Assembly: GCF_001457655.1 (NCBI RefSeq)
Contig: NZ_LN831035.1
Span: 1,426,001-1,490,000 of the forward strand
Source of the DNA: Haemophilus influenzae
GTDB lineage: Bacteria > Pseudomonadota > Gammaproteobacteria > Enterobacterales > Pasteurellaceae
Length of the DNA stretch: 64,000 nucleotides
Reading direction: 5' to 3'
This document shows, piece by piece, positions 1-64,000 of this stretch (within the stretch, counting starts at the first letter, position 1; each line of letters begins with the position of its first letter). The position numbers and the translations under genes were made by a program. Below the pieces are notes generated by a model. That model did not search any database and was not told the origin of the DNA. It worked only from the letters and a program-made list of their open reading frames with translations.

Positions 1-2363
1 GTGTACTGCTTTCAGAGCTTTACGATGACGTAACCATTGAAGATGCGCCTTATTTCTCCGCACTTTACGGACCTGCACGTCATGCTATTGTTGTGCGTGA
101 TCTCAATGCAGTGCGTGAACAACTTGCGCAATTAGAAGATTGCCCTGATGATTTATATTTAATTGAAGGCGATCCTACCGCATTTGACGACAGCGTATTA
201 TCCGCACAAGAACTTGAGCTAGGTGTTGTCGTGCAAGTTTCAGATCGTGAATTACGCTATTCAAGATTCCCTGAAATCCCGTTATTTGGACGCGCAGCAC
301 GTGAAAAACGTTTAGAAGAATTACAAATTGAACGTGATGAAGTGGCAGAACAACATGCCCAAATTGCATTTGATGTACAAAAATGCCAACGTTTACACGA
401 ACATTTCAGCCAATTTGTTGGGTTGCATTTGTCACTTGCGTTCCAGCCAAATCCAGAAGCGTTAATGTCTGAAATTAATCGCGAACGCAATGAAATTGAT
501 CGTGAATTAAATCAATTCAATAACGGCGAACAACAATTACGCATTCAATTAGATAATGCAAAAGAAAAACTACAGTTACTCAACAAGTTAATTCCACAGC
601 TCAATGTATTGACTGATGAAGATTTAATTGATCGTATTGAAGAATGTCGCGAGCAATTAGATATTGCAGAGCAAGATGAATATTTTATTCGTCAGTATGG
701 CGTAACGTTGTCACAATTAGAGCCGATTGCCAATAGTTTACAAAGTGATCCAGAAAATTACGAAGGCTTAAAAAATGAATTAACTCAAGCGATTGAGCGT
801 CAAAAACAAGTTCAACAACGTGTATTTGCGTTAGCTGATGTTGTACAACGTAAACCGCATTTTGGTTATGAAGATGCAGGGCAGGCTGAAACTTCTGAAC
901 TTAACGAAAAACTTCGCCAACGTTTAGAACAAATGCAGGCTCAGCGAGATATGCAACGTGAGCAAGTTCGCCAAAAACAAAGCCAATTTGCTGAATATAA
1001 CCGCATATTAATTCAGTTACAAAGTTCTTACGATAGTAAATATCAGCTTTTAAATGAATTGATTGGTGAGATTAGCGATCTTGGCGTGAGAGCTGATGAT
1101 GGTGCTGAAGAACGCGCGCGTATCCGTCGTGATGAATTACATCAACAACTTTCAACGAGCCGTCAGCGTCGGTCTTATGTAGAAAAACAACTGACATTAA
1201 TTGAAAGCGAAGCGGACAACTTAAATCGTCTAATCCGCAAAACTGAACGCGATTATAAGACTCAACGTGAATTAGTGGTGGCAACGAAAGTGAGTTGGTG
1301 TGTAGTTTTACGTCTATCACGTAATTCTGATATGGAAAAACGCCTCAATCGTCGAGAGCTCGCTTATTTATCTGCAGATGAATTACGTTCAATGTCGGAT
1401 AAAGCCTTAGGGGCATTGCGTACAGCGGTGGCAGATAATGAATATCTACGTGATAGTCTAAGAGTGTCTGAAGATAGTCGTAAACCTGAAAATAAAGTGC
1501 GGTTCTTTATTGCGGTGTATCAGCATCTACGTGAACGTATTCGTCAAGACATCATTAAAACCGATGATCCAATTGATGCCATTGAACAAATGGAAATTGA
1601 GCTTTCTCGTTTAACGGCTGAATTAACTGGCCGTGAGAAAAAATTGGCTATCAGTTCTGAAAGTGTTGCAAATATTATGCGTAAAACGATTCAGCGTGAA
1701 CAAAATCGTATTCGTATGCTCAATCAAGGTTTGCAAAACATCTCGTTTGGTCAAGTAAAATCTGTTCGTTTGGTAGTGAATATTCGTGATACCCATGCCA
1801 TGTTGTTGGACGCACTTTCTGGTCAGCAAGATGAATATCAAGACTTATTTAACGACAACTGCATCACCTTTTCTGAAGCTATGGCGAAGCTCTATCAACG
1901 TATCAATCCACATATTGATATGGGACAACGCACAGCACAAACAATCGGCGAAGAATTGTTAGATTACCGTAATTATCTTGAACTTGAAGTGGAAGTATTC
2001 CGTGGCGCTGATGGTTGGTTACGCGCTGAAAGTGGCGCTCTTTCTACTGGTGAAGCTATCGGTACAGGTATGTCAATTCTCTTAATGGTTGTTCAAAGCT
2101 GGGAAGAAGAAAGTCGTCGAATTCGAGGCAAAGATATTGTGCCTTGTCGCTTGTTGTTCTTAGATGAAGCAGCGCGTTTAGACGGTAAATCTATTTCTAC
2201 CTTATTCGAACTTTGCGAACGTTTGGATATGCAGTTGCTTATTGCTGCGCCAGAAAACATTAGCCCGGAAAAAGGAACAACCTATAAACTCGTGCGTAAA
2301 ATCGCAGGCAACCAAGAGCATGTACACGTTGTTGGTTTACGAGGATTCGGTGCGACAGAATAA
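1..2363 (+). CDS. mukB: Chromosome partition protein MukB, C-terminal half (5' end outside window)
   Basis: SMC-like condensin ATPase that organises the chromosome with MukE and MukF. The reading frame is open from base 3, upstream of the first in-window start-like GTG at 93, so the gene enters from the left. About 786 residues are present, roughly the last half of a protein that is near 1,500 residues in this family. Long Gln/Glu/Arg-rich coiled-coil stretches are followed by the C-terminal ATPase head: an ABC-type signature region ([11 protein letters not shown]) and a Walker B segment ([11 protein letters not shown]). No frameshift is seen. It ends 13 bases before a paired uptake-signal hairpin. 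Identification is firm. Confidence 0.97.
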
Positions 2364-2375
2364 AAAATAGAAGGG

Positions 2376-2412
2376 AAGTGCGGTTAAAATTTTAAGATTT
2401 TTGACCGCACTT
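2376..2412 (+). terminator. Inverted uptake-signal pair, probable mukB terminator
   Basis: AAGTGCGGT at 2376 and ACCGCACTT ending at 2412 form a 9-bp stem around an A/T-rich loop 13 bases after the mukB stop. Inverted uptake signals downstream of genes commonly act as terminators in Haemophilus. Confidence 0.75.
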
Positions 2413-2432
2413 AAGCCTTTAAGGAAGGAATA

Positions 2433-3341
2433 ATGAAAATCTTTACATCAAAAAAAGGACAATTATCACAGCTGAAGCAGCAAAAATTTAAGCTGGAAAA
2501 GGATATTCAGCGTTTATTTGAAGAAAATCTTACCTTATTAAGTGGCTATATTTTTATTCGCTCAGAATTTTCTATTAAAAATTCGCGTATTGATACCTTA
2601 GCTTTTGATCCTGAAACTCAAGCCTTTGTCATTATTGAATATAAAAGACAACAAAATTCTAGTGTGGTTGATCAAGGGATTTCTTATCTTAATTTGATGC
2701 TTGAATATAAAGCTGATTTTATTGTGGAATATAATGAAAAGCAAAAAGCCCCACTTAAAAGAAATGATGTGGATTGGTCACAATCTAAGGTGATTTTTGT
2801 TTCACCTACTTTTAATGATTTCCAAATTCAAGCCACAAATTTTAAAGATTTACCTATTGAATTATGGGAAGTTAATCGCTTTGATAATGATATTATTACG
2901 CTCAATATTATTAATAAATCAAAATCAGCACCGAATATTAAAGCTGTTTCTATTGAAAAAAATGAAGAATTTTCTACATTAAAAGAAATAAAAGTTTATC
3001 AAGAATCTGATCACTTAAGTGATAAATCAGATTTTATTCAAGAACTATACGAAGATTTTAAACAAGGCATTTTAAATTTAGATCCTAATATCGAAATTAA
3101 TACTAGAAAACTTTACATTGCATTCAAAAAAGATCGAAATATTGCAGATATTCGTATCCAACAAAAGAATTTAAAAATTTGGATTAATCTTCCTTATGGA
3201 GAGTTAGACGATCCTAAAAATTTAGCAAAAAATGTATCTAATACTGGTCACTGGGGGAATGGAGATTATGAAATCACCATTGAAAGCACCCAATATCTTG
3301 AATACATTATGAGTTTAATTAAACAAGCTATTAAGGATTAA
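2433..3341 (+). CDS. Predicted PD-(D/E)XK nuclease-fold protein (DUF5655-type C-terminus)
   Basis: 302 residues, no signal peptide or membrane segment. Residues 50-100 show a NucS-like nuclease core: RIDTLAFD followed by FVIIEYKR, which fits the D...(D/E)xK metal-binding pattern. The C-terminal third (KLYIAFKKD, then a segment ending in an E-Y-I-M-type helix) resembles the DUF5655 domain found in this family. It starts 20 bases after the uptake-signal hairpin with AAGGAAGG before the ATG and is followed 3 bases later by the transporter gene, so the two are probably cotranscribed. A role in DNA processing is inference; no experimental function is known to me. Confidence 0.7.
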   Translation: MKIFTSKKGQLSQLKQQKFKLEKDIQRLFEENLTLLSGYIFIRSEFSIKNSRIDTLAFDPETQAFVIIEYKRQQNSSVVDQGISYLNLMLEYKADFIVEYNEKQKAPLKRNDVDWSQSKVIFVSPTFNDFQIQATNFKDLPIELWEVNRFDNDIITLNIINKSKSAPNIKAVSIEKNEEFSTLKEIKVYQESDHLSDKSDFIQELYEDFKQGILNLDPNIEINTRKLYIAFKKDRNIADIRIQQKNLKIWINLPYGELDDPKNLAKNVSNTGHWGNGDYEITIESTQYLEYIMSLIKQAIKD

Positions 3342-3344
3342 TAA

Positions 3345-4220
3345 ATGCACAATCTTATTTTTGCCATTCTTTGCAGCGTAGCAGTTTCAGTTTTACTGAA
3401 AATTGCCCGTAAAAAAAATATCATTATTGAACAAGCTATCGCATTCAACTACATTACAGCCATCACTTTCAGTTATTTCTTACTTAAACCTGATTTTAAA
3501 GGCTTAGAGTTTACTGATTACATTGCACAAAGCGAAAATTCACCCATTTTTTTAGCACTAGGTTTATTGCTACCTAGCGTATTTATTATTATGTCAAAAG
3601 CAGTGGAGTTTGCTGGAATTGTACGTTCAGATGCAGCGCAACGTCTTTCGTTATTTCTTCCCATTTTAGCAGCGTTTTTAATTTTTCATGAAACACTAAG
3701 CCAATCTAAAATCATTGGCGTTGTATTAGCCTTTATTGGTTTATTTTGTTTATTAACTAAGCCAACTCAAGGGCAAAGTGCGGTCAATTTTAAAGGTGTT
3801 TTAGGATTAATCGGCGTCTGGTTTGGTTACGGCATCATTGATATTTTATTCAAACAAGTAGCGAAAAGCGGTGGTGCATTTCCTGCAACATTGTTTATTT
3901 CTTTCTCGCTTGCAGCTTGCGTTATGTTTATCTATTTATTCTTAAAACGTGCGCAATGGACATCATCAAGTGTAATTGGCGGCATCGTTTTAGGTGTATT
4001 GAATTTCTTTAATATTTTATTCTATATAAAAGCACATCAAAGTTTTGCTGGAAATCCGACGCTTGTTTTCGCGGGAATGAATATCGGGGTAATTTGCCTA
4101 GGTACGATAACTGGCGCATTAGTTTTTAAAGAAAAAATCAGTAAGCTAAATTGGCTAGGTATTATTTTTAGTTTATCGGCTATTTTCTGCCTATATTATT
4201 TAGATAAACTTATCGCGTAA
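3345..4220 (+). CDS. EamA/DMT-superfamily inner-membrane transporter
   Basis: 291 residues with about ten hydrophobic segments arranged as two similar halves, the hallmark of drug/metabolite transporter (EamA) permeases. Charged loops follow most segments and no signal peptide is cleaved. The substrate cannot be read from the sequence. It lies between a predicted nuclease gene (3-base gap) and sbcB (12-base gap), all on the plus strand, so a three-gene operon is likely. An uptake signal lies inside the gene near 3777. Confidence 0.75.
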   Translation: MHNLIFAILCSVAVSVLLKIARKKNIIIEQAIAFNYITAITFSYFLLKPDFKGLEFTDYIAQSENSPIFLALGLLLPSVFIIMSKAVEFAGIVRSDAAQRLSLFLPILAAFLIFHETLSQSKIIGVVLAFIGLFCLLTKPTQGQSAVNFKGVLGLIGVWFGYGIIDILFKQVAKSGGAFPATLFISFSLAACVMFIYLFLKRAQWTSSSVIGGIVLGVLNFFNILFYIKAHQSFAGNPTLVFAGMNIGVICLGTITGALVFKEKISKLNWLGIIFSLSAIFCLYYLDKLIA

Positions 4221-4232
4221 AAGAGAGTAGTC

Positions 4233-5654
4233 ATGGCAAAAGATTTCAGCTTTTTTATTTACGATTATGAAAGTTTTGGTGTAAATCCAGCAACAGATCG
4301 CCCTGCGCAATTTGCGGGTATTCGTACAGATGCTGATTTTAATATCATTGGTAAACCAATAATGTTTTATTGTAAACAAACCAACGATTATTTACCGGCT
4401 CCTGAAGCCGTAATGGTCACAGGAATTACGCCTCAAGAATGTAATGAAAAGGGGCTTTCAGAGCCTGAATTCGCCGCAAATATCTTAGCAGAATTTTCCC
4501 AACCCAATACTTGTGTCATGGGTTATAACAATATTCGCTATGATGATGAAATGACGCGTTATACGTTTTATCGTAATTTTATTGATCCTTATGAATACAG
4601 CTGGAAAAATGGGAATTCACGCTGGGATTTGTTAGATTTAGTGCGAGCCTGTTATGCCTTGCGTCCAGAAGGAATTAATTGGGCTTATGACGATGATGGA
4701 ATGCCAAGTTTCCGCTTAGAAAAACTCACTAAAGCAAATGGTATTGAGCATGAAAATGCTCACGATGCCATGGCGGATGTATATGCAACTATTGCTATGG
4801 CGAAATTAATTAAAGAAAAACAGCCTAAATTATTCCAATATTTCTTTGAAAATCGCGGTAAAAAAGAAATCGAAAAATTAGTTGATACAGGCGCAATGAC
4901 ACCTTTAGTGCATGTTTCTGGAATGCTAGGGAATTATCGTGGAAATTGCACTTGGGTTGCACCTTTAGCTTGGCATCCGACAAATCAAAATGCACTCATT
5001 GTTTGTGATTTAACTGGCGATATCGATAATTTATTAGCCAAAAGTGCGGATGAATTACGGACAGATTTATATACCAAAAAATCTAAATTAGAAGAAAGAG
5101 GAGTTTCATCTGTTCCGTTAAAGCTTGTGCATATCAATAAATGTCCTATTTTAGCACCAGCTAAAACTTTGTTACCAGAAACAGCAAATCGATTGGGTAT
5201 TGATCGACAATTATGCTTGGATAATCTTGCAAAATTACGAGCATCTTTTGATATTCGTGAAAAAGTGGCGGATATTTTTAATGAAGAACGTCAATTTGCA
5301 TCGAATGATAATGTAGAAACTGAGTTATACAATGGCTTTTTTAGCAATGCTGATAAAAATAATATGGCTATTTTACGTAGTTTACCTGCAGAAAAATTAT
5401 CTGAACATGGTTTAGCTTTTGAAGATAAACGTATCCTTGAATTATTATTCCATTATCGCGCTCGTCATTTTTATAAAACCCTCACACGCGCTGAACAAAT
5501 TAAATGGAAAAAATACCGACAGAATAAACTTGAAAAAAGTGCGGTAGAGTTTGAATCAAGTTTACAACGTTTAGCTGAGGAACATTCAGATAATTCTGAA
5601 AAACTATCTTTGCTACAACAAGTATATGAATATGGTATAAAATTACTAGGTTAG
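4233..5654 (+). CDS. sbcB: Exodeoxyribonuclease I
   Basis: Single-strand-specific 3'-5' exonuclease of recombination and mismatch repair. 473 residues, matching the family's usual length of about 475. The N-terminal DEDDh nuclease domain opens with YDYESFG (catalytic D11 and E13); a second block reads NNIRYDDEMTR, and HDAMADVYAT contains the catalytic His and Asp. The SH3-like and helical C-terminal domains follow. Last gene of the plus-strand group; a strong hairpin terminator follows within 25 bases. Confidence 0.96.
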   Translation: MAKDFSFFIYDYESFGVNPATDRPAQFAGIRTDADFNIIGKPIMFYCKQTNDYLPAPEAVMVTGITPQECNEKGLSEPEFAANILAEFSQPNTCVMGYNNIRYDDEMTRYTFYRNFIDPYEYSWKNGNSRWDLLDLVRACYALRPEGINWAYDDDGMPSFRLEKLTKANGIEHENAHDAMADVYATIAMAKLIKEKQPKLFQYFFENRGKKEIEKLVDTGAMTPLVHVSGMLGNYRGNCTWVAPLAWHPTNQNALIVCDLTGDIDNLLAKSADELRTDLYTKKSKLEERGVSSVPLKLVHINKCPILAPAKTLLPETANRLGIDRQLCLDNLAKLRASFDIREKVADIFNEERQFASNDNVETELYNGFFSNADKNNMAILRSLPAEKLSEHGLAFEDKRILELLFHYRARHFYKTLTRAEQIKWKKYRQNKLEKSAVEFESSLQRLAEEHSDNSEKLSLLQQVYEYGIKLLG

Positions 5655-5677
5655 TCGATACGTTGTCACATTTTGTC

Positions 5678-5713
5678 AAAAAGCACGTTTTAATAAAAAC
5701 GTGCTTTTTTTTG
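5678..5713 (+). terminator. Rho-independent terminator after sbcB
   Basis: Stem of 14 bp (AAAAAGCACGTTTT with its complement), 4-base loop, then a T-run. It ends sbcB transcription. Confidence 0.9.
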
Positions 5714-6016
5714 TTGTTTTTCAGGGAAGAAAATATCCAAGAAATTCTCCAGATTTCACTTTACATTTTCTTTACATTTAAATTCATCCGTTCAATAACT
5801 CTATAAAATGACTCGTTACAACGTGTTATCTAGCCTTATTTTGTCTTGTTTTGCTAGTGCCTGTGACTTGTGTATAACTCTGTGATTTATTTAGTCCGTA
5901 GTTTTTGCTAACCCGATAACTAATTTCGCATAATGTATATTATGTTAAATTGTAAAAATGCAAAGTAACTTTAATTATAGGTTATAAAGAGATTATTTCT
6001 CCTCTCTTAATTAGTT

Positions 6017-6171
6017 ATACTTAATCAAATAAGATGAACGAGTAAATTAATTTAGAGCCATACTATGATGTTTATTTACAGTGTTCGATTCATGGGTGTG
6101 AAAGTACTGCAGCATTTAAAGATTTATGCTTGATTGATAAAGATTTAGGTGATTTAGCAACTGCTACATAA
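6017..6171 (+). pseudogene. Remnant of a third ferritin gene
   Basis: The stretch 5714-6311 holds no intact gene, but this part aligns with ftnA/ftnB. From 6011 the sequence TTAGTTATACTTAATCAAAT repeats the ftnA start region with ATG changed to ATA. After a small deletion, K-M-N-E-stop-I-N-L-E-P-Y can be read (ftn[12 protein letters not shown]), then D-V-Y-L-Q, then C-S-I-H-G, then T-A-A-F. It jumps directly to the ferritin C-terminus: LCLIDKDLGDLATAT and stop at 6169-6171 (FtnB ends [15 protein letters not shown]). The central helices with E50, H53, E94 and E130 are absent and a stop interrupts the frame, so it cannot be functional. The alignment was made by eye but is long and colinear. Confidence 0.85.
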
Positions 6172-6311
6172 TCTAAATAATATAAGTTTAGATGGGTGAA
6201 AAACTACCAAGCTGTGTTTTTTATGTATCTAAGCTCTCCACTAGCCCGCTATTTTCGATTTTCTGATGTGTTATTTACTACCGTGTCAGCTAATACTTGC
6301 AACGCGTATTA

Positions 6312-7589
6312 TCATTGAATTTCTTTATTATTTTTTGATATGACAAAGCGTTTAGGTATGATAAACGAAAAACTACTCCCCTTCGTTTCAGTACTTTCAA
6401 TATTTAAATGAGAATGATATTGTAATAAAGTATGCTTCACAATAGCTAGTCCTAAACCACTTCCACCAGTTAAATGGCTACGAGATTCATCAACTCTATA
6501 AAAACGTTCTGTTAAATGTGGAATATGCTGTGGTGATATGCCAACACCATTATCTATCACGTTAAATTTAATACCCTGTTCACAAGTTTCCCATTGAATT
6601 TGAATATGACACTGTTTACCAGAATGCTTAATAGCATTATAAATTAAATTTGAAACGGCACTTCTTAGTTGAGATTCATTTCCAAAAATAATGATATTAG
6701 GCTGAATAATAAATTCAATATGATGATTATAAGTATTTAATATATCTGTATCTTTTCTTAAAGAATTTATCATGGCTGACATATCAAATTTACGAAAATC
6801 CTTATCTGAAGTTGTTTCTATTTTTGCTAAAAAATTAAATTGTTGTAATAGATGTTCCATTCGTTGGCTTTGCTCTTGCATTGCAAAAATAGCCTTTTTT
6901 TGTAGAGGGTTCTGAATATTATTATCTGCAAGAATTTCTAAGTAACCTTGTAATACGGTTAATGGAGTACGTAGCTCGTGATTAATATTACTCAAGAATT
7001 TTTGGCGTGAATTAAGTAAATGAATCATATCTGTAATATCTCGAGCGATAACTAAAATCATATGAGAATTATAAGCGTGCGACTGCACCTCAATATAACG
7101 TTGATTATAAGTTAATAGTACTAACGGTCGTCTTTTTTTTTGACTGAAAAAATAATGTTTAAATTGTTCATAAAAAATAACATCAAAAATATTTTTCTGG
7201 ACTTTTTTATTCCAACAAAAATCAAACATCTGTTGCGCAATTGAATTACACCAAGAAATATTACCATTATGCTGACAGATAATAATTGCATCTGGTAAAT
7301 ACTTAATATTTTTATTTATTTGAGATAACAAACGTAAACTTGCACATTTTTCTTTGTAAATTTGATGACGATGGTAGGCTTCAGTTTGAGAGAATGTTCC
7401 TAATTGTAATAAAGAGAATTTATTATCTTGCTTTAAATTGAGATATTTGAGTAAACGATATTCATTAATATGATGCCAAGCTAAAATTAATAAAAGTATT
7501 ATTGCAAACCAAAGAATAAAATCAGAAGTAAATAAGGAAATAATGATTGCCAAATTTATTTCAACAATAAAATTCAATATTTTTTTCAT
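6312..7589 (-). CDS. phoR: Phosphate-regulon sensor histidine kinase PhoR
   Basis: Membrane sensor kinase that phosphorylates PhoB when phosphate is low. 425 residues. N-terminal hydrophobic segment (about residues 5-45), a PAS-like region (VIDN-type sensing around residues 100-185), then the dimerisation/phosphoacceptor box NHELRTPL, N-box NAIKHS, G1 box DNGVGIS and G2 box [10 protein letters not shown]. The ATG overlaps the phoB stop by 4 bases, indicating translational coupling at the end of the pst-pho operon. Confidence 0.95.
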
Positions 7590-8281
7590 TGTTTATCTCG
7601 TAAATAACTAGAAAATCGATAACCAGATCCTCGAACTGTTTGGATATAATGTTCACATTGAAAAGGAGCTAAATTACGGCGTAAACGGCGAATATAGCTA
7701 TCAACAGTGCGATATTCAACTTCTAGATCATTATGCCAAATACGATTTAACAATTGTTCTCTAGAATAAACTTTTTCAGGGTGCCTCATAAAAAAATGTA
7801 ACAATTTAAATTCTGTACTACTTAAATTAATTTCCTGCTGTTGGAAAAACACTCTCTGAGCATTTTCATCAATGGAAAGTTCATCGATTTGTATAAATTG
7901 ACTTTGTTGTTCATAAATTCTCCTCCATACTGCCTCAATGCGAGCTAATAAAATTTGAGGTGAAAAGGGTTTAGTGATGTAGTCATCAGCCCCTGCATTT
8001 AAACAGGCAATACAATCTTCTTCTGTACTTTTAGCTGTAAGCATAATAATGGGAATCGCAGCATAGCTTTCTTGCTTTTTAATATACTGTATAAATTGTA
8101 TACCTGAACGACCAGGTAGCATCCAATCCAATAATATTAGTTTAGGATTTTCTTTTATCTTGTTTATCGCTGTTTTGAAATCGCTCGCTTCAATCACATC
8201 ATAGTATTTTTGAGATAAAAACAGTGCGATCATTTCACGGATTGCACATTCATCTTCAACTATCAGAATTTTTCTCGTCAT
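7586..8281 (-). CDS. phoB: Phosphate-regulon response regulator PhoB
   Basis: OmpR-family transcription factor that binds PHO boxes. 231 residues: receiver domain with acidic pocket D10/E11 and phosphoacceptor D52 (in LLDWMLPG), conserved Thr and Lys in MLTAKS, then a winged-helix DNA-binding domain with the [11 protein letters not shown] recognition region and a [10 protein letters not shown] helix. It lies 96 bases after pstB; that gap holds a weak stem (8318-8324 with 8333-8339) that could modulate readthrough. Couples to phoR. Confidence 0.95.
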
Positions 8282-8377
8282 AATACTCCTTCATTTGATT
8301 TATGGCATAAAAGTGAAGTGAGAAATAATACATTCTCACCAAACTTTTACTTTTTAATAAGAGTGAGCTCAAAATAA

Positions 8378-9145
8378 CTACCCCATTTTACCGCGAATAT
8401 AATCTTCTGTACGTTGTATCTTGGGTCTATCAAAAATTTGTTGTGTTTGACCAAATTCAACTAATTCACCCAAATACATGAATGCCGTATAGTCGGAGCA
8501 ACGTGTAGCTTGTTGCATATTATGAGTTACTATAACCACAGTATAATCTTGTTTTAACTCCGTAATGAGTTCTTCAATTTTCATAGTCGAAATAGGATCT
8601 AATGCCGAACAAGGTTCATCTAACAACAACACACTAGGTTTAATAGCAATCCCTCGAGCAATGCACAAGCGTTGCTGTTGTCCGCCAGATAAACTATCTC
8701 CGCTTTTATGTAATTTATCTTTCACTTCATTCCAAAGAGCGGCCTTAGTCAATGCCCATTCTACTCGTTCATTCATCTTTTCTTTTGATAATTTTTCAAA
8801 CAAACGAACACCGAATGCAATATTATCATAAATCGACATTGGAAATGGCGTTGGTTTTTGGAAAACCATACCAACCTTAGCACGAATCAGAGAAATATCC
8901 ATCTTTGTTGTGAGTAAATTTTCACCGTCTAAATTAATTTCACCAGTAGCTTTTTGATTTGGATATAGTTCAAACATCCGATTAAAACTCCGCAATAAAG
9001 TAGATTTACCGCAACCTGAAGGACCAATAAAGGCGGTCACTTTATTCTTAGCGATACGTAAATTAATGTTTTTTAATGCATGAAAATCCTCATAGTAGAA
9101 ATTTAGATTTTGCACAGCTATTTTGGTTTCTTGTAGACTAATCAT
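8378..9145 (-). CDS. pstB: Phosphate ABC transporter ATP-binding protein PstB
   Basis: ATPase of the high-affinity phosphate importer. 255 residues with Walker [11 protein letters not shown]-loop region, ABC signature LSGGQQQR, Walker B LLLDEP and switch His in VTHNM. Starts 9 bases after pstA in the order pstS-C-A-B. PstSCAB also signals phosphate status to PhoR, which is encoded downstream. Confidence 0.97.
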
Positions 9146-9154
9146 ATTGCCTCA

Positions 9155-10003
9155 TTATTTTTTATGTTGAAAGAAGAGTCGAGTGAAAATGTTTAAGCAA
9201 AGCACAAATAATGTTATTAGAGCTGCACCTGCCCAAGCTAGATTATTCCAATCTGTAAAAGGACTTGCTGCATATTGATAAATAACTACAGGTAAATTTG
9301 CGATAGGTTCATTCATATTCCAAGATAGAAATTGATTAGACAGAGCGGTAAATAATAGCGGTGCAGTTTCTCCTGAAATTCGGGCAACTGCTAATAGCAC
9401 GCCAGTTAAAATCCCTGATTTAGCTGCTCGATAACAAATCATCATAATAACTTGCCATTGAGAGCAACCAAGAGCTGCCGCTGCTTCACGTAAATTATTT
9501 GGTACAAGTAATAACATATTGTCCGTAGTGCGTACCACGATAGGAATAAGCAATAAAGCTAATGCGAATGCTCCAGCCCACCCTGAAAAATGCTCGATTT
9601 TTGATACATATAAGCTGTAAACAAACAAACCAATAATAATAGAAGGGGCAGAAAGAAGAATATCATTAAGAAAACGGGTAATTTGTGCGAAACGGCTATA
9701 ACGACCATATTCTGCCAAATACGTTCCTGCCAATACCCCTATAGGCGTGCCTATCAATGTACCCGCACCGACAATAAAAAACGAACCAATCAGTGCATTT
9801 AACAATCCCCCTTTTTCATTAGGGGCAGGGGTAGATTGTGTGAATAAATCAATTGATAAAGCTGGAATGCCTTTGGTAATTAGAGTGAATAATATCCAAC
9901 ACAACCAAAATAAGCCGATAATGACTGAAATATAGGAAAGCCCTAACATTAATTTATTGTGTGTTTTACGCCAATAAAAACGCAAGTTTTGATTAGTTTT
10001 CAT
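9155..10003 (-). CDS. pstA: Phosphate ABC transporter permease PstA
   Basis: Inner-membrane permease, 282 residues, six hydrophobic segments, and the EAA-type cytoplasmic loop (REAAAALGCSQWQ) that docks with PstB. It begins one base after the pstC stop, so translation is coupled. Length agrees with the family. Confidence 0.95.
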   Translation of the reverse strand: MKTNQNLRFYWRKTHNKLMLGLSYISVIIGLFWLCWILFTLITKGIPALSIDLFTQSTPAPNEKGGLLNALIGSFFIVGAGTLIGTPIGVLAGTYLAEYGRYSRFAQITRFLNDILLSAPSIIIGLFVYSLYVSKIEHFSGWAGAFALALLLIPIVVRTTDNMLLLVPNNLREAAAALGCSQWQVIMMICYRAAKSGILTGVLLAVARISGETAPLLFTALSNQFLSWNMNEPIANLPVVIYQYAASPFTDWNNLAWAGAALITLFVLCLNIFTRLFFQHKK

Positions 10004-10004
10004 C

Positions 10005-10952
10005 TTATTTCCCTTTTGTTTGTTGCATTTTTGTAATCATTAATCTTGATAAAATCAATACCATAGTTGTGATAACAAAGAGAAGTAATCCTAATTCCAT
10101 CAATGCAGATTTTTGTAATCCACCTGCTTCATTAAATTCGTTAGCAATAGCAGATGCGATTGAGGTAGAAGGTGAAAATAAGGAATTAGGCAATTGAAAC
10201 GAATTACCTATAATAAAAGTGATAGCCATTGTTTCGCCCAATGCTCTTCCCAATCCTAGCATCACACTCCCAACAAGCCCTATTCTAGTGTGTGGTACAA
10301 TCACTTGTCGAACCACTTCCCAAGTGGTTGCACCTAATCCATAAGCACCTTCTTTTAACATTGGTGGTACTATACTAAAGACATCCCGCATTACGGATGC
10401 AATAAAAGGAATGATCATTATGGCAAGCACTAATCCTGCCGTAAATAAACCAACACCAAAAGGTACGCCAGAAAAAAATAATTCTAATCCAGGTAAATTC
10501 CCCAAATTGTCAATTAGTACTGGCTGAATATGTTCTTGAAATAATGGAACGAAAACAAACAACCCCCACATTCCGTAAATAATAGAAGGAATTGCAGCTA
10601 GCATTTCAATTGCAATGCTTATAGGACGTTTTAGCCAATTGGGAGCTAGCTCCGTTAAAAAAATAGCAATACCAAATGAAATGGGTACTGCGATAAATAA
10701 TGCGATACCCGCCGTAATAAGCGTACCTAAAATAGGAATAATTGCCCCATATTGTTCTTGTACAGGATCCCAATATGTTTCTAATAGAAAACTCCCACCA
10801 AAACGTTTAATACTTTCCCAGCTTCCTATGACTAAAGAAATTAAAATAGCAGCAAGTAAAATAAACACAAGCAAAGCAAACAATGCCGTAGTCTGTTTGA
10901 ATAATGATTCAATCCATGTTTGATTAAAATATTTCCGACTTTTTGTGAGCAT
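10005..10952 (-). CDS. pstC: Phosphate ABC transporter permease PstC
   Basis: Inner-membrane permease partner of PstA. 315 residues with six or more membrane segments and an EAA-type loop (KEGAYGLGATTWE). Located 91 bases downstream of pstS; the gap holds an inverted uptake-signal pair that probably lowers expression of pstCAB relative to pstS. Confidence 0.95.
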   Translation of the reverse strand: MLTKSRKYFNQTWIESLFKQTTALFALLVFILLAAILISLVIGSWESIKRFGGSFLLETYWDPVQEQYGAIIPILGTLITAGIALFIAVPISFGIAIFLTELAPNWLKRPISIAIEMLAAIPSIIYGMWGLFVFVPLFQEHIQPVLIDNLGNLPGLELFFSGVPFGVGLFTAGLVLAIMIIPFIASVMRDVFSIVPPMLKEGAYGLGATTWEVVRQVIVPHTRIGLVGSVMLGLGRALGETMAITFIIGNSFQLPNSLFSPSTSIASAIANEFNEAGGLQKSALMELGLLLFVITTMVLILSRLMITKMQQTKGK

Positions 10953-10979
10953 AAGTATTTTCCAAAATTATTTAAGATA

Positions 10980-11027
10980 ACCGCACTTTATTAATGTTAA
11001 GTGCTAGGTTTTGTATAAAGTGCGGTA
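10980..11027 (-). terminator. Inverted uptake-signal hairpin between pstS and pstC
   Basis: ACCGCACTTTAT and ATAAAGTGCGGT form an extended stem of about 12 bp in the pstS-pstC gap. Placed after the binding-protein gene, it may act as a partial terminator so that PstS is made in excess of the permease. That role is inference. Confidence 0.6.
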
Positions 11028-11043
11028 TAAAATAAAGAGATTT

Positions 11044-12063
11044 TTATTGTTTTAGCTCTGTTTTCCATTGACTTTTAATGGTAGACACCACATCAGCTGG
11101 AATTGGCACATAATCTAATTCAGTTGCCGCATCTTGCCCTCTTGAGAATGCCCAATCAAAAAAGGCTAATACATTTTTAGTTGTTTCAGGATTGTCAGAA
11201 TATTTATTTAATAAAATAAAACTCGCCGCCGTAATTGGCCAAGATTTTTCCCCCGTTTCATTGGTTAATATAACACCCATTCCTGCCTTTTCGTGCCATT
11301 TTGCGTGACTTGCAGCTGCCATGAAACTTTCATTAGAAGGCTGTACAAATTGCCCTGCTTGATTTTGTAATGAAATCCAAGCAAGCTGATTTTGTTTGGC
11401 ATAGGCATACTCTACATAACCAATGCTGTATTTCATTTGGCGAACATAAGAAGCAACTCCCTCATTCCCCTTTCCACCTTGACCTGTTAACCACTTCACT
11501 GATTTACCTTCACCAACTTGATTTTTCCAATCGTTCGAAACTTTAGATAGATAATTAGTGAAGCCAAATGTTGTTCCAGAGCCGTCTGAACGATGAATCA
11601 CAATAATGTTTTTATTTGGTAAAGGAAGCGTTGGATTTAATGCAACTAAGTCAGGATCGTTCCATTTTTTAATCTTACCAAGGAAGATTTCTGCTAACAG
11701 CTTACCTGATAACTTTAATTTACCAGGTTTAATTTCAGGCAAATTAACAACAGGCACTATACCACCGATAACCGCAGGGAATTGGACTAGTTGGTGTTGT
11801 TGTAATAATTCGGATTTCATTGGATCGTCAGAGGCACCAAAATCAACCGTTTTTGCAATAATTTGCTGTTGTCCGCCGCCCGAACCGATGGATTGATAAT
11901 TAACTTTATTCCCAGTTTCTTTCTCATATAAAGATGCCCACTTCGCATAAATTGGATAAGGGAAAGACGCTCCAGCACCAGTGATGCTATTAGCTTGAGC
12001 AAAAGGTAACGTACCTAAGGTTAAAACGATAATAAGATTTTTTTTCATTTTATGCATAAACAT
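11044..12063 (-). CDS. pstS: Phosphate-binding periplasmic protein PstS
   Basis: Periplasmic phosphate receptor of the Pst importer. 339 residues with a signal peptide (KKNLIIVLTLGTLPFAQA, cleavage probably after A25). The mature protein shows TGAGASFPYPIYAKW, GSGGGQQQI and HRSDGSGTTF, the phosphate-contacting loops of this family. AAGGAGA lies 7 bases upstream of the ATG at 12063, favouring this start over internal ATGs at 12057 and 12048. First gene of the operon, behind a PHO box. Confidence 0.96.
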   Translation of the reverse strand: MFMHKMKKNLIIVLTLGTLPFAQANSITGAGASFPYPIYAKWASLYEKETGNKVNYQSIGSGGGQQQIIAKTVDFGASDDPMKSELLQQHQLVQFPAVIGGIVPVVNLPEIKPGKLKLSGKLLAEIFLGKIKKWNDPDLVALNPTLPLPNKNIIVIHRSDGSGTTFGFTNYLSKVSNDWKNQVGEGKSVKWLTGQGGKGNEGVASYVRQMKYSIGYVEYAYAKQNQLAWISLQNQAGQFVQPSNESFMAAASHAKWHEKAGMGVILTNETGEKSWPITAASFILLNKYSDNPETTKNVLAFFDWAFSRGQDAATELDYVPIPADVVSTIKSQWKTELKQ

Positions 12064-12116
12064 AACAAATTCTCCTTGAGTGTTATTTAGATTGCGTAGC
12101 GAAGTGTAGAAAATAA

Positions 12117-12136
12117 TTGTGACAGTTTGATGACAA
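12117..12136 (-). promoter_or_regulatory. PHO box (PhoB-binding site) upstream of pstS
   Basis: On the minus strand the site reads TTGTCATCAAACTGTCACAA: two TGTCA-type half repeats 11 bases apart, matching the PhoB consensus. It lies 54-73 bases upstream of the pstS ATG, so the operon is likely induced by phosphate starvation. Confidence 0.8.
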
Positions 12137-12405
12137 TATGAAAAATTTTAAATGGATAATCAAAAGAAAGTAGTTATAAGAAAAGTACAGGTAAATTTGA
12201 CCGTGTTTTTCTAGCAGAATGATATTACATTTGTCAATTAATTGATAACGATCTTTAGGTTTAATAAAAGTTGGTAAGTTTTCATGTTTACTCGATAATC
12301 TAAATTTTCATCCAAATCTAAGGAGGAAAGTAAAGACATATCTAATACTAATTTAAAATTTGTTAGTTTTATTGTGACAACGTCATATTTAATTTATAGA
12401 ATTAT

Positions 12406-12424
12406 GTAAATGATAATAATTGTT
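12406..12424 (+). promoter_or_regulatory. Candidate Fur box upstream of ftnA
   Basis: GTAAATGATAATAATTGTT matches 14 of 19 positions of the classical Fur consensus by eye. It lies about 140 bases before ftnA. Iron control of ferritin is plausible but the AT-rich context raises the false-positive risk. Confidence 0.4.
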
Positions 12425-12565
12425 TTTTATTTTTCTTTTTAAAATTAATTAGTTATATCAAAATTTTTGATAAAAAAACTTGCAATTATCATTTGTGAAT
12501 TTAAAATGATTGCCGCAAATTACGCTTTATTGCATTTTATCAATCAAAATGGAAAGGAATTAGTT

Positions 12566-13054
12566 ATGCTTAATCAAATAATCATAAACAAGCTGAACGA
12601 CCAAATTAACTTAGAGTTCTACTCTTCTAATGTTTATTTACAAATGAGTGCATGGTGTTCAAAACACGGTTATGAGGGGGCTGCTACCTTCTTACTTCGT
12701 CATGCTGATGAAGAATTAGAACATATGCAAAAACTGTTTAATTATGTAAGTGAAACTAGTGGTATGCCTATTTTAGGAAAAATTGATGCACCTAAACATG
12801 ATTATTCTTCATTAAGAGAAGTTTTTGAAATAACTTTAGAACATGAAAAATTAGTCACGTCAAAAATCAATGAATTAGTTGAAGTTACTTTTGAAAGCAA
12901 AGACTACTCTACTTTTAACTTCCTACAGTGGTATGTAGCAGAACAGCATGAAGAAGAAAAATTATTTAGTGGAATTATTGATAGATTTAATCTTGTTGGC
13001 GAAGATGGTAAAGGATTATTCTTTATTGATCGTGAACTCGCAACTTTGGAATAG
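12566..13054 (+). CDS. ftnA: Ferritin FtnA
   Basis: Iron-storage protein forming a 24-mer shell. 162 residues. Ferroxidase ligands are in place: E17 (INLEFY), E50 and H53 (DEELEHM), the EHEKLV Glu, and Q/E in [12 protein letters not shown] chose ATG 12566 because GGAAAGGA precedes it and the protein then aligns with FtnB from residue 1; a longer frame from 12467 would add an unrelated 33-residue N-terminus. Followed 15 bases later by ftnB, with which it shares most of its sequence, so the pair arose by duplication. A third, decayed copy lies at 6.0-6.2 kb. Confidence 0.95.
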
Positions 13055-13069
13055 ATAGGAGAAAATAGT

Positions 13070-13567
13070 ATGTTATCAGAAAATGTAGTAAAACTATTAA
13101 ACGATCAAATGAATTTAGAGTTTTATTCTTCTAATTTATATTTACAAATGAGTGCTTGGTGCGATCAGCAAGGCTTTGAAGGCACTGCAAAATTCTTATC
13201 AGTTCATGCTGCTGAAGAAATGCAACATATGCGTAAATTATTTACTTATTTAAATGAAACTGGCTCACTTGCTGTAATTTCTGCAATTGAAGCACCTGCA
13301 CATGAATATAAATCATTAAAAGAAGTAATTGAAGCTACCTATGAGCATGAAAAATTAATTACCAGTAAAATCAATGAATTAGTAGGTAAAACCTTTGAAG
13401 AAAAAGACTACTCTGCATTTAATTTCTTACAATGGTATGTGGAAGAACAACATGAAGAAGAAAAATTATTTAGTAGTATTTTAGATAAATTAAATTTTCT
13501 TGGAGAAGATGGCAAAGGCTTGTTCCTAATTGATAAGGATTTAGGTAATCTCTCTACTAAAGCCTAA
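13070..13567 (+). CDS. ftnB: Ferritin FtnB (second subunit)
   Basis: 165-residue paralogue of FtnA with the same ferroxidase ligands (E17, E50, H53 and the [11 protein letters not shown] block), ending [13 protein letters not shown]. It starts 15 bases after ftnA with AGGAGAA as ribosome site and is followed by a long hairpin terminator, so ftnAB form an operon that probably makes a mixed ferritin shell. Confidence 0.95.
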
Positions 13568-13580
13568 TTATAGATTATCA

Positions 13581-13628
13581 AATCTGGCAGATCTTTTATT
13601 TAAAATAATGTGTCTGCCAGATTATTTT
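13581..13628 (+). terminator. Terminator after ftnB
   Basis: An 11-bp perfect stem (AATCTGGCAGA with TCTGCCAGATT) around a 21-base A/T loop, followed by a T-rich tail. Confidence 0.75.
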
Positions 13629-13689
13629 ATTCCAAATTTTCCAAAATATTTTCTATTGCATATTTTGAGTTAATCAAGGTATTATAAAA

Positions 13690-14612
13690 ATGAAAAGGAT
13701 TTATACTGATGAACCAACCAACCAACCAACCAACCAACCAACCAACCAACCAACCAACCAACCAACCAACCAACCAACCAACCAACCAACCAAAATAATA
13801 AAACCGTTGCGGTAGTAACTTCAACAATAGGTCGTCCAGAATTATCTTTGGCTATTAAAAGCGTACAAAATCAAACTTATCCATGTAAGCATTATGTATT
13901 TGTTGATGGCAATATTTTCTGGGATAAAGCCAAATCTATATTGGAACAATTTCCTGATGTAATTCCTATTTATTTGCCAATGAATACAGGAAAAAATGGA
14001 ATACTTAACGGTGCAATTAACGCAGTAGCAGCTTTTCTTGTTGAAGAAGACATTATTTGTTATTTAGATGATGACAATCAGCTACGAGAAGATCACGTGG
14101 AAAGCTTAGTAAACGTGATTGAGCAAGGTGCTGATTTTGCTTATTCCTTGCGATCTTTTTACGATTCAAATCATCAATTTATTTGCAATGATGATTTTGA
14201 CTCTCTCGGAAATTGGAATACAAAAAGCGATATTTTCGTAGATGTTAAAATAGAAGATATTCAGAAACAAATACATTTTACTTTTAATGAAGTTAATGGA
14301 CATATTGATACTAATTGTTACGCCGTACCTCGTGAGATTGCACAAAAAACTTCATATAGTTGGAACACACCATTAATTGGTGATCGCAGCTTTTTATCTG
14401 CCTTAAAAAGTTTGGGGTTAATAGGTCAAACTTCAGGAAAATATACCGTTAAATACAGAGCTGATTTCAATAAACTAATTGCTGTTCGTCGTGTTTTTCC
14501 TCAATTATCCTTGTCAGATGAAGATAACAATAATATTTCTGCAAAAATATTAGAAGTGATAAATCAGCAAAATATAGAATATTATGGAGGTCGCCCTTGG
14601 GCAAAGGAATAA
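13690..14612 (+). CDS. Phase-variable GT2-family glycosyltransferase (out of frame here)
   Basis: The enzyme body begins right after the repeat tract: [19 protein letters not shown] is the classic GT2 nucleotide-sugar fold start, and YLDDDN at about residue 70 of the open frame carries the DxD metal site. The body (frame of TTG 13848, open from 13713) has no ATG upstream because TGA at 13710-13712 closes its frame. Two ATGs precede the repeats: 13690 (13 codons later merges into another frame, stop at 13813) and 13709 (stop at 13796). With the 20 repeats present neither reaches the body; one repeat fewer would join ATG 13709, one more ATG 13690. Probably modifies lipooligosaccharide. Ribosome-site strength is moderate. 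Followed by the trp promoter. Confidence 0.8.
13714..13793 (+). repeat. (CCAA)20 simple-sequence contingency tract
   Basis: Twenty uninterrupted CCAA units, counted directly. Slipped-strand mispairing at such tracts switches the downstream glycosyltransferase on and off by frame. Confidence 0.97.
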
Positions 14613-14657
14613 AAAATACAATTTTTAATCAAAAAGTATAAAAAATAAAAATCAGGC

Positions 14658-14695
14658 TTGACTTATTTCTTTTGTACTAGTTTAATAGTACAAAA
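14658..14695 (+). promoter_or_regulatory. trpE promoter overlapped by a TrpR operator
   Basis: -35 TTGACT (14658-14663), 17-base spacer, -10 TTTAAT (14681-14686). The palindrome TTTTGTACTA / TAGTACAAAA (14670-14695, 6-base centre) covers the -10 and matches the TrpR operator with its CTAG-type core. Only 18 bases separate the operator from the trpE ATG, leaving no room for a leader peptide or attenuator. Confidence 0.88.
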
Positions 14696-14713
14696 TTTTC
14701 CAAAAGGATAAAT

Positions 14714-16270
14714 ATGAACATTCAAACTCAAGCCTTTATTGCGGTGACAGCTCAATCAATTCCCTATTATGCTGATACCACCGCTATTTTTAATACACTT
14801 TGCCAACCTAATTCAAATTCTCTTCTACTCGACTCTGCCGAAATAGGGAGTAAAAATAGTTTACAAAGTCTTATTTTAGTTAATGCTGCGGTTAAAATAA
14901 CGTGCTTAGGTCACAACGTCACATTTAAAGCTTTAAATAAGAATGGAAAACAAGTTTTAAAAGAAATTCATCCAAAATTAACCGCACTTGGAAAAATAAG
15001 TGCGGTCAATTTTGAAGACGAATTTTCTGTACAATTTTCGCCACTTGATAATCAACTCGATGAAGATAATAAATTACAGTCTGCTACTATTTTTGATGGG
15101 TTGCGTGTTGTTTCTACTCTTTATCAACATAGCCAAACGCCTATTTTTTTAGGCGGATTATTTGCTTACGATCTCGTCGCAAATTTCATTCCAATGGATG
15201 GCATTACATTAAAAAATGATGGTATCAACTGCCCTGATTACAGTTTCTATCTTGCCGAACACTTAATTACTATCGACCATCAAAATCAACAAGCGACACT
15301 TAAAAGTTTCTGTTTTGCTCAAGAAGAACAAGTCAATATTGCGAAAACCTCGCTTTCTATCGCACAAAAACTAAAAAATATTGATCACGTTCTTTCTATT
15401 AAATCGGCAAGTGATGAAGTTAAAACAAACTTTGACGATCCTGAATTTACTGGTATCGTAAAAGCCTTAAAACACCATATTAATATTGGAGATGTTTTCC
15501 AAATTGTGCCTTCTCGTCGTTTTTCCCTTGCTTGCCCTAATACATTAGCCAGTTATGCTCAACTCAAACAAAATAATCCAAGCCCTTATATGTTCTATAT
15601 GAATGATGAAGACTTTATTTTGTTTGGTGCATCGCCAGAAAGTGCGCTGAAATATGCGCCAGAAAATCGTCAGTTAGAAATTTACCCAATCGCAGGTTCA
15701 CGCCCTCGTGGTTTTGATGCTCACGGCAACATTGATCCTGAATTAGATGCACGTTTAGAACTGGAACTTCGTCTTGATCATAAAGAACAAGCGGAACATT
15801 TAATGTTAGTTGATTTAGCGCGTAACGACATTGCTCGAGTTTGCCAAAATGGTACCCGTAAAGTGGCAGAATTAATGCAAGTGGATCGCTATTCTCACAT
15901 TATGCATTTAGTGTCTCGTGTGGTGGGTAAATTACGCCCTGAATTAGATGCACTTCACGCCTATCAAGCCTGTATGAATATGGGCACATTAACTGGTGCA
16001 CCAAAAATTAAAGCGATGCAGCTTATTTATCAATTTGAGCAACAAAAACGCCATAGTTACGGTGGTGCGGTGGGTTATCTCACGTCTGATGGACATTTTG
16101 ATACCTGTATCGTGATTCGTTCTGCTTTCGTACAAAATGGGATAGCCCATGTACAAGCAGGTTGCGGTGAAGTATTGGATTCTGATCCACAAATGGAAGC
16201 CGATGAAACACGCCATAAAGCAGCGGCTGTCTTAAAAGCAATTCGTCAAGTTAATACACAAGCAAAATAA
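14714..16270 (+). CDS. trpE: Anthranilate synthase component I
   Basis: Converts chorismate and glutamine-derived ammonia to anthranilate, first step of tryptophan synthesis. 518 residues. The N-terminal region carries LLDSAE, the tryptophan feedback site motif; the catalytic core has IVPSRRF, FGASPES, YPIAGSRPRG, LVDLARND and GTLTGAPKIKAM, ending with GCGEVLDSDP. AAAAGGA precedes the ATG. First gene of the trpEGDC operon under TrpR control; trpG follows 12 bases later. Confidence 0.97.
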   Translation: MNIQTQAFIAVTAQSIPYYADTTAIFNTLCQPNSNSLLLDSAEIGSKNSLQSLILVNAAVKITCLGHNVTFKALNKNGKQVLKEIHPKLTALGKISAVNFEDEFSVQFSPLDNQLDEDNKLQSATIFDGLRVVSTLYQHSQTPIFLGGLFAYDLVANFIPMDGITLKNDGINCPDYSFYLAEHLITIDHQNQQATLKSFCFAQEEQVNIAKTSLSIAQKLKNIDHVLSIKSASDEVKTNFDDPEFTGIVKALKHHINIGDVFQIVPSRRFSLACPNTLASYAQLKQNNPSPYMFYMNDEDFILFGASPESALKYAPENRQLEIYPIAGSRPRGFDAHGNIDPELDARLELELRLDHKEQAEHLMLVDLARNDIARVCQNGTRKVAELMQVDRYSHIMHLVSRVVGKLRPELDALHAYQACMNMGTLTGAPKIKAMQLIYQFEQQKRHSYGGAVGYLTSDGHFDTCIVIRSAFVQNGIAHVQAGCGEVLDSDPQMEADETRHKAAAVLKAIRQVNTQAK

Positions 16271-16282
16271 GGAAGAATTATT

Positions 16283-16870
16283 ATGGCTAATATTTTATTT
16301 TTAGATAACTTCGATTCCTTCACTTACAATCTTGTGGATCAATTTCGTGTATTAGGTCACAACGTCACAATTTATCGTAATGACTGCGACTTAGAAAAAC
16401 TGGTAGAAACCGCACTCAATATCAATACACTTGATACCATTCTTGCACTTTCTCCAGGGCCAGGAACACCATCAGAAGCGGGGATTTTACTGCCATTGAT
16501 CGAACGCTTAAAAAATCAAGTGCCGATTATTGGAATTTGTTTAGGCCATCAAGCGTTGATTCAAGCCTTTGGTGGTAAGGTTGTTCACGCTGGCGAAGTG
16601 TTGCATGGTAAAGTTTCTCGTATATCCCATGATAACGAAGCTATGTTTAAAGATCTTGCTAATCCAATGCCTGCGGCGCGTTATCATTCTTTAATGGGAC
16701 AAGATTTACCAAAAGAATTTATCGTCAATGCGGAATATAATGGCATTATCATGGCAATTCGTCATCGTGATTTACCCATTTGCGCATTCCAATTTCACCC
16801 TGAAAGTATTTTAACTGTGCAAGGTTCGCAATTATTACAACAATCAATTGAATGGTTGTTAAATAGATAA
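16283..16870 (+). CDS. trpG: Anthranilate synthase component II (glutamine amidotransferase)
   Basis: Supplies ammonia from glutamine to TrpE. 195 residues, class I amidotransferase: oxyanion loop SPGPGTPSEAG, nucleophile Cys in GICLGHQA, catalytic His/Glu in FQFHPESI. A stand-alone TrpG, unlike the TrpGD fusion of E. coli. An inverted uptake-signal hairpin follows, so readthrough to trpD may be partial. Confidence 0.96.
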   Translation: MANILFLDNFDSFTYNLVDQFRVLGHNVTIYRNDCDLEKLVETALNINTLDTILALSPGPGTPSEAGILLPLIERLKNQVPIIGICLGHQALIQAFGGKVVHAGEVLHGKVSRISHDNEAMFKDLANPMPAARYHSLMGQDLPKEFIVNAEYNGIIMAIRHRDLPICAFQFHPESILTVQGSQLLQQSIEWLLNR

Positions 16871-16878
16871 GACAGAAA

Positions 16879-17305
<427 letters not shown>

Positions 17306-17357
17306 TAAAATATAGAAAATTAACAAATCCATATACAAAGAAAAACAGGAATAAACT

Positions 17358-18359
17358 ATGCAACACAACCAATTATTAGAGCAACTTTATAGCGGACATT
17401 CACTTTCAACCTCAGAAAGCACCGCACTTTTTAATGCAGTCATCCAAGGTGAGCTTTCCAATGAACAAATTGCTGCAATGCTTATTGCTTTAAAAGTGCG
17501 GGAAGCAAATACTGAGGAAATTACGGGTGCGGTTGCCGCCTCATTACAAAATGCCAAAGTATTTCCACGTCCAGATTATCCTTTTGCGGATATTGTAGGA
17601 ACGGGTGGTGATGGACAAAACACCATTAATATTTCCACAGCCAGTGCGATTGTTGCGGCATCAATGGGAGCAAAAGTGGCAAAACATGGCAATCGTAGCG
17701 TGTCGAGTAAATCAGGTGCTAGCGATGTGCTTACCGCACTTGGCGTTAATGTGAACGTCACACCAGAGCAAGCTCGACAAGCATTAGATGAAATTGGTGT
17801 CTGTTTTTTATTTGCTCAACAATATCATTCTGGCTTCCGTCATGTTGCACCAGTCCGTACCGCTTTAAAAACGCATACTATATTTAATATTTTAGGGCCG
17901 CTTATCAATCCTGCTCGCCCAACTTATCATTTACTTGGCGTATATGCGCCTGAATTAGTAAAAACCTATGCTGAAACCGCAGTTGCCTTAGAACATCAAC
18001 ATTCCTTTGTTGTACATGGTTCTGGCTTAGATGAAGTCGCATTGCACGGCGAAACACAAGTGGCAGAAATTAAAAATGGCAAAATTGAATATTTCACTTT
18101 AACGCCTGAAGATTTTGGCTTAAAAACGCAATCCCTCGAAAGTCTTCGCGGTGGTGAACCACAAGAAAATACCCAATATCTGACCGCACTTTTACAAGGC
18201 AAAGGAAAGGCTGAACATGCTAATGCGGTGGCTGCAAATACGGCATTATTATTGAAATTATTCGGTTACGATGATTTAAAACAAAATGTGCAAAATGTAT
18301 TGGCGCATCTTGCATCAGGTAACGCCTTTAAAACATTACAGAAATTAACCACATATTAA
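17358..18359 (+). CDS. trpD: Anthranilate phosphoribosyltransferase
   Basis: Joins anthranilate to PRPP. 333 residues, the family's usual length for a stand-alone enzyme. Visible signatures: glycine-rich PRPP loop [46 protein letters not shown] and [10 protein letters not shown]. 52 bases after the tautomerase-like gene; trpCF follows 37 bases downstream. Confidence 0.97.
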
Positions 18360-18396
18360 TAAAAAGCTAATTTGATACACCACAATAAGAAGAAAA

Positions 18397-19830
18397 ATGA
18401 TGATCACTCAAGATTTTACCAAACCCATTGATTCCGCTACGGTGCTACAAAAAATCGTGCTTGATAAAGCACAATGGGTTAAAGCAAAAGAAAAGGAATT
18501 TCCCCTTTCACAATTTAAACAAAACATTCAAAACTCTGACCGCTCTTTTTATGATGCGTTAGCAAAAGGTACGCATCAAAAGCCCGCTTACATTTTGGAA
18601 TGTAAAAAAGCCTCCCCTTCTAAGGGATTAATTCGTGCTGAATTTAATTTGGAAGAAATCGCCAATGTCTATAAACATTATGCCTCTGCTGTATCTGTTC
18701 TGACAGATGAAAAATACTTCCAAGGCAATTTTGAGTTCTTGCCGTTAGTTCGCGGTATCGTGAGCCAACCTGTGCTTTGCAAAGATTTTATGATTAGCGA
18801 ATATCAAGTTTACCTTGCTCGCTACTATCAAGCGGATGCGATTTTATTAATGCTTTCTGTGGTAAATGATGAAACTTATCGTGTGCTGGCAGAGCTTGCA
18901 CATTCTCTTGGCATGGGCGTATTGACAGAAACCAGCAATGAAGAAGAATTTGAACGCGCCCTTGCGCTTGGTGCGAAAATCATTGGTGTTAATAATCGTA
19001 ACTTGCACGATTTAACTGTGGATTTAAATCGTGTTGTTAAACTCACTGAAAAATACGCCGACCGAATCCCTGCTGATGTACGTATTATTAGCGAATCAGG
19101 CATTTACAATCACAGCCAAATTCGTCACTTACAAAAAGTGGCGCATGGTTTCTTAATTGGGAGCAGCTTAATGGGCAAGCAAGATTTGAATAATGCGGTT
19201 CGCTCGGTGATTTTTGGAGAAAATAAAGTATGCGGTTTAACGCGCGTGCAAGATGTCAAAATCGTTTATGAAAACGGCGCACTTTACGGTGGATTAATCT
19301 TCGTAGAACATTCAAAACGTTGTGTGAGTTTACGCCAAGCGCAAGAATTGGTAACTGCCGCTCCACTTCGATTTGTTGGTGTTTTTCAGAATCAAGAAAT
19401 TGACTTTATCGTAAAAATAGCCAACCAGTTACAGCTTTATGCGGTGCAATTACATGGTGCAGAAACCAAAGAATTTATTACCGCACTTCGCCAGCAACTA
19501 CCCAAAAACACGCAAATTTGGAAAGCGATTTCGGTCAATACTGAAGCCCAAAGTGCGGTCGATTTTACTGATGATTTGAATGTGGATCGTTATATTTTTG
19601 ACAGCCAGACAGCGAACCAACAAGGCGGCACGGGTAAAACCTTTGATTGGTCATTAATTCCCGAACATCTTAAGCACAAGATTATTTTAGCTGGAGGTAT
19701 CTCGCCAAATAATGTAGAACAAGCCATTCAACAAAATTGCTTAGGCTTGGATCTTAATTCAGGAGTAGAAAGTTCCGCGGGCGTAAAAGATCAAGAAAAA
19801 GTACGGTTAGTTTTTAATAATATTTATTAA
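18397..19830 (+). CDS. trpC: Bifunctional indole-3-glycerol-phosphate synthase / phosphoribosylanthranilate isomerase
   Basis: Fusion of TrpC (residues 1 to about 260) and TrpF (about 262-477), as in enteric bacteria. TrpC part: [39 protein letters not shown]. TrpF part: [18 protein letters not shown]-like strand, [13 protein letters not shown] and [10 protein letters not shown]. Two tandem ATGs make the exact start uncertain by one codon. Last gene of the first trp operon; trpBA are 40 kb away with their own TrpR operator. Confidence 0.96.
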
Positions 19831-19960
19831 TTTTAATAACATAGAAATCACTAAATAATCCGAAATGCGCAACTATTGATCCAGATTGTAATAATTTATT
19901 CTATCTAATAGTAAAATAAATCTGTATTTCAGCTTAAATGCCAATAGGAGTAAAAATATT

Positions 19961-20225
19961 ATGTGTTTAGGCGTTCCGGGTCAAATTGTCAAAATTGATA
20001 CAAATTATCTTCAACTTGCCACAGTAGATGTATGTAGCGTACAACGTGAAGTAAATATTTCTGGGAAATCCAGCCGATTTACTTGGCAAATGGGTGCTTG
20101 TTCATGTGAGCTTTGCAATGAGTGTTATTGATGAAGATGAAGCCAAGAAAACCCAAGAGGCTCTGATCACAATGAGCCAACTCGAACACGAAGTTGGAGA
20201 TTTTTTAGGATTAAATCAAAAATAA
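19961..20225 (+). pseudogene. hypC: hypC-like hydrogenase maturation chaperone, frameshifted
   Basis: The first frame reads MCLGVPGQIVKI, keeping the essential Cys2 of HypC, through [13 protein letters not shown], and stops at 20129-20131. The second half continues one frame over: [17 protein letters not shown] and on to a stop at 20223. The extra base is most likely a G in the GGG at 20092-20094; removing one G gives a continuous protein of 87 residues, normal for HypC. AATAGGAG precedes the ATG. No hydrogenase or other hyp genes are in the window, so this looks like a decaying orphan. A sequencing error cannot be ruled out. Confidence 0.82.
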
Positions 20226-20252
20226 AAAAGTAGGCATAATGCCTACTTTTTA
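20226..20252. terminator. Bidirectional terminator between hypC and valS
   Basis: AAAAGTAGGCA / TGCCTACTTTT, 11-bp stem, 3-base loop, A/T runs on both sides, between convergent genes. Confidence 0.88.
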
Positions 20253-20259
20253 TGTTTTG

Positions 20260-23124
20260 TTACAATGCCTCAATCGCCTTATACTGCTCTTGGATTTTTT
20301 CTAATCCAGATTGGTATTCCGCTTGTTTTTCGCGTTCTTTCGCAATCACTGCTTCAGGTGCTTTAGCCACAAAAGCTTCGTTGCTGAGTTTGTTTTTGAT
20401 ACGTTTAACTTCGTTTTGATATTTTTCAATCTCTTTGGTTAAACGGGCAAGCTCTGCTTCTTTATTGATAAAGCCAGCCATTGGCACAAGCAATTCAGTA
20501 TTGCCAACGAGTTTCGCTACCGCAAGTGGTGCGGTTTCGTTTTCCGCTAACACTTGAACGTTGTCTAACTTCGCCATGGCTTTTAAAAGAGCGGTCTGTT
20601 TTTCAAGAATTTTTGCATTCTCTGCACTTAAATTACGGAATAACAGATCTAAGCCTTTGCTTGGTGCGATATTGCTTTCTGCACGAATATTACGCACCGC
20701 AACGATCACTTCTTTTAACCACTCAATTTCAGCTTCTGCTTCTGGATCAAAGCCATTCTCTTCCACTTGTGGGAAAGGTTGCAACATAATGCTGTCAGCC
20801 GTAATGCCGACAAAACCTTTCACTTTTTGCCAAATTTCTTCGGTAATAAATGGAATAAGCGGATGTGCTAAACGTAATAATTTTTCTAATACGTGAACCA
20901 AAGTTTGGCTTGCTGCACGAATTTGTGCTGCATTGCCATTTGCAAATACTGGTTTGGTAAGCTCTAAATACCAGTCACAGAATTGGTTCCAAGTAAATTC
21001 ATAAATCGCATTGGCACAAAGGTCAAAACGATATTGGCTTAATGAATTACGGAACGTTTCCACTGTGCGGTTAAATTCTGATTGAATCCAACGATCGGCT
21101 AATGAGAATTCGATCTCGCCTTCGCTGAAATCTAATTTGTCATTCGTTAATACGAAACGGCTTGCATTCCACAATTTGTTACAGAAGTTACGGTAACCTT
21201 CTAAACGTTTCATATCCCAGTTGATATCACGACCGTTTGAAGCCAACGCAGCTAATGTGAAACGCAATGCGTCTGTACCGTGAGCGGCAATACCGTCCGC
21301 AAATTCTTTGCGTGTTGCTTTAGCAATTTTCTCTGCTAATTGCGGCTGCATCATATTACCAGTACGTTTTTCAAGTAAATCTTCAAGGCTGATGCCGTCA
21401 ATCATATCGATTGGGTCAAGCACGTTACCTTTCGATTTCGACATTTTTTGACCTTGCTCATCACGAATCAAACCTGTTACATACACCGTTTTGAATGGTA
21501 CTTGTGGTTTGCCGTTTTCATCTTTCACAAAGTGCATCGTAAACATAATCATACGCGCAACCCAGAAAAAGATGATATCAAACCCTGTGATTAACACATC
21601 CGTTGGGTGGAACATTTTGAGCTCTTTAGTTTGCTCTGGCCAACCTAAAGTTGAGAACGTCCACAAGCCTGATGAGAACCAGGTGTCTAACACGTCTTCA
21701 TCTTGTTTGAGTTCAACCGCAGAATCTAAGTTATATTTTGACCGCACTTCTTCTTCGTTACGCGCGACATAAACATTACCTTCCGCGTCATACCACGCTG
21801 GAATACGGTGTCCCCACCAAAGTTGGCGAGAGATACACCAATCTTGAATATCACGCATCCAAGAGAAGTAAAGGTTTTCATATTGTTTTGGCACAAATTG
21901 GATTTCGCCATCTTCCACCGCTTTAATCGCTACATCAGCAAGCGGTTTCACGCTCACATACCATTGGTCGGTTAGCATTGGCTCGATTGGCACACCACCA
22001 CGGTCGCCATAAGGCACTTTCAAATCGTGTGGTTTAATTTCGTCTAATAAACCTAGCGATTCAAAATCTGCCACGATTTTTTTACGTGCAGCAAAACGCT
22101 CTAAGCCTCGGTAATCCGCAGGAATAGTCGCCTCATAACCCGCAAGTGGTTTGCCGTCAGTACCGATAATTTCCGCTTCATCACGAATATCTGCGTTTAA
22201 GGTTAATACATTGACCATCGGCAAGCCGTGACGTTTACCCACTTCGTAGTCATTGAAGTCATGAGCTGGGGTAATTTTCACTACACCAGTACCGAATTCA
22301 CGATCCACATATTCATCGGCAATAATCGGAATTTCGCGATTAGCCAATGGCAGAACCACGGTTTTACCGATTAAAGATTGATAACGTTCATCTTCAGGAT
22401 GCACCGCCACCGCTGTATCGCCCAACATAGTTTCTGGACGTGTAGTTGCCACCACTAAATAATCTTTACCATCTGCCGTTTTTGCACCATTTGCTAACGG
22501 ATAACGGAAATGCCAAAGAGAACCTTTGCTCTCTTTATTTTCCACTTCTAAATCAGAAATCGCGGTGTGAAGTTTTGGATCCCAGTTTACTAAGCGTTTA
22601 CCACGATAAATCAAGCCTTCTTCGTGCAAACGAACAAACACTTCTTTTACCGCGTTAGATAAACCGTCATCCATAGTGAAACGTTCACGTTCCCAGTCGA
22701 TAGAGTTACCTAAACGACGCATTTGTTGGCTAATTGTGCCACCTGAATAGGCTTTCCAATCCCAAATTTTGTTGATGAACGCTTCACGACCATAATCATG
22801 GCGTGTTTTGCCTTCTTCAGCGGAGATTTTACGCTCTACCACCATTTGGGTTGCGATACCCGCATGGTCTGTCCCTGCTTGCCATAAGGTGTTATGTCCT
22901 TCCATACGGTTAAAACGGATTAAGGTATCCATTAAGGTTTGTTGGAAAGCATGTCCCATGTGTAGAGAACCTGTTACATTCGGTGGAGGAATCGCAATGC
23001 AATAGCTCGGCGCATTTTCATTTCCAGACGGTTTAAAATAACCGCTCTCTTCCCAATGTTGATAAAGGGCTTGTTCTACCGCAGACGGATTAAAACGATC
23101 TGCCATTTGGAGGTTTTTTGTCAT
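20260..23124 (-). CDS. valS: Valyl-tRNA synthetase
   Basis: Class I aminoacyl-tRNA synthetase charging tRNA-Val; 954 residues, as expected. HIGH-type motif in [17 protein letters not shown]-type motif in QKMSKSKGN, an editing domain with [13 protein letters not shown], and a C-terminal coiled-coil (about residues 885-954). Start [12 protein letters not shown] agrees with the family. It precedes, on the same strand, the restriction-modification pair. Confidence 0.97.
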
Positions 23125-23154
23125 TGTTTACTCTTTTACTTATTTTACTAATTT

Positions 23155-23898
23155 CTAAATATCAAATAACTCTGTTGGATCAATTTTGAATTGCAACATA
23201 TTTGCGGTTTCTCTAGCATTATCTCCCCCTTTTCTTTGAATAGTTACTCGACCAAAGTTAATAGAGCCTCTTGGGGAAAGAGAAATATCACCTGAACCAT
23301 AGTGTTGTAAAACCTCATTAATATTTCTCAATATCCATCTTGCATTATTACTTACTTTTTGTGCTACAAGTACCCATTCAGCGGCAAAATCGCCTCTTCC
23401 TCTTAATATATCGGTTAGCACAAGAACTCTGTTCTTTTCTAGCCAATCAAGAACGATATTTTGCTCTTCTTGAGAAAATTCTGTCATAAACATTCTTCGC
23501 TTATCTTTTGTATTTGAATGATATGGAGGAAGTTCACCCGTAAAATGTTTTAATATTCTTAATAGATTATCATCAAATTTCCACATTTCCTGATAATGAG
23601 CAAGCCAGCGTTTATCTATCTGATTAAAACCACGTTTATTACTAACGAGCTTAACTTGAATATTATGAATATCTAACGCGTCTTTATAAAAAACTAAAAC
23701 TTGAACATTTATATCTGATTTATATCCACTTAATACAACAGCTTTAACAGATTTGATTTCATCTAAGTTATGTCCCATTGTAACTAACCAATCTTGGGCT
23801 TCTGAATTCTCTTTCCAATTTTCAAATCTATCTGCAATATCTTTTTCGTTTTTAAAACCATCTTTAGCTGTTTTAGATCCTAATTCTACCAGATTCAT
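23155..23898 (-). CDS. hinP1IR: Type II restriction endonuclease, HinP1I family (GCGC)
   Basis: 247 residues that I recognise as a near-identical relative of R.HinP1I, which cuts G^CGC. The catalytic SD-X18-QxK pattern of that enzyme is present at exactly the expected positions: S61, D62, Q81, K83. The ATG comes one base after the methyltransferase stop, so expression is coupled, with the methylase first. No toxin-like signal or membrane segment. The activity and specificity follow from the family; they have not been tested for this allele. Confidence 0.9.
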   Translation of the reverse strand: MNLVELGSKTAKDGFKNEKDIADRFENWKENSEAQDWLVTMGHNLDEIKSVKAVVLSGYKSDINVQVLVFYKDALDIHNIQVKLVSNKRGFNQIDKRWLAHYQEMWKFDDNLLRILKHFTGELPPYHSNTKDKRRMFMTEFSQEEQNIVLDWLEKNRVLVLTDILRGRGDFAAEWVLVAQKVSNNARWILRNINEVLQHYGSGDISLSPRGSINFGRVTIQRKGGDNARETANMLQFKIDPTELFDI

Positions 23899-23899
23899 T

Positions 23900-24868
23900 T
23901 TATTTACCTTTATTTATAGAGATTAGTAATTTTTCTGCGATTTTCTGTATTACATTAACCGTCATCGCATTTCCAGCTTGGGATAAAATCTTACTATCGG
24001 GTAATTTATAATCAATGGCTTTTTGAGCAATCTCTTTCGGAAATCCTTGTAATAATAAAGCCTCGTAACCACTTAACTTATATAATTGATTATCCTTGAC
24101 ATATAAAATCCCGTGCCTACCTGTTCTAAGCGTTGGTATTTTATTTTCATAGATCCGTAAATCTGACTGTCTCCAATCTATTACCTGATAATTTTTCTCA
24201 TATATTTGATCTAAACTTATTCTATCCTTATTGTATTTATTATTAATATAATTTTCAAAAGTTTTATTTATCAAAAATTTATATTTACCATCCCCAATTA
24301 AATAATTTGACAACTCATTTTCATTATTGCTTTTAGGCTCAGGAAAGACATAATCAGAATGATGTATATCTTTTCTTATTCCAACAAAATAGATCCTTTC
24401 TCTCATTTGTGGCGTACCATAAAATTGACTATCTAATACTTTATAATACACATCATAGTTACAACTTTCTAATATTTCTAAGATTGATTTTAAAGTTTCA
24501 CCTTGGTTATGATTTACTAATCCCTTAACATTTTCTAAAATAAAAAATGGTACTTTTTTCACTTTCAAAATATTGCTTAAATAATATATTATTTGCCCTC
24601 TATTATCTAGAAAACCATCTCTTTTCCCAATGATAGAAAATGTTTGGCAAGGAAATCCTGCAATCATTAAATCAAAATCAGGTAAAGATTTTGGAGCAAG
24701 TTGAGTTAAATCACCTAAATTACGACTATCATTAAAAAATATTTCATATGTTTTTGCAGGATTAAGATCGACTTCGCTATGAGCAATACATTCCATTCCG
24801 TTAAACTCTAAGCCTAATCGCCCCCCACCAATACCTGCACAAAAATCAATAAACCTTAGTTTTTCCAT
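23900..24868 (-). CDS. hinP1IM: DNA (cytosine-5) methyltransferase, cognate to HinP1I-type enzyme
   Basis: 322 residues with the ordered C5-methyltransferase motifs: I DFCAGIGGGRLGLE, IV AGFPCQTFSIIG with catalytic Cys, VI ILENVKGL, VIII QMRERIYFVGIR, and X SQAGNAMTVNV. The variable target-recognition region lies between VIII and IX. It should protect GCGC sites from the adjacent nuclease. The pair is AT-richer than its neighbours and I see no uptake signal in it, consistent with transfer. Immediately upstream lie remnants of another module. Confidence 0.92.
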   Translation of the reverse strand: MEKLRFIDFCAGIGGGRLGLEFNGMECIAHSEVDLNPAKTYEIFFNDSRNLGDLTQLAPKSLPDFDLMIAGFPCQTFSIIGKRDGFLDNRGQIIYYLSNILKVKKVPFFILENVKGLVNHNQGETLKSILEILESCNYDVYYKVLDSQFYGTPQMRERIYFVGIRKDIHHSDYVFPEPKSNNENELSNYLIGDGKYKFLINKTFENYINNKYNKDRISLDQIYEKNYQVIDWRQSDLRIYENKIPTLRTGRHGILYVKDNQLYKLSGYEALLLQGFPKEIAQKAIDYKLPDSKILSQAGNAMTVNVIQKIAEKLLISINKGK

Positions 24869-24879
24869 TAAAAATCTCC

Positions 24880-25015
24880 TGAACTAAAAAATAGTTTTAT
24901 TTTGCATACCTATAATTTTTCTGAATTACCAAGGCTGATGTTCAATAATAATCTCATCTTACTTTTGAAAAGTTACTACCTTATCTTTTATTTTTCTTTC
25001 AAAGAACTATTTAAT
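24880..25015 (-). pseudogene. Decayed second copy of the 25.6-25.8 kb small-ORF/kinase junction
   Basis: Reading the minus strand, KEK-stop-KDKVVTFQK, IIEH, then SEKII, then MQNKTIF-stop can be matched to the neighbouring intact segment (MKEKMNHEVVTFQK, IVEH, SEKIV, MQNKAIFYCG). Frameshifts and stops are frequent. It ends just upstream of the methyltransferase ATG, so the restriction system sits where the rest of this second copy would have been. Confidence 0.75.
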
Positions 25016-25074
25016 AAAATTTTATTCGTGTAGTTTGCATAAAATGAAATCTCTTTACTCACTAATTTTAAACC

Positions 25075-25647
25075 CTAACAATAAAATCTCATCAATAACA
25101 ATTTATACCACTCAACTAATTCCTCAGCAATTTGCGTAATTCTCTTATCATAAAAATGAAAAATAACTCCAGGCATTTCACCCGAGTTATCATAAATTAA
25201 CGCTTCATCACAAGATAAAAGGGCTGTTATTAAATTCTCTCGACTGATATTAAAACGTTGTCGAATGGTTTGCTCATCAATAAAATGACCACCTGTTTTA
25301 ACCCTTGCTTTTACACGATCTAAATTAATAGAAACTTTATTAAAGCCAATATAATTTAAATGCACATAAAAGCCACTTTATTTCGCCGTTTTCATTCTTT
25401 GAATAATTTAATTACCTGAAAGTGTCGATTTCATGGAAAAATCAATATGTTGCTTAATAGCAAAACGAAATAGCCCTATCGCTTTTCTGCCTGCATCAAT
25501 ATCAGCAAGTCTTGGATTTTGAGGATTAATCTGCATTGCAATATGATCAGAATCAATCACAATTTGCACAGCATCTTGGTTAAAAGAACGTAAAGTACTT
25601 TTTCCCGAACCATTTGTTCCACAATAAAAAATCGCTTTATTTTGCAT
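25075..25647 (-). pseudogene. P-loop kinase (zeta-toxin-like) gene with two in-frame stops
   Basis: The N-terminal part MQNKAIFYCGTNGSGKST holds a Walker A motif near the start, as in zeta-toxin/uridine-kinase-like proteins, and continues to TLSGN. Two TAA codons then interrupt the same frame (25408-25410 and, 13 codons on, at about 25366-25368), after which HLNYIGFNKVSINLDRVKAR, KTGGHFIDEQTIRQRF continue to a stop at 25075. The frame is otherwise intact (191 codons), so two point mutations inactivated it. Start MQNK (25647) overlaps the stop of the small gene upstream. Zeta-toxin assignment is by fold only. Confidence 0.75.
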
Positions 25648-25807
25648 AACCCACAATTTTTTCCGAACCATCAGGATAATGCTCGACTATCTTGCCATCA
25701 GTTTTTTGAAAGGTAACCACCTCGTGATTCATTTTTTCTTTCATCCAAACTGAAAATAACGCTTTAAGTTGTTTCTGTTGTTGAATAATTTTCTCACGTT
25801 CAGTCAT
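25637..25807 (-). CDS. Small protein overlapping the kinase-like pseudogene (antitoxin-like position)
   Basis: 56 residues, MTEREKIIQQQKQLKAL..., ending EKIVGYAK. It overlaps the following kinase-like start by 11 bases (ATGCAAAATAA), a typical arrangement of a small antitoxin or chaperone gene in front of its partner. AGAGGATAAT precedes the ATG. An N-terminal helix is followed by a small beta-rich part. A decayed copy of its 3' half lies at 24.9-25.0 kb. No known family recognised, so the antitoxin idea is inference. Confidence 0.6.
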   Translation of the reverse strand: MTEREKIIQQQKQLKALFSVWMKEKMNHEVVTFQKTDGKIVEHYPDGSEKIVGYAK

Positions 25808-25891
25808 CAATTATCCTCTTTAATTAATTCAAAACCTACTGCTCAATACTCAAAATTGAAAGCGTTGATAAAAGGTAATGTCATTCATTTA

Positions 25892-26326
25892 TTAACCCAC
25901 GTTTTCAGTAGAAAGATTCCAACCTTGCAGACGTAATTGTTTATAACGTTCTCGGGCTTGTGTTTTTAACGCATCATCTTTCGGTACAAAATCAATAAGT
26001 TGGGTAAAACTGTGGCTAAAATCTGGAATTTCTTGTTGCAAATTAATTAACATATCACGACGTTGTAAATTTCGTTTTCCAAGCCACGAAATCTCAATCG
26101 GTGTGGGATATTGTGTTGCCTCACCTGATAAATTATGCGGAACAAATTCATTGGGATCTCGTTGCCACAAAAGTTCATCAATTTCTAATGCTTGGCTCTC
26201 ACTTTCGCAACTAATTAGTACTTTTTTCCCTGAACGCCATATTGAAGCAGCAAGATTACAGGCTATTTCTTCGACAGTTAAAGTACAATTTTCCGTAAGA
26301 ATATAAAATTGTGCAGTTTTTGCCAT
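25892..26326 (-). CDS. holC: DNA polymerase III chi subunit
   Basis: Links the clamp loader to single-strand binding protein. 144 residues; AQFYILTE at the start, SGKKVLISCESESQA, LWQRDPNEFVPHNLSGE and PIEISW are characteristic HolC positions. Located between the kinase-like remnant and a decayed usg-ybaK duplicate, whereas in many Pasteurellaceae it lies close to valS; the DNA in between looks like an insertion slot. Confidence 0.92.
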   Translation of the reverse strand: MAKTAQFYILTENCTLTVEEIACNLAASIWRSGKKVLISCESESQALEIDELLWQRDPNEFVPHNLSGEATQYPTPIEISWLGKRNLQRRDMLINLQQEIPDFSHSFTQLIDFVPKDDALKTQARERYKQLRLQGWNLSTENVG

Positions 26327-26419
26327 TTTAGCCCCGTTATTTTCTCAATCTTGCCCCATATAAAACTGAGAATTTTAACGAAAAAACCTTAGAAGATAAA
26401 TAATTAAATAGATATTATT

Positions 26420-26976
26420 AAAAATAATTCATTGTAATTGATTAGATAAACAGGGTGTTTGATGCGGATAGACATCAAATGCAAAGCGAGTATCTTCTTC
26501 GTCTAATGGAATACTGTTTAATAAATGGGCTGTTTGTCCAGCAAGTTTAGTTACGGTTTCCACACCTGTATAAGACGCTGGCAATAAAGAGGTAACAAAC
26601 ATTTGATTAAGATTAGTCCCTTGTAAAATAGGGGCAAGGGTTAAAGCAAGTTGGCTTATTTATGGATAAGGCAAACTAACAATGTTACGTTGTCTTAGTT
26701 CTAAAAGCTGTGATTCATTTACCGTTGGGACAACAACTGGCATATCCGAAAGCGCACTACAAACGCCTAACACATAAATGACAATTCTACTGATATCACA
26801 AATAAGGTTACTTTATTTTCTCTATGCTATAAAATAACCTGCATTATTTTGTTTTAACCAAAACCAAGAACGAAATAATTACACCAGCAATTATTGATTT
26901 ACTGAAAAAACAAAAGATTGCTTTTACTTGTATACTTATAATCACGATCCGAATAATCAACATTAAAATTGAGGAG
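26420..26976. pseudogene. Decayed duplicate of the usg-ybaK junction
   Basis: The whole gap 26327-26981 lacks an intact gene. Bases about 26420-26793 match about 62497-62866 (inside usg, read in the same orientation), for example GCGCACTACAAACGCCTAAC at both sites; about 26798-26976 match about 63103-63280 (start of usg, its upstream region and the start of ybaK), for example CGAATAATCAACATT. Roughly 236 bases between the blocks are missing from the copy. Frames are broken in both gene parts. The end of the copy supplies GAGGAG, the ribosome site of the glycosyltransferase that follows. Confidence 0.88.
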
Positions 26977-26981
26977 TAATA

Positions 26982-27874
<893 letters not shown>

Positions 27875-27887
<13 letters not shown>

Positions 27888-27905
27888 TTTTGACCGCATT
27901 TTTTC
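27875..27905 (+). terminator. Uptake-signal hairpin after the GT8 gene
   Basis: AAAGTGCGGT and ACCGCATTTT form a stem with one mismatch and a T-rich tail; the stop codon of the gene lies inside the stem. Confidence 0.7.
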
Positions 27906-27966
27906 TTTTGGAAGGAAAATTACATTGAGTTTATTTTATATTTAATCCATATCTTACCTAGCATTT

Positions 27967-27982
27967 TGTGATCTACATCATA
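27967..27982 (+). promoter_or_regulatory. Candidate CRP site upstream of fumC
   Basis: TGTGATCTACATCATA fits TGTGA-N6-TCACA with one substitution in the second half-site, about 95 bases before the ATG. Confidence 0.5.
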
Positions 27983-28077
27983 AAACCAACATAAAATTAT
28001 CGCTTGAACAAAACAAAATCGCTACTATATACCCTAAATTTTGTTATTCCACCTTTTCAAAACTAACGGAGTATTTT

Positions 28078-29472
28078 ATGGCATTTCGTATTGAAAAAGA
28101 CACAATGGGTGAAGTTCAAGTTCCAGCAGATAAATACTGGGCTGCACAAACTGAACGTTCACGCAATAACTTTAAAATTGGCCCAGCCGCATCAATGCCA
28201 CATGAAATTATCGAAGCTTTTGGCTATTTGAAAAAAGCAGCCGCATTTGCTAATCATGATTTAGGTGTATTACCTCTTGAAAAACGTGATTTAATTGCTC
28301 TGGCTTGTGACGAAATTTTAGCAAATAAATTAGATGATCAATTCCCACTTGTTATTTGGCAAACTGGTTCTGGTACACAATCTAATATGAATGTGAACGA
28401 AGTAGTTGCCAATCGTGCACATGTGATAAACGGTGGAAAATTAGGTGAAAAATCTATTATTCACCCAAATGACGATGTGAACAAATCACAATCTTCAAAT
28501 GATACTTTCCCAACGGCAATGCACATTGCGGCATATAAAAAAGTAGTTGAGCACACCATTCCTTGTGTTGAACGTTTACAAAAAACTTTTGCGGCAAAAT
28601 CTGAAGCCTTCAAAAACGTGGTAAAAATTGGCCGCACTCACTTAATGGATGCAACGCCACTCACATTAGGTCAAGAATTTTCGGCTTATGCAGCTCAATT
28701 AGATTTCGGCTTAAAAGCATTAAAAAATACGCTGCCACATTTAAGCCAATTAGCATTGGGTGGAACTGCGGTTGGCACAGGTTTGAATACGCCGAAAGGC
28801 TATGATGTTAAAGTGGCAGATTACATTGCAAAATTCACCACACTTCCGTTTGTCACTGCAGATAATAAATTTGAAGCATTAGCCGCTCATGATGCGATTG
28901 TTGAAACTCACGGTGCATTACGTCAATTAGCAATGAGTTTATTTAAAATTGCGAACGATATTCGTCTATTAGCATCAGGCCCTCGTTCGGGAATTGGCGA
29001 AATTTTAATTCCTGAAAATGAACCAGGTTCTTCAATTATGCCAGGTAAAGTAAACCCAACTCAATGCGAAGCGATGACAATGGTCTGTGCACAAGTATTT
29101 GGTAATGACACTACAATCGCATTTGTGGGTTCACAAGGTCACTTCCAATTAAATGTGTTCAACCCTGTGATGATTGCAAACTTCTTACAATCTGCTCAAT
29201 TATTGGGCGATGCTTGCGTATCTTTCGATGAACACTGTGCAGTGGGTATTGAGCCAAACTATCCACGCATTAAACAACAACTTGAAAATTCATTGATGCT
29301 GGTGACCGCACTTAATACGAATATCGGTTATGAAAATGCAGCTAAAATTGCAAAAACCGCACACAAAAATGGCACCACATTACGTGAAGAAGCGATTAAT
29401 TTAGGTTTAGTGTCTGCCGAAGATTTTGATAAATGGGTTCGCCCAGAAGATATGGTGGGTAGCTTAAAATAA
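28078..29472 (+). CDS. fumC: Fumarate hydratase class II
   Basis: Interconverts fumarate and malate; iron-independent class II enzyme. 464 residues with signature [11 protein letters not shown], plus [10 protein letters not shown] and [17 protein letters not shown] around active-site residues. Single-gene unit with its own terminator. Confidence 0.97.
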
Positions 29473-29502
29473 TTCATCGCACAAATTAACATTACAACGA
29501 TC

Positions 29503-29530
29503 AAAGGCGAGTAAAATTACTCGCCTTTTT
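29503..29530 (+). terminator. Terminator after fumC
   Basis: AAAGGCGAGTAA / TTACTCGCCTTT, 12-bp stem with 2-base spacer, then T-run. Confidence 0.9.
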
Positions 29531-29599
29531 ACTGATTTCTAATTTGCTTTTTGATGCGGTTTGTTATAATCAACAAAATTTTATTCACGGCTATTTATT

Positions 29600-30208
29600 A
29601 TGAAAATGAAATCCCTTTTTGTGGCAATGATAACGTTTTTTTCTGCCGCACCTTTTGCTCATTGGCAACCCATCGGAAATGCCGAATACACTTGGGGGCC
29701 GTTCCATGTTTATACCATTGGTTTGTTTTCTGAAACTGGCACTTATCAAGAAAATGAACGTCCATTAATGCTCTCTTTCAAATATGAAAAACCCATTGAA
29801 GGAAAAAATTTTGCGATTACGCTCATTAAAGAAATCGAAACCTTAAAACTTAATGATGGCGATACTCAAAGCTGGCTTAAAGAAATGCAAGCGACCTTTC
29901 CTGATTTCTCACCAAACGATATTTTGAACTATATTGCCTTACCCGATAGAGGCTACTTCGTCTTAAATGATACAGTTTTAGAACACGATTTTGATGCTAA
30001 ATTTAATCAAGCATTTATCGGCATTTGGCTTGCACCGAATAGTACTTTTGTAAAACTTCAGCCACAATTATTAGGCAAAACGAAAAGCAATCATGAAGCG
30101 ACAGAGTTTTATCTCAAACCTGAAATTGAATCCTTTGATGAACAAGATTCTACACCTGAATTACCGCCAAATTATTTATTAGATAGTCAGAAAAAATCTC
30201 AAGGATAA
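29600..30208 (+). CDS. Exported chalcone-isomerase-like protein
   Basis: 202 residues with a signal peptide (KMKSLFVAMITFFSAAPFA). After it, YTWGPFHVYTIGLF, MLSFKYEKPI and FNQAFIGIWLAPNS...LLG match the conserved blocks of the bacterial chalcone-isomerase-like family (PF16036), whose function is not established. The tail (about residues 175-202) is low complexity and acidic. Start at ATG 29600 gives the signal peptide directly; a start further upstream at 29551 is in another frame. Convergent with yciV. Confidence 0.75.
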   Translation: MKMKSLFVAMITFFSAAPFAHWQPIGNAEYTWGPFHVYTIGLFSETGTYQENERPLMLSFKYEKPIEGKNFAITLIKEIETLKLNDGDTQSWLKEMQATFPDFSPNDILNYIALPDRGYFVLNDTVLEHDFDAKFNQAFIGIWLAPNSTFVKLQPQLLGKTKSNHEATEFYLKPEIESFDEQDSTPELPPNYLLDSQKKSQG

Positions 30209-30235
30209 ATTCAGTTTTTTATATTTTGTGCCATA

Positions 30236-30284
30236 AAAAATACCTGTTTCCCAATAAATTATTATCAAGGAAACCGGTATTTAT
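30236..30284. terminator. Bidirectional terminator between convergent genes
   Basis: AAATACCTGTTTCC pairs with GGAAACCGGTATTT (one mismatch) around a 20-base loop, with A/T runs both sides. Confidence 0.7.
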
Positions 30285-30306
30285 TATTTGAACATTCTCT
30301 ATCTGA

Positions 30307-31131
30307 CTAAAATTTTTCCCAAACTGGGATAACGCTATCAACTAAATCTAAATTTTTTCCTAACTCAATCCAGCCACAAGGGAAATGAAAATCGGAGCCA
30401 ACGGATCCCAGCAGATTAAATTCTTTTGCCCAACGAGCAAGCATTTGACGCTGATCTTTTGTTTGACCACAATCCGCCATTTCCATTCCATCACCGCCCC
30501 AAGCCTTAAAATCGACTATCAGCTTACGCACCCATTTCCCCGTCATGTTATAACGTAATGGATGCGCAATAACGGCTACACCGCCTGCGGCATGGATTGT
30601 CTCAATCGCTGTGGGAATATCAGCCCATTCAGCTTTAACAAATGCCGATTTTCCTTGCCCTAAATAGCGTTTAAAAGCCTGACCATCATTAGATACCTTA
30701 CCAATCTGCACCAAATAACGTGCGTAATGAGCACGCGTAACTTCACCATCAGCTAAGGCTTTTGCCCCGTCATAAGCATTAGGAATCCCTGCTTTTTCTA
30801 ATTTATCGCCAATTTCCACCGCTCTTTTTTCCCGTAATGCTTTTTGACTTTGCAAAAGTGCGGTCATTTTTGGATGAGTTTTATCGAAGTTTAATCCTAC
30901 AATATGGATCCCTCGCCCTTCCCAATTTGTCGAAATTTCTACTCCAGTAATCAATTCAATGCCTACTTCTTTCGCTGCAATCTCAGCTTCATCAATGCCC
31001 GCAATCGTATCGTGATCGCATAATGCCAACACGTTCACGCCTTGCGCATAAGCACGATGCACTAATTCGGTTGGACTCAACACTCCATCTGATGCGGTGC
31101 TGTGGCAATGTAAATCGTATTTTTTTGCCAT
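30307..31131 (-). CDS. yciV: PHP-domain 5'-nuclease / nucleoside bisphosphate phosphatase (YciV/Rnm)
   Basis: 274 residues of the PHP phosphoesterase fold: metal ligands DLHCHS, DHDT, E in ITGVEIS, H in VIAHPL, and GSDFHFP near the end. Family members trim RNA 5' ends (RNase AM) and hydrolyse nucleoside 3',5'-bisphosphates. Its ATG overlaps the pyrD stop, so the two are cotranscribed. Confidence 0.9.
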   Translation of the reverse strand: MAKKYDLHCHSTASDGVLSPTELVHRAYAQGVNVLALCDHDTIAGIDEAEIAAKEVGIELITGVEISTNWEGRGIHIVGLNFDKTHPKMTALLQSQKALREKRAVEIGDKLEKAGIPNAYDGAKALADGEVTRAHYARYLVQIGKVSNDGQAFKRYLGQGKSAFVKAEWADIPTAIETIHAAGGVAVIAHPLRYNMTGKWVRKLIVDFKAWGGDGMEMADCGQTKDQRQMLARWAKEFNLLGSVGSDFHFPCGWIELGKNLDLVDSVIPVWEKF

Positions 31132-32150
31132 TATTTAATATTTTTTACTAATTCTTTTACTAATTTTGGACCGTGATAAATCAATCCTGAATAAACTTGC
31201 AACAACTCGGCGCCAGCCTCAATTTTCTCTTGCGCATTTTGCAAACCATCAATGCCACCGCTACCAATAATGGGAATCTGACCTTTCAGTTCTTGATGTA
31301 ATCGCTTAATAATCTCTGTGCTTTTATGCTGCAACGGCTTTCCACTTAATCCGCCTTGCTGTTCGGCATTTTTCATCCCCATCACAGTATCACGAGAAAT
31401 TGTAGTATTCGTTGCAATAACGCCATCCATTTTATGACGAACCAACGTATCCGCAATTTGCACTAATTCACTTTCCGTTAAATCTGGTGCAATTTTTACC
31501 GCAATCGGCACATATTTATTGTATTGGTTTGCCAAAATAGTCTGACGATCCTTGATGCTTCGCAATAAATCATCGAAATAATCACCATATTGTAATTGAC
31601 GCAAATCTGGTGTATTGGGAGATGAAATATTCACCGTAATATAACCTGCGTAGTTATAGGCTTTGTTCAAACAGAAAATATAATCATCTTTGCCTTGTTC
31701 CAAAGGTGTGAATTTATTCTTACCAATATTGATGCCTATCACACCTTTATAACGGGCGTTTTTCACATTTTCTATAAGATAGTCAATACCATTATTATTA
31801 AAACCATTACGGTTAATAATGCCTTCAGCTTCAATCAAGCGAAACTGACGTGGCTTTGCATTCCCATCTTGTGCAACGGGCGTGACAGTTCCCAGTTCTA
31901 AAAAACCAAAACCCAATGCACCAAAGCCCTCAATCGCATCGCCATTTTTATCTGCCCCTGCCGCCAATCCAATGGGATTAGGGAAATTCACACCCATTAC
32001 CGTTTTCGGAAAGCCTTTTGGAGCATGAATAAGAGATTTTAAGATCGGTTGAAATAAAGGATTACCTGCTAATTTCAAGCATTGAATCGTGAAATCATGA
32101 GCCTTTTCAGCATCCATTTGGAAAATGCCGTGACGGAATAATTGATACAT
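31131..32150 (-). CDS. pyrD: Dihydroorotate dehydrogenase (quinone), class 2
   Basis: Membrane-associated flavoenzyme of pyrimidine synthesis. 339 residues with [31 protein letters not shown] with catalytic Ser, KIAPDLT, ATNTT and GSGGIDG flavin-phosphate loop. N-terminal amphipathic helices mark class 2. Downstream gene yciV overlaps by one base. An uptake-signal hairpin lies upstream. Confidence 0.96.
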
Positions 32151-32184
32151 ACTCGTTTATCTCTCAGGATAGTTTACTGTAAGA

Positions 32185-32212
32185 AAAGTGCGGTCAATTT
32201 TCACCGCACTTT
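32185..32212. terminator. Inverted uptake-signal hairpin between pyrD and prophage
   Basis: AAAGTGCGGT / ACCGCACTTT, 10-bp stem; marks the chromosome side of the left prophage boundary. Confidence 0.6.
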
Positions 32213-32313
32213 AAAGGTAAGGTTGCTCGTATTCTACGAGGAACAAAAATGATGTGCAAATAATAAAGAAATAATTAATGGAAAATATTGTAAAATTAAG
32301 CTCTACACGAGCA

Positions 32314-32490
32314 TTACAACGATTTCTCTGTGCGAGCGACCTTTTTAATGCCGTCTTCTTTTAAGCCTAGTTCTGTAGCAAGGTAATCAAATACCCCAAC
32401 TTTAGAAATGGTTGCGGGCACAACTAAAAAACCATCTTTAGTGATGGTTCTTTGTGTAGCTGCTTGAGTGGTTTTGTCTGTAAATTTCAT
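32314..32490 (-). pseudogene. N-terminal fragment of a DUF2213 phage head gene
   Basis: 58 codons, MKFTDK..., with ITKDGFLVVPATISKVGVFDYLATELGL, the typical N-terminus of DUF2213 prohead/decoration-region proteins that follow MuF in phage head clusters. It stops at 32314 where pyrD-side DNA begins. The rest of the head and tail operon is deleted beyond this point. Confidence 0.7.
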
Positions 32491-32504
32491 TTATTTACCC
32501 CAAT

Positions 32505-32532
32505 AAAAAACTCGGCAATTTCAGGCCGAGTT
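32505..32532 (-). terminator. Terminator downstream of the MuF gene
   Basis: On the minus strand AACTCGGC / GCCGAGTT with an 8-base loop is followed by TTTTTTA. It would stop head-operon transcription before the DUF2213 fragment. Confidence 0.75.
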
Positions 32533-32630
32533 GAATTTAGTATCTTAAGAGTGATAAAATAAGCCAAGCCACAGGCAATAGGGCATAGCACGTTTCGGAC
32601 GTTAAGCAGACGCCATTTGTGAGTCAAGCA

Positions 32631-33869
32631 CTATGCGGAGCTTGTGGCTTTCTTTTTCCTTTTAATCCACATTGTTTTAACTGCAATCTTCTTGTGTCTC
32701 TTCCTAACTTCCTGCACGCTGAATATTTCGTCATCAATCTCTTTTTTAATCAAAAACGTTTCATTCCCTGAATCGCTTGTCCCAGTGTACTCAATGCTAT
32801 CAAATGCGGAGACAACCAAAGGCAATAATAAAATGTCTTTTTTTGTAACGGCTCTTTGCCCTCGTTTATTTTCCGCTTTTTCGTTTCCATGTTGTTTCAA
32901 TATGTGTCGGATGCTTGATTCATCAATACTGTGTTGCCAATCTGTAATATCCAAACCAATACTCTCTTTCGCTAACGTAATTAATTCAGAATTAACCCCA
33001 CCAAAGTTAGAAAATGACTTATTACCACCTCCACCGATAGAGCTTTCAAATAACTCATCGAGATCCATTTTCCCTGTCTTATTAGGTTCTGCGGCCTGGT
33101 AGCTTAATTCGGTTTCTTCTGATTTTAAGTTAACTACATCATCAAGCACTGGAATCTGAACGCATCGACAATTAACATCATGACCAGGGTGACCAGTATC
33201 GGCAGGCGGATTGGCATATTCGAATATCTGCCCATCTTTTTCCGCATGGCTTTCTCGCACACGCTCATCACCCGATGTTGACCACATGTATTTTTTTATA
33301 CCAACCTCTTCATGTCTCGCTTGCGTTAAGGCGGCATTTAATTTTGAGGACTGGTCTCGAGCAATAAACATCGCTCGTTTTTCGGTTGTTTTACCTAAGT
33401 CTTTTACTTGTGCTGCAAGGTCTTTATTTAAAGAACCCCGAACCATTGCTTGCATGACGGTATTTTGCACTTTATCAAGATATTGCGAGCGAATAGACTT
33501 GATTAACTGGATATTACCAGCGGTCAATGCATTCACTCTTTCAGCAATATTTGGACTATTGCGTAAATAAGCGGATAAATCGATGCCAGTTTGGTTTTTC
33601 AAATTGGTTGATACTTCAGCATGGTTTTGTGCATCACCACGACCAACGAAGCCATTGGCGATATTTTCAGCTTGAGAAGTGCGGTCAGATTTTTCGTACT
33701 TTTCTAATACTTTCATCAGCGCTTTCGCACTAATCGCCTGGAACCCTTTCGCATCATCCATAAAAAAAGAGCCTTGCGGTTGTTGCATAGCTCTTTCTAC
33801 ATCATCGGTCATCGTTTTGACGAACTGTTTAAGCTGTTGTCTATACCAAAGCTCCGTTCTCTTGCTCAT
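32631..33869 (-). CDS. Phage MuF-like head morphogenesis protein with C-terminal nuclease-like toxin domain
   Basis: 412 residues from MSKRTELW; a longer frame to 33941 overlaps the portal gene by 101 bases and is less likely. The central part (about residues 150-255) is the SPP1 gp7/MuF domain ending GHPGHDVNCRCVQIP. After a linker with GGGG, the last about 110 residues (DESSIRHILKQHG, RAVTKKDILLLP, then a basic RKRHKK and KRKKK end) resemble the BECR-fold nuclease domains (PBECR group) that cap MuF proteins in polyvalent phage proteins. Such tails are thought to be injected with DNA. No immunity gene is evident nearby. Nuclease assignment is by pattern. Confidence 0.72.
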   Translation of the reverse strand: MSKRTELWYRQQLKQFVKTMTDDVERAMQQPQGSFFMDDAKGFQAISAKALMKVLEKYEKSDRTSQAENIANGFVGRGDAQNHAEVSTNLKNQTGIDLSAYLRNSPNIAERVNALTAGNIQLIKSIRSQYLDKVQNTVMQAMVRGSLNKDLAAQVKDLGKTTEKRAMFIARDQSSKLNAALTQARHEEVGIKKYMWSTSGDERVRESHAEKDGQIFEYANPPADTGHPGHDVNCRCVQIPVLDDVVNLKSEETELSYQAAEPNKTGKMDLDELFESSIGGGGNKSFSNFGGVNSELITLAKESIGLDITDWQHSIDESSIRHILKQHGNEKAENKRGQRAVTKKDILLLPLVVSAFDSIEYTGTSDSGNETFLIKKEIDDEIFSVQEVRKRHKKIAVKTMWIKRKKKATSSA

Positions 33870-35175
33870 CTTCACTGGCTTGAACTTGCGCATCTTCCGT
33901 GTTTTCTGGCTCTTCAAAATTTCCGGCAAATTCATTAACATTTTTCATTTCCTCAATGTCTTCAGCGGAGATATTGGCAAACAAGCCACTTTCGCGCAGT
34001 TCGTTTGCTACTTGATATTCATTTACTACGCCATTTTGAATTAACGTATTTGCCGCTGTAGCAAAGGTATTAAGCATATTGACTTGTTGTTCTTGTTTAA
34101 CCACCGTCAATGGTAAAAACTCAAACCACCAGTCATCAGGTTGCCCACCAAATAATTCATTGCATAGTAATGTATCAAGCACTTCAAGCACAGGACGCAA
34201 TCTTGTTTCTTGCAATCGATGAATGGATTCGTGGTAGTTTTGAATATCCTCATCTCCACTTGCCAATCCCGAAACAGATTGCCCAAACAAAATGGTGACT
34301 GGCATATCTGCCGCACCTGCCACCGCATTGCGAAACTCTGTCAATAAATCTTTTAACCCACCAAAAGATAATTCTTTTCGGTCGTACTCATTTTCCGCAT
34401 CAAGCAACAGACTATTGGTTGCTGATTTAATCGACTGCACCGCTGAAATAACGTGAGCCACATCATTTTCTAACCCAGCTGAAATCTTGTCAGATAACCC
34501 TGCAATTTTGAAAATATCGATTTTACTTTCAAAAATAAGGTCGCCGACATTCGCTGAGGCACTATCAAAGCGTTTAAGTACATCAATAATCTTTTCAAAG
34601 TCTGACACACCCCAAACATCATTATCAGATAAAGGTGCATCATTGGCATTGATAATTAATAAACGTGAATGATGCACTAAAACAGATTGTGTGCCGCCAA
34701 TAATGGTATATTCACTATATCGACCAAAGTTTGGCGAAAACACATCATCATCTCGTTGTCCTGTAGGTGAAATTTTCCATTTAGGTAAGATAATCAACCG
34801 CTTTAATCGTTCTGTAGGCTGCAATGGCGAAGTGATGTTAATTGTGTCAGTGACAAGTAATAAACCCACTGCCCCATACAAACTAGACCATTGCAACGCT
34901 TTAGTTAATGTCTCACGCAGTTTTAATCTGCGCTCGAGCTTAGTGAACTCGTCTAGCTGTTCAGATTTCAAGTCATTCGAGAAAATATCGCGCCAATTAC
35001 GCACCATATCTTCCGAACGTTTAATACAAACCTTATTTGCAATCCAGTTATCACGCCATAATGCTTCGATTTGCATTAAGTCATCGGTTAAGCTAAGCCC
35101 ACGAGCATAATATGTCTGGTCTTGTTTGCTGCCTAACTTTAACGCAAGTGATTTGATGCCATCTAAAATATTCAT
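33841..35175 (-). CDS. Phage portal protein, DUF1073 family
   Basis: 444 residues. ALQWSSLYGAVGLLLV, VHHSRLLII, AVAGAADMPVTILFGQSVSGLASGDED and a C-terminal acidic tail are typical of the DUF1073 portal family, the dodecameric DNA channel of the head. It lies one base after the terminase large-subunit stop. With capsid genes gone it is probably not used. Confidence 0.85.
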   Translation of the reverse strand: MNILDGIKSLALKLGSKQDQTYYARGLSLTDDLMQIEALWRDNWIANKVCIKRSEDMVRNWRDIFSNDLKSEQLDEFTKLERRLKLRETLTKALQWSSLYGAVGLLLVTDTINITSPLQPTERLKRLIILPKWKISPTGQRDDDVFSPNFGRYSEYTIIGGTQSVLVHHSRLLIINANDAPLSDNDVWGVSDFEKIIDVLKRFDSASANVGDLIFESKIDIFKIAGLSDKISAGLENDVAHVISAVQSIKSATNSLLLDAENEYDRKELSFGGLKDLLTEFRNAVAGAADMPVTILFGQSVSGLASGDEDIQNYHESIHRLQETRLRPVLEVLDTLLCNELFGGQPDDWWFEFLPLTVVKQEQQVNMLNTFATAANTLIQNGVVNEYQVANELRESGLFANISAEDIEEMKNVNEFAGNFEEPENTEDAQVQASEDEQENGALV

Positions 35176-35176
35176 C

Positions 35177-36520
35177 TTATAAATCCAGTAGTGATTTAGG
35201 TTTTGTCGTGGCGTAGCACATGACTAAAGCATCCGCCATATTTGGAGAAGGTATGCCACGTTTTTTCATATCCTTTTTGCTTTCAACCTTTACCCGCCCG
35301 TTATTGTCATAATCAACACGAGGACGTGATAATTCTGCTTTCAAATACTCAAGCTCTTTGATATTGCTCGATAGGCTTATCAGTTCATCGTCAGGGTAAA
35401 CATCCCCATGCTTTACTGCTCGATAGGTTTTATAGAATCTATCTCGCAACGCCCACCAAGATTGGGCTTTAATGTTCGAAAACATATCTTGATTCTTTTT
35501 TCCTTTGATATATTCACGCTCGGGATAAGCAACTGCACCACCAGCATTAAATCCTTCCACTTGTAAAGATTTTGGCAAGCGTTTAAAGTGAGCTTTTACT
35601 CCCGCCCCCACGCCAATACTATCGAATATAATCAAATCAGCTTTAAATTTGACCGCACTTTGATTTGTTCGGTTGGCGGAATCAATCACATCGCCATTCT
35701 TCCAAACTTCAATGTCAAGCACCACAGAACCGTGAACAAATGCATTATCGTTACTATCCGCACCCTCATCAGCCACATCAAAGCCAACTTTCTTCATTCC
35801 TTTAGCGGTAAAACCGAGCTTGAGATGCGCATCCACCGCACATTCAATCCATACAGGCTTAATAATGGCTAAATCGGAATCAGCCACAGGCTCGCCCTCA
35901 TAAACGTGACGATAAAGTTCATAATCACGCTCACGCATCTGCTCCATATCTTCCATTAATTCTTTCGGAAAATATGGGTTGTCTTGCCAATTCACTAAGA
36001 CCGATTTACACCGCTCAGGCGGATGAATCACAAAACGCTGATAGGTATCATCAAGAATATTCTTCGGGTTAAAGCTCACAATAATCTGCGAACCGTCTTC
36101 ACGAATGGTTGGAATCAATATATCCCAACTTTCTTTTGAAACATTCTCGCCTTCTTCTACCCAAACTACATCAATGCCCGTCATTGACTTGATTGATGTG
36201 ATGTTGGTTTTCAGCCCAGCAAACGTGAAGCGTGAACCGTTTTGCCCGATAATTTGCGTTTTCTGAACATCGAAGAAATTTTGTAGACCTAACATTTCAA
36301 TCTGATCTGCCAACATCTGAATAACCGAATCAGAAATGGATTTTTGGATCTCACGGCAACACAAAACTCGAACAGGCGATTGATAGGCTCGCAATACTAA
36401 TGCTCTAGCGATACTAAAACTTTTACCTGAACCTCGCCCACCGTAGAAAATAATAAACGGCCAAATAGATTCAAAGAGCGGTCGGAATTTCGTAGGAAAT
36501 TGAATATTAAGCTGGCTCAT
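35177..36520 (-). CDS. Phage terminase large subunit (PBSX type)
   Basis: DNA-packaging ATPase/nuclease. 447 residues: Walker A GGRGSGKS, Walker B VVWVEEGE, motif III VSFNP; the C-terminal nuclease has [10 protein letters not shown] and later acidic residues. The ATG overlaps the small-subunit stop by 14 bases. Confidence 0.92.
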
Positions 36521-37019
36521 CGCTAAATGTCACATTAATCACAGTAGGTAAGGGCTTGCCATCAGTTGTTACATCAACTTTATTGGTAAACATCCCTAAA
36601 TGCTTCCCAAGCAATTCAAGGGCTTTATTTGCACCTGTCGGTTCAAAAACGAAACATTCGGTATTAACGCTTTGTGCCGTTCCTTCTTGAGCATTTTTTA
36701 CCACAGTGGTAATAGTAAGTGGCTTTCTTCCCATACAAATATCACGATACTCTTGCAAGTCCGCAATGATATTATCTAGGGTAAGATTATGGCGTTGTCG
36801 GTGCTCTTGTTGAAGCACATCAACCCTTGATCTAATCTTGATCTTATCTAATTCTTTTTTAGCCAATCGGTTTATACTTTCGGACTTCATATCTTGGCAA
36901 TCATAACTCTGCCGATATGCTTCACTGGCATTCCCCAGCTCAATATAAAGCTGGCAAAATTTTTCTTGTTTAGGTGTTAATCCACGACCAGACGTAGATT
37001 TTCCTTTCACGTCTGACAT
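36507..37019 (-). CDS. Phage terminase small subunit
   Basis: 170 residues; [26 protein letters not shown] is the N-terminal DNA-binding helix set of PBSX-type small terminases. It is translationally coupled to the large subunit. GGATTTCC-type weak ribosome site. Confidence 0.88.
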
Positions 37020-37063
37020 AGGAAATCCTTAAAATACTTGAATAAAACTTATAAAATAGAAAG

Positions 37064-37342
37064 ATGAACCATTTATTAACATTTTATGAAAAAATCATCT
37101 TTACCAATCCACTTGAGACAGGTATTCCAGAAGCGGTTGCCAAATTAGCTTTATTGAACGATTATTCTGCATTGCGTGCTTGGCGTGAACACTTAGGTTT
37201 AACACAAGCGGAAGTGGCAAGCCGTTTAGGCATTTCTCAAGCTGCTTATTCACAACACGAAAATTCACAGACCTTGCGTAAAAGCACTCGCATTAAAATA
37301 GCGACAGCACTTGGCATTAATTCCGCTCAATTAGATTTTTAA
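37064..37342 (+). CDS. XRE-family helix-turn-helix protein (orphan antitoxin-like)
   Basis: 92 residues. Residues 38-92 form an XRE helix-turn-helix (LGLTQAEVASRLGISQAAYSQHE). The N-terminal PLETGIPEAVAKLALLND region is typical of HigA-type antitoxins. It is transcribed opposite to the packaging and lysis genes flanking it, like an independently expressed moron. No toxin gene adjoins it; 37020-37063 is too short. Function as antitoxin is inference. Confidence 0.7.
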   Translation: MNHLLTFYEKIIFTNPLETGIPEAVAKLALLNDYSALRAWREHLGLTQAEVASRLGISQAAYSQHENSQTLRKSTRIKIATALGINSAQLDF

Positions 37343-37343
37343 T

Positions 37344-37625
37344 CTATTTACCGCCTTTTGCTTGATTAATCCACTTATTAAGATGATCTACTTGGCTTGC
37401 GCACTTATCTCGCTCTGCGGTTACCTTAACTAACTGTATGACTACATCGCCGTATGTTTCCCCAGTAAATGCTGTTTTGACACAAGGTGCAGTATAGGCT
37501 TGAGGCGGATAAATATATTCTGGTTTAGTCGTGATTTTATTCGTGCAAGCGGTCAAGAACAGACTGAGGCAAACGAGTGTGAGCACAAGGTTGAGTCTTA
37601 ATGATTGTTTTAACTGATTCAGCAT
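37344..37625 (-). CDS. Rz1-like outer-membrane spanin lipoprotein
   Basis: 93 residues with a lipobox LFLTAC (Cys27) after a hydrophobic signal. Its start lies inside the upstream i-spanin gene in another frame (89-base overlap), the arrangement known for Rz/Rz1. It would fuse inner and outer membranes at lysis. Confidence 0.8.
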
Positions 37626-37860
37626 TTTCTGTTGCTATCCTTTCTATTTCATTATTACGCTCTTGTTGCTCAATAATGGCATAACGCTCTTGTTGTAACG
37701 CAAGACTTAATGATTTGTTAGCATCTTCTTGTTGCTGGATAGTATTTTCTTGTTGTTTTGTCGTTATTTCCAACTCATCTATAACGCTAGATTGGTAACG
37801 CAATGCACCAATCAAAACCACGACAACACCCGCTAACGCCATGTAAATGTACTTAGTCAT
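37537..37860 (-). CDS. Rz-like inner-membrane spanin (DUF2570)
   Basis: 107 residues: an N-terminal membrane anchor ([16 protein letters not shown]) and a Gln/Glu-rich coiled coil, typical of i-spanins. Overlaps the endolysin stop by 8 bases and holds the start of the Rz1-like gene. Confidence 0.82.
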
Positions 37861-38455
37861 TATCCGTTACCATTAATGCTCGATAGAGCTTGCAACGCTC
37901 ATCAATGCCATTTAGTCCACCATTAATTCTTCGCGTAACTTTTTCCACAGAATTAAGCTCAGCCAACTCATAGCATTTCCAATACCACACTGCAGTTTTA
38001 ACAGATAAATCTAAATTCCCTGCCACATCATCTGGCTCAATATCTCTACCTAACCATTTTCTAAACGCGGCATAATTATCCTTACCTGTGATCTGAATCA
38101 GTCCACGACCACGATACTTCCAACCATCTCCACTTTTCTCATCGCCATTACCTAGACGATTAGCATAAACACGATTGGCAATAAGTTCAGGTTTGCGCTC
38201 ATATTTCTTCGCTATAAGAGGGTCTGGGAAATATTTACGGAAAGTTTTAGAAAGCCCAAGCCAAGAATAATTTAAATTTTCTTTAAATCTTGTAAATCCG
38301 CCACTTTCATGTCCACATTGAGCCAAAAACATCGCTTGCTGCATCTTATTCACACAACCTGCTTTTTCTATCTGCGCCGAAATAGCTTGATAAACACCTT
38401 TAACTGCGTGTGGAAAAATTTTATTAAATGTCACTTCGGAAATCATCATTGTCAT
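37853..38455 (-). CDS. Phage endolysin, GH19 chitinase/lysozyme family
   Basis: Peptidoglycan hydrolase of the lysis cassette, 200 residues from MTMMISEV. CGHESGGF contains the catalytic Glu; YRGRGLIQITGKDNY is the family signature. A start at 38524 would overlap the holin much more; ATG 38455 has AAAAAG before it and lies inside the last codons of the holin. No signal peptide, so export depends on the holin. Confidence 0.88.
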   Translation of the reverse strand: MTMMISEVTFNKIFPHAVKGVYQAISAQIEKAGCVNKMQQAMFLAQCGHESGGFTRFKENLNYSWLGLSKTFRKYFPDPLIAKKYERKPELIANRVYANRLGNGDEKSGDGWKYRGRGLIQITGKDNYAAFRKWLGRDIEPDDVAGNLDLSVKTAVWYWKCYELAELNSVEKVTRRINGGLNGIDERCKLYRALMVTDND

Positions 38456-38780
38456 CTTTTTCAATTCTCCGATTAATGAATTTAAATAAAAACTCGCGAA
38501 TTTTTTCAGTACCAACAAAACCAATCATCGTGCCAAGAAATGAAGAATATTCTGTATGCCCAAATAAATGCGTACAAATTGGCACTGCAACACCCGCAAT
38601 GGATGCACACATAGCCGCATCAATTAAAACATAACGAATAGCTGGCTTTTTACGCATAAACCCAAATCTTAAAAGAGAAATAAATAACGCCCAAAAAGCA
38701 CTCTGTGCTGAGCTAGAACTAAGATTTGTTTGCAACCAAGACCATATTAACGCCCACACATCAGGCTCTTTAATTGGCAT
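38424..38780 (-). CDS. Phage holin, lambda-type family
   Basis: 118 residues with three hydrophobic segments (about 25-42, 50-72, 78-98) and a charged C-terminus KDDNDD, first gene of the holin-endolysin-Rz-Rz1 cassette. A terminator lies just upstream. Confidence 0.8.
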   Translation of the reverse strand: MPIKEPDVWALIWSWLQTNLSSSSAQSAFWALFISLLRFGFMRKKPAIRYVLIDAAMCASIAGVAVPICTHLFGHTEYSSFLGTMIGFVGTEKIREFLFKFINRRIEKDDNDDFRSDI

Positions 38781-38804
38781 ATATTTTCTCCCGCCTGTTC
38801 TTTA

Positions 38805-38833
38805 GGCAATAAAAAAGCCCCGACCGTTTCCGA
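38805..38833 (-). terminator. Terminator upstream of the lysis cassette
   Basis: Minus strand AGCCCTGATC / GGTCGGGGCT pairs along 10 bp (two G-T pairs), followed by TTTTTTATT. It ends transcription of the small peptide gene, unless Q-type antitermination overrides it. Confidence 0.8.
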
Positions 38834-38903
38834 TCAGGGCTGTAAAATTCTTTCTTGCGTTTGCTATGCACTAAAACCGCAATATAGTACATATGATACA
38901 CTT

Positions 38904-39041
38904 TTAGTGTGCACTGTCAAGCGGTTTATGAAGTGCGGTAATTAGTGATGACGTGTCGCAAATATACCCATCGCAATCTTGGTTTAAATTGAGTTCGTAT
39001 GCTGCCCATAACAACGCCACCGCAAAGAGAATTCTGAACAT
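38904..39041 (-). CDS. Small phage peptide with NLNQDCDG motif
   Basis: 45 residues, MFRILFAVALLWAAYELNLNQDCDGYICDTS...: an N-terminal membrane or signal segment followed by a two-cysteine motif. AAAGGA precedes ATG 39041. A second gene at 53.0 kb encodes the same NLNQDCDGxIC core with a different hydrophobic segment. Unknown function. Confidence 0.6.
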   Translation of the reverse strand: MFRILFAVALLWAAYELNLNQDCDGYICDTSSLITALHKPLDSAH

Positions 39042-39116
39042 AATGTATCCTTTTTCGTGAATTTGAGGTGTAAAAATCCGCCACACGGTAAAGTGCGGTC
39101 GGATTTTCCGTTGTTT

Positions 39117-39785
39117 TTAGAAGTCGATTTTGACTGCTTTTGGATTAAAGCCTCGCAAGTGTTTTAATACACGCCAGTTTGTCATTTGGTCGATGTCAAA
39201 ATCACTTGTGATGCGGTTTAAGATTTGATTGGTAGAGCGTAGCACGCTTAGATACTCGTAAGCCTGCCCGTAGATTTGTGAACTCATATTTGAGCCTAAA
39301 ACTCTAAAGGCTTTTTCGATATGTTGGAATGTGACGATGCCACGCATGAAAGCGAACCACAACCAAACAAGCTGTTGAAGTTCATACTCGGTAAATTCAA
39401 AACTGAATTTCTTTTCGGGTTCTGGCAAGGCGAGCTGTTGCGGTTGAAGTTGATATTTTCCTGTTTTACGAATTTGCGGAAGAACTTCTTCAAATACCCA
39501 CGCTTCAAATGGTTCAGCTTCTGGTTTACGAGATTTGATGATCAGACGGTAAAGATTTGGTTCATTGATAAAGATCGCTTCCTTTCTACCGCTTGGATAG
39601 CTGATATAGCGTTTTGCTATACCAGCTTCTTTACAATGTTTTTTCATTGCATCAGGCGCATTTACATAACCGAGAATATCGCACACATCTGTGCCACAGA
39701 ACCAAATTTCACTATTAGGATCGGTAATCGTGCGAACTGGGGAATTTTTGAAATTAAATATTGAGAATTGGATTTGAGTAGTCAT
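39117..39785 (-). CDS. Bro-N domain antirepressor-like protein
   Basis: 222 residues from ATG 39785, which has AAAGGAAATC upstream. The Bro-N domain fills the first half: IWFCGTDVCDILGY, DAMKKHCKEAG, FINEPNLYRLIIKSRKPEAEPFEAWVFEEVLPQIRKTG. The C-terminal half (FEFTEYELQQLVWLWF...) is a separate helical domain. Just upstream lies a short hairpin (39807-39824). A regulator of prophage induction is likely. Confidence 0.85.
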   Translation of the reverse strand: MTTQIQFSIFNFKNSPVRTITDPNSEIWFCGTDVCDILGYVNAPDAMKKHCKEAGIAKRYISYPSGRKEAIFINEPNLYRLIIKSRKPEAEPFEAWVFEEVLPQIRKTGKYQLQPQQLALPEPEKKFSFEFTEYELQQLVWLWFAFMRGIVTFQHIEKAFRVLGSNMSSQIYGQAYEYLSVLRSTNQILNRITSDFDIDQMTNWRVLKHLRGFNPKAVKIDF

Positions 39786-40061
39786 CTTGATTTCCTTTTG
39801 ATGGAAGCCCCCGATAAATCGGGCGTTCGACAGCTCAAAACTGGTCAAGAATCCAGCGGACTTATTCCCTTTCGGTATTGTATTAGTCGCACTGTCGAAC
39901 ATTGATTGATAATTTTCTTTTTATGCGTTGTAAGTCTTAATGGCAATAAAACAAACAAGGTAAATTTTACGCATAAAAAAATCACGCTGACGGGGTGAGT
40001 TACCGTTCTTGATAAGGCTTTTGAGACCTTGAATAAAATAGTAGAGGAAAATTTTGAGAAT

Positions 40062-40111
40062 GTAAAGCATAAAATAATGCTTTACTTAAATATAATTTAG
40101 CATTATGCTAA
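40062..40111 (+). promoter_or_regulatory. Two palindromes with shared half-sites before the P63C gene
   Basis: GTAAAGCAT-N6-ATGCTTTAC (40062-40085) and TTAGCAT-T-ATGCTAA (40097-40111) share the AGCAT/ATGCT half-site and lie 20-70 bases before the gene, so they are likely repressor operators. The upstream stretch 39903-40061 shows nothing else I recognise. Confidence 0.6.
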
Positions 40112-40130
40112 TAAAAGTTATAAATAAGCA

Positions 40131-41108
40131 ATGGAGCAACATATGGTTTCTACCTCCTTAACGGCTGAAAAACGTAAAGAACGAGCCGAGAAAGCAGCGT
40201 TAGCACGCTGGGAACATAAAAAAGCACTAGAAGAACTCCCTTTAGCTATTCACGAAGGCGTATTAAGCATTGGTGATAAATCGCTTGATGTGGCAGTGCT
40301 TCAAAATGACTTACGCATTATTTCAAGTGCTTCTGTTTTTGAAGCATTAGATCGCCCAAATCGTGGTTCTCGTGGTGGCGCAATAACAGAAAACGAAGAA
40401 TTGATCAAACTCCCTGCGTTTATGGATGCAAATAATCTAAAACCATTTATTAATCAAGATGTTATAGATGTGATCAAAGGGGTTAAATATCGCACCAAAG
40501 ACGGTAAAATTAAGGAAGGATATGATGCGACTATTTTACCTGTCGTGTGTGATATTTATCTACGAGCACGTGAAGAAGGGGCGTTGGTTGGTAAGCAACA
40601 AAACACCGCCCAAAAAGCAGAAATTCTAATCCGCTCTTTAGCCAAAGTGGGCATTGTGGCATTAGTGGATGAAGTCACCGGCTATCAAGATGCACGAGCC
40701 AAAGACGCACTCGCAAAAATTTTTGAAGCCTTTGTCGCAAAAGAATTACAACCTTGGGTTAAAACCTTTCCTTTAGACTATTACAAGGAATTATGTCGTT
40801 TATATGGCGTTCAATTCCCTCCGAAAAATAATAATCAATTTCCACAATTCTTCGGGCATATTACAAACAACGCCGTGTATGCCCGACTCGCTCCAGAGTT
40901 ATTACCAGAACTCAAAAAATCGGCAAGTAAACAAGCAAAAAAAGTAAAATTACACCAGTTTTTAACGGAAGACGTAGGGCACCCTAAATTGCGTGAACAT
41001 TTATCTTCTATCGTTACACTTTTAAAGCTATCTAAAGATAAAGATAATTTTTATGAAATGTTAGATAAGATACACCCCAAACTCACACTTCAAGAAGGAC
41101 AAGAATAG
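40131..41108 (+). CDS. P63C-domain phage protein
   Basis: 325 residues; the central and C-terminal part (LKPFINQDVIDVI, LPVVCDIYLRAREEGAL, EILIRSLAKVGIVALVDEVTGYQ, FPLDYYKELCRLYG) matches the P63C domain of phage and plasmid proteins of unknown function. It is on the strand opposite its prophage neighbours and has its own operator-like palindromes and terminator, as expected of a moron expressed in the lysogen. Start could instead be ATG 40143. Confidence 0.75.
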   Translation: MEQHMVSTSLTAEKRKERAEKAALARWEHKKALEELPLAIHEGVLSIGDKSLDVAVLQNDLRIISSASVFEALDRPNRGSRGGAITENEELIKLPAFMDANNLKPFINQDVIDVIKGVKYRTKDGKIKEGYDATILPVVCDIYLRAREEGALVGKQQNTAQKAEILIRSLAKVGIVALVDEVTGYQDARAKDALAKIFEAFVAKELQPWVKTFPLDYYKELCRLYGVQFPPKNNNQFPQFFGHITNNAVYARLAPELLPELKKSASKQAKKVKLHQFLTEDVGHPKLREHLSSIVTLLKLSKDKDNFYEMLDKIHPKLTLQEGQE

Positions 41109-41133
41109 AAAGAATACCTACCCTTGAAATAAA

Positions 41134-41158
41134 TGCGGTCAAAATAGACCGCACTTTT
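41134..41158. terminator. Uptake-signal-derived hairpin between convergent genes
   Basis: TGCGGTC-AAAATA-GACCGCA stem with a T-rich exit, between the P63C gene and the antiterminator-like gene. Confidence 0.6.
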
Positions 41159-41529
41159 CAGGCAATAAATAAACATTGCTTGCCTTCTGTTGATAATAGC
41201 AATAAAAGTGATGTTTTTACCGTTTTCAATCGATTGAAATATTCACGCCGTGAAATATGTAAATATCGCCAAATTTCTTGTTTTTCCCATCTCTTGATAT
41301 AAGTCAGAACGAATACATCATAAAGTTCTGGTGTGACTTTTCTAATTACACCAAGGTAGCCATCAATTTCCATGCCTAATTCATCGCTTATAGGACGCAT
41401 ACGATATTTTTCAGCATAACGAGCATCACATTTCATCTCTGCAAACCCTGCGGCTACACGTGGAAATTCAGTCTCATAACGAGGTGTAGCCCAATAACCA
41501 AATTCAACTGAAATCACATCAATATTCAC
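41158..41529 (-). CDS. Putative phage antitermination protein Q-like
   Basis: 123 residues. RYAEKYRMRPISDELGMEIDGYLG and the helix KQEIWRYLHISRREYFNRLKT, a DNA-binding-type segment, recall the small Q-like antiterminators found just upstream of lysis genes in lambdoid phages. Position (after ninB/ninG, before the lysis side) supports it. Family assignment is moderate. Confidence 0.5.
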   Translation of the reverse strand: MNIDVISVEFGYWATPRYETEFPRVAAGFAEMKCDARYAEKYRMRPISDELGMEIDGYLGVIRKVTPELYDVFVLTYIKRWEKQEIWRYLHISRREYFNRLKTVKTSLLLLLSTEGKQCLFIA

Positions 41530-41559
41530 GTAAGCTCCTTAATTTTTGCCTTGTAATGC

Positions 41560-42225
41560 TTAATCATCGCCTTGCAATCTTAAATCTAAGCTTATTCCAG
41601 TAGATTTCACTTCAAATCTATTTTTATACTTAGTAGTAGTGTGCTTAACTGCTGCATTTGGATGTGTTGAACTTGTCTCAAATAATGCTATTTCTATGCT
41701 CCACCCATCTCTAATTCTTCTCAAGATTGTATTCCCAGCTACTGTTACGCCATCTTGTCTAGCCCACTCAGCTGCTGTCATTGTTAATCCATTAAAAGTT
41801 ATTTTAGAATGACCTTTGTGTGTATATTTAGGTATTAATGTGTGACTTCTCATTACGTTACAAGCTCGGCAAATTGGTCTAAGGTTTTCTAGCGTGTTGT
41901 TGGTAATGTCATTATCAATATGATCGATGTGACAACTGCTCCAAGTTAGCTTGCAGCCACAAAGCTTGCAGTTAGGTAAATTATTTTGATAAATGCTATA
42001 AATCACAAATCTATGCTCATAAACATACCCATCGCTCATTGCTAATTGGTGTCTTGGTTCGAAAATTAACTGATAACCCTTTCCATTGTGTCTTCTGTAT
42101 TTTCGGATTGGTTTCGGAAGAAGATCATAAGTTCCGTTTCTCATAAATCTAAAATAGTGCATTTGGCAAACGCAATCAGCTTTATACATAGCCTCTCTGT
42201 TGCAACCATCAATCTTGCATTTCAT
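41560..42225 (-). CDS. Free-standing HNH homing endonuclease
   Basis: 221 residues: N-terminal zinc-finger-like CKIDGC, central CKLCGC...CHIDHIDNDITNNTLENLRPICRACN, which is the Cys-flanked HNH catalytic core, and a C-terminal helix-turn-helix-type module (MTAAEWARQDGV, ILRRIRDGW). Typical of homing endonucleases that invade phage genomes. Its start overlaps the end of the broken ninG by 17 bases. Confidence 0.88.
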   Translation of the reverse strand: MKCKIDGCNREAMYKADCVCQMHYFRFMRNGTYDLLPKPIRKYRRHNGKGYQLIFEPRHQLAMSDGYVYEHRFVIYSIYQNNLPNCKLCGCKLTWSSCHIDHIDNDITNNTLENLRPICRACNVMRSHTLIPKYTHKGHSKITFNGLTMTAAEWARQDGVTVAGNTILRRIRDGWSIEIALFETSSTHPNAAVKHTTTKYKNRFEVKSTGISLDLRLQGDD

Positions 42226-42762
42226 TTTCTAATTCCTTGTTCTTCAATCTGTATAGTTTTAGCATTTCTTTAAGCTCAGAAATTTCCCATTTTTTAATTC
42301 GATGTTGATTTTCTTCCAACCACTCAACCTCTTGCTCGCCAATCTTCTCGACTAGTCTTGGTCTATATCCATGTATATTTCCGCCACCTACGTCTGATAC
42401 AGCCAGAATGGATATTCCTCTCATCAAATCTTAAAAATGAGCTTCTTCCCTGCGGAATAAAATGAGACGCTTGAAAACTAGGTTTCCATACCGTTCCACA
42501 AGCAATACAAGGTTGTCCTTTATCTCTCAATCTTATAAATTTATTTACCTCTTTTTGAAGAGCTTTTAGCCAATGCCCTCTCACCATCTAGTAATCTTTT
42601 TTTACGCTCTATCTGTTCTTGTTTTTCCGCTTTCTTTTGCCTTTTTCTTGATTGTTCTCGGACTAATTTAATCGCACATTCAGGCGAGCAAACTTTTTGT
42701 GTTGAGCTAAAGGTTTTTACAAACGCTTTGCCACAAACTTTGCATTTATACTCTTTCGCCAT
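42209..42762 (-). pseudogene. ninG: ninG (rap) recombination protein, two frameshifts
   Basis: Three frames together give NinG: CKVCGKAFVKTFSSTQKVCSPEC (42762-42541), then LKALQKEVNKFIRLRDKGQPCIACGT...FDERNIHSGC (42587-42363), then GNIHGYRPRLVEKIGEQEVEWLEENQHRIKKWEI split over the last frame (42427-42209). One shift lies near 42575 and another near 42375. Total length fits an intact NinG of about 184 residues, so the gene is recently broken. Confidence 0.82.
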
Positions 42763-42854
42763 TAGCCAAACACCATATTAAAAATTACCCAAACTGCCAC
42801 AATAAAAAGCACGATTTTTAACTCTAAGATCTCGTCATCATTTAAGCGTTTCAT
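42762..42854 (-). CDS. Tiny membrane peptide between ninB and ninG
   Basis: 30 residues: a charged start (MKRLNDDEILELK) then a hydrophobic segment (IVLFIVAVWVIFNMVFG). Its stop overlaps the ninG ATG (TAATG), suggesting coupled translation. No homologue recognised. Confidence 0.4.
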   Translation of the reverse strand: MKRLNDDEILELKIVLFIVAVWVIFNMVFG

Positions 42855-43271
42855 TTAAAGCCCCCATCTATCGTTAAATCTCACGCCATTTTGCACGCCC
42901 CAACTGGTAATGTACTCTATTAGGCTTGCTAGTCGTTTTACGCTCATTTGAGCGGTGCTTTCTCGTAGATTGATAACTTCCCCCTCAAGCCCGATTACCA
43001 TTTCAGCCTGACCGCCTGTTGCAATTTTGTGAGCCGATACCATAATCATTTTCCACGTGTCGATGTCTCGCTTTTTACCGTTAAATTCGCACTGTTTGCT
43101 AATATCGCTTAGTAGTGCGTGAAGTTTTGAGTTCTGCTCAAGTGAGCGTGTTATTGGTTGGATTTTGACTACCAACGGCTTTTTATCGTCTATTGGCAGC
43201 TCTTTGATTAAATCCAAGCAATTATTTTTAATGCGTTGATCACGTAAAAAGAAAGGTTTGTATTGGCTCAT
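42855..43271 (-). CDS. ninB: Phage recombination protein NinB
   Basis: 138 residues from MSQYKPFF; an upstream start at 43304 would overlap the preceding frame. The segment PITRSLEQNSKLHALLSDISKQCEFNGK is the NinB signature, with MSVKRLASLIEYITSWG near the C-terminus. NinB (Orf) binds single-stranded DNA and helps phage recombination. Confidence 0.85.
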   Translation of the reverse strand: MSQYKPFFLRDQRIKNNCLDLIKELPIDDKKPLVVKIQPITRSLEQNSKLHALLSDISKQCEFNGKKRDIDTWKMIMVSAHKIATGGQAEMVIGLEGEVINLRESTAQMSVKRLASLIEYITSWGVQNGVRFNDRWGL

Positions 43272-43307
43272 AACATCATTCCCAACGCTTGAATAACATC
43301 GCAATAC

Positions 43308-43532
43308 TCATTCTTTATACTCCACACCTAAATCTTCCAACCCAAAATAACCGCAAGATTTTGTTCGATTTACTGCGCTGTATTTACTTACCTGCGGAAA
43401 CGGTATCGGCTCAATTAAGTGACCGTTACAACGAAAACGATCGTCATCCCATTCGCTGCTCGATATAAAATAATCTGGCGTATAAAAATCCTCTAATTCC
43501 GCACCGCACTTTGGGCATTTGTAGCTTGTCAT
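43308..43532 (-). CDS. Small zinc-ribbon phage protein
   Basis: 74 residues with CPKCG at the N-terminus and C...C-type residues later (RCNGH, SCGYFGLE), like Lar/restriction-alleviation-type small phage zinc proteins. Overlaps the replication gene stop by 4 bases (ATGA). Function unknown. Confidence 0.6.
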   Translation of the reverse strand: MTSYKCPKCGAELEDFYTPDYFISSSEWDDDRFRCNGHLIEPIPFPQVSKYSAVNRTKSCGYFGLEDLGVEYKE

Positions 43533-44164
43533 TGCAATACCCCTTTCATCATTGCCATCAAGCTATCGCGCGCCTTATCAGCCTTCGCTTTATCGTAAAA
43601 ACTTGGTTTTACTGGAATCATTTTCGGAATATCCTCAAAAGGAAAATTCGACCGCACTTTTTCTGCCGCTTCTATGAGTAATTTCGGAATAGCTTTCAAC
43701 GTGTCCTCTTCCGATTTTTTCTTGCACTTTTCGTACAGATTTTTAAGCAACCAAAATTCCACTTTTGAACGATATTGAAATTCATCCCGATTGAATCGGG
43801 CATAGCCTAAGAAAGTGTTATAACGTTGGTATAGTTCCGCTTCGTTCGGTAAACCTAGTGCGTGATAGTCGTAGGCTTTGCACCAATAAACAAACAACCC
43901 TACGCTAGGTAAAAATTTATCAAGCGATTTTTCCGCTTCACAAATCCCATTCTCCAACTGAGGTCTCGTAATTTTTTCTCGTACCAACACACGCAACCAA
44001 GTTTTTTTAGCAGAGAGATAATCCGCTTCGGTTTCAAAGGCTGCACGCCAACCAGGAAAAATCGATTTAAGCTCTTGAAAGAGCCAGTTAATCGTCTCTT
44101 CCGCACGCTGTGTGCGTTCTGGTGGGAGCGTGTTAATTTGGTTTTGTGTTATGGAATTTGCCAT
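43529..44164 (-). CDS. Phage replication protein P-like (helicase loader)
   Basis: 211 residues. TINWLFQELKSIFPGWRAAF, KKTWLRVLVREKIT and FLPSVGLFVYWCK resemble lambda P family proteins, which load the host helicase. It directly follows the O-like gene with a 16-base overlap, the lambda O-P order. Confidence 0.75.
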   Translation of the reverse strand: MANSITQNQINTLPPERTQRAEETINWLFQELKSIFPGWRAAFETEADYLSAKKTWLRVLVREKITRPQLENGICEAEKSLDKFLPSVGLFVYWCKAYDYHALGLPNEAELYQRYNTFLGYARFNRDEFQYRSKVEFWLLKNLYEKCKKKSEEDTLKAIPKLLIEAAEKVRSNFPFEDIPKMIPVKPSFYDKAKADKARDSLMAMMKGVLQ

Positions 44165-44907
44165 TGTGTACCGTCCACTATGAAATTCATTCCTGCAGAC
44201 CAGCCTGTCTGCGTATCGTCAAATTTGGGTTTGTTGCGGTGTGATTGCCCTAAGTGCGGTGAATTTGGTCGCAGTTTTTCATCACGCCAATCCCACGATG
44301 CGTTAAATCCCTGCCAGTTGCGTTCGATGCAAATTTCCACCGCTTCACAAATCGAAATCCCAGCCTTGTCCGCCTGTTTTTGCAGACGGTTGAGTTGCGT
44401 TTGATTAATGACGCCCTTTTTGGCTTTGCGGTGTGCGATAAAATCTTTCGCCAGTTGTCCGGTAATACCGAACTGCTCAAGCAACATTTCGGCTTCGCTT
44501 TTTTGCGTAGTTTTTTTAGGTTCATTGACTGGTTCTAAAGAGTGACTGGTTCTGGGTGAAATATTTTCACTACCCCCTAGTGCAAAATTTTCACTACCTA
44601 GTGAAATATTTTCACTACCCAGTGCAAAATTTTCACTACCTTGTTCAAGGTGTAAAAAGTATAAATTTGAGATGGAACCATCTTTATTTTTACGTTCTTT
44701 TTTGCTTACTAATCCCATTTTGATTAAATATTCAATGTGATTGATTGCACTACGTCGGGTCATCTCGCATTTATCGGCAATGTATTGATAACTTGGGAAA
44801 CAAATTCCATCATCATTGGCATTATCAGCCAGTTTTAAAAGCACAAGTTTTCTAGCAGGATTACCAACCTTACAATTCATTGCTTGAACCATTAATCGCA
44901 TACTCAT
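44149..44907 (-). CDS. Phage replication initiator O-like protein with helix-turn-helix
   Basis: 252 residues. The N-terminal winged helix (RKLVLLKLADNANDDGICFPSYQYIADKCEMTRR is spread over residues 19-52) resembles lambda O and DnaD-type initiators. Residues about 89-120 consist of four GSENxxL repeats encoded by DNA iterons, as in lambda where the origin lies inside O. The C-terminal part should contact the P-like protein. Confidence 0.78.
   Translation of the reverse strand: MSMRLMVQAMNCKVGNPARKLVLLKLADNANDDGICFPSYQYIADKCEMTRRSAINHIEYLIKMGLVSKKERKNKDGSISNLYFLHLEQGSENFALGSENISLGSENFALGGSENISPRTSHSLEPVNEPKKTTQKSEAEMLLEQFGITGQLAKDFIAHRKAKKGVINQTQLNRLQKQADKAGISICEAVEICIERNWQGFNASWDWRDEKLRPNSPHLGQSHRNKPKFDDTQTGWSAGMNFIVDGTQWQIP
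44554..44640 (-). repeat. Four iterons inside the O-like gene, probable phage replication origin
   Basis: On the minus strand GGTAGTGAAAATTTTGCACT alternates with GGTAGTGAAAATATTTCACT, four units of about 21 bases, each internally near-palindromic. Position and structure parallel lambda ori. Confidence 0.75.
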
Positions 44908-45578
44908 AACATCAACTCCGAAGCATAACGTGACGCAATAAATTCAATGCCTTTGCTTGTTACACGTGTCTGTGTGTAATTGTGACCGTGTTCAGCGGTA
45001 CCTGTTTTAACCGTAAAAAGATCTTTGGTGCGTGCCGATTGATAAGGCAAAAGCACGCCAGATTGACGATACAAATATTTATCTTCCACCAAGCGATTGA
45101 CTAATGCACGCTCAGGCATTTTTAAAATCTTCGCCGTCTCACGAAATGATTTACTCGTCCCTACTTCCACATAGTGATCAACAAAAGCGACTTTAGGCGC
45201 ATTACGCTCTTTTTCTGCTTGTAACTGAGCGGCTAACATCAACGCCTCAGAAAAAGATTGCGGAATAAGTGCGGTTGGTTTTTGTTGATTTTCCAACGCT
45301 TGCCAGCGATCGACAATTGCCGCAGTAAATTCAGGACAATTCTGAGCAACAACAATTAAACTATCTCGTTTGGTTAGATGGTACTCATAATAAGTCTGAC
45401 CGTTCTGTGGATGGGTGTAAGCCATTGGCTGATACCCCCAAATCACCTCTTTTGCGATAAGTCTTTCGATTGAACGACACAGATCGCTGTGGTTTTTATT
45501 GATTAATTCCGCAATTTCACGACTACTCATCGTCAAAGTGCTTGTGTTTTCTTTCGAAATCGTTAATAATTGATTCAT
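44904..45578 (-). CDS. Rha-family regulator with KilA-C/antirepressor domain
   Basis: 224 residues from MNQLLTIS. N-terminal Rha domain: MSSREIAELINKNHSDLCRSIE, YEYHLTKRDSLIVVA, ELTAAIVDRWQALE-type helix. C-terminal KilA-C-like part: FVDHYVEVGTSKSFRETAKILKMPERALVNRL and VTSKGIEFIASR. Such proteins act as phage antirepressors or lysis-lysogeny regulators. Overlaps the O-like start by 4 bases. Confidence 0.82.
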   Translation of the reverse strand: MNQLLTISKENTSTLTMSSREIAELINKNHSDLCRSIERLIAKEVIWGYQPMAYTHPQNGQTYYEYHLTKRDSLIVVAQNCPEFTAAIVDRWQALENQQKPTALIPQSFSEALMLAAQLQAEKERNAPKVAFVDHYVEVGTSKSFRETAKILKMPERALVNRLVEDKYLYRQSGVLLPYQSARTKDLFTVKTGTAEHGHNYTQTRVTSKGIEFIASRYASELML

Positions 45579-45599
45579 CTGTATATTCCTTAATGAATT

Positions 45600-45629
45600 A
45601 GCCACGAAATCTCCTCGTGGCTTTTTTTA
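45600..45629 (+). terminator. Hairpin in the early operon gap
   Basis: AGCCACGA / TCGTGGCT with a 7-base loop; the T-run is on the plus strand, so it would stop antisense transcription and not the minus-strand operon. Confidence 0.55.
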
Positions 45630-46067
45630 TTTCTTGTGTAACACAATCGCACATTCAATCGAATGTTGCGTCGCTGCCAAATGTTTACTCAATGCTTGAC
45701 GTATTTTGTCTTCTTCTTTCGAAGTGATTTCGCCGTCTTCTAACGCTGTTTCTAATGCAGCAAATAACAAGCCTCGTGCGGAAAGCTCGTGCAGTTGTAA
45801 ATTAGCAAGCTCAACCTTGTCTAATTCATTCTCTGCTACATCAGGTACAAAACGCCCACCAGCCAAACGGCATAGTTCATCAATAAATTGCGTGCAGCCA
45901 TATTCTTGCTGAATCGCAATTAATTCTTCATTTTTGAATCGCTGACCCTTTGTTTGATAAAGACGATTCTTTAATTCACTTTCGGTAAAACCTAGGAATC
46001 CAGCTACCGCACTTCTCCCCCCAGGAATCCGATCAACCATTTCGATAATAACTTTCTTCATTTCCAT
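45627..46067 (-). CDS. CII/YmfL-like phage regulator
   Basis: 146 residues. VIIEMVDRIPGGRSAVAGFLGFTESELKNRLYQ is the helix-turn-helix of YmfL/CII-like regulators; the second half is helical and rich in Ala/Glu. It follows the Cro-like gene in the early leftward operon, the position of cII in lambda. Confidence 0.72.
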   Translation of the reverse strand: MEMKKVIIEMVDRIPGGRSAVAGFLGFTESELKNRLYQTKGQRFKNEELIAIQQEYGCTQFIDELCRLAGGRFVPDVAENELDKVELANLQLHELSARGLLFAALETALEDGEITSKEEDKIRQALSKHLAATQHSIECAIVLHKK

Positions 46068-46115
46068 AATTTTTGCCTTATTTTTATGGTTTTCTTTTTG
46101 GTAAAGGTTGGTAAA

Positions 46116-46304
46116 TTAATCCCACAAATCAGGACGTAATTCGGATTTCTTGACTTTTCCATCTGTAAGTTCTTCAATCTTTGCGCAACGTTCCGCAGGT
46201 ACTTTTTCACGCCACTTGGAAACAGCCCAAGGGGTAAGATTGAAATGTCGAGCCATAGCCGAAATACCGCCCACGATTTCATAAGCTTTTTCGATTGGTA
46301 GCAT
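46116..46304 (-). CDS. Cro/YdaS-type repressor
   Basis: 62 residues; AYEIVGGISAMARHFNLTPWAVSKWRE is the YdaS/Cro helix-turn-helix. First gene of the early minus-strand operon, divergent from cI across the operator region, as Cro is in lambda. Confidence 0.82.
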   Translation of the reverse strand: MLPIEKAYEIVGGISAMARHFNLTPWAVSKWREKVPAERCAKIEELTDGKVKKSELRPDLWD

Positions 46305-46317
46305 TTTAACCTCTTTA

Positions 46318-46401
46318 TTCTATTTAAAGTAGTATAATTCTACTATTAAAAATAGAATTGAATCAACCATTTTAATTTTGTATCTTCTACCTTTAGTAGA
46401 A
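46318..46401. promoter_or_regulatory. Operator region between cro-like and cI genes
   Basis: Three related inverted repeats: TTCTATTTAAAGTAG (46318-46332), TTCTACTATTAAAAATAGAA (46338-46357) and TTCTACCTTTAGTAGAA (46385-46401). Shared half-site TTCTAC/GTAGAA. Arrangement as in lambda OR with divergent promoters. Confidence 0.8.
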
Positions 46402-46414
46402 TAAAGGAGTGTCT

Positions 46415-47113
46415 ATGACAGATTTAGCAAGCCGACTTAATGAATTAATGGCTAAACAAGGCAAAAATATTGTGGATTTACAAAAAGCTGTTGGCGTAAC
46501 CTATGAAATGGCTAGACGTTACACTTTAGGCACTGCAACCCCGAGAGATAATAAAATTGAAGCTATAGCGAAGTACTTTGGAGTTACCCCTGCTCATTTG
46601 AAATACGGAACAGTCGATTCTTTAGAAAATCAAGTAACTTCTAATGTGAAAGACGTTGGCTCATTCGACTTATGGGATCGCAATACTCCACTAAATAGCG
46701 ATGAATACGCCGTTCCGTTTTATCAAGACATTCGCCTTGCTGCTGGAAACGGATTTGCTGATGACATAGCGGACTATAACAACTTCAAATTGCGTTTTTC
46801 CAAATCAACACTACGTAAACAAGGCGTACAGTACGAAAATGCGGTATGTGTGATTGCTGACGGAAACTCGATGGAGCCTGTTATTCCGGATGGAACAACA
46901 GTTGGCATTGATCTTGGTAATAAAACAATCCGAGATGGGAAAATATACGCAATAAATCACGGTGGGCTACTACGCATAAAGCTACTTTACAATATGCCAA
47001 ACGAACAAGTGAAAATCCGCAGTTATAACACCGAAGAACACCCTGATGAAATAGCAGAACTACAAGATATTTCTGTGTTAGGGAAAGTGTTTTGGTATTC
47101 AGTATTATTATAG
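46415..47113 (+). CDS. CI-like repressor with S24 autoprotease domain
   Basis: 232 residues from ATG 46415 (AAAGGA upstream; the GTG at 46409 is less likely). Helix-turn-helix in residues 1-60, then LexA/CI-type peptidase: cleavage site in LAAGNG, catalytic Ser in GNSMEPVI and Lys in LLRIKLLY. It should keep the prophage silent and be cleaved after DNA damage. Three genes in the same direction follow, starting 51 bases downstream. Confidence 0.9.
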   Translation: MTDLASRLNELMAKQGKNIVDLQKAVGVTYEMARRYTLGTATPRDNKIEAIAKYFGVTPAHLKYGTVDSLENQVTSNVKDVGSFDLWDRNTPLNSDEYAVPFYQDIRLAAGNGFADDIADYNNFKLRFSKSTLRKQGVQYENAVCVIADGNSMEPVIPDGTTVGIDLGNKTIRDGKIYAINHGGLLRIKLLYNMPNEQVKIRSYNTEEHPDEIAELQDISVLGKVFWYSVLL

Positions 47114-47164
47114 AAAACATAATAACTAAAACGACTTCTACATAAGTTACCCAAGGAACCAACT

Positions 47165-48244
47165 ATGGATATTCGATTATGGAGATCTATTGTTAGACAA
47201 AGAACATTACGAGCTCTCACAAGTAAAGAAAAGAAAATCAGACAAAGAGGCGGAAAGCCTAAATATAAACATCTTGCTCATAAATCCTTTAATCTTTTTG
47301 AGGTTATCGCCCCATATAAAATTATTTTAGCTAAAGAAATAGGGTATGAATTTGTAGCATTTAAAGAAGAGCTCGAAGAAAAAGCAAAACTAGCAGCACG
47401 AAGTCGAAGTCGCCTGAAACTAAATTTTCGGGACACTGATATTATCGATGCTGCCGCTTGTAGCGTTTTAATAGCTGTTTTAGATACGATAAAATCGCAA
47501 TATAGAACCTTGAAATTTCAAATTGTAAGACCAAAATCAAAACCAGCAGATCATCGTAAACATATTCCCTATGATGTTGATGCTATATTTTGTCATATAG
47601 GACTATATAAATCCTTAGGGTTTAATTATACATCTTCATCTTCTCAAGAAAATGTGAAATGTTGGCATTATGTTTATAGTGATAGTGCAGATGGCGAAAT
47701 CACAAAGCCACTATTAGATGAACTTAAAAGTATGGGGGTGAAAGGGATATATCCTAGTTACATTGAAGCGATTGCAAATGCGGTAGAACATGCTTACGCC
47801 CAAAATATTTATAGTGAACGAGAATTTCCTATAAAACGTTGGTGGATGTTGCTTGCTATCCTAGAAGGAAAATTGTCACTTTTTGTTTGTGATTTGGGTC
47901 ACGGGATCCCTAATACCCTAGAAAAAACACAGAAAGCAAATGTACTTTCTGCTATTTGGAATAGACTAAAGCAGCTGGGGAAACCGACAAAAGATTGTTT
48001 ATATATAAAAGCCTCTACCCTCATTAAAGAAACCCGAACAGGATTGGGACATAGAGGAAAAGGGGGAAGTGATATTCGAGCATTTATTGACAAAACACCA
48101 GGAAGCAGGCTAATAATTCGTTCAAATCGAGGAATGTATGTGTATAATGGCAAAGATAAGCCAGATTTAACCAAAGAATCTAGATACTCTATTAATGGTA
48201 CTGTTGTTCAGTGGAACATTCCGCTACAAGAAATTAAGGAATAA
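47165..48244 (+). CDS. GHKL-type ATPase with N-terminal STAS-like region
   Basis: 359 residues. About residues 80-120 (KLNFRDTDIIDAAACSVLIA) look like a STAS-type strand-helix unit. The C-terminal ATPase has N-box EAIANAVEHAY, G1 VCDLGHGIP and G2 GLGHRGKGGSDI, so an ATP site of the anti-sigma/histidine kinase class without any phosphoacceptor His domain. The DUF4325 gene starts 2 bases downstream. Position after cI parallels lambda rexAB, where exclusion genes are expressed in the lysogen. Role in phage defence is inference. Confidence 0.75.
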   Translation: MDIRLWRSIVRQRTLRALTSKEKKIRQRGGKPKYKHLAHKSFNLFEVIAPYKIILAKEIGYEFVAFKEELEEKAKLAARSRSRLKLNFRDTDIIDAAACSVLIAVLDTIKSQYRTLKFQIVRPKSKPADHRKHIPYDVDAIFCHIGLYKSLGFNYTSSSSQENVKCWHYVYSDSADGEITKPLLDELKSMGVKGIYPSYIEAIANAVEHAYAQNIYSEREFPIKRWWMLLAILEGKLSLFVCDLGHGIPNTLEKTQKANVLSAIWNRLKQLGKPTKDCLYIKASTLIKETRTGLGHRGKGGSDIRAFIDKTPGSRLIIRSNRGMYVYNGKDKPDLTKESRYSINGTVVQWNIPLQEIKE

Positions 48245-48246
48245 TA

Positions 48247-48582
48247 ATGCAAACTATTTATGTAAAAGATTTCAGCCAATATCCAGGTCCACGTTACATT
48301 AAAGATGGTAAAGCTAGTGGAGAGGAATTTAGAGATTCTATTCTTATCCCAGCAATAAAAAGGGATCCTGATATCATTCTTAATTTAGATGACACAGAAG
48401 GATATGGCTCTTCATTTCTTGAAGAAACTTTTGGAGGAGCAATTAGAAAAGGTATTTCTCCAGAGGTTGTTTTAAATCTTGTTAAAAACCTTATTTCAAA
48501 TGACGACCATGATATTATTGACGAAATTAAAAGTTATGTAGAAAAAGAGATTGAGATTTTATCTTTGAAGGATAATAAATGA
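48247..48582 (+). CDS. STAS-like DUF4325 protein
   Basis: 111 residues; GPRYIKDGKASGEEFRDSILIPAI, IILNLDDTEGYGSSFLEETFGGAIR is the DUF4325 core, which resembles anti-anti-sigma STAS domains. Paired with the preceding GHKL ATPase it suggests a partner-switch mechanism. It overlaps the next gene by 4 bases (ATGA). Confidence 0.8.
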   Translation: MQTIYVKDFSQYPGPRYIKDGKASGEEFRDSILIPAIKRDPDIILNLDDTEGYGSSFLEETFGGAIRKGISPEVVLNLVKNLISNDDHDIIDEIKSYVEKEIEILSLKDNK

Positions 48583-49010
48583 CTCTTTCTGATCTAATAG
48601 CTTTCTCCGCGCTTATAGTTTCTATCTTTGCGTTACCTATAAGCTATATATTAGGCGCAAGGGGTTTAAAAAATACAGCTTATAATGGAGAGCTCTCAAA
48701 ATTATCTGATTTGTGCGATCTTGTTTTTACAGAAGCGTTAAATATCCACAAAAAGACACAATCAAATTTAAGTGATGAAATGGATTACCACCTTATGATT
48801 GCATTTCATAAAAGATTGCAATCAAAATGTCTGGAAATTAAAAGCCTATCAAATTCAGAACGTTACCCTAGAATGGAGTTAAGAGAAGTAAAACAAGCAA
48901 TTACAGATCATCTTGTATCAGATAATCTTGAGGTAAGGAACACTGCAATGCGTGGACTAATTTATAAGTTAGATGCACTAAAGACTTTCTTTACTCCTAA
49001 ATTTATATGA
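48579..49010 (+). CDS. Membrane-anchored protein, third gene of the GHKL-DUF4325 operon
   Basis: 143 residues: an N-terminal membrane segment (LIAFSALIVSIFALPISYILGA at residues 6-27) and a helical cytoplasmic domain. No known family. Translationally coupled to the DUF4325 gene and followed by a terminator, so it is part of the operon and could be its effector or sensor. Confidence 0.7.
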   Translation: MTLSDLIAFSALIVSIFALPISYILGARGLKNTAYNGELSKLSDLCDLVFTEALNIHKKTQSNLSDEMDYHLMIAFHKRLQSKCLEIKSLSNSERYPRMELREVKQAITDHLVSDNLEVRNTAMRGLIYKLDALKTFFTPKFI

Positions 49011-49015
49011 CACCT

Positions 49016-49045
49016 AAACCGCCTTCGTGGCGGTTTTCTTTTTCC
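49016..49045 (+). terminator. Terminator of the cI-linked operon
   Basis: AAACCGCC-TTCGT-GGCGGTTT followed by a T-rich run, directly after the membrane protein gene. Confidence 0.88.
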
Positions 49046-49174
49046 TAAAACTCACCGAAACACCTCAAAAATCGACCGAACTTTTCACCTCCCTCACCTA
49101 ATTTGCCTAAAAAACAGGCAATCAAACAACTTTTCTCAAAATTCTTTTCTTTTTAAATCAACGGATTACAAATT

Positions 49175-49239
49175 AAAGTAGAGAATAAATCTACTTTTGT
49201 GCAAATTTTAGTTGCAATTAAATCTACTTTAAGTAGAAT
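49175..49239 (+). promoter_or_regulatory. Distal operator/promoter (OL-like)
   Basis: AAAGTAGA-N7-TCTACTTT (49175-49197) and TCTACTTTAAGTAGA (49223-49237) carry the same half-site as the cI operators. They overlap a plus-strand promoter: TTGCAA (49212-49217), 16 bases, TAGAAT (49234-49239). Repressor would silence transcription towards 49.5-52 kb. Confidence 0.75.
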
Positions 49240-49271
49240 TAGCCACATCAAAACGAGATACACAATCTCAA

Positions 49272-49284
49272 TGCTCTTTAAAAA
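49272..49284 (+). promoter_or_regulatory. boxA-like antitermination site
   Basis: TGCTCTTTAAAAA, matching the NusB/NusE boxA sequence, 33 bases after the OL-like -10. A nut-type site is plausible; no N gene was recognised. Confidence 0.5.
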
Positions 49285-49298
49285 TTTGTGATGAAAAA

Positions 49299-49318
49299 AA
49301 GCCCTGCGAACAGGGCTT
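49299..49318 (-). terminator. Terminator of the DUF1508 gene
   Basis: Minus strand AAGCCCTG-TTCG-CAGGGCTT then TTTTTTTC. Confidence 0.82.
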
Positions 49319-49323
49319 AGTTA

Positions 49324-49494
49324 TTAAGATTCATAAATAGGTGTCTTTCTATCAGTATCCATAACTAGACCAATGCAATGTAGGCAGTTTTGTTTGGTTG
49401 TATAACCCTCGCTAACTGCAATGGTTTCATGATTGGCGGCTTTTAGTCGCCAATACCACTGATTGTTTACACCCTGAAATATCTGAAAATACAT
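49324..49494 (-). CDS. YegP-like DUF1508 protein
   Basis: 56 residues: FQIFQGVNNQWYWRLKAANHETIAVSEGYTTKQNC is spread over the single DUF1508 repeat (strand, strand, helix). Too short for a common length cutoff. GGAAC-type weak ribosome site. Followed by its own terminator. Function of the family is unknown. Confidence 0.75.
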   Translation of the reverse strand: MYFQIFQGVNNQWYWRLKAANHETIAVSEGYTTKQNCLHCIGLVMDTDRKTPIYES

Positions 49495-49508
49495 AGAGGT
49501 AGTTCCTT

Positions 49509-49730
49509 ATGCAAGAAGAAATGAAACGCTATGCAATTTCTTATCACTTCGACGGCAAAAGGTGGGCGACAGATGTTTACGCCCATTCATTCGAAGAAGC
49601 GGAAGAAAAGCTAAAAGCAATGTCCCAAGGTACTGTTGACGGCGAGATTCACCTTTCAGTTTACATTCCTGAAAATCCGCTATCGAAAGTATCAAGGTTG
49701 ATTACAAGAATAGCTAAAAAGTTTATGTAA
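49509..49730 (+). CDS. Small phage protein, unknown
   Basis: 73 residues, or 69 from ATG 49521. YAISYHFDGKRWATDVYAHSFEEAEEKLKAM suggests a strand-strand-helix unit; the C-terminus is basic (SRLITRIAKKFM). First coding gene after the OL-like promoter. Confidence 0.6.
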   Translation: MQEEMKRYAISYHFDGKRWATDVYAHSFEEAEEKLKAMSQGTVDGEIHLSVYIPENPLSKVSRLITRIAKKFM

Positions 49731-49757
49731 GTCAGTGACTTTCATCACAAATTTTAA

Positions 49758-50033
49758 ACAATTTGGTTAAAGAAACTCACTCGGCGGAAGCGCAGACGGA
49801 AGCCCAACGGTGCTAAGCGGTCGTTAGATTGAAAGCCCTAACCTACTTAGTTAAGAGTGAGTTTTAAAGTCTGCCCATGCAAAGCCAATGAAAAACGGTG
49901 CAGTTGCCGAAAGTGGAGCTCAAGCAGGCGAATATCCCAATGTGGATATTTCAAAACACATTTGCTAGTACAGAGACACAACGGCATGTGAAACCGTTGC
50001 GAATGATAGATGAAGTGTGTTTTGAAATGGCAG
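49758..50033 (+). ncRNA. Structured RNA, copy A of a two-copy family
   Basis: Shares conserved blocks with 50526-50862: ACAATTTGG, then GCGGTCGTTAGATTGAAAGC...CCTAACCTACTTAG, then AAAAACGGTGCAGTTGCCGA and AAGTGG. Stems: AAACTCAC (49783-49790) with GTGAGTTT (49857-49864) enclosing CTAAG/CTTAG and GTTAG/CTAAC; CTGC/GCAG (about 49871/49924); ATTTCAAAACAC (49948-) with GTGTTTTGAAAT (-50028). In copy B the stems differ in sequence but still pair. Strand is taken from the promoter upstream; no coding frame spans it. Confidence 0.7.
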
Positions 50034-50057
50034 ACATAAAACAAACGAGGTTCAAAT

Positions 50058-50216
50058 ATGGAAGAAAAACAAGAAAAAAGCCTATCTGATAAAGATAAAA
50101 ATCTAATCAAACAGGCTGTATTAGAAAGTGCTGATAAAAATACAAATTTAACACCAAGTGAATTAGCTGAGAGTGTATGTTCGGCAGTGATGTTTATTGA
50201 TTCTTATGGGCGTTAA
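50058..50216 (+). CDS. Small acidic phage protein, unknown
   Basis: 52 residues, MEEKQEKSLSDKDKN...; ACGAGG 8 bases upstream. Helical, hydrophilic. It comes directly after structured RNA copy A and its last 23 bases overlap the convergent gene. Confidence 0.5.
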   Translation: MEEKQEKSLSDKDKNLIKQAVLESADKNTNLTPSELAESVCSAVMFIDSYGR

Positions 50217-50397
50217 AAATATCTGAACTGGAAATGCTATCATCAATAGATTCTTGCAATCTTGATGATAATGTTGAAACAAATCTGGCAATATCTTCGG
50301 CCACATACTCATTAACTTCTCGCAAATATTGAGAGTTTGTTTTTAAAATATCTCTTGCCATAACAAGAGCTATTTTATCTGCTGCTATTTTTTTCAT
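50194..50397 (-). CDS. Small helical protein, unknown, convergent
   Basis: 67 residues: MKKIAADKIALVMARDIL, YVAEDIARFVSTLSSRLQESIDD. AAGGA lies 6-10 bases before the ATG. The direct repeat TGTGTTGTGGT (50415 and 50447) upstream could be an operator. No family recognised. Confidence 0.5.
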   Translation of the reverse strand: MKKIAADKIALVMARDILKTNSQYLREVNEYVAEDIARFVSTLSSRLQESIDDSISSSDIFNAHKNQ

Positions 50398-50525
50398 GAT
50401 GCTTCCTTATTTTTTGTGTTGTGGTTGAGGGAAATTATATTCCTTATGTGTTGTGGTGACAATAAGGACTTGAGCCTTACAAGTATAAAGAAAGGCACTC
50501 ATCATTAACCTGTTTTGAGTTTTAG

Positions 50526-50862
50526 ACAATTTGGCTACAGAATCACAGTGCATAACGGTGCTAGGCGGTCGTTAGATTGAAAGCCCTAACCTACTTAGCA
50601 ACACTGTGTTTTGAATATCTGTCCAAGTGGAAGCCTGTGAAAAACGGTGCAGTTGCCGAAAGTGGAAACAGACAGGTAAACCGAACCACACCTTTTGGTC
50701 TGTTTTCAAGTTGGTTAAAAATGGGAAAGCGACAGACAGCAAACGTTAGCTAAAGGCGTGACATACCGGAAAGACGGTAAATTTCAAAGCGTACTCAGCA
50801 GAGAGTGAATCCAAGCGCACAGAAACACAAATGCAAGACAGAGTGCGCTTTGAAATGGCAGA
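50526..50862 (+). ncRNA. Structured RNA, copy B of a two-copy family
   Basis: Same conserved blocks as copy A. Outer stem CACAGTG (50544-50550) with CACTGTG (50602-50608) replaces AAACTCAC/GTGAGTTT; CTAGG/CTTAG keeps pairing with a G-T; CTGTC (50619) with GACAG (50671); ATTTCAAAGCG (50781-) with CGCTTTGAAAT (-50856). About 100 extra bases are inserted in the middle (50676-50780). A terminator at 50918-50943 follows. Confidence 0.7.
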
Positions 50863-50917
50863 CAAACGAAGTTAGCCGAGCATGAGGGCTTAAAACTTAT
50901 GCGGTTCCTTAGTTTTT

Positions 50918-50943
50918 CCCTCTGTAAAACGAGGGCTTTTTTA
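50918..50943 (+). terminator. Terminator after structured RNA copy B
   Basis: CCCTC-N8-GAGGG then CTTTTTT. Confidence 0.7.
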
Positions 50944-50997
50944 TCCCGAAAAATTACCTTACAATCAGAATAATTTTTAATATATAAAGGGAATGCT

Positions 50998-52269
50998 ATG
51001 AAAACCGTTAAAGCAAGACTGACTGAGTTAAAAAACTTAATTAATACAAAAATCAACGAAGACTATGAGTGGATGGGCGAAATAAAATCACCCGAAATTA
51101 TCAAAGAAATAGAGCAACTTTATCCCTTAATAGAGAAAATAGAAAAATCTGGAAAAAGTCTTGAAATTTCCTATGCAAAATATATTTCTCTTCAATTAAT
51201 TAAAAAAATAATTCGCATCCTCAATAAAAAAAGAGCGAGTAATAAATGGGATGAATATGATGTAAATTCATTTATTTTATCTCTAATCAAACTAAGAATG
51301 ACAATCAAGGAATTATATTTAATTGAAGTTAAGGGTGAATTAAGAACAGAAGAAGAACTCAATGCTATTGCTGCAGATATATCCAAAGCAAAATTGAATT
51401 TAGAAGAGCACATCTCACTTGAAGAGCAATTAGTAGAGAATAAAAAGGAGTTCGAAAATTTAAAAAACTCACTGATTACACTCAAAAAATCTTATAACGA
51501 CGCACAAGAACAAATAACTGAAATTTCCCAGTGGCACGAACAGTCAGAGAAATTAAGTGGCGACATTTCGAACTATGAATTCACCGCACAAAATAATCTT
51601 ACTAAAATTACGACATTAGCAACCACAGCGGAAACCAATAAACCCCAAATCGAAAAATATCATGAAGATATTGAAGGTATGATTAAATTATTCAATAAAC
51701 AAAAAGAGGAGATTGAAATGATTATTGAAGACGCCAACCGAGCAAGCATGGCAGGTTCGTTTAAAACTCAATCTGAAAATATCGATAGTAAAATGAAAGC
51801 TGTAGATAAAATTTTGCTTGGGTCACTTGTTGCAACATCTGTTATTTCATTGTTCAATTATTCAACAAGCCTGAGTGCAGCAGACAGCCTTAATATTTTA
51901 CAATTTCTTGCTAAGTCCATTGTGACAATCCCGTTACTTGTCATCGCCTGGTTAAAAGCAAAAGAACGGGCTTATCTCTTTAGATTAAGGGAGGATTATA
52001 ACTACAAATATTCCTCAGCAATGGCATTTGAAGGTTATAAGAAACAAGTACAAGAACAAGACCCTAAATTACATCAGCAACTTCTGCAAATTGCCGTGGA
52101 TAATTTGGGGATAAATCCAACCAAAGTCTTTGACAAAGATTTAAAAAGCACACCACTTGAAACAATTATCGATGGAGTAGGAAAACGCCTGGATAAAGCT
52201 GTTGATGGTATTAAAGGAGAGGTGAATGACATTCCAAAGAAAACAAAAGAATTAATTGATGATGAATAA
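50998..52269 (+). CDS. Membrane-anchored coiled-coil protein, possible exclusion factor
   Basis: 423 residues. About residues 105-250 are heptad-rich coiled coil. Two hydrophobic segments follow (LLGSLVATSVISLF near 272-285 and FLAKSIVTIPLLVIAWL near 303-319), then a C-terminal helical cytoplasmic region ending IPKKTKELIDDE. No enzymatic motif. AAAGGG precedes the ATG. No family recognised. Its place among prophage cargo genes fits a superinfection exclusion or defence protein, which is inference. Confidence 0.6.
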   Translation: MKTVKARLTELKNLINTKINEDYEWMGEIKSPEIIKEIEQLYPLIEKIEKSGKSLEISYAKYISLQLIKKIIRILNKKRASNKWDEYDVNSFILSLIKLRMTIKELYLIEVKGELRTEEELNAIAADISKAKLNLEEHISLEEQLVENKKEFENLKNSLITLKKSYNDAQEQITEISQWHEQSEKLSGDISNYEFTAQNNLTKITTLATTAETNKPQIEKYHEDIEGMIKLFNKQKEEIEMIIEDANRASMAGSFKTQSENIDSKMKAVDKILLGSLVATSVISLFNYSTSLSAADSLNILQFLAKSIVTIPLLVIAWLKAKERAYLFRLREDYNYKYSSAMAFEGYKKQVQEQDPKLHQQLLQIAVDNLGINPTKVFDKDLKSTPLETIIDGVGKRLDKAVDGIKGEVNDIPKKTKELIDDE

Positions 52270-52395
52270 CTCGCTCCCTCAAATTCTCAGCGCTTTTTAT
52301 TTGACACCGCCCTCACTTCGGATTAAGATAACCACACTTTCAACAGAAAGTCGGGAATGTCGCAGTTTCTGAATAACTTGGAGCGGTGGAAAGAC

Positions 52396-52418
52396 AGACG
52401 CTCAATGCGTCTTTTTTT
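52396..52418 (+). terminator. Terminator upstream of the c4-like region
   Basis: AGACGC-TCAAT-GCGTCT then seven Ts. Confidence 0.8.
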
Positions 52419-52442
52419 ATCGCCACAAAACAGCTATTCTAC

Positions 52443-52466
52443 CTTTTTCATAAATTTATGAAAAAG
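52443..52466. promoter_or_regulatory. 24-base perfect palindrome before the c4-like RNA
   Basis: CTTTTTCATA-AATT-TATGAAAAAG, perfectly symmetric; operator or hairpin controlling the antirepressor transcript. Confidence 0.5.
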
Positions 52467-52469
52467 CCC

Positions 52470-52550
52470 AATGATGAACTGTTTAGGAGGATCGAAAGAT
52501 CCGCCGTTTTGCTCTAAGTACGGTACTGCGAATCCTATTCAGTTCATCAC
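52470..52550 (+). ncRNA. c4-type antisense RNA upstream of antirepressor
   Basis: Closing stem GATGAACTG (52473-52481) / CAGTTCATC (52540-52548), inner hairpin GGATC-GAAA-GATCC. Two internal segments are complementary to the antB leader: CTCTAAGT (52512-52519) to ACTTAGAG (52590-52597) and ACTGCGAAT (52525-52533) to ATTCGCAGT (52556-52564). Two separate short antisense regions in front of ant is the arrangement of the c4 RNA of phages P1/P7. Confidence 0.75.
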
Positions 52551-52606
52551 CAACTATTCGCAGTGGTTCGTGATGAGTTTTAAAACTTAACTTAGAGTAC
52601 ATCACA

Positions 52607-52858
52607 ATGACACACTTAAACTTAATTCCTGTTTTTAATGGCTTAATCCAAAATCAACCCGTTCAACTTTGCAACGCTCGTGAACTTCACGCATTCGTAG
52701 AAAGCAAACAGCAATACACTGATTGGATCAAAAACCGCATCAACGAATATGGCTTCATCCAAAATGAAGACTACCTCGTCATCACCGAACGCACCAACGG
52801 ACGCCCACGCAAGGAATATCACATTACCCTCGATATGGGCAAAGAACTCAGAAATTAA
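52607..52858 (+). CDS. AntA/AntB-family antirepressor, truncated
   Basis: 83 residues: [44 protein letters not shown] is the AntA/AntB N-terminal domain. Full-length antirepressors continue with a C-terminal domain; here the frame ends RN-stop. The 70 bases after the stop show no clear continuation beyond HHLKR-like remnants. Likely controlled by the c4-type RNA before it. Confidence 0.82.
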
Positions 52859-53001
52859 TTGCACCATTTAAAGCGTCTAATCAAATGAATTGGGAAAGAG
52901 CGAAAAACCTCATTGCCCAATAAAACATCACAAAATCCGACCGCACTTTTTTAAGCCTGCGGCGGATTCTCACACCTAAAATCCGACAAAAGGAACAGAA
53001 A

Positions 53002-53121
53002 ATGAACAAATTAATCATTACGCTCGTGTGTGCATTTGTGGTGTATATGGCGCACGCCCTAAATCTTAATCAAGACTGTGACGGCAAAATCTGTCATGCC
53101 GAACAGACACAACAATATTAA
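53002..53121 (+). CDS. Small phage peptide with NLNQDCDG motif (second copy)
   Basis: 39 residues: signal/membrane segment (LIITLVCAFVVYMAHA) then NLNQDCDGKIC and a polar tail. Shares its core with the peptide at 38.9-39.0 kb. AAAGGAACAG precedes the ATG and a terminator follows. Confidence 0.6.
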   Translation: MNKLIITLVCAFVVYMAHALNLNQDCDGKICHAEQTQQY

Positions 53122-53127
53122 CAAACC

Positions 53128-53150
53128 ACCGCTCTTATGGGCGGTTTTTT
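53128..53150 (+). terminator. Terminator after the small peptide gene
   Basis: ACCGCTC-TTAT-GGGCGGT (one G-T pair) followed by TTTTT. Confidence 0.75.
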
Positions 53151-53162
53151 ATTGGAGGAAAT

Positions 53163-53552
53163 ATGGAACCAATTAAACTTTCGCAGAAAGCCGAAGAAGA
53201 AATTGTGAATGCGGCAAAAATGGCGGCGTTATCTAATTTGACCGAGAAAAGCCAAAATTTAATTACGCTTGAGGATATCGCAATATATTTTGGGCGACAC
53301 TATCAAACCGTTGCCAAGATTATTTCAAAACTGCCTAATTTCCCAAAACCCGTTACAGTCGATCAACAAAATTCTCGCCCACGCTATATCGCAGGCGAAG
53401 TTGTTCGTTGGGGCGGATCAATGCTAAACATATTAGCTAATCGAGTAATTCCGCCACCTCCGCCATATCAGGGGCATAATAGACATTTTGTAAAATCGAA
53501 ATATCTTTATGCCCAGATATTTTGGCTAATGTCATCACATCTACTTTTTTAG
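53163..53552 (+). CDS. Excisionase-like DNA-binding protein
   Basis: 129 residues in frame. Residues 1-85 hold an AlpA/Xis-type winged helix: LITLEDIAIYFGRHYQTVAKIISKLPNFPKP, then RYIAGEVVRW. The remaining about 40 residues run antisense through the integrase remnant and look like readthrough after loss of the native stop. Position next to the integrase supports an excisionase. Confidence 0.65.
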   Translation: MEPIKLSQKAEEEIVNAAKMAALSNLTEKSQNLITLEDIAIYFGRHYQTVAKIISKLPNFPKPVTVDQQNSRPRYIAGEVVRWGGSMLNILANRVIPPPPPYQGHNRHFVKSKYLYAQIFWLMSSHLLF

Positions 53553-53870
53553 ATAGTCTAGTCAATGCCTCACGCCGTGTGTCGTGAAAATGCAAATATT
53601 CTCGCTCGGCAAGTTTTTTGAGTTTTCGGAATGTTGCATCAAGCACACTAGACTTAATATCAAAACACAATTCCTCATCCCCTATCCGACTAACATCAGA
53701 TATATATTTATCCGTAACTGGATGGCGTAAAAAGCGATTCAGCCGATTAAATTCGTGCTTTTCTCCACGCTTTGTTGGCGTAATTTCGTTCAAATAGAAA
53801 ATAATGTATCAGGTTGCAATCCTTGCGCTTGCAATTCTATTTTCTTTTCCTCTTCCGCACCCCATTTCAT
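53437..53870 (-). pseudogene. Tyrosine-type prophage integrase, broken
   Basis: C-terminal catalytic part is intact: HFHDTRREALTRLSKK (H and R), ISGHKD, and the nucleophile Tyr in NVYYAPDM, stop at 53437. Upstream, NEITPTKRGEKHEFNRLNRFLRHP is separated from MKWGAEEEKKIELQAQG (from 53870) by a frameshift near 53795. Between YISDVSRI and GDEELCFDI the central region of about 100 residues is missing. Cannot be active. Confidence 0.82.
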
Positions 53871-54008
53871 GTTGCATTGGCGTAATTTTGGCGTAATCGA
53901 TGCATAAAAATACTTAAAAAATGGCAATATTTGAGGTTGGGATTGGTGATGAATTTATAGCGGATATGAACGTAACTTATTGATTTTACTGGTTGAAATG
54001 CATAAAAG

Positions 54009-54038
54009 AAAAACCCCTGACCAACGATCAAGGGTTTG
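54009..54038 (-). terminator. Terminator after tRNA-Leu
   Basis: Minus strand AACCCTTGATC-GTTG-GTCAGGGGTT then TTTCTTTT; one mismatch. Confidence 0.75.
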
Positions 54039-54042
54039 TATG

Positions 54043-54128
54043 TGGTGCCTAGGGTCGGACTCGAACCGACACGTTTATTCAACGGCGGATTTTGAATCCG
54101 CTGCGTCTACCAATTTCGCCACCCAGGC
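54043..54128 (-). tRNA. tRNA-Leu (anticodon CAA)
   Basis: 86 bases with acceptor stem GCCTGGG/CCTAGGC, D-loop AATTGGTAGAC, anticodon stem GCGGA/TCCGC around TTCAAAA, class II variable arm, GGTTCGAGTCC T-loop and encoded CCA. Integration site of the prophage. Confidence 0.96.
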
Positions 54129-54227
54129 TTAATGGGGTTGAATTATACGTATATATAAGAATGTGACAAGCAAAATTTATTGGAAATAATCCATTTGTTT
54201 TAAAAATAAGCAAGAATTTTCTGTTTT

Positions 54228-54320
54228 CTAAAAATATCGCCAAACAAATGCAATAATTAAAATGCACAACATAATTAAAATTTGAGCTAAACGTTTTTTT
54301 GTTAATTTTTCAGCTGCCAT
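54228..54320 (-). CDS. Tiny membrane protein upstream of tRNA-Leu
   Basis: 30 residues: MAAEKLTKKRLAQ then ILIMLCILIIAFVWRYF. GAAGAGTAAAG before the ATG. Divergent from fnr. Single membrane segment; no function known to me. Confidence 0.6.
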   Translation of the reverse strand: MAAEKLTKKRLAQILIMLCILIIAFVWRYF

Positions 54321-54411
54321 AATGCTTTACTCTTCTTAATCTGACTAATTAGTGGTAGAATATTTGCGTTAGATCAATTTTACACTATTTTTTTCAATAT
54401 TTGAGACGTAC

Positions 54412-55185
54412 ATGAAAAATTTCGTTGCAGGAGCTCAATCAGGGCGCAAAATTCAATCAGGCGGTTGTGCGATTCATTGTCAGGATTGCAGTATTAGTCA
54501 GCTTTGTATTCCTTTTACCTTAAATGAACAAGAATTAGATCAGCTTGATAATATCATAGAGAGAAAAAAACCGATTCAAAAGTCTCAAGTATTGTTTAAA
54601 GCAGGAGATTCTCTCAATTCAATTTATGCTATTCGTTCTGGCACAATAAAAAGCTATACGATTAGTGAATCTGGCGAAGAACAAATTACTTCATTTCATT
54701 TGCCCGGTGACCTAGTTGGTTTTGATGCCATTACTCAAATGCAACACCCTAGTTTTGCACAAGCTCTAGAAACGGCTATGGTATGTGAAATTCCTTTTGA
54801 TATTTTAGATGATTTGGCAGGAAAAATGCCAAAACTACGCCAGCAAATTTTACGTTTGATGAGCAGTGAAATTAAAAGTGATCAAGAGATGATTTTATTG
54901 CTATCTAAAATGAATGCAGAAGAACGTTTGGCTGCTTTTATTCATAATCTTTCTAAACGCTATTCTGCTCGAGGTTTTTCAGCAAGAGAATTTCGTTTAA
55001 CAATGACACGTGGCGATATTGGTAATTATCTAGGTTTAACAGTAGAAACCATCAGCCGCTTATTAGGCCGCTTTCAAAAACTCGGCGTGATTAGCGTACA
55101 AGGCAAATATATTACAATCAATGATTTAAATGGTTTAATTGAATTAACTGGTACGAATAAAACAAAAATTACATTAGTTAAATAA
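54412..55185 (+). CDS. fnr: FNR, oxygen-sensing transcription regulator
   Basis: 257 residues. N-terminal iron-sulfur cysteines in [19 protein letters not shown] plus a central Cys (AMVCEIPF); CRP-like sensor fold with [11 protein letters not shown]; helix-turn-helix [20 protein letters not shown]. Switches anaerobic metabolism. Followed by a strong terminator. Confidence 0.97.
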
Positions 55186-55189
55186 ATTT

Positions 55190-55213
55190 AAGGCGTGAAT
55201 ATCACGCCTTTTT
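55190..55213 (+). terminator. Terminator after fnr
   Basis: AAGGCGTGA-ATA-TCACGCCTT then T-run. Confidence 0.88.
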
Positions 55214-55306
55214 GTGCTTGATAAAAATAAATTTATCCAAATTAATCTTGTACCTTGCCATTTTTGCTATTCTTTTTTATCCTATGCCTCAATTTTGGAG
55301 GCTATT

Positions 55307-56236
55307 ATGAAATTTAAAAATATTCTCGTTGTACTTAATCCTAGTAATGAAAAACAGTACGCCCTAGCTCGTGCAGTGCGTTTAGTTGAAGAACAAAAAA
55401 ATGAAACTAAGGTAAAAATCACCGCACTTTTATCAGTCTATGATTTATCTTATGAAATGTCAGCTTTACTTTCTTCTGAAGAACGTTCAGAAATGCATCA
55501 ACAAGTAATTGAAAAACACCGCCATGTGGTTCAATATTACTTAGATAAATATGCAAATCCAGAAATTGAATTACAATCTCATATTGTGTGGAATAGCAAT
55601 GAAGCTGATGCAATTAACGAAGAAGTAGAAAATAATAATTACGATCTAGTCGTAAAATATACTAAAGACGAAGAAAAACTGACGTCTCTTATCTTTACTC
55701 CCATTGATTGGCAACTTCTTCGTAAATGCCCTATTCCTGTCTTAATGGTTCGTGATGGCGATTGGAAACATCAACGCCGTATTCTTGTGGCGGTGAATGT
55801 TTCTGGAGAACAAGAATATCAAGATGAATTTAATCAAGAGCTGGTAGAAACAGGTATTTCACTCGCGGAAAATCTAAATCGTGGTAATGTCCATTTGGTG
55901 GCAGCCTACCCTTCCGCGCCAATCAATATGGCGATTGATTTACCTGAATTTAATACTTCAGGTTATGAAAACGGTATTCGAGGTCAGCATCTCATTAATA
56001 TGAAAGCGTTACGTCAGAAGTTTGGGATTGATGAAGATCATACTCACGTACGCGAAGGTTTCCCAGAGGAAGTTATTCCTGAAGTGGCGAAAGAAATTGA
56101 AGCTGAATTAGTGATTTTAGGCACAGTGGGACGAACAGGTTTATCTGCCGCATTATTAGGCAATACTGCAGAACATGTGATTAGTAAATTAAGTTGTAAT
56201 TTATTAGGCATTAAACCATCTAAAAAAGACGATTAA
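55307..56236 (+). CDS. uspE: Universal stress protein E
   Basis: 309 residues, tandem Usp domains (about 1-150 and 160-305). Start ATG 55307 has GGAGG at 55297 and gives the family N-terminus MKFKNILVVLNP; the longer frame from 55214 overlaps the fnr terminator. The second domain ends with an ATP-type loop GTVGRTGLSAALLGNTAEHV. Next to fnr, as in enteric bacteria. Confidence 0.93.
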   Translation: MKFKNILVVLNPSNEKQYALARAVRLVEEQKNETKVKITALLSVYDLSYEMSALLSSEERSEMHQQVIEKHRHVVQYYLDKYANPEIELQSHIVWNSNEADAINEEVENNNYDLVVKYTKDEEKLTSLIFTPIDWQLLRKCPIPVLMVRDGDWKHQRRILVAVNVSGEQEYQDEFNQELVETGISLAENLNRGNVHLVAAYPSAPINMAIDLPEFNTSGYENGIRGQHLINMKALRQKFGIDEDHTHVREGFPEEVIPEVAKEIEAELVILGTVGRTGLSAALLGNTAEHVISKLSCNLLGIKPSKKDD

Positions 56237-56257
56237 AACATTTTCCTCAATTTATAA

Positions 56258-56293
56258 GACGCCCTAAATATTTTGTATTTAGGGTATTTTTAT
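56258..56293 (+). terminator. Terminator after uspE
   Basis: CCCTAAATA-N5-TATTTAGGG followed by TATTTTT. Confidence 0.85.
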
Positions 56294-56319
56294 ACTATTT
56301 CTTATGGTATTTTTCATTT

Positions 56320-56335
56320 TGTGATCTCGATCACA
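56320..56335 (+). promoter_or_regulatory. CRP-binding site upstream of the DUF4198 gene
   Basis: TGTGATCTCGATCACA is a perfect TGTGA-N6-TCACA palindrome about 99 bases before the ATG. Confidence 0.85.
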
Positions 56336-56433
56336 AATCTTAAAATTTTATTTAAATAGCTATTTAAATGATAGCTCTTTTCATTTAGTATTCACACTCA
56401 TTTTTAACTCCTCCATTCTTATTAAGGAAATAT

Positions 56434-57270
56434 ATGAAAAAGACATTGATTACAGGATTATTGGTTTTAGCTGGCACAGCACAAGCTCATGAAGTTTGGG
56501 TTCAAGCACCGACGAAATTAACATCTGGTTCTGTATTAAAAGCAGAATTAGCTTATGGGGATTACCCTTATGTAGAAAAAATTCCTGAAGCACGTTTAAA
56601 AATTTTTGCACCAATGGAAATTATTCGTCAAGATGGAGAAAAACAAACCTTAATCCAAAAAGGCGAAAACTATCAATATCAATCAGAGAAAGCATTGTCC
56701 GATGGTTCTTATTGGGTAACAGCGACTTATAAACCTACTTTTTGGTCACAAAATGCTGAAGGTTGGAAAATGGATAATTTGAAAGAATTAGAAAATCCCA
56801 CTTATTGTGAACAAACTCAAATGTTTGGCAAAAGTCTTGTTACCGTTGGTAAAAAACCATTAAATGCAGAAATGGCAATGACAAGAGTTGGTTTACCACT
56901 GGAAATTGTTCCTTTGCGTGATCCTAGCAAAGCGAAATCAGGCGAACCGTTCCCTGTTCAAATTTTCTACCAAGATCAGCCATTAGCAGGCGAAACTGTC
57001 ATCGCAACCGCTGATACTATTATCGTGAAAGATCTTGAAGCAAGTACAGGTCATCGTGAACCACAAGGTTTTTCAGGTAAAACAGATAGTCAAGGACGTG
57101 TGAATATCATTCCATTAATTGATGGTATTTGGAAAATTAAAGTTATTCATAAAACACCATTTGCAGATCAACAAATTTGTCAGCAATCTGCAAGCTATAG
57201 CACATTAATTTTACCGGTTGGTAAAGGATTAGCTAAACTACCTCCAAAACCAGAACACCATCATCACTAA
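56434..57270 (+). CDS. Periplasmic DUF4198 protein
   Basis: 278 residues: signal peptide [17 protein letters not shown], mature start HEVWVQAP. Strand-rich core with [10 protein letters not shown] and [20 protein letters not shown], and a His-rich end EHHHH. DUF4198 proteins include NikK/CbiK-type components of nickel/cobalt uptake; the His tail fits metal binding, but the substrate is not shown. Probably CRP-activated. A paired uptake signal ends the unit. Confidence 0.8.
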
Positions 57271-57274
57271 TTTT

Positions 57275-57304
57275 AAAAGTGCGGTAAAATTTCACCGCAC
57301 TTTT
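57275..57304. terminator. Inverted uptake-signal terminator
   Basis: AAAAGTGCGGT / ACCGCACTTTT, 11-bp stem between convergent genes. Confidence 0.85.
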
Positions 57305-57353
57305 ACATCCTAATTAAATAAAAAATACAGAAATAGTCTGTCTAAATTCTAAG

Positions 57354-57992
57354 TTATTCATTTGCATATCCAGATTTTGGCAGAGCTTTCCCATCTAGAT
57401 ATGCCAAATTATCTTTAAGTCTTAATCGCCCTTCGGTAAACCATTTAATCACAAGCGGATAAATTTGATATTCTTGCTCACGGGTTTTAGCCTCCACTTC
57501 TTCGATGCTATCTTCAGGGAAGATTGGCACTTTCGCCTGTAAGACAATCGCACCACCATCTACTTCTTCATTGACAAAATGAACGGTTGTACCGTGTTCA
57601 TTGTCGCCTGCTTCAATCGCACGTTGGTAGGTGTTTAAGCCTGCGTATTTAGGAAGAAGAGAAGGATGGATATTTAAAATTTTCCCTGCAAAACGTTGGG
57701 TAAATTTTGGGGTAAGAATTTTCATATAACCAGCAAGGACGATCAAATCTACGGCTAGGCTTTGCAAATAATCGCCAATGGCGTCGTCCATTTCGAGGTT
57801 ATTGGAAAAATTTTTGCGAAGAAAGACCGCTTGCGGAATCTGTGCTTGTTTGGCTCGAACTAAGCCGTAAGCATCAGCTTTGTTACTTACCACACAAGCA
57901 ATTTTGGCGGGAATATCGCCTAAATGGCAGGCATCAATAATAGTTTGTAAATTTGTTCCTTGACCAGAAATAAGGACGGCAATTTTTTTCAT
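57354..57992 (-). CDS. purN: Phosphoribosylglycinamide formyltransferase
   Basis: 212 residues; transfers formyl from formyl-THF to GAR in purine synthesis. ISGQGTNLQTIID, GYMKILTP, NIHPSLLPKYAG (catalytic Asn/His) and VHFVNEEVDGG are all present. Follows purM by 54 bases on the minus strand. Confidence 0.96.
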   Translation of the reverse strand: MKKIAVLISGQGTNLQTIIDACHLGDIPAKIACVVSNKADAYGLVRAKQAQIPQAVFLRKNFSNNLEMDDAIGDYLQSLAVDLIVLAGYMKILTPKFTQRFAGKILNIHPSLLPKYAGLNTYQRAIEAGDNEHGTTVHFVNEEVDGGAIVLQAKVPIFPEDSIEEVEAKTREQEYQIYPLVIKWFTEGRLRLKDNLAYLDGKALPKSGYANE

Positions 57993-58046
57993 TTTCTTCC
58001 TTATAGAAATCAGCCCAAAAGGGCTGAATTTAAATTTAAGATTTTA

Positions 58047-59081
58047 TTATTGAATCTCAACCTGTGCTTCGCCTTCGCCAAGATGTTCAATTTTGCCGAT
58101 AACCCACGCTTTTTCGCCCGCTTGTTCAAGCAATGCAAGAGCGGTTTCAACCTCTTTTTCTGGTAATGAAATTACCATACCTACGCCACAGTTAAAGGTG
58201 CGATACATTTCATAACGACTGATGTTGCCTTTTTCTTGTAACCAGTTGAAGATCGCAGGCCATTGCCAGCTTGATTCATCAATCACTGCTTTTGTGTTTG
58301 CAGGTAATACACGCGGGATATTTTCCCAGAAACCACCACCTGTTAAGTGAGCAATGGCGTGAACTTCGGTCTGCTTGATCAACTGTAAAATCGATTTTAC
58401 ATAGATTTTGGTTGGTGCTAAAAAGTGTTCGCTAAGTGGTTTACCTTCTAATAAATCCGCTGGATTTGCACCACTTACTTCAAGCACTTTGCGAATTAAC
58501 GAATAACCGTTTGAGTGTGCACCGCTTGAGCCGAGTGCGATAAGCGTGTCGCCTGTTTTCACTGCTGTGCCGTCAATAATCTCTGATTTTTCTACCACGC
58601 CTACGCAGAAACCCGCCAAATCATAGTCGCCTTCGTGATACATTCCTGGCATTTCGGTGGTTTCGCCACCCACTAACGCACAGCCAGACATTTCACAACC
58701 ATCTGCAATACCTTTGATCACACTTGCTGCCACATCAACGTCTAATTTCCCTGTAGCATAGTAATCTAAGAAGAAAAGCGGTTCTGCACCTTGTACGATT
58801 AAGTCATTCACACACATTGCCACTAAATCCTGACCAATGGTATCGTGTTTTTTCAAGTCAATCGCAAGACGTAATTTTGTGCCAACGCCATCTGTGCCAG
58901 AAACTAAAATTGGCTCTTTATATTTGGTGGGTAAAGCACATAATGCGCCGAAACCACCCAATCCGCCCATAACTTCAGAGCGGCGAGTGCGTTTTACATC
59001 GCCTTTGATACGTTCGACTAATTCATTTCCAGTGTGAATATCGACGCCAGCATCTTTATAGCTCAGTTGTGTGTTGCTCAC
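58047..59081 (-). CDS. purM: Phosphoribosylformylglycinamidine cyclo-ligase
   Basis: AIR synthetase, 344 residues from GTG 59081 ([15 protein letters not shown], the family start); TTG 59093 would add [36 protein letters not shown] and [10 protein letters not shown] are seen. Start of the purMN operon behind a PurR box. Confidence 0.96.
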
Positions 59082-59128
59082 GATTAACCTCAATCAGTTG
59101 AAATAAAAATTGGGCAGATTATACCATC

Positions 59129-59144
59129 AAGCAAACGTTTGCGA
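59129..59144 (-). promoter_or_regulatory. PurR operator upstream of purMN
   Basis: AGCAAACGTTTGCGA matches the PurR palindrome ACGCAAACGTTTGCGT closely, 48 bases before the purM start. Confidence 0.85.
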
Positions 59145-59208
59145 TATTGTTAAATTAATTCATTTAATGACATTTTTAAAATTAAAATGAAATTGCTTGC
59201 AATCAAAA

Positions 59209-59240
59209 CTTATTTGTACTACCTTAATAGTACAAATAAG
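59209..59240 (+). promoter_or_regulatory. TrpR operator upstream of ydfG-trpBA
   Basis: CTTATTTGTACTA and TAGTACAAATAAG form a 13-bp perfect inverted repeat around CCTTAA. Same core as the trpE operator 44.5 kb away. -35 TTGCAA (59197) and -10 TACCTT (59220) are 17 bases apart with the operator over the -10. Confidence 0.88.
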
Positions 59241-59260
59241 CTCAAGATTTAGGAGAAAAA

Positions 59261-60019
59261 ATGAGAACCACAACTGCATTAGTAACAGGTGCAACCGCAG
59301 GCTTTGGCTTAGCGATCTGTAAAAAATTGATCGAAGCAGGCTATAAAGTGATTGGCACGGGTAGACGTGCAGATCGATTGGCAGAAATCCATTCACAATT
59401 GGGCAATAATTTTCTACCGCTTGCCTTTGATATTCGTGATGAACAAGTCACAATTAACGCTCTAAATACCCTTCCTGAAGGTTGGCAAGCGGTCGATTTA
59501 TTAGTGAATAATGCAGGTTTAGCCTTGGGATTAGAGCCAGCACATAAAGCGGATTTACAAGATTGGTATCAGATGATCGATACCAACATCAAAGGATTGG
59601 TTACTATCACTCGCCTTGTGTTGCCAAATATGGTCGCTCGTAATCACGGGCAGATTATCAATTTGAGTTCAATTGCAGGTACTTATCCTTATGCGGGCAG
59701 TAATGTATATGGTGGAACTAAAGCTTTTGTCACACAATTTAGCTTAAATTTACGAGCCGATCTGGCAGGCACAAAAATTCGAGTAAGCAATGTTGAACCG
59801 GGTTTATGTGGCGGTACGGAGTTCTCTAATGTGCGTTTTCACGGCGATGATGAAAGAGCCGCAAAAGTCTATGAAAACGTGCAATCGGTTCAGCCTGAAG
59901 ATATTGCGAACATTGTATTATGGCTTCATCAACAACCTGAACACGTAAACATTAATCGTATTGAAGTAATGCCAACCGCTCAATCTTTTGCAGGAATGAG
60001 CGTTTCAAAAGAAAAATAA
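59261..60019 (+). CDS. ydfG: Short-chain dehydrogenase YdfG (3-hydroxy acid dehydrogenase)
   Basis: 252 residues: TGATAGFG cofactor loop, NNAGLALG, catalytic S in LSSIAG and YGGTKAF (Y-x-x-x-K). NADP-dependent oxidation of serine/3-hydroxy acids in E. coli. It is the first gene after the TrpR operator, 16 bases before trpB, so it is probably tryptophan-regulated, an association with no obvious metabolic reason beyond serine use by TrpB. Confidence 0.9.
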
Positions 60020-60035
60020 AATAATAGGAAAAAAT

Positions 60036-61229
60036 ATGTCAGACACACTTCTTAACCCTTATTTTGGCGAATTTGGCGGAATGTATGTACCCGAAATTTT
60101 AGTGCCTGTTTTGAAGCAATTAGAACAAGCCTTTGTGGAGGCTCAAAATGATCCTACATTCCAAGCAGAATTTGCTGATTTACTCAAAAATTATGCGGGC
60201 AGACCGACCGCACTTACTCTTTGTCGTAACTTAACCAAAGGCACAAAAACTAAACTTTATCTTAAACGTGAAGATTTATTACACGGTGGTGCACACAAAA
60301 CAAACCAAGTGTTAGGGCAAATTTTATTGGCTAAACGTATGGGCAAAACGCGTATTATTGCCGAAACAGGTGCAGGGCAACACGGCGTGGCAACCGCCCT
60401 AGCTTGTGCTATGTTAGATATGCCGTGTCGTGTTTATATGGGTGCAAAAGATGTTGAGCGTCAATCACCAAACGTGTTCCGTATGCGTTTAATGGGGGCT
60501 GAAGTAATTCCTGTAGAAAAAGGCTCTTGTTCTTTAAAAGATGCCTGTTGTGAAGCGATGCGTGATTGGTCAGCAAACTATGAAACCACCCATTATTTAC
60601 TTGGAACGGCGGCAGGCCCTCACCCCTTCCCGACGATTGTGAGAGAATTTCAAAAAATGATTGGCGAAGAAACCAAACGTCAAATTCTAGAACGAGAAGG
60701 TCGTTTACCTGATGCTGTGATTGCTGCGGTTGGCGGTGGTTCTAACGCAATTGGTATGTTTACTGATTTTATTGATGAACCAAATGTGCGTTTAATTGGT
60801 GTTGAACCTGCAGGGAAAGGCATTGAAAGCGGTGAACATGGCGCACCATTAGGTCATGCAAAAGTGGGCATTTATTTCGGGATGAAATCCCCTTTAATGC
60901 AAACCGAAGATGGTCAAGTAGAGGAATCTTACTCTGTTTCAGCTGGGTTAGACTTCCCTTCTGTCGGGCCGCAACATGCTTATTTAAATGAGATTGGTCG
61001 TGCTGATTATGTATCGATTACCGATGAAGAAGCCCTTAACGCATTCCAAGAATTGGCAAAACACGAAGGCATTATTCCTGCATTAGAAAGCTCACACGCC
61101 TTGGCTTATGCCTTGAAATTGATTAAACAAAATCCTGAAAAAGAACAACTTTTAGTGGTTAATCTTTCAGGACGAGGCGATAAAGATATTTTTACTGTTG
61201 ATAAAATTTTAAATGGAGGAACGAACTAA
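60036..61229 (+). CDS. trpB: Tryptophan synthase beta chain
   Basis: 397 residues; joins indole and serine. PLP Lys in [24 protein letters not shown] phosphate loop, VGPQHAYL and SGRGDKD. Overlaps trpA by one base (TAATG). Confidence 0.97.
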
Positions 61230-62035
61230 TGAGCCGTTTTGAAACGCAATTTGCGACACTTAACGCAAAAAATGAAGGGGCTTTCGTGCCGTTCGTTACC
61301 CTTTGCGACCCTACTTTCGACTGCTCTTTTGAGATCATTTGCACACTTGTGGATAACGGTGCAGATGCTTTAGAACTCGGTTTTCCTTTTTCCGATCCGC
61401 TACTCGATGGCCCAGTTATTCAAGCCGCGAATAATCGTGCTTTAACTGCAGGTCATAGCAGTGAAGATAGCTTTAAACTATTGGAAAAAGTGCGGTCAAA
61501 ATATCCCGAGATTCCGATTAGCTTATTACTTTGTGCCAATTTAATTTTTGCTAAAGGTTTAGATGCTTTTTATCAACGCTGTGCAGAAGTTGGTGTTGAT
61601 GCTGTGCTTGTAGCAGATATTCCGTTACTCGCAAAAGAAGATTATGTACAAGCGGCCAAAAAACACGGCATTCAACCCGTCTTTATTTGCCCGCCAAATG
61701 CGGATGAGAAAACAATTCAAGGCGTAGCGAAAAATAGCGAAGGCTATACCTATTTAGTCTCACGTGCAGGCGTAACCAGTGCTGAAAATCAAGCTCACGC
61801 AGCAAATTTAGATACCCTTGTAGAACAACTTAAAGCCCACTATGCCCCGCCAATTTTACAAGGCTTCGGCATTGCACAGCCTGCACAAGTTAAAGAAGCC
61901 TTAGCTTTGGGAGCGGCTGGTGCAATTTCAGGTTCGGCAACAGTAAAAATTATTGAGCGAAATTTAGATAATCACGAGCAATGTTTAGCTGAATTAGCTG
62001 AATTTGTTCAAACGATGAAAGCTGCAACAAAATAA
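61229..62035 (+). CDS. trpA: Tryptophan synthase alpha chain
   Basis: 268 residues; cleaves indole-glycerol phosphate. [17 protein letters not shown] with catalytic Glu/Asp, [17 protein letters not shown] and [10 protein letters not shown]. Coupled to trpB; terminator follows. An uptake signal lies inside near 61488. Confidence 0.97.
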
Positions 62036-62040
62036 GCAAA

Positions 62041-62072
62041 AAAGAACCCGCACTTGTGGCGGGTTTCTTTTA
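62041..62072 (+). terminator. Terminator after trpA
   Basis: AACCCGC-N6-GCGGGTT stem with T-rich exit. Confidence 0.85.
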
Positions 62073-62085
62073 GCTATCGAGAAAA

Positions 62086-62159
62086 TTAAAAATTTAATAC
62101 TTTGTCAGCTTCCATCCACCATAAGGGGCTGAATGGATTATAAATAGAATATTTTGCAT
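62086..62159 (-). pseudogene. Collapsed DsrE-family gene
   Basis: Starts MQNILFIIHSAPYG, the N-terminus of a DsrE/TusD-like sulfur-relay or YchN-like protein, then jumps with a frame change to MEADKVLNF-stop, a typical DsrE C-terminus. About 80-90 internal codons are missing. GGAGAAT precedes the ATG. Confidence 0.65.
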
Positions 62160-62178
62160 ACTATTCTCCTTAATTTCA

Positions 62179-63132
62179 TTAATAACCTTGCTGATAAATT
62201 CCTTCCAACAATTTCACTGAAAGTAAAGCGAGATTAAAGCGTTGTTCATCTGCCACAGACCAAAATTCTACGCCATTTTCTACCGCACTTATTTGACTTA
62301 AATGAAGTTTTACTGATTCTTCGCCATTTTCTTGTTCTCCATTAAGCACAGGCGTAATTAAGGTTTCTTCTAAAGCGACAAGCTCGCTATTTTGAGGCTG
62401 ATAGTCGAAATCATAATCTGAAAGTGCGGTGACTTTTTGTGCCAATCCATAAAATACAGGCACTTGGATTGAGTGGAATGTAGCACGATCTAATTGCGGA
62501 AAAATTCGTTGTAATTGATTCGATAAATTAGGTGCTTGATGCGGATAAACATCAAAGGCTAAGCGAGTTTCTTCTTCGTCTAATGGAATACCATTTAATA
62601 AACGGGCTGTTTGTCCCGCAAGTTTCGTCACGGTTTCCGCATCCGTATAAGAAGTCGGCAATAAAGAGGTGACAAATACTTGATTGAGATTCGTTTCTTG
62701 TAAAATCGGGGCAAGCGTTAAAGCAAGTTGGCTTACTTGAGGATCAGGCAAGCTAACAATGTTACGTTGTCTTAATTCAAGTAATTGTGATTCATTTACC
62801 GTTGGAACAACAACAGGCACATCCGAAAGCGCACTACAAACGCCTAACATATCAATGACAATACAGCCCTGCTCTGCTGCTTGCGCAATATGGGCAACTT
62901 GCTCAAGTTTTCCTGCAAAAAAGACATAATTAAAATCAGCCCACTCTACTTCATTTGGCGCAAGTTGTTCAACGCCTTTATTGCGAAAACGAATATTTTG
63001 TTCTTCTTCAAAAGGTATTATTTCAACAATAGAAACTTTGCTAATTTCAAGCGTACTTTGTTCTAAACGCTCTACAATTTTTTCACTTAATTCAAATTCT
63101 GCTGCTATCGCAATATTTAAGGTTGCGTCCAT
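62179..63132 (-). CDS. usg: USG-1-like protein (aspartate-semialdehyde dehydrogenase paralogue)
   Basis: 317 residues. IAIAAEFELSEKIVERLEQ and later blocks follow the Asd fold, but the catalytic Cys segment (N-C-x-T) is replaced by LPDPQVSQL, so it should not have dehydrogenase activity. Function unknown. A decayed duplicate of its first half, with the ybaK start, lies at 26.4-27.0 kb. Confidence 0.85.
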   Translation of the reverse strand: MDATLNIAIAAEFELSEKIVERLEQSTLEISKVSIVEIIPFEEEQNIRFRNKGVEQLAPNEVEWADFNYVFFAGKLEQVAHIAQAAEQGCIVIDMLGVCSALSDVPVVVPTVNESQLLELRQRNIVSLPDPQVSQLALTLAPILQETNLNQVFVTSLLPTSYTDAETVTKLAGQTARLLNGIPLDEEETRLAFDVYPHQAPNLSNQLQRIFPQLDRATFHSIQVPVFYGLAQKVTALSDYDFDYQPQNSELVALEETLITPVLNGEQENGEESVKLHLSQISAVENGVEFWSVADEQRFNLALLSVKLLEGIYQQGY

Positions 63133-63190
63133 TTTTCTCTCCGCTGTAAAATAATCAGCATTATTTTACACCAAAACCAGGAACGAAATA

Positions 63191-63667
63191 ATGACACCCG
63201 CAATTGATTTACTTAAAAAACAAAAAATTCCTTTTATCTTGCACACTTATGATCATGATCCGAATAATCAACATTTTGGTGATGAGGCAGCCGAAAAATT
63301 AGGCATTGATCCTAACCGCTCTTTTAAAACCTTACTTGTGGCGGAAAATGGCGATCAGAAAAAACTCGCTTGTTTTGTGCTTGCAACGGCCAATATGCTG
63401 AATTTAAAGAAAGCAGCAAAATCTATCGGTGTGAAAAAAGTGGAAATGGCGGATAAAGATGCAGCACAAAAAAGTACAGGTTATCTTGTAGGAGGAATTA
63501 GCCCGCTAGGTCAAAAGAAACGCGTGAAAACCGTGATAAATTCAACCGCACTTGAGTTTGAAACGATTTATGTTTCAGGCGGAAAACGTGGGCTAAGCGT
63601 AGAAATTGCGCCACAAGATTTAGCAAAAGTATTAGGTGCAGAATTTACTGATATTGTTGATGAATAA
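63191..63667 (+). CDS. ybaK: Cys-tRNA(Pro) deacylase YbaK
   Basis: 158 residues; hydrolyses mischarged Cys-tRNA(Pro). Catalytic Lys46 in [19 protein letters not shown] and [11 protein letters not shown]. The H. influenzae protein of this family has a solved structure. Divergent from usg. Confidence 0.95.
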
Positions 63668-63716
63668 GTGATGGACTTATAAATTTAAAGGCGGATTTCT
63701 TATTTAATACGAACTA

Positions 63717-63738
63717 AAAGGACTAAGCTTAGTCCTTT
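63717..63738. terminator. Hairpin between ybaK and cspD
   Basis: AAAGGACTAAG / CTTAGTCCTTT, an 11-bp perfect palindrome between convergent genes. Confidence 0.7.
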
Positions 63739-63805
63739 ACTGACTTTCTAACTTTAATTCTTGTCTTTTAAGTTAGGATTAATAGAAAAAAATTTAGGGT
63801 ATTTA

Positions 63806-64000
63806 TTATTCTTGAGTATCCGCAATTGGGATTATTTTTGTGGCGTGAGATCCTTTATCGCTGTGGAGAACTTCAAATTGTACTTTTTGACCTGCTTTTA
63901 ATGAACGATAGCCGTCCATTTCAATCACTGAATAATGTGCAAAAATATCGGCATCTACACCTTCTGCGGAAATGAAACCAAATCCTTTTGCATTATTGAA
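63806..64000 (-). CDS. cspD: Cold-shock-domain protein CspD (5' end outside window)
   Basis: 64 residues visible, FNNAKGFGFISAEG (RNP1-type motif) and DIFAHYSVI (RNP2-type), ending IADTQE. Only about 8 N-terminal residues are missing. Single-strand nucleic-acid-binding protein that inhibits replication in stationary phase in E. coli. Confidence 0.93.
   Translation of the reverse strand, partial: FNNAKGFGFISAEGVDADIFAHYSVIEMDGYRSLKAGQKVQFEVLHSDKGSHATKIIPIADTQE

Follow-up and report, generated by a model that had tools for sequence, protein, structure and literature searches.

A conserved, structured, noncoding element behind an rRNA-type boxA leader in a lambda-like prophage of Haemophilus influenzae and in other Pasteurellaceae phages

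A conserved, structured, noncoding element, present in two copies, lies behind an rRNA-type leader in a lambda-like prophage of Haemophilus influenzae, and homologous units occupy the same slot in other Pasteurellaceae phages. The prophage is contained in a window of 64,000 nucleotides (NCBI RefSeq assembly GCF_001457655.1, contig NZ_LN831035.1, positions 1,426,001 to 1,490,000), the whole stretch that was analysed. Covariation and the strand-specific context suggest that the element acts as an RNA. It is a phage element without an Rfam family, resembling the large phage RNAs GOLLD and ROOL as well as the rrn leader, and matching neither RNA. The original prediction, made from the letters of the window, had described two segments sharing conserved blocks, and both copies and their blocks are indeed found there (Table 1). 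The element is larger than was then described, including a promoter-like site and the rRNA-type leader; the module architecture, the tRNA slot of the relatives, the hairpin before boxA and the spread of module C had all been missed.

Both copies sit to the right of the phage repressor, in a slot after cI that is seen in named phages as well as in the window. The minus strand of the prophage carries Cro-like and CII-like genes together with anti-repressor and O-like genes. At 53437-54128, a 118-aa integrase-like ORF adjoins a tRNA-Leu (CAA) gene, so that this end of the prophage looks decayed. A C4 antisense RNA (Rfam RF01695, 63.1 bits) is found at 52467-52554 on the plus strand, upstream of a short anti-repressor-like gene (52607-52858), and a match to the sRNA-Xcc1 family (RF02221, 65.3 bits), also present in the related phages L066, L012 and L081, at 39817-39900 on the minus strand. 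Between the two copies lies an antisense 67-aa ORF (50194-50462, minus strand) with its own promoter-like site (TTGTCA-17-TATAAT, 11/12), perhaps an accessory gene active in the lysogen.

Table 1. Features of the element and its surroundings, in window coordinates
Feature	Position	Strand	Details
Repressor	46409-47113	+	Peptidase_S24 and HTH domains
Operator-like direct and inverted repeats	49169..49241		at leftward promoter
Promoter-like site	49212..49239	+	TTGCAA-16-TAGAAT, 9/12
boxB-like hairpin	49255..49269	+	GAGAT-ACACA-ATCTC, just 5' of boxA
boxA	49273..49287	+	GCTCTTTAAAAATTT, host rRNA-type
16-bp perfect inverted repeat, 5' arm	49281..49296	+	
73-aa ORF in cassette	49509..49730	+	phrog_2920 (unknown function)
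16-bp perfect inverted repeat, 3' arm	49740..49755	+	just 5' of copy 1
RNA copy 1	49758..50033	+	modules A, B, hairpin, stem D
Copy 1 module A	49772..49865	+	P1, P1b, core hairpin 49823-49842
Copy 1 P1	49772-49782 / 49855-49865	+	GAAACTCACTC/GAGTGAGTTTT
Copy 1 P1b	49812-49817 / 49846-49851	+	
Copy 1 module B	49871..49927	+	P2 (49871-49874/49924-49927) encloses conserved 49896-49916
Copy 1 terminal stem D	49949..50027	+	energy fold; arms read from sequence
52-aa ORF 3' of copy 1	50058..50216	+	phrog_14969 (unknown function)
RNA copy 2	50526..50862	+	modules A, B, C, stem D
Copy 2 module A	50540..50612	+	
Copy 2 P1	50540-50550 / 50602-50612	+	GAATCACAGTG/CACTGTGTTTT, one mismatch
Copy 2 conserved part of module B	50645..50665	+	
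Copy 2 module C	50698..50784	+	P3, C1, C2
Copy 2 P3	50698-50703 / 50732-50737	+	
Copy 2 C1	50743-50747 / 50755-50759	+	
Copy 2 C2	50764-50768 / 50775-50779	+	
Copy 2 terminal stem D	50782..50855	+	energy fold; arms read from sequence
Terminator-like hairpin and T run	50918..50942	+	3' of RNA region
Integrase fragment (118-aa integrase-like ORF)	53437-53793		

The two copies are not equivalent: module C (50730-50784) is present in copy 2 only. Besides P1, they differ in P2 (CTGC/GCAG in copy 1 versus CTGTC/GACAG in copy 2) and in the 3' stem (TTTCAAAACAC/GTGTTTTGAAA versus TTTCAAAGCGTACTC/GAGTGCGCTTTGAAA). Module C consists of the P3 stem (GUCUGU/ACAGAC or GCCUGU/ACAGGC), the C1 hairpin (ACGNN-AGCUAAA-NNCGU in Pasteurellaceae), the linker GACA and the C2 hairpin, the loop of which is of the GAGAGA type (GAAAGA in copy 2). 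The module C model, R1, matches copy 2 at 50730-50784 with 56.1 bits, a match that is not independent, as the window row is among the 65 rows from which R1 was built. The region contains 5 terminator-like sites against a shuffle mean of 1.5. A second locus in the same genome (L002, C1:654985-655401), presumably in another prophage, has one RNA unit behind the same leader, with 94% identity over 418 bases. The relatives of this genome, together with an Rfam sxy element, indicate the family Pasteurellaceae.

All three of the stems that had been predicted to differ between copies and still pair are present, and P1 covaries. Its 13 distinct strand versions, among them GAAACTCACTC/GAGTGAGTTTT, AAAACATGGCG/CGCCATGTTTT and GAAGCTTGCTT/AAGCAAGTTTT, have 94.4% of cells paired, compared to 75.0±4.4% in shuffles (0/2000 as good), with both sides changed at 7/11 positions; these strands were located by hand-chosen prefixes picked after reading the sequences, and a blind stem search put P1 elsewhere in 4/17 rows (L004, L007, L051, L059), each with at least one P1 mismatch and each kept in the count. 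P1b, in 6 versions, is 100% paired versus 94.0% in shuffles (152/5000). For the core pairs of alignment A6, pairing is 98.4% versus 92.9% (0/500); leaving out L239, it is 98.7% versus 93.1%, with 5 pairs changed on both sides (0/500), and leaving out L238 as well, 98.7% versus 95.3% (0/500), with 3 two-sided pairs (9/500). P2 taken alone among close relatives is not significant (3 strand versions, 1329/2000), nor are P3 (1320/2000) and C1 (941/2000) singly, because few strand versions exist. The core hairpin PA is represented by three stems only (808/5000). By eye, L238 carries a different, complementary P2 pair, CCCACTG/CAGTGGG.

Energy folding of the copies is only moderately better than that of shuffles (z -2.44 for copy 1, -2.05 for copy 2), and 0/24 distinct 240-nt units have an open frame in any of the six frames. 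From the covariation and the absence of open frames it follows that the element is conserved, structured and noncoding. The selected fold that had been predicted is thereby borne out in the collected homologues, with pairing above shuffles in P1, P1b and the A/B core, and in module C as described below.

The leader preceding the copies has the boxA word and the upstream hairpin of an rrn-type leader. The boxA word is TGCTCTTTAAAAA in the prophage versus TGCTCTTTAACAA in six host leaders, and the prophage 13-mer is the host rRNA leader 13-mer with one base changed, which substantiates the boxA-like site of the original prediction. In the 1.89 Mb genome, the word family TGCTCTTTAANAA is found at 8 places (reversed-word control, 2), namely six rRNA-type leaders, 4 of which were confirmed by Rfam to lie 5' of SSU rRNA, the window prophage and the second locus; a longer 15-mer is found only at the two phage-type loci (control, 0). 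In the host leaders, the order is hairpin, then boxA, as described for rrn in passages of PMC10250234. The predicted repressor control of the promoter is suggested by the operator-like repeats, which resemble repeats in the cI/cro gap (46313-46358), but with 12 matches in the window versus 8.8 expected, the ten-base half-site word shows no enrichment. The promoter-like sites of the region (3 versus a shuffle mean of 5.3) are not above chance. The boxA starts 485 bases 5' of copy 1, with a small ORF cassette in between. This 73-aa ORF cassette is flanked by the 16-bp inverted repeat, and its looping out could join boxA and copy 1.

The same arrangement recurs in relatives. A sense-strand boxA lies at most 1200 nt upstream in 23/26 distinct loci, at distances of 48 to 1030 nt, and is missed in 3/26, whereas antisense and downstream boxA sites were found in 0/26 each; for this count, 3 of the 29 distinct loci were excluded for their short upstream sequence, and L072 and L088 were left out. 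A stem scoring at least 5 was found within five bases upstream of boxA in 31/42 distinct stretches, which are related and not independent, compared to 2.1 expected and at most 8 in 200 sets of single-base shuffles. The stems vary among relatives while pairing is kept (GAGAT/ATCTC, GAGCTA/TAGCTC, AGGTT/AACCT, AAACC/GGTTT and GCAGT/ACTGC). The terminator count is weak, with 15/28 in sense versus 9/28 in antisense.

Scanning viral contigs for exact words yielded 35 stretches in one scan and 41 in another, and in a BLAST search 14 of 140 family genomes matched some part of copy 2. The A-B model, R2, matched 10/140 family genomes at E<=0.01, one of which (G030) is a chance match in a protein gene, and 2/274 genomes of the class sample, these being the H. 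influenzae genome and one unlike sequence. Searched against 19 loci of other leader types, R2 gave nothing credible (best 18.1 bits, E 0.11). R1 matched 43/140 family genomes at E<=0.01, 11 of them with a match above 30 bits; in the phylum sample it matched 43/398 genomes at E<=0.001, only 4 of which, including the H. influenzae genome, exceeded 25 bits, and matches at or below that score are taken as largely due to chance. The candidates rejected as chance matches include L239 (30.1 bits), in a protein gene that is cyclophilin-like by eye; L088, where the module C word falls within a long coding region, smc-like by eye; and G567/L244 (27.8 bits), AT-rich and unlike the others.

Read by eye, the units are built from exchangeable modules. 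Elsewhere in the family, phages have 5' parts of at least six other types on our own reading, while module C, the slot 3' of it and a D-like stem are often recognisable despite these differing 5' parts. In the L057/L068 group, which has another A type, different stems carry a conserved hairpin loop, AUURAAAGCC. L238 in G078 (66 bits) is the most distant A-B homologue; it retains the helices despite different letters and has a minimal layout of hairpin, boxA, one RNA and terminator, followed, by eye, by the gene that also comes next in the window. The leader of Pasteurella phage Pmp13 (L067, 5230-5620) contains another module that is probably structured, GTCGGYATAGGGA...AGTCGCACAAAGAAGC, in two tandem copies with differing hairpins, and similar sequence is present in L048 and L149. 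The 3' arms of stem D in L048, L052, L055, L057 and L012 hold AAGTGCGGT, which we take to be the Haemophilus-type DNA uptake word, or a close variant.

In some relatives the slot holds tRNAs. Genes for tRNAs or tRNA-like molecules occur in 7/27 distinct leaders, several of which are close relatives: ARAGORN calls a sense tRNA in 4/27 (antisense, 0/27) and the T-loop word is present in 7/27, all seven also matching the Rfam tRNA model, one through its twin L052. The remaining 20/27, the window included, have no tRNA sign by the ARAGORN/T-loop rule. These genes lie between module C and the terminal stem or further downstream. In Pmp13, about 1.6 kb of the slot is without annotated protein genes and ends in three tRNA genes; in Aggregatibacter phage S1249, a tRNA-like gene (Rfam, 44.8 bits) sits between a module C-like sequence and D. 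Enlarged anticodon loops were found, with four-letter anticodons in L053 and Pmp13, and by eye in S1249 and L052. The tRNA-like genes at L053 1770-1856, L055 ~1900-2000 and L058 ~1395-1500 (minus strand), which occupy the same slot and were not called by ARAGORN, show when read by eye a long variable arm and an anticodon of the UAU type.

Module C extends beyond the family. A relaxed module C word retrieved 75 viral stretches, eight of them Pasteurellaceae-like; judged by GC content and neighbours, the others are unlike these phages. In 65 aligned sequences (alignment A3, the window plus 64 of 68 candidates, with L062, L069, L132 and L159 excluded, L159 as a possible chance match), 93.3% of cells are paired versus 85.8% in shuffles (0/500), with 38 two-sided cells versus 11.5, the invariant columns being partly set by the search word. 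The sense frame is open over 201 bases across the module in 15/51 loci versus 74% at random places in the same loci, and the antisense frame in 26/51 versus 62%; a crude ORF caller placed an ORF across the motif in 40/71 rows, in 32 of them antisense. As sense frames are open less often than at random, most, though not all, module C sequences lie outside sense coding. After removal of near-duplicates and the eight Pasteurellaceae loci, a tRNA starts at most 65 nt 3' of module C in 6/53 distinct loci versus 0.25 expected (antisense, 0). The module also lies 3' of a major head protein gene for 4/10 upstream proteins, hand-picked for the test, a position that a tRNA- or rRNA-like role leaves unexplained. 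In L072, a metagenomic phage with 31 tRNA genes (array 1792-9439), module C comes, in the stretch 7750-8149, directly before tRNA-Tyr, and in L105, L110 and L120 it lies between near-identical tRNA-like sequences, with a tRNA-Thr a few bases downstream.

The original prediction knew of no named family, and this still stands for Rfam 15 (4227 families): at the gathering threshold, the whole window gave sRNA-Xcc1, C4 and tRNA matches only, all outside the element, and at E up to 5 four matches fell below the threshold, none of which covered the conserved modules with a credible score. Membership in a known Rfam family was rejected, as no credible match was found in the window or the relatives scanned; searches of 12 of the 75 module C stretches (L072 and 11 more) gave no family for module C. 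The element is not named among the literature matches listed. GOLLD and ROOL are likewise large and structured, encoded by phages and prophages and often located near tRNAs; in GOLLD, as described in passages of PMC12286853, the 5' part varies, the 3' part is conserved and the linker sometimes holds tRNAs. Unlike those RNAs, the phage units here are 270-350 nt and lie behind an rRNA-type boxA leader, and neither Rfam model matched in the window or the relatives scanned. With the rrn leader (boxB, boxA, boxC; Nus complex) the element shares the hairpin-then-boxA order, a structured untranslated RNA, tRNAs in the transcript of some relatives and a terminator-like hairpin after the RNA; it differs in being phage-encoded, with an RNA unrelated to rRNA by Rfam and with Nus loading as a prediction. 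Phage tRNAs with altered anticodon loops are the subject of PMC10264068, and enlarged loops are common to some of the tRNA-like genes here, but the system described there consists of tRNAs alone, whereas here the tRNAs sit in a conserved RNA framework and the slot in the window is empty.

What would such an element do? We favor, with moderate confidence, its being a repressor-controlled stable-RNA operon of the prophage, the RNA of which would fold, like rRNA, under the host Nus complex. Upon removal of the repressor, the leftward early promoter-like site within the operator-like repeats would fire, producing a transcript whose leader carries the rRNA-type signal, hairpin and then boxA. The host Nus complex (NusB, S10/NusE, NusA, NusG, SuhB) would load at boxA and help the untranslated RNA to reach completion and to fold while emerging, as for rRNA, and the product would be one or more folded RNA units of exchangeable modules, released and stable. 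Induction, Nus loading, processing and stability are steps that we infer. According to passages of PMC5725501, Nus factors at rRNA mainly promote folding instead of guarding against Rho, and rRNA is reported to be Rho-resistant without Nus factors, so protection from Rho would be an unsafe inference for the element. The same passages state that an rrn-type boxA also precedes ordinary mRNAs (suhB and a ParE-like toxin), where it is repressing, and that the boxA survey left noncoding RNAs unconsidered. In PMC10250234, deletion of the E. coli rrn boxB had little effect and that of boxA a two- to three-fold effect, with no clear effect on growth.

The main rival is a cis-acting RNA antiterminator like HK022 put or lambda nut, by which RNA polymerase would read through a terminator into the early operon. 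The RNA does sit after an early promoter-like site and boxA, a terminator-like hairpin separates it from the next gene in the window and in L238, and none of the window ORFs scanned was recognisable as an N-like protein. As with put, a lambda-like phage has a structured RNA in its early leftward leader, but put is given as ~70 nt with two stem-loops in passages of PMC9378689, and the element is far larger and modular. Similarity to put was rejected: in 16 kb of HK022, a slice in which its early leaders presumably lie, neither R1 nor R2 found a match (best 10.3 bits, E 0.43). Nor does antitermination require leaders that carry tRNAs and repeated units and reach ~1.6 kb, as in Pmp13. An antiterminator thus fits the position and the terminator but not the size, modules and tRNAs, and we consider it unlikely. 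It is less likely still that each unit is a 5' untranslated regulator of the small ORF that follows it, with stem D beside the ribosome-binding site: copy 1 does precede a ribosome-binding-like site and a small ORF (phrog_14969), as do many of its close homologues, whose ORFs by eye often belong to a single recurring type, but after copy 2, L037 and L238 comes a terminator-like hairpin and no ORF, and the ORFs vary and can be replaced by tRNAs.

Those tRNAs, and the position of module C directly before tRNAs in other phages, could instead point to a degenerate tRNA cassette, in which the folds are processing signals or spacers for tRNAs absent from the prophage. Against this, many members that show no tRNA sign keep modules A and B almost unchanged in sequence, and in the prophage each of these is present twice, so we find it just as improbable as 5' regulation. 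A DNA-level element, such as a recombination hotspot between cassettes, would agree with units adjoining cassettes and with module C 3' of head-protein genes, but the fixed orientation with boxA and leader hairpin and the long stems with compensatory change and conserved loops make it very improbable.

If the element is a stable-RNA operon, the mature RNA might during lytic growth affect translation or tRNA metabolism in trans, for example as a tRNA-like decoy or carrier against tRNA-cutting defences, although this is a tentative suggestion. Slightly less tentatively, Pasteurellaceae temperate phages may possibly carry an imitation rRNA operon, in which the host antitermination and folding machinery makes modular RNAs that hold or replace tRNAs; module C would be part of an RNA motif that spans phages infecting unrelated bacteria, lying there ahead of tRNAs and behind structural genes, and might be a ribozyme or serve in processing. 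The catalogue of large structured RNAs from phages is short; the element adds a set without an Rfam entry, one that offers a promoter-like site, a host machine in the Nus factors and a recurring slot, along with a short, widespread motif in module C. If the leader works as it does in rRNA, these phages would be using the transcription complex that makes ribosomes to make an RNA of their own.
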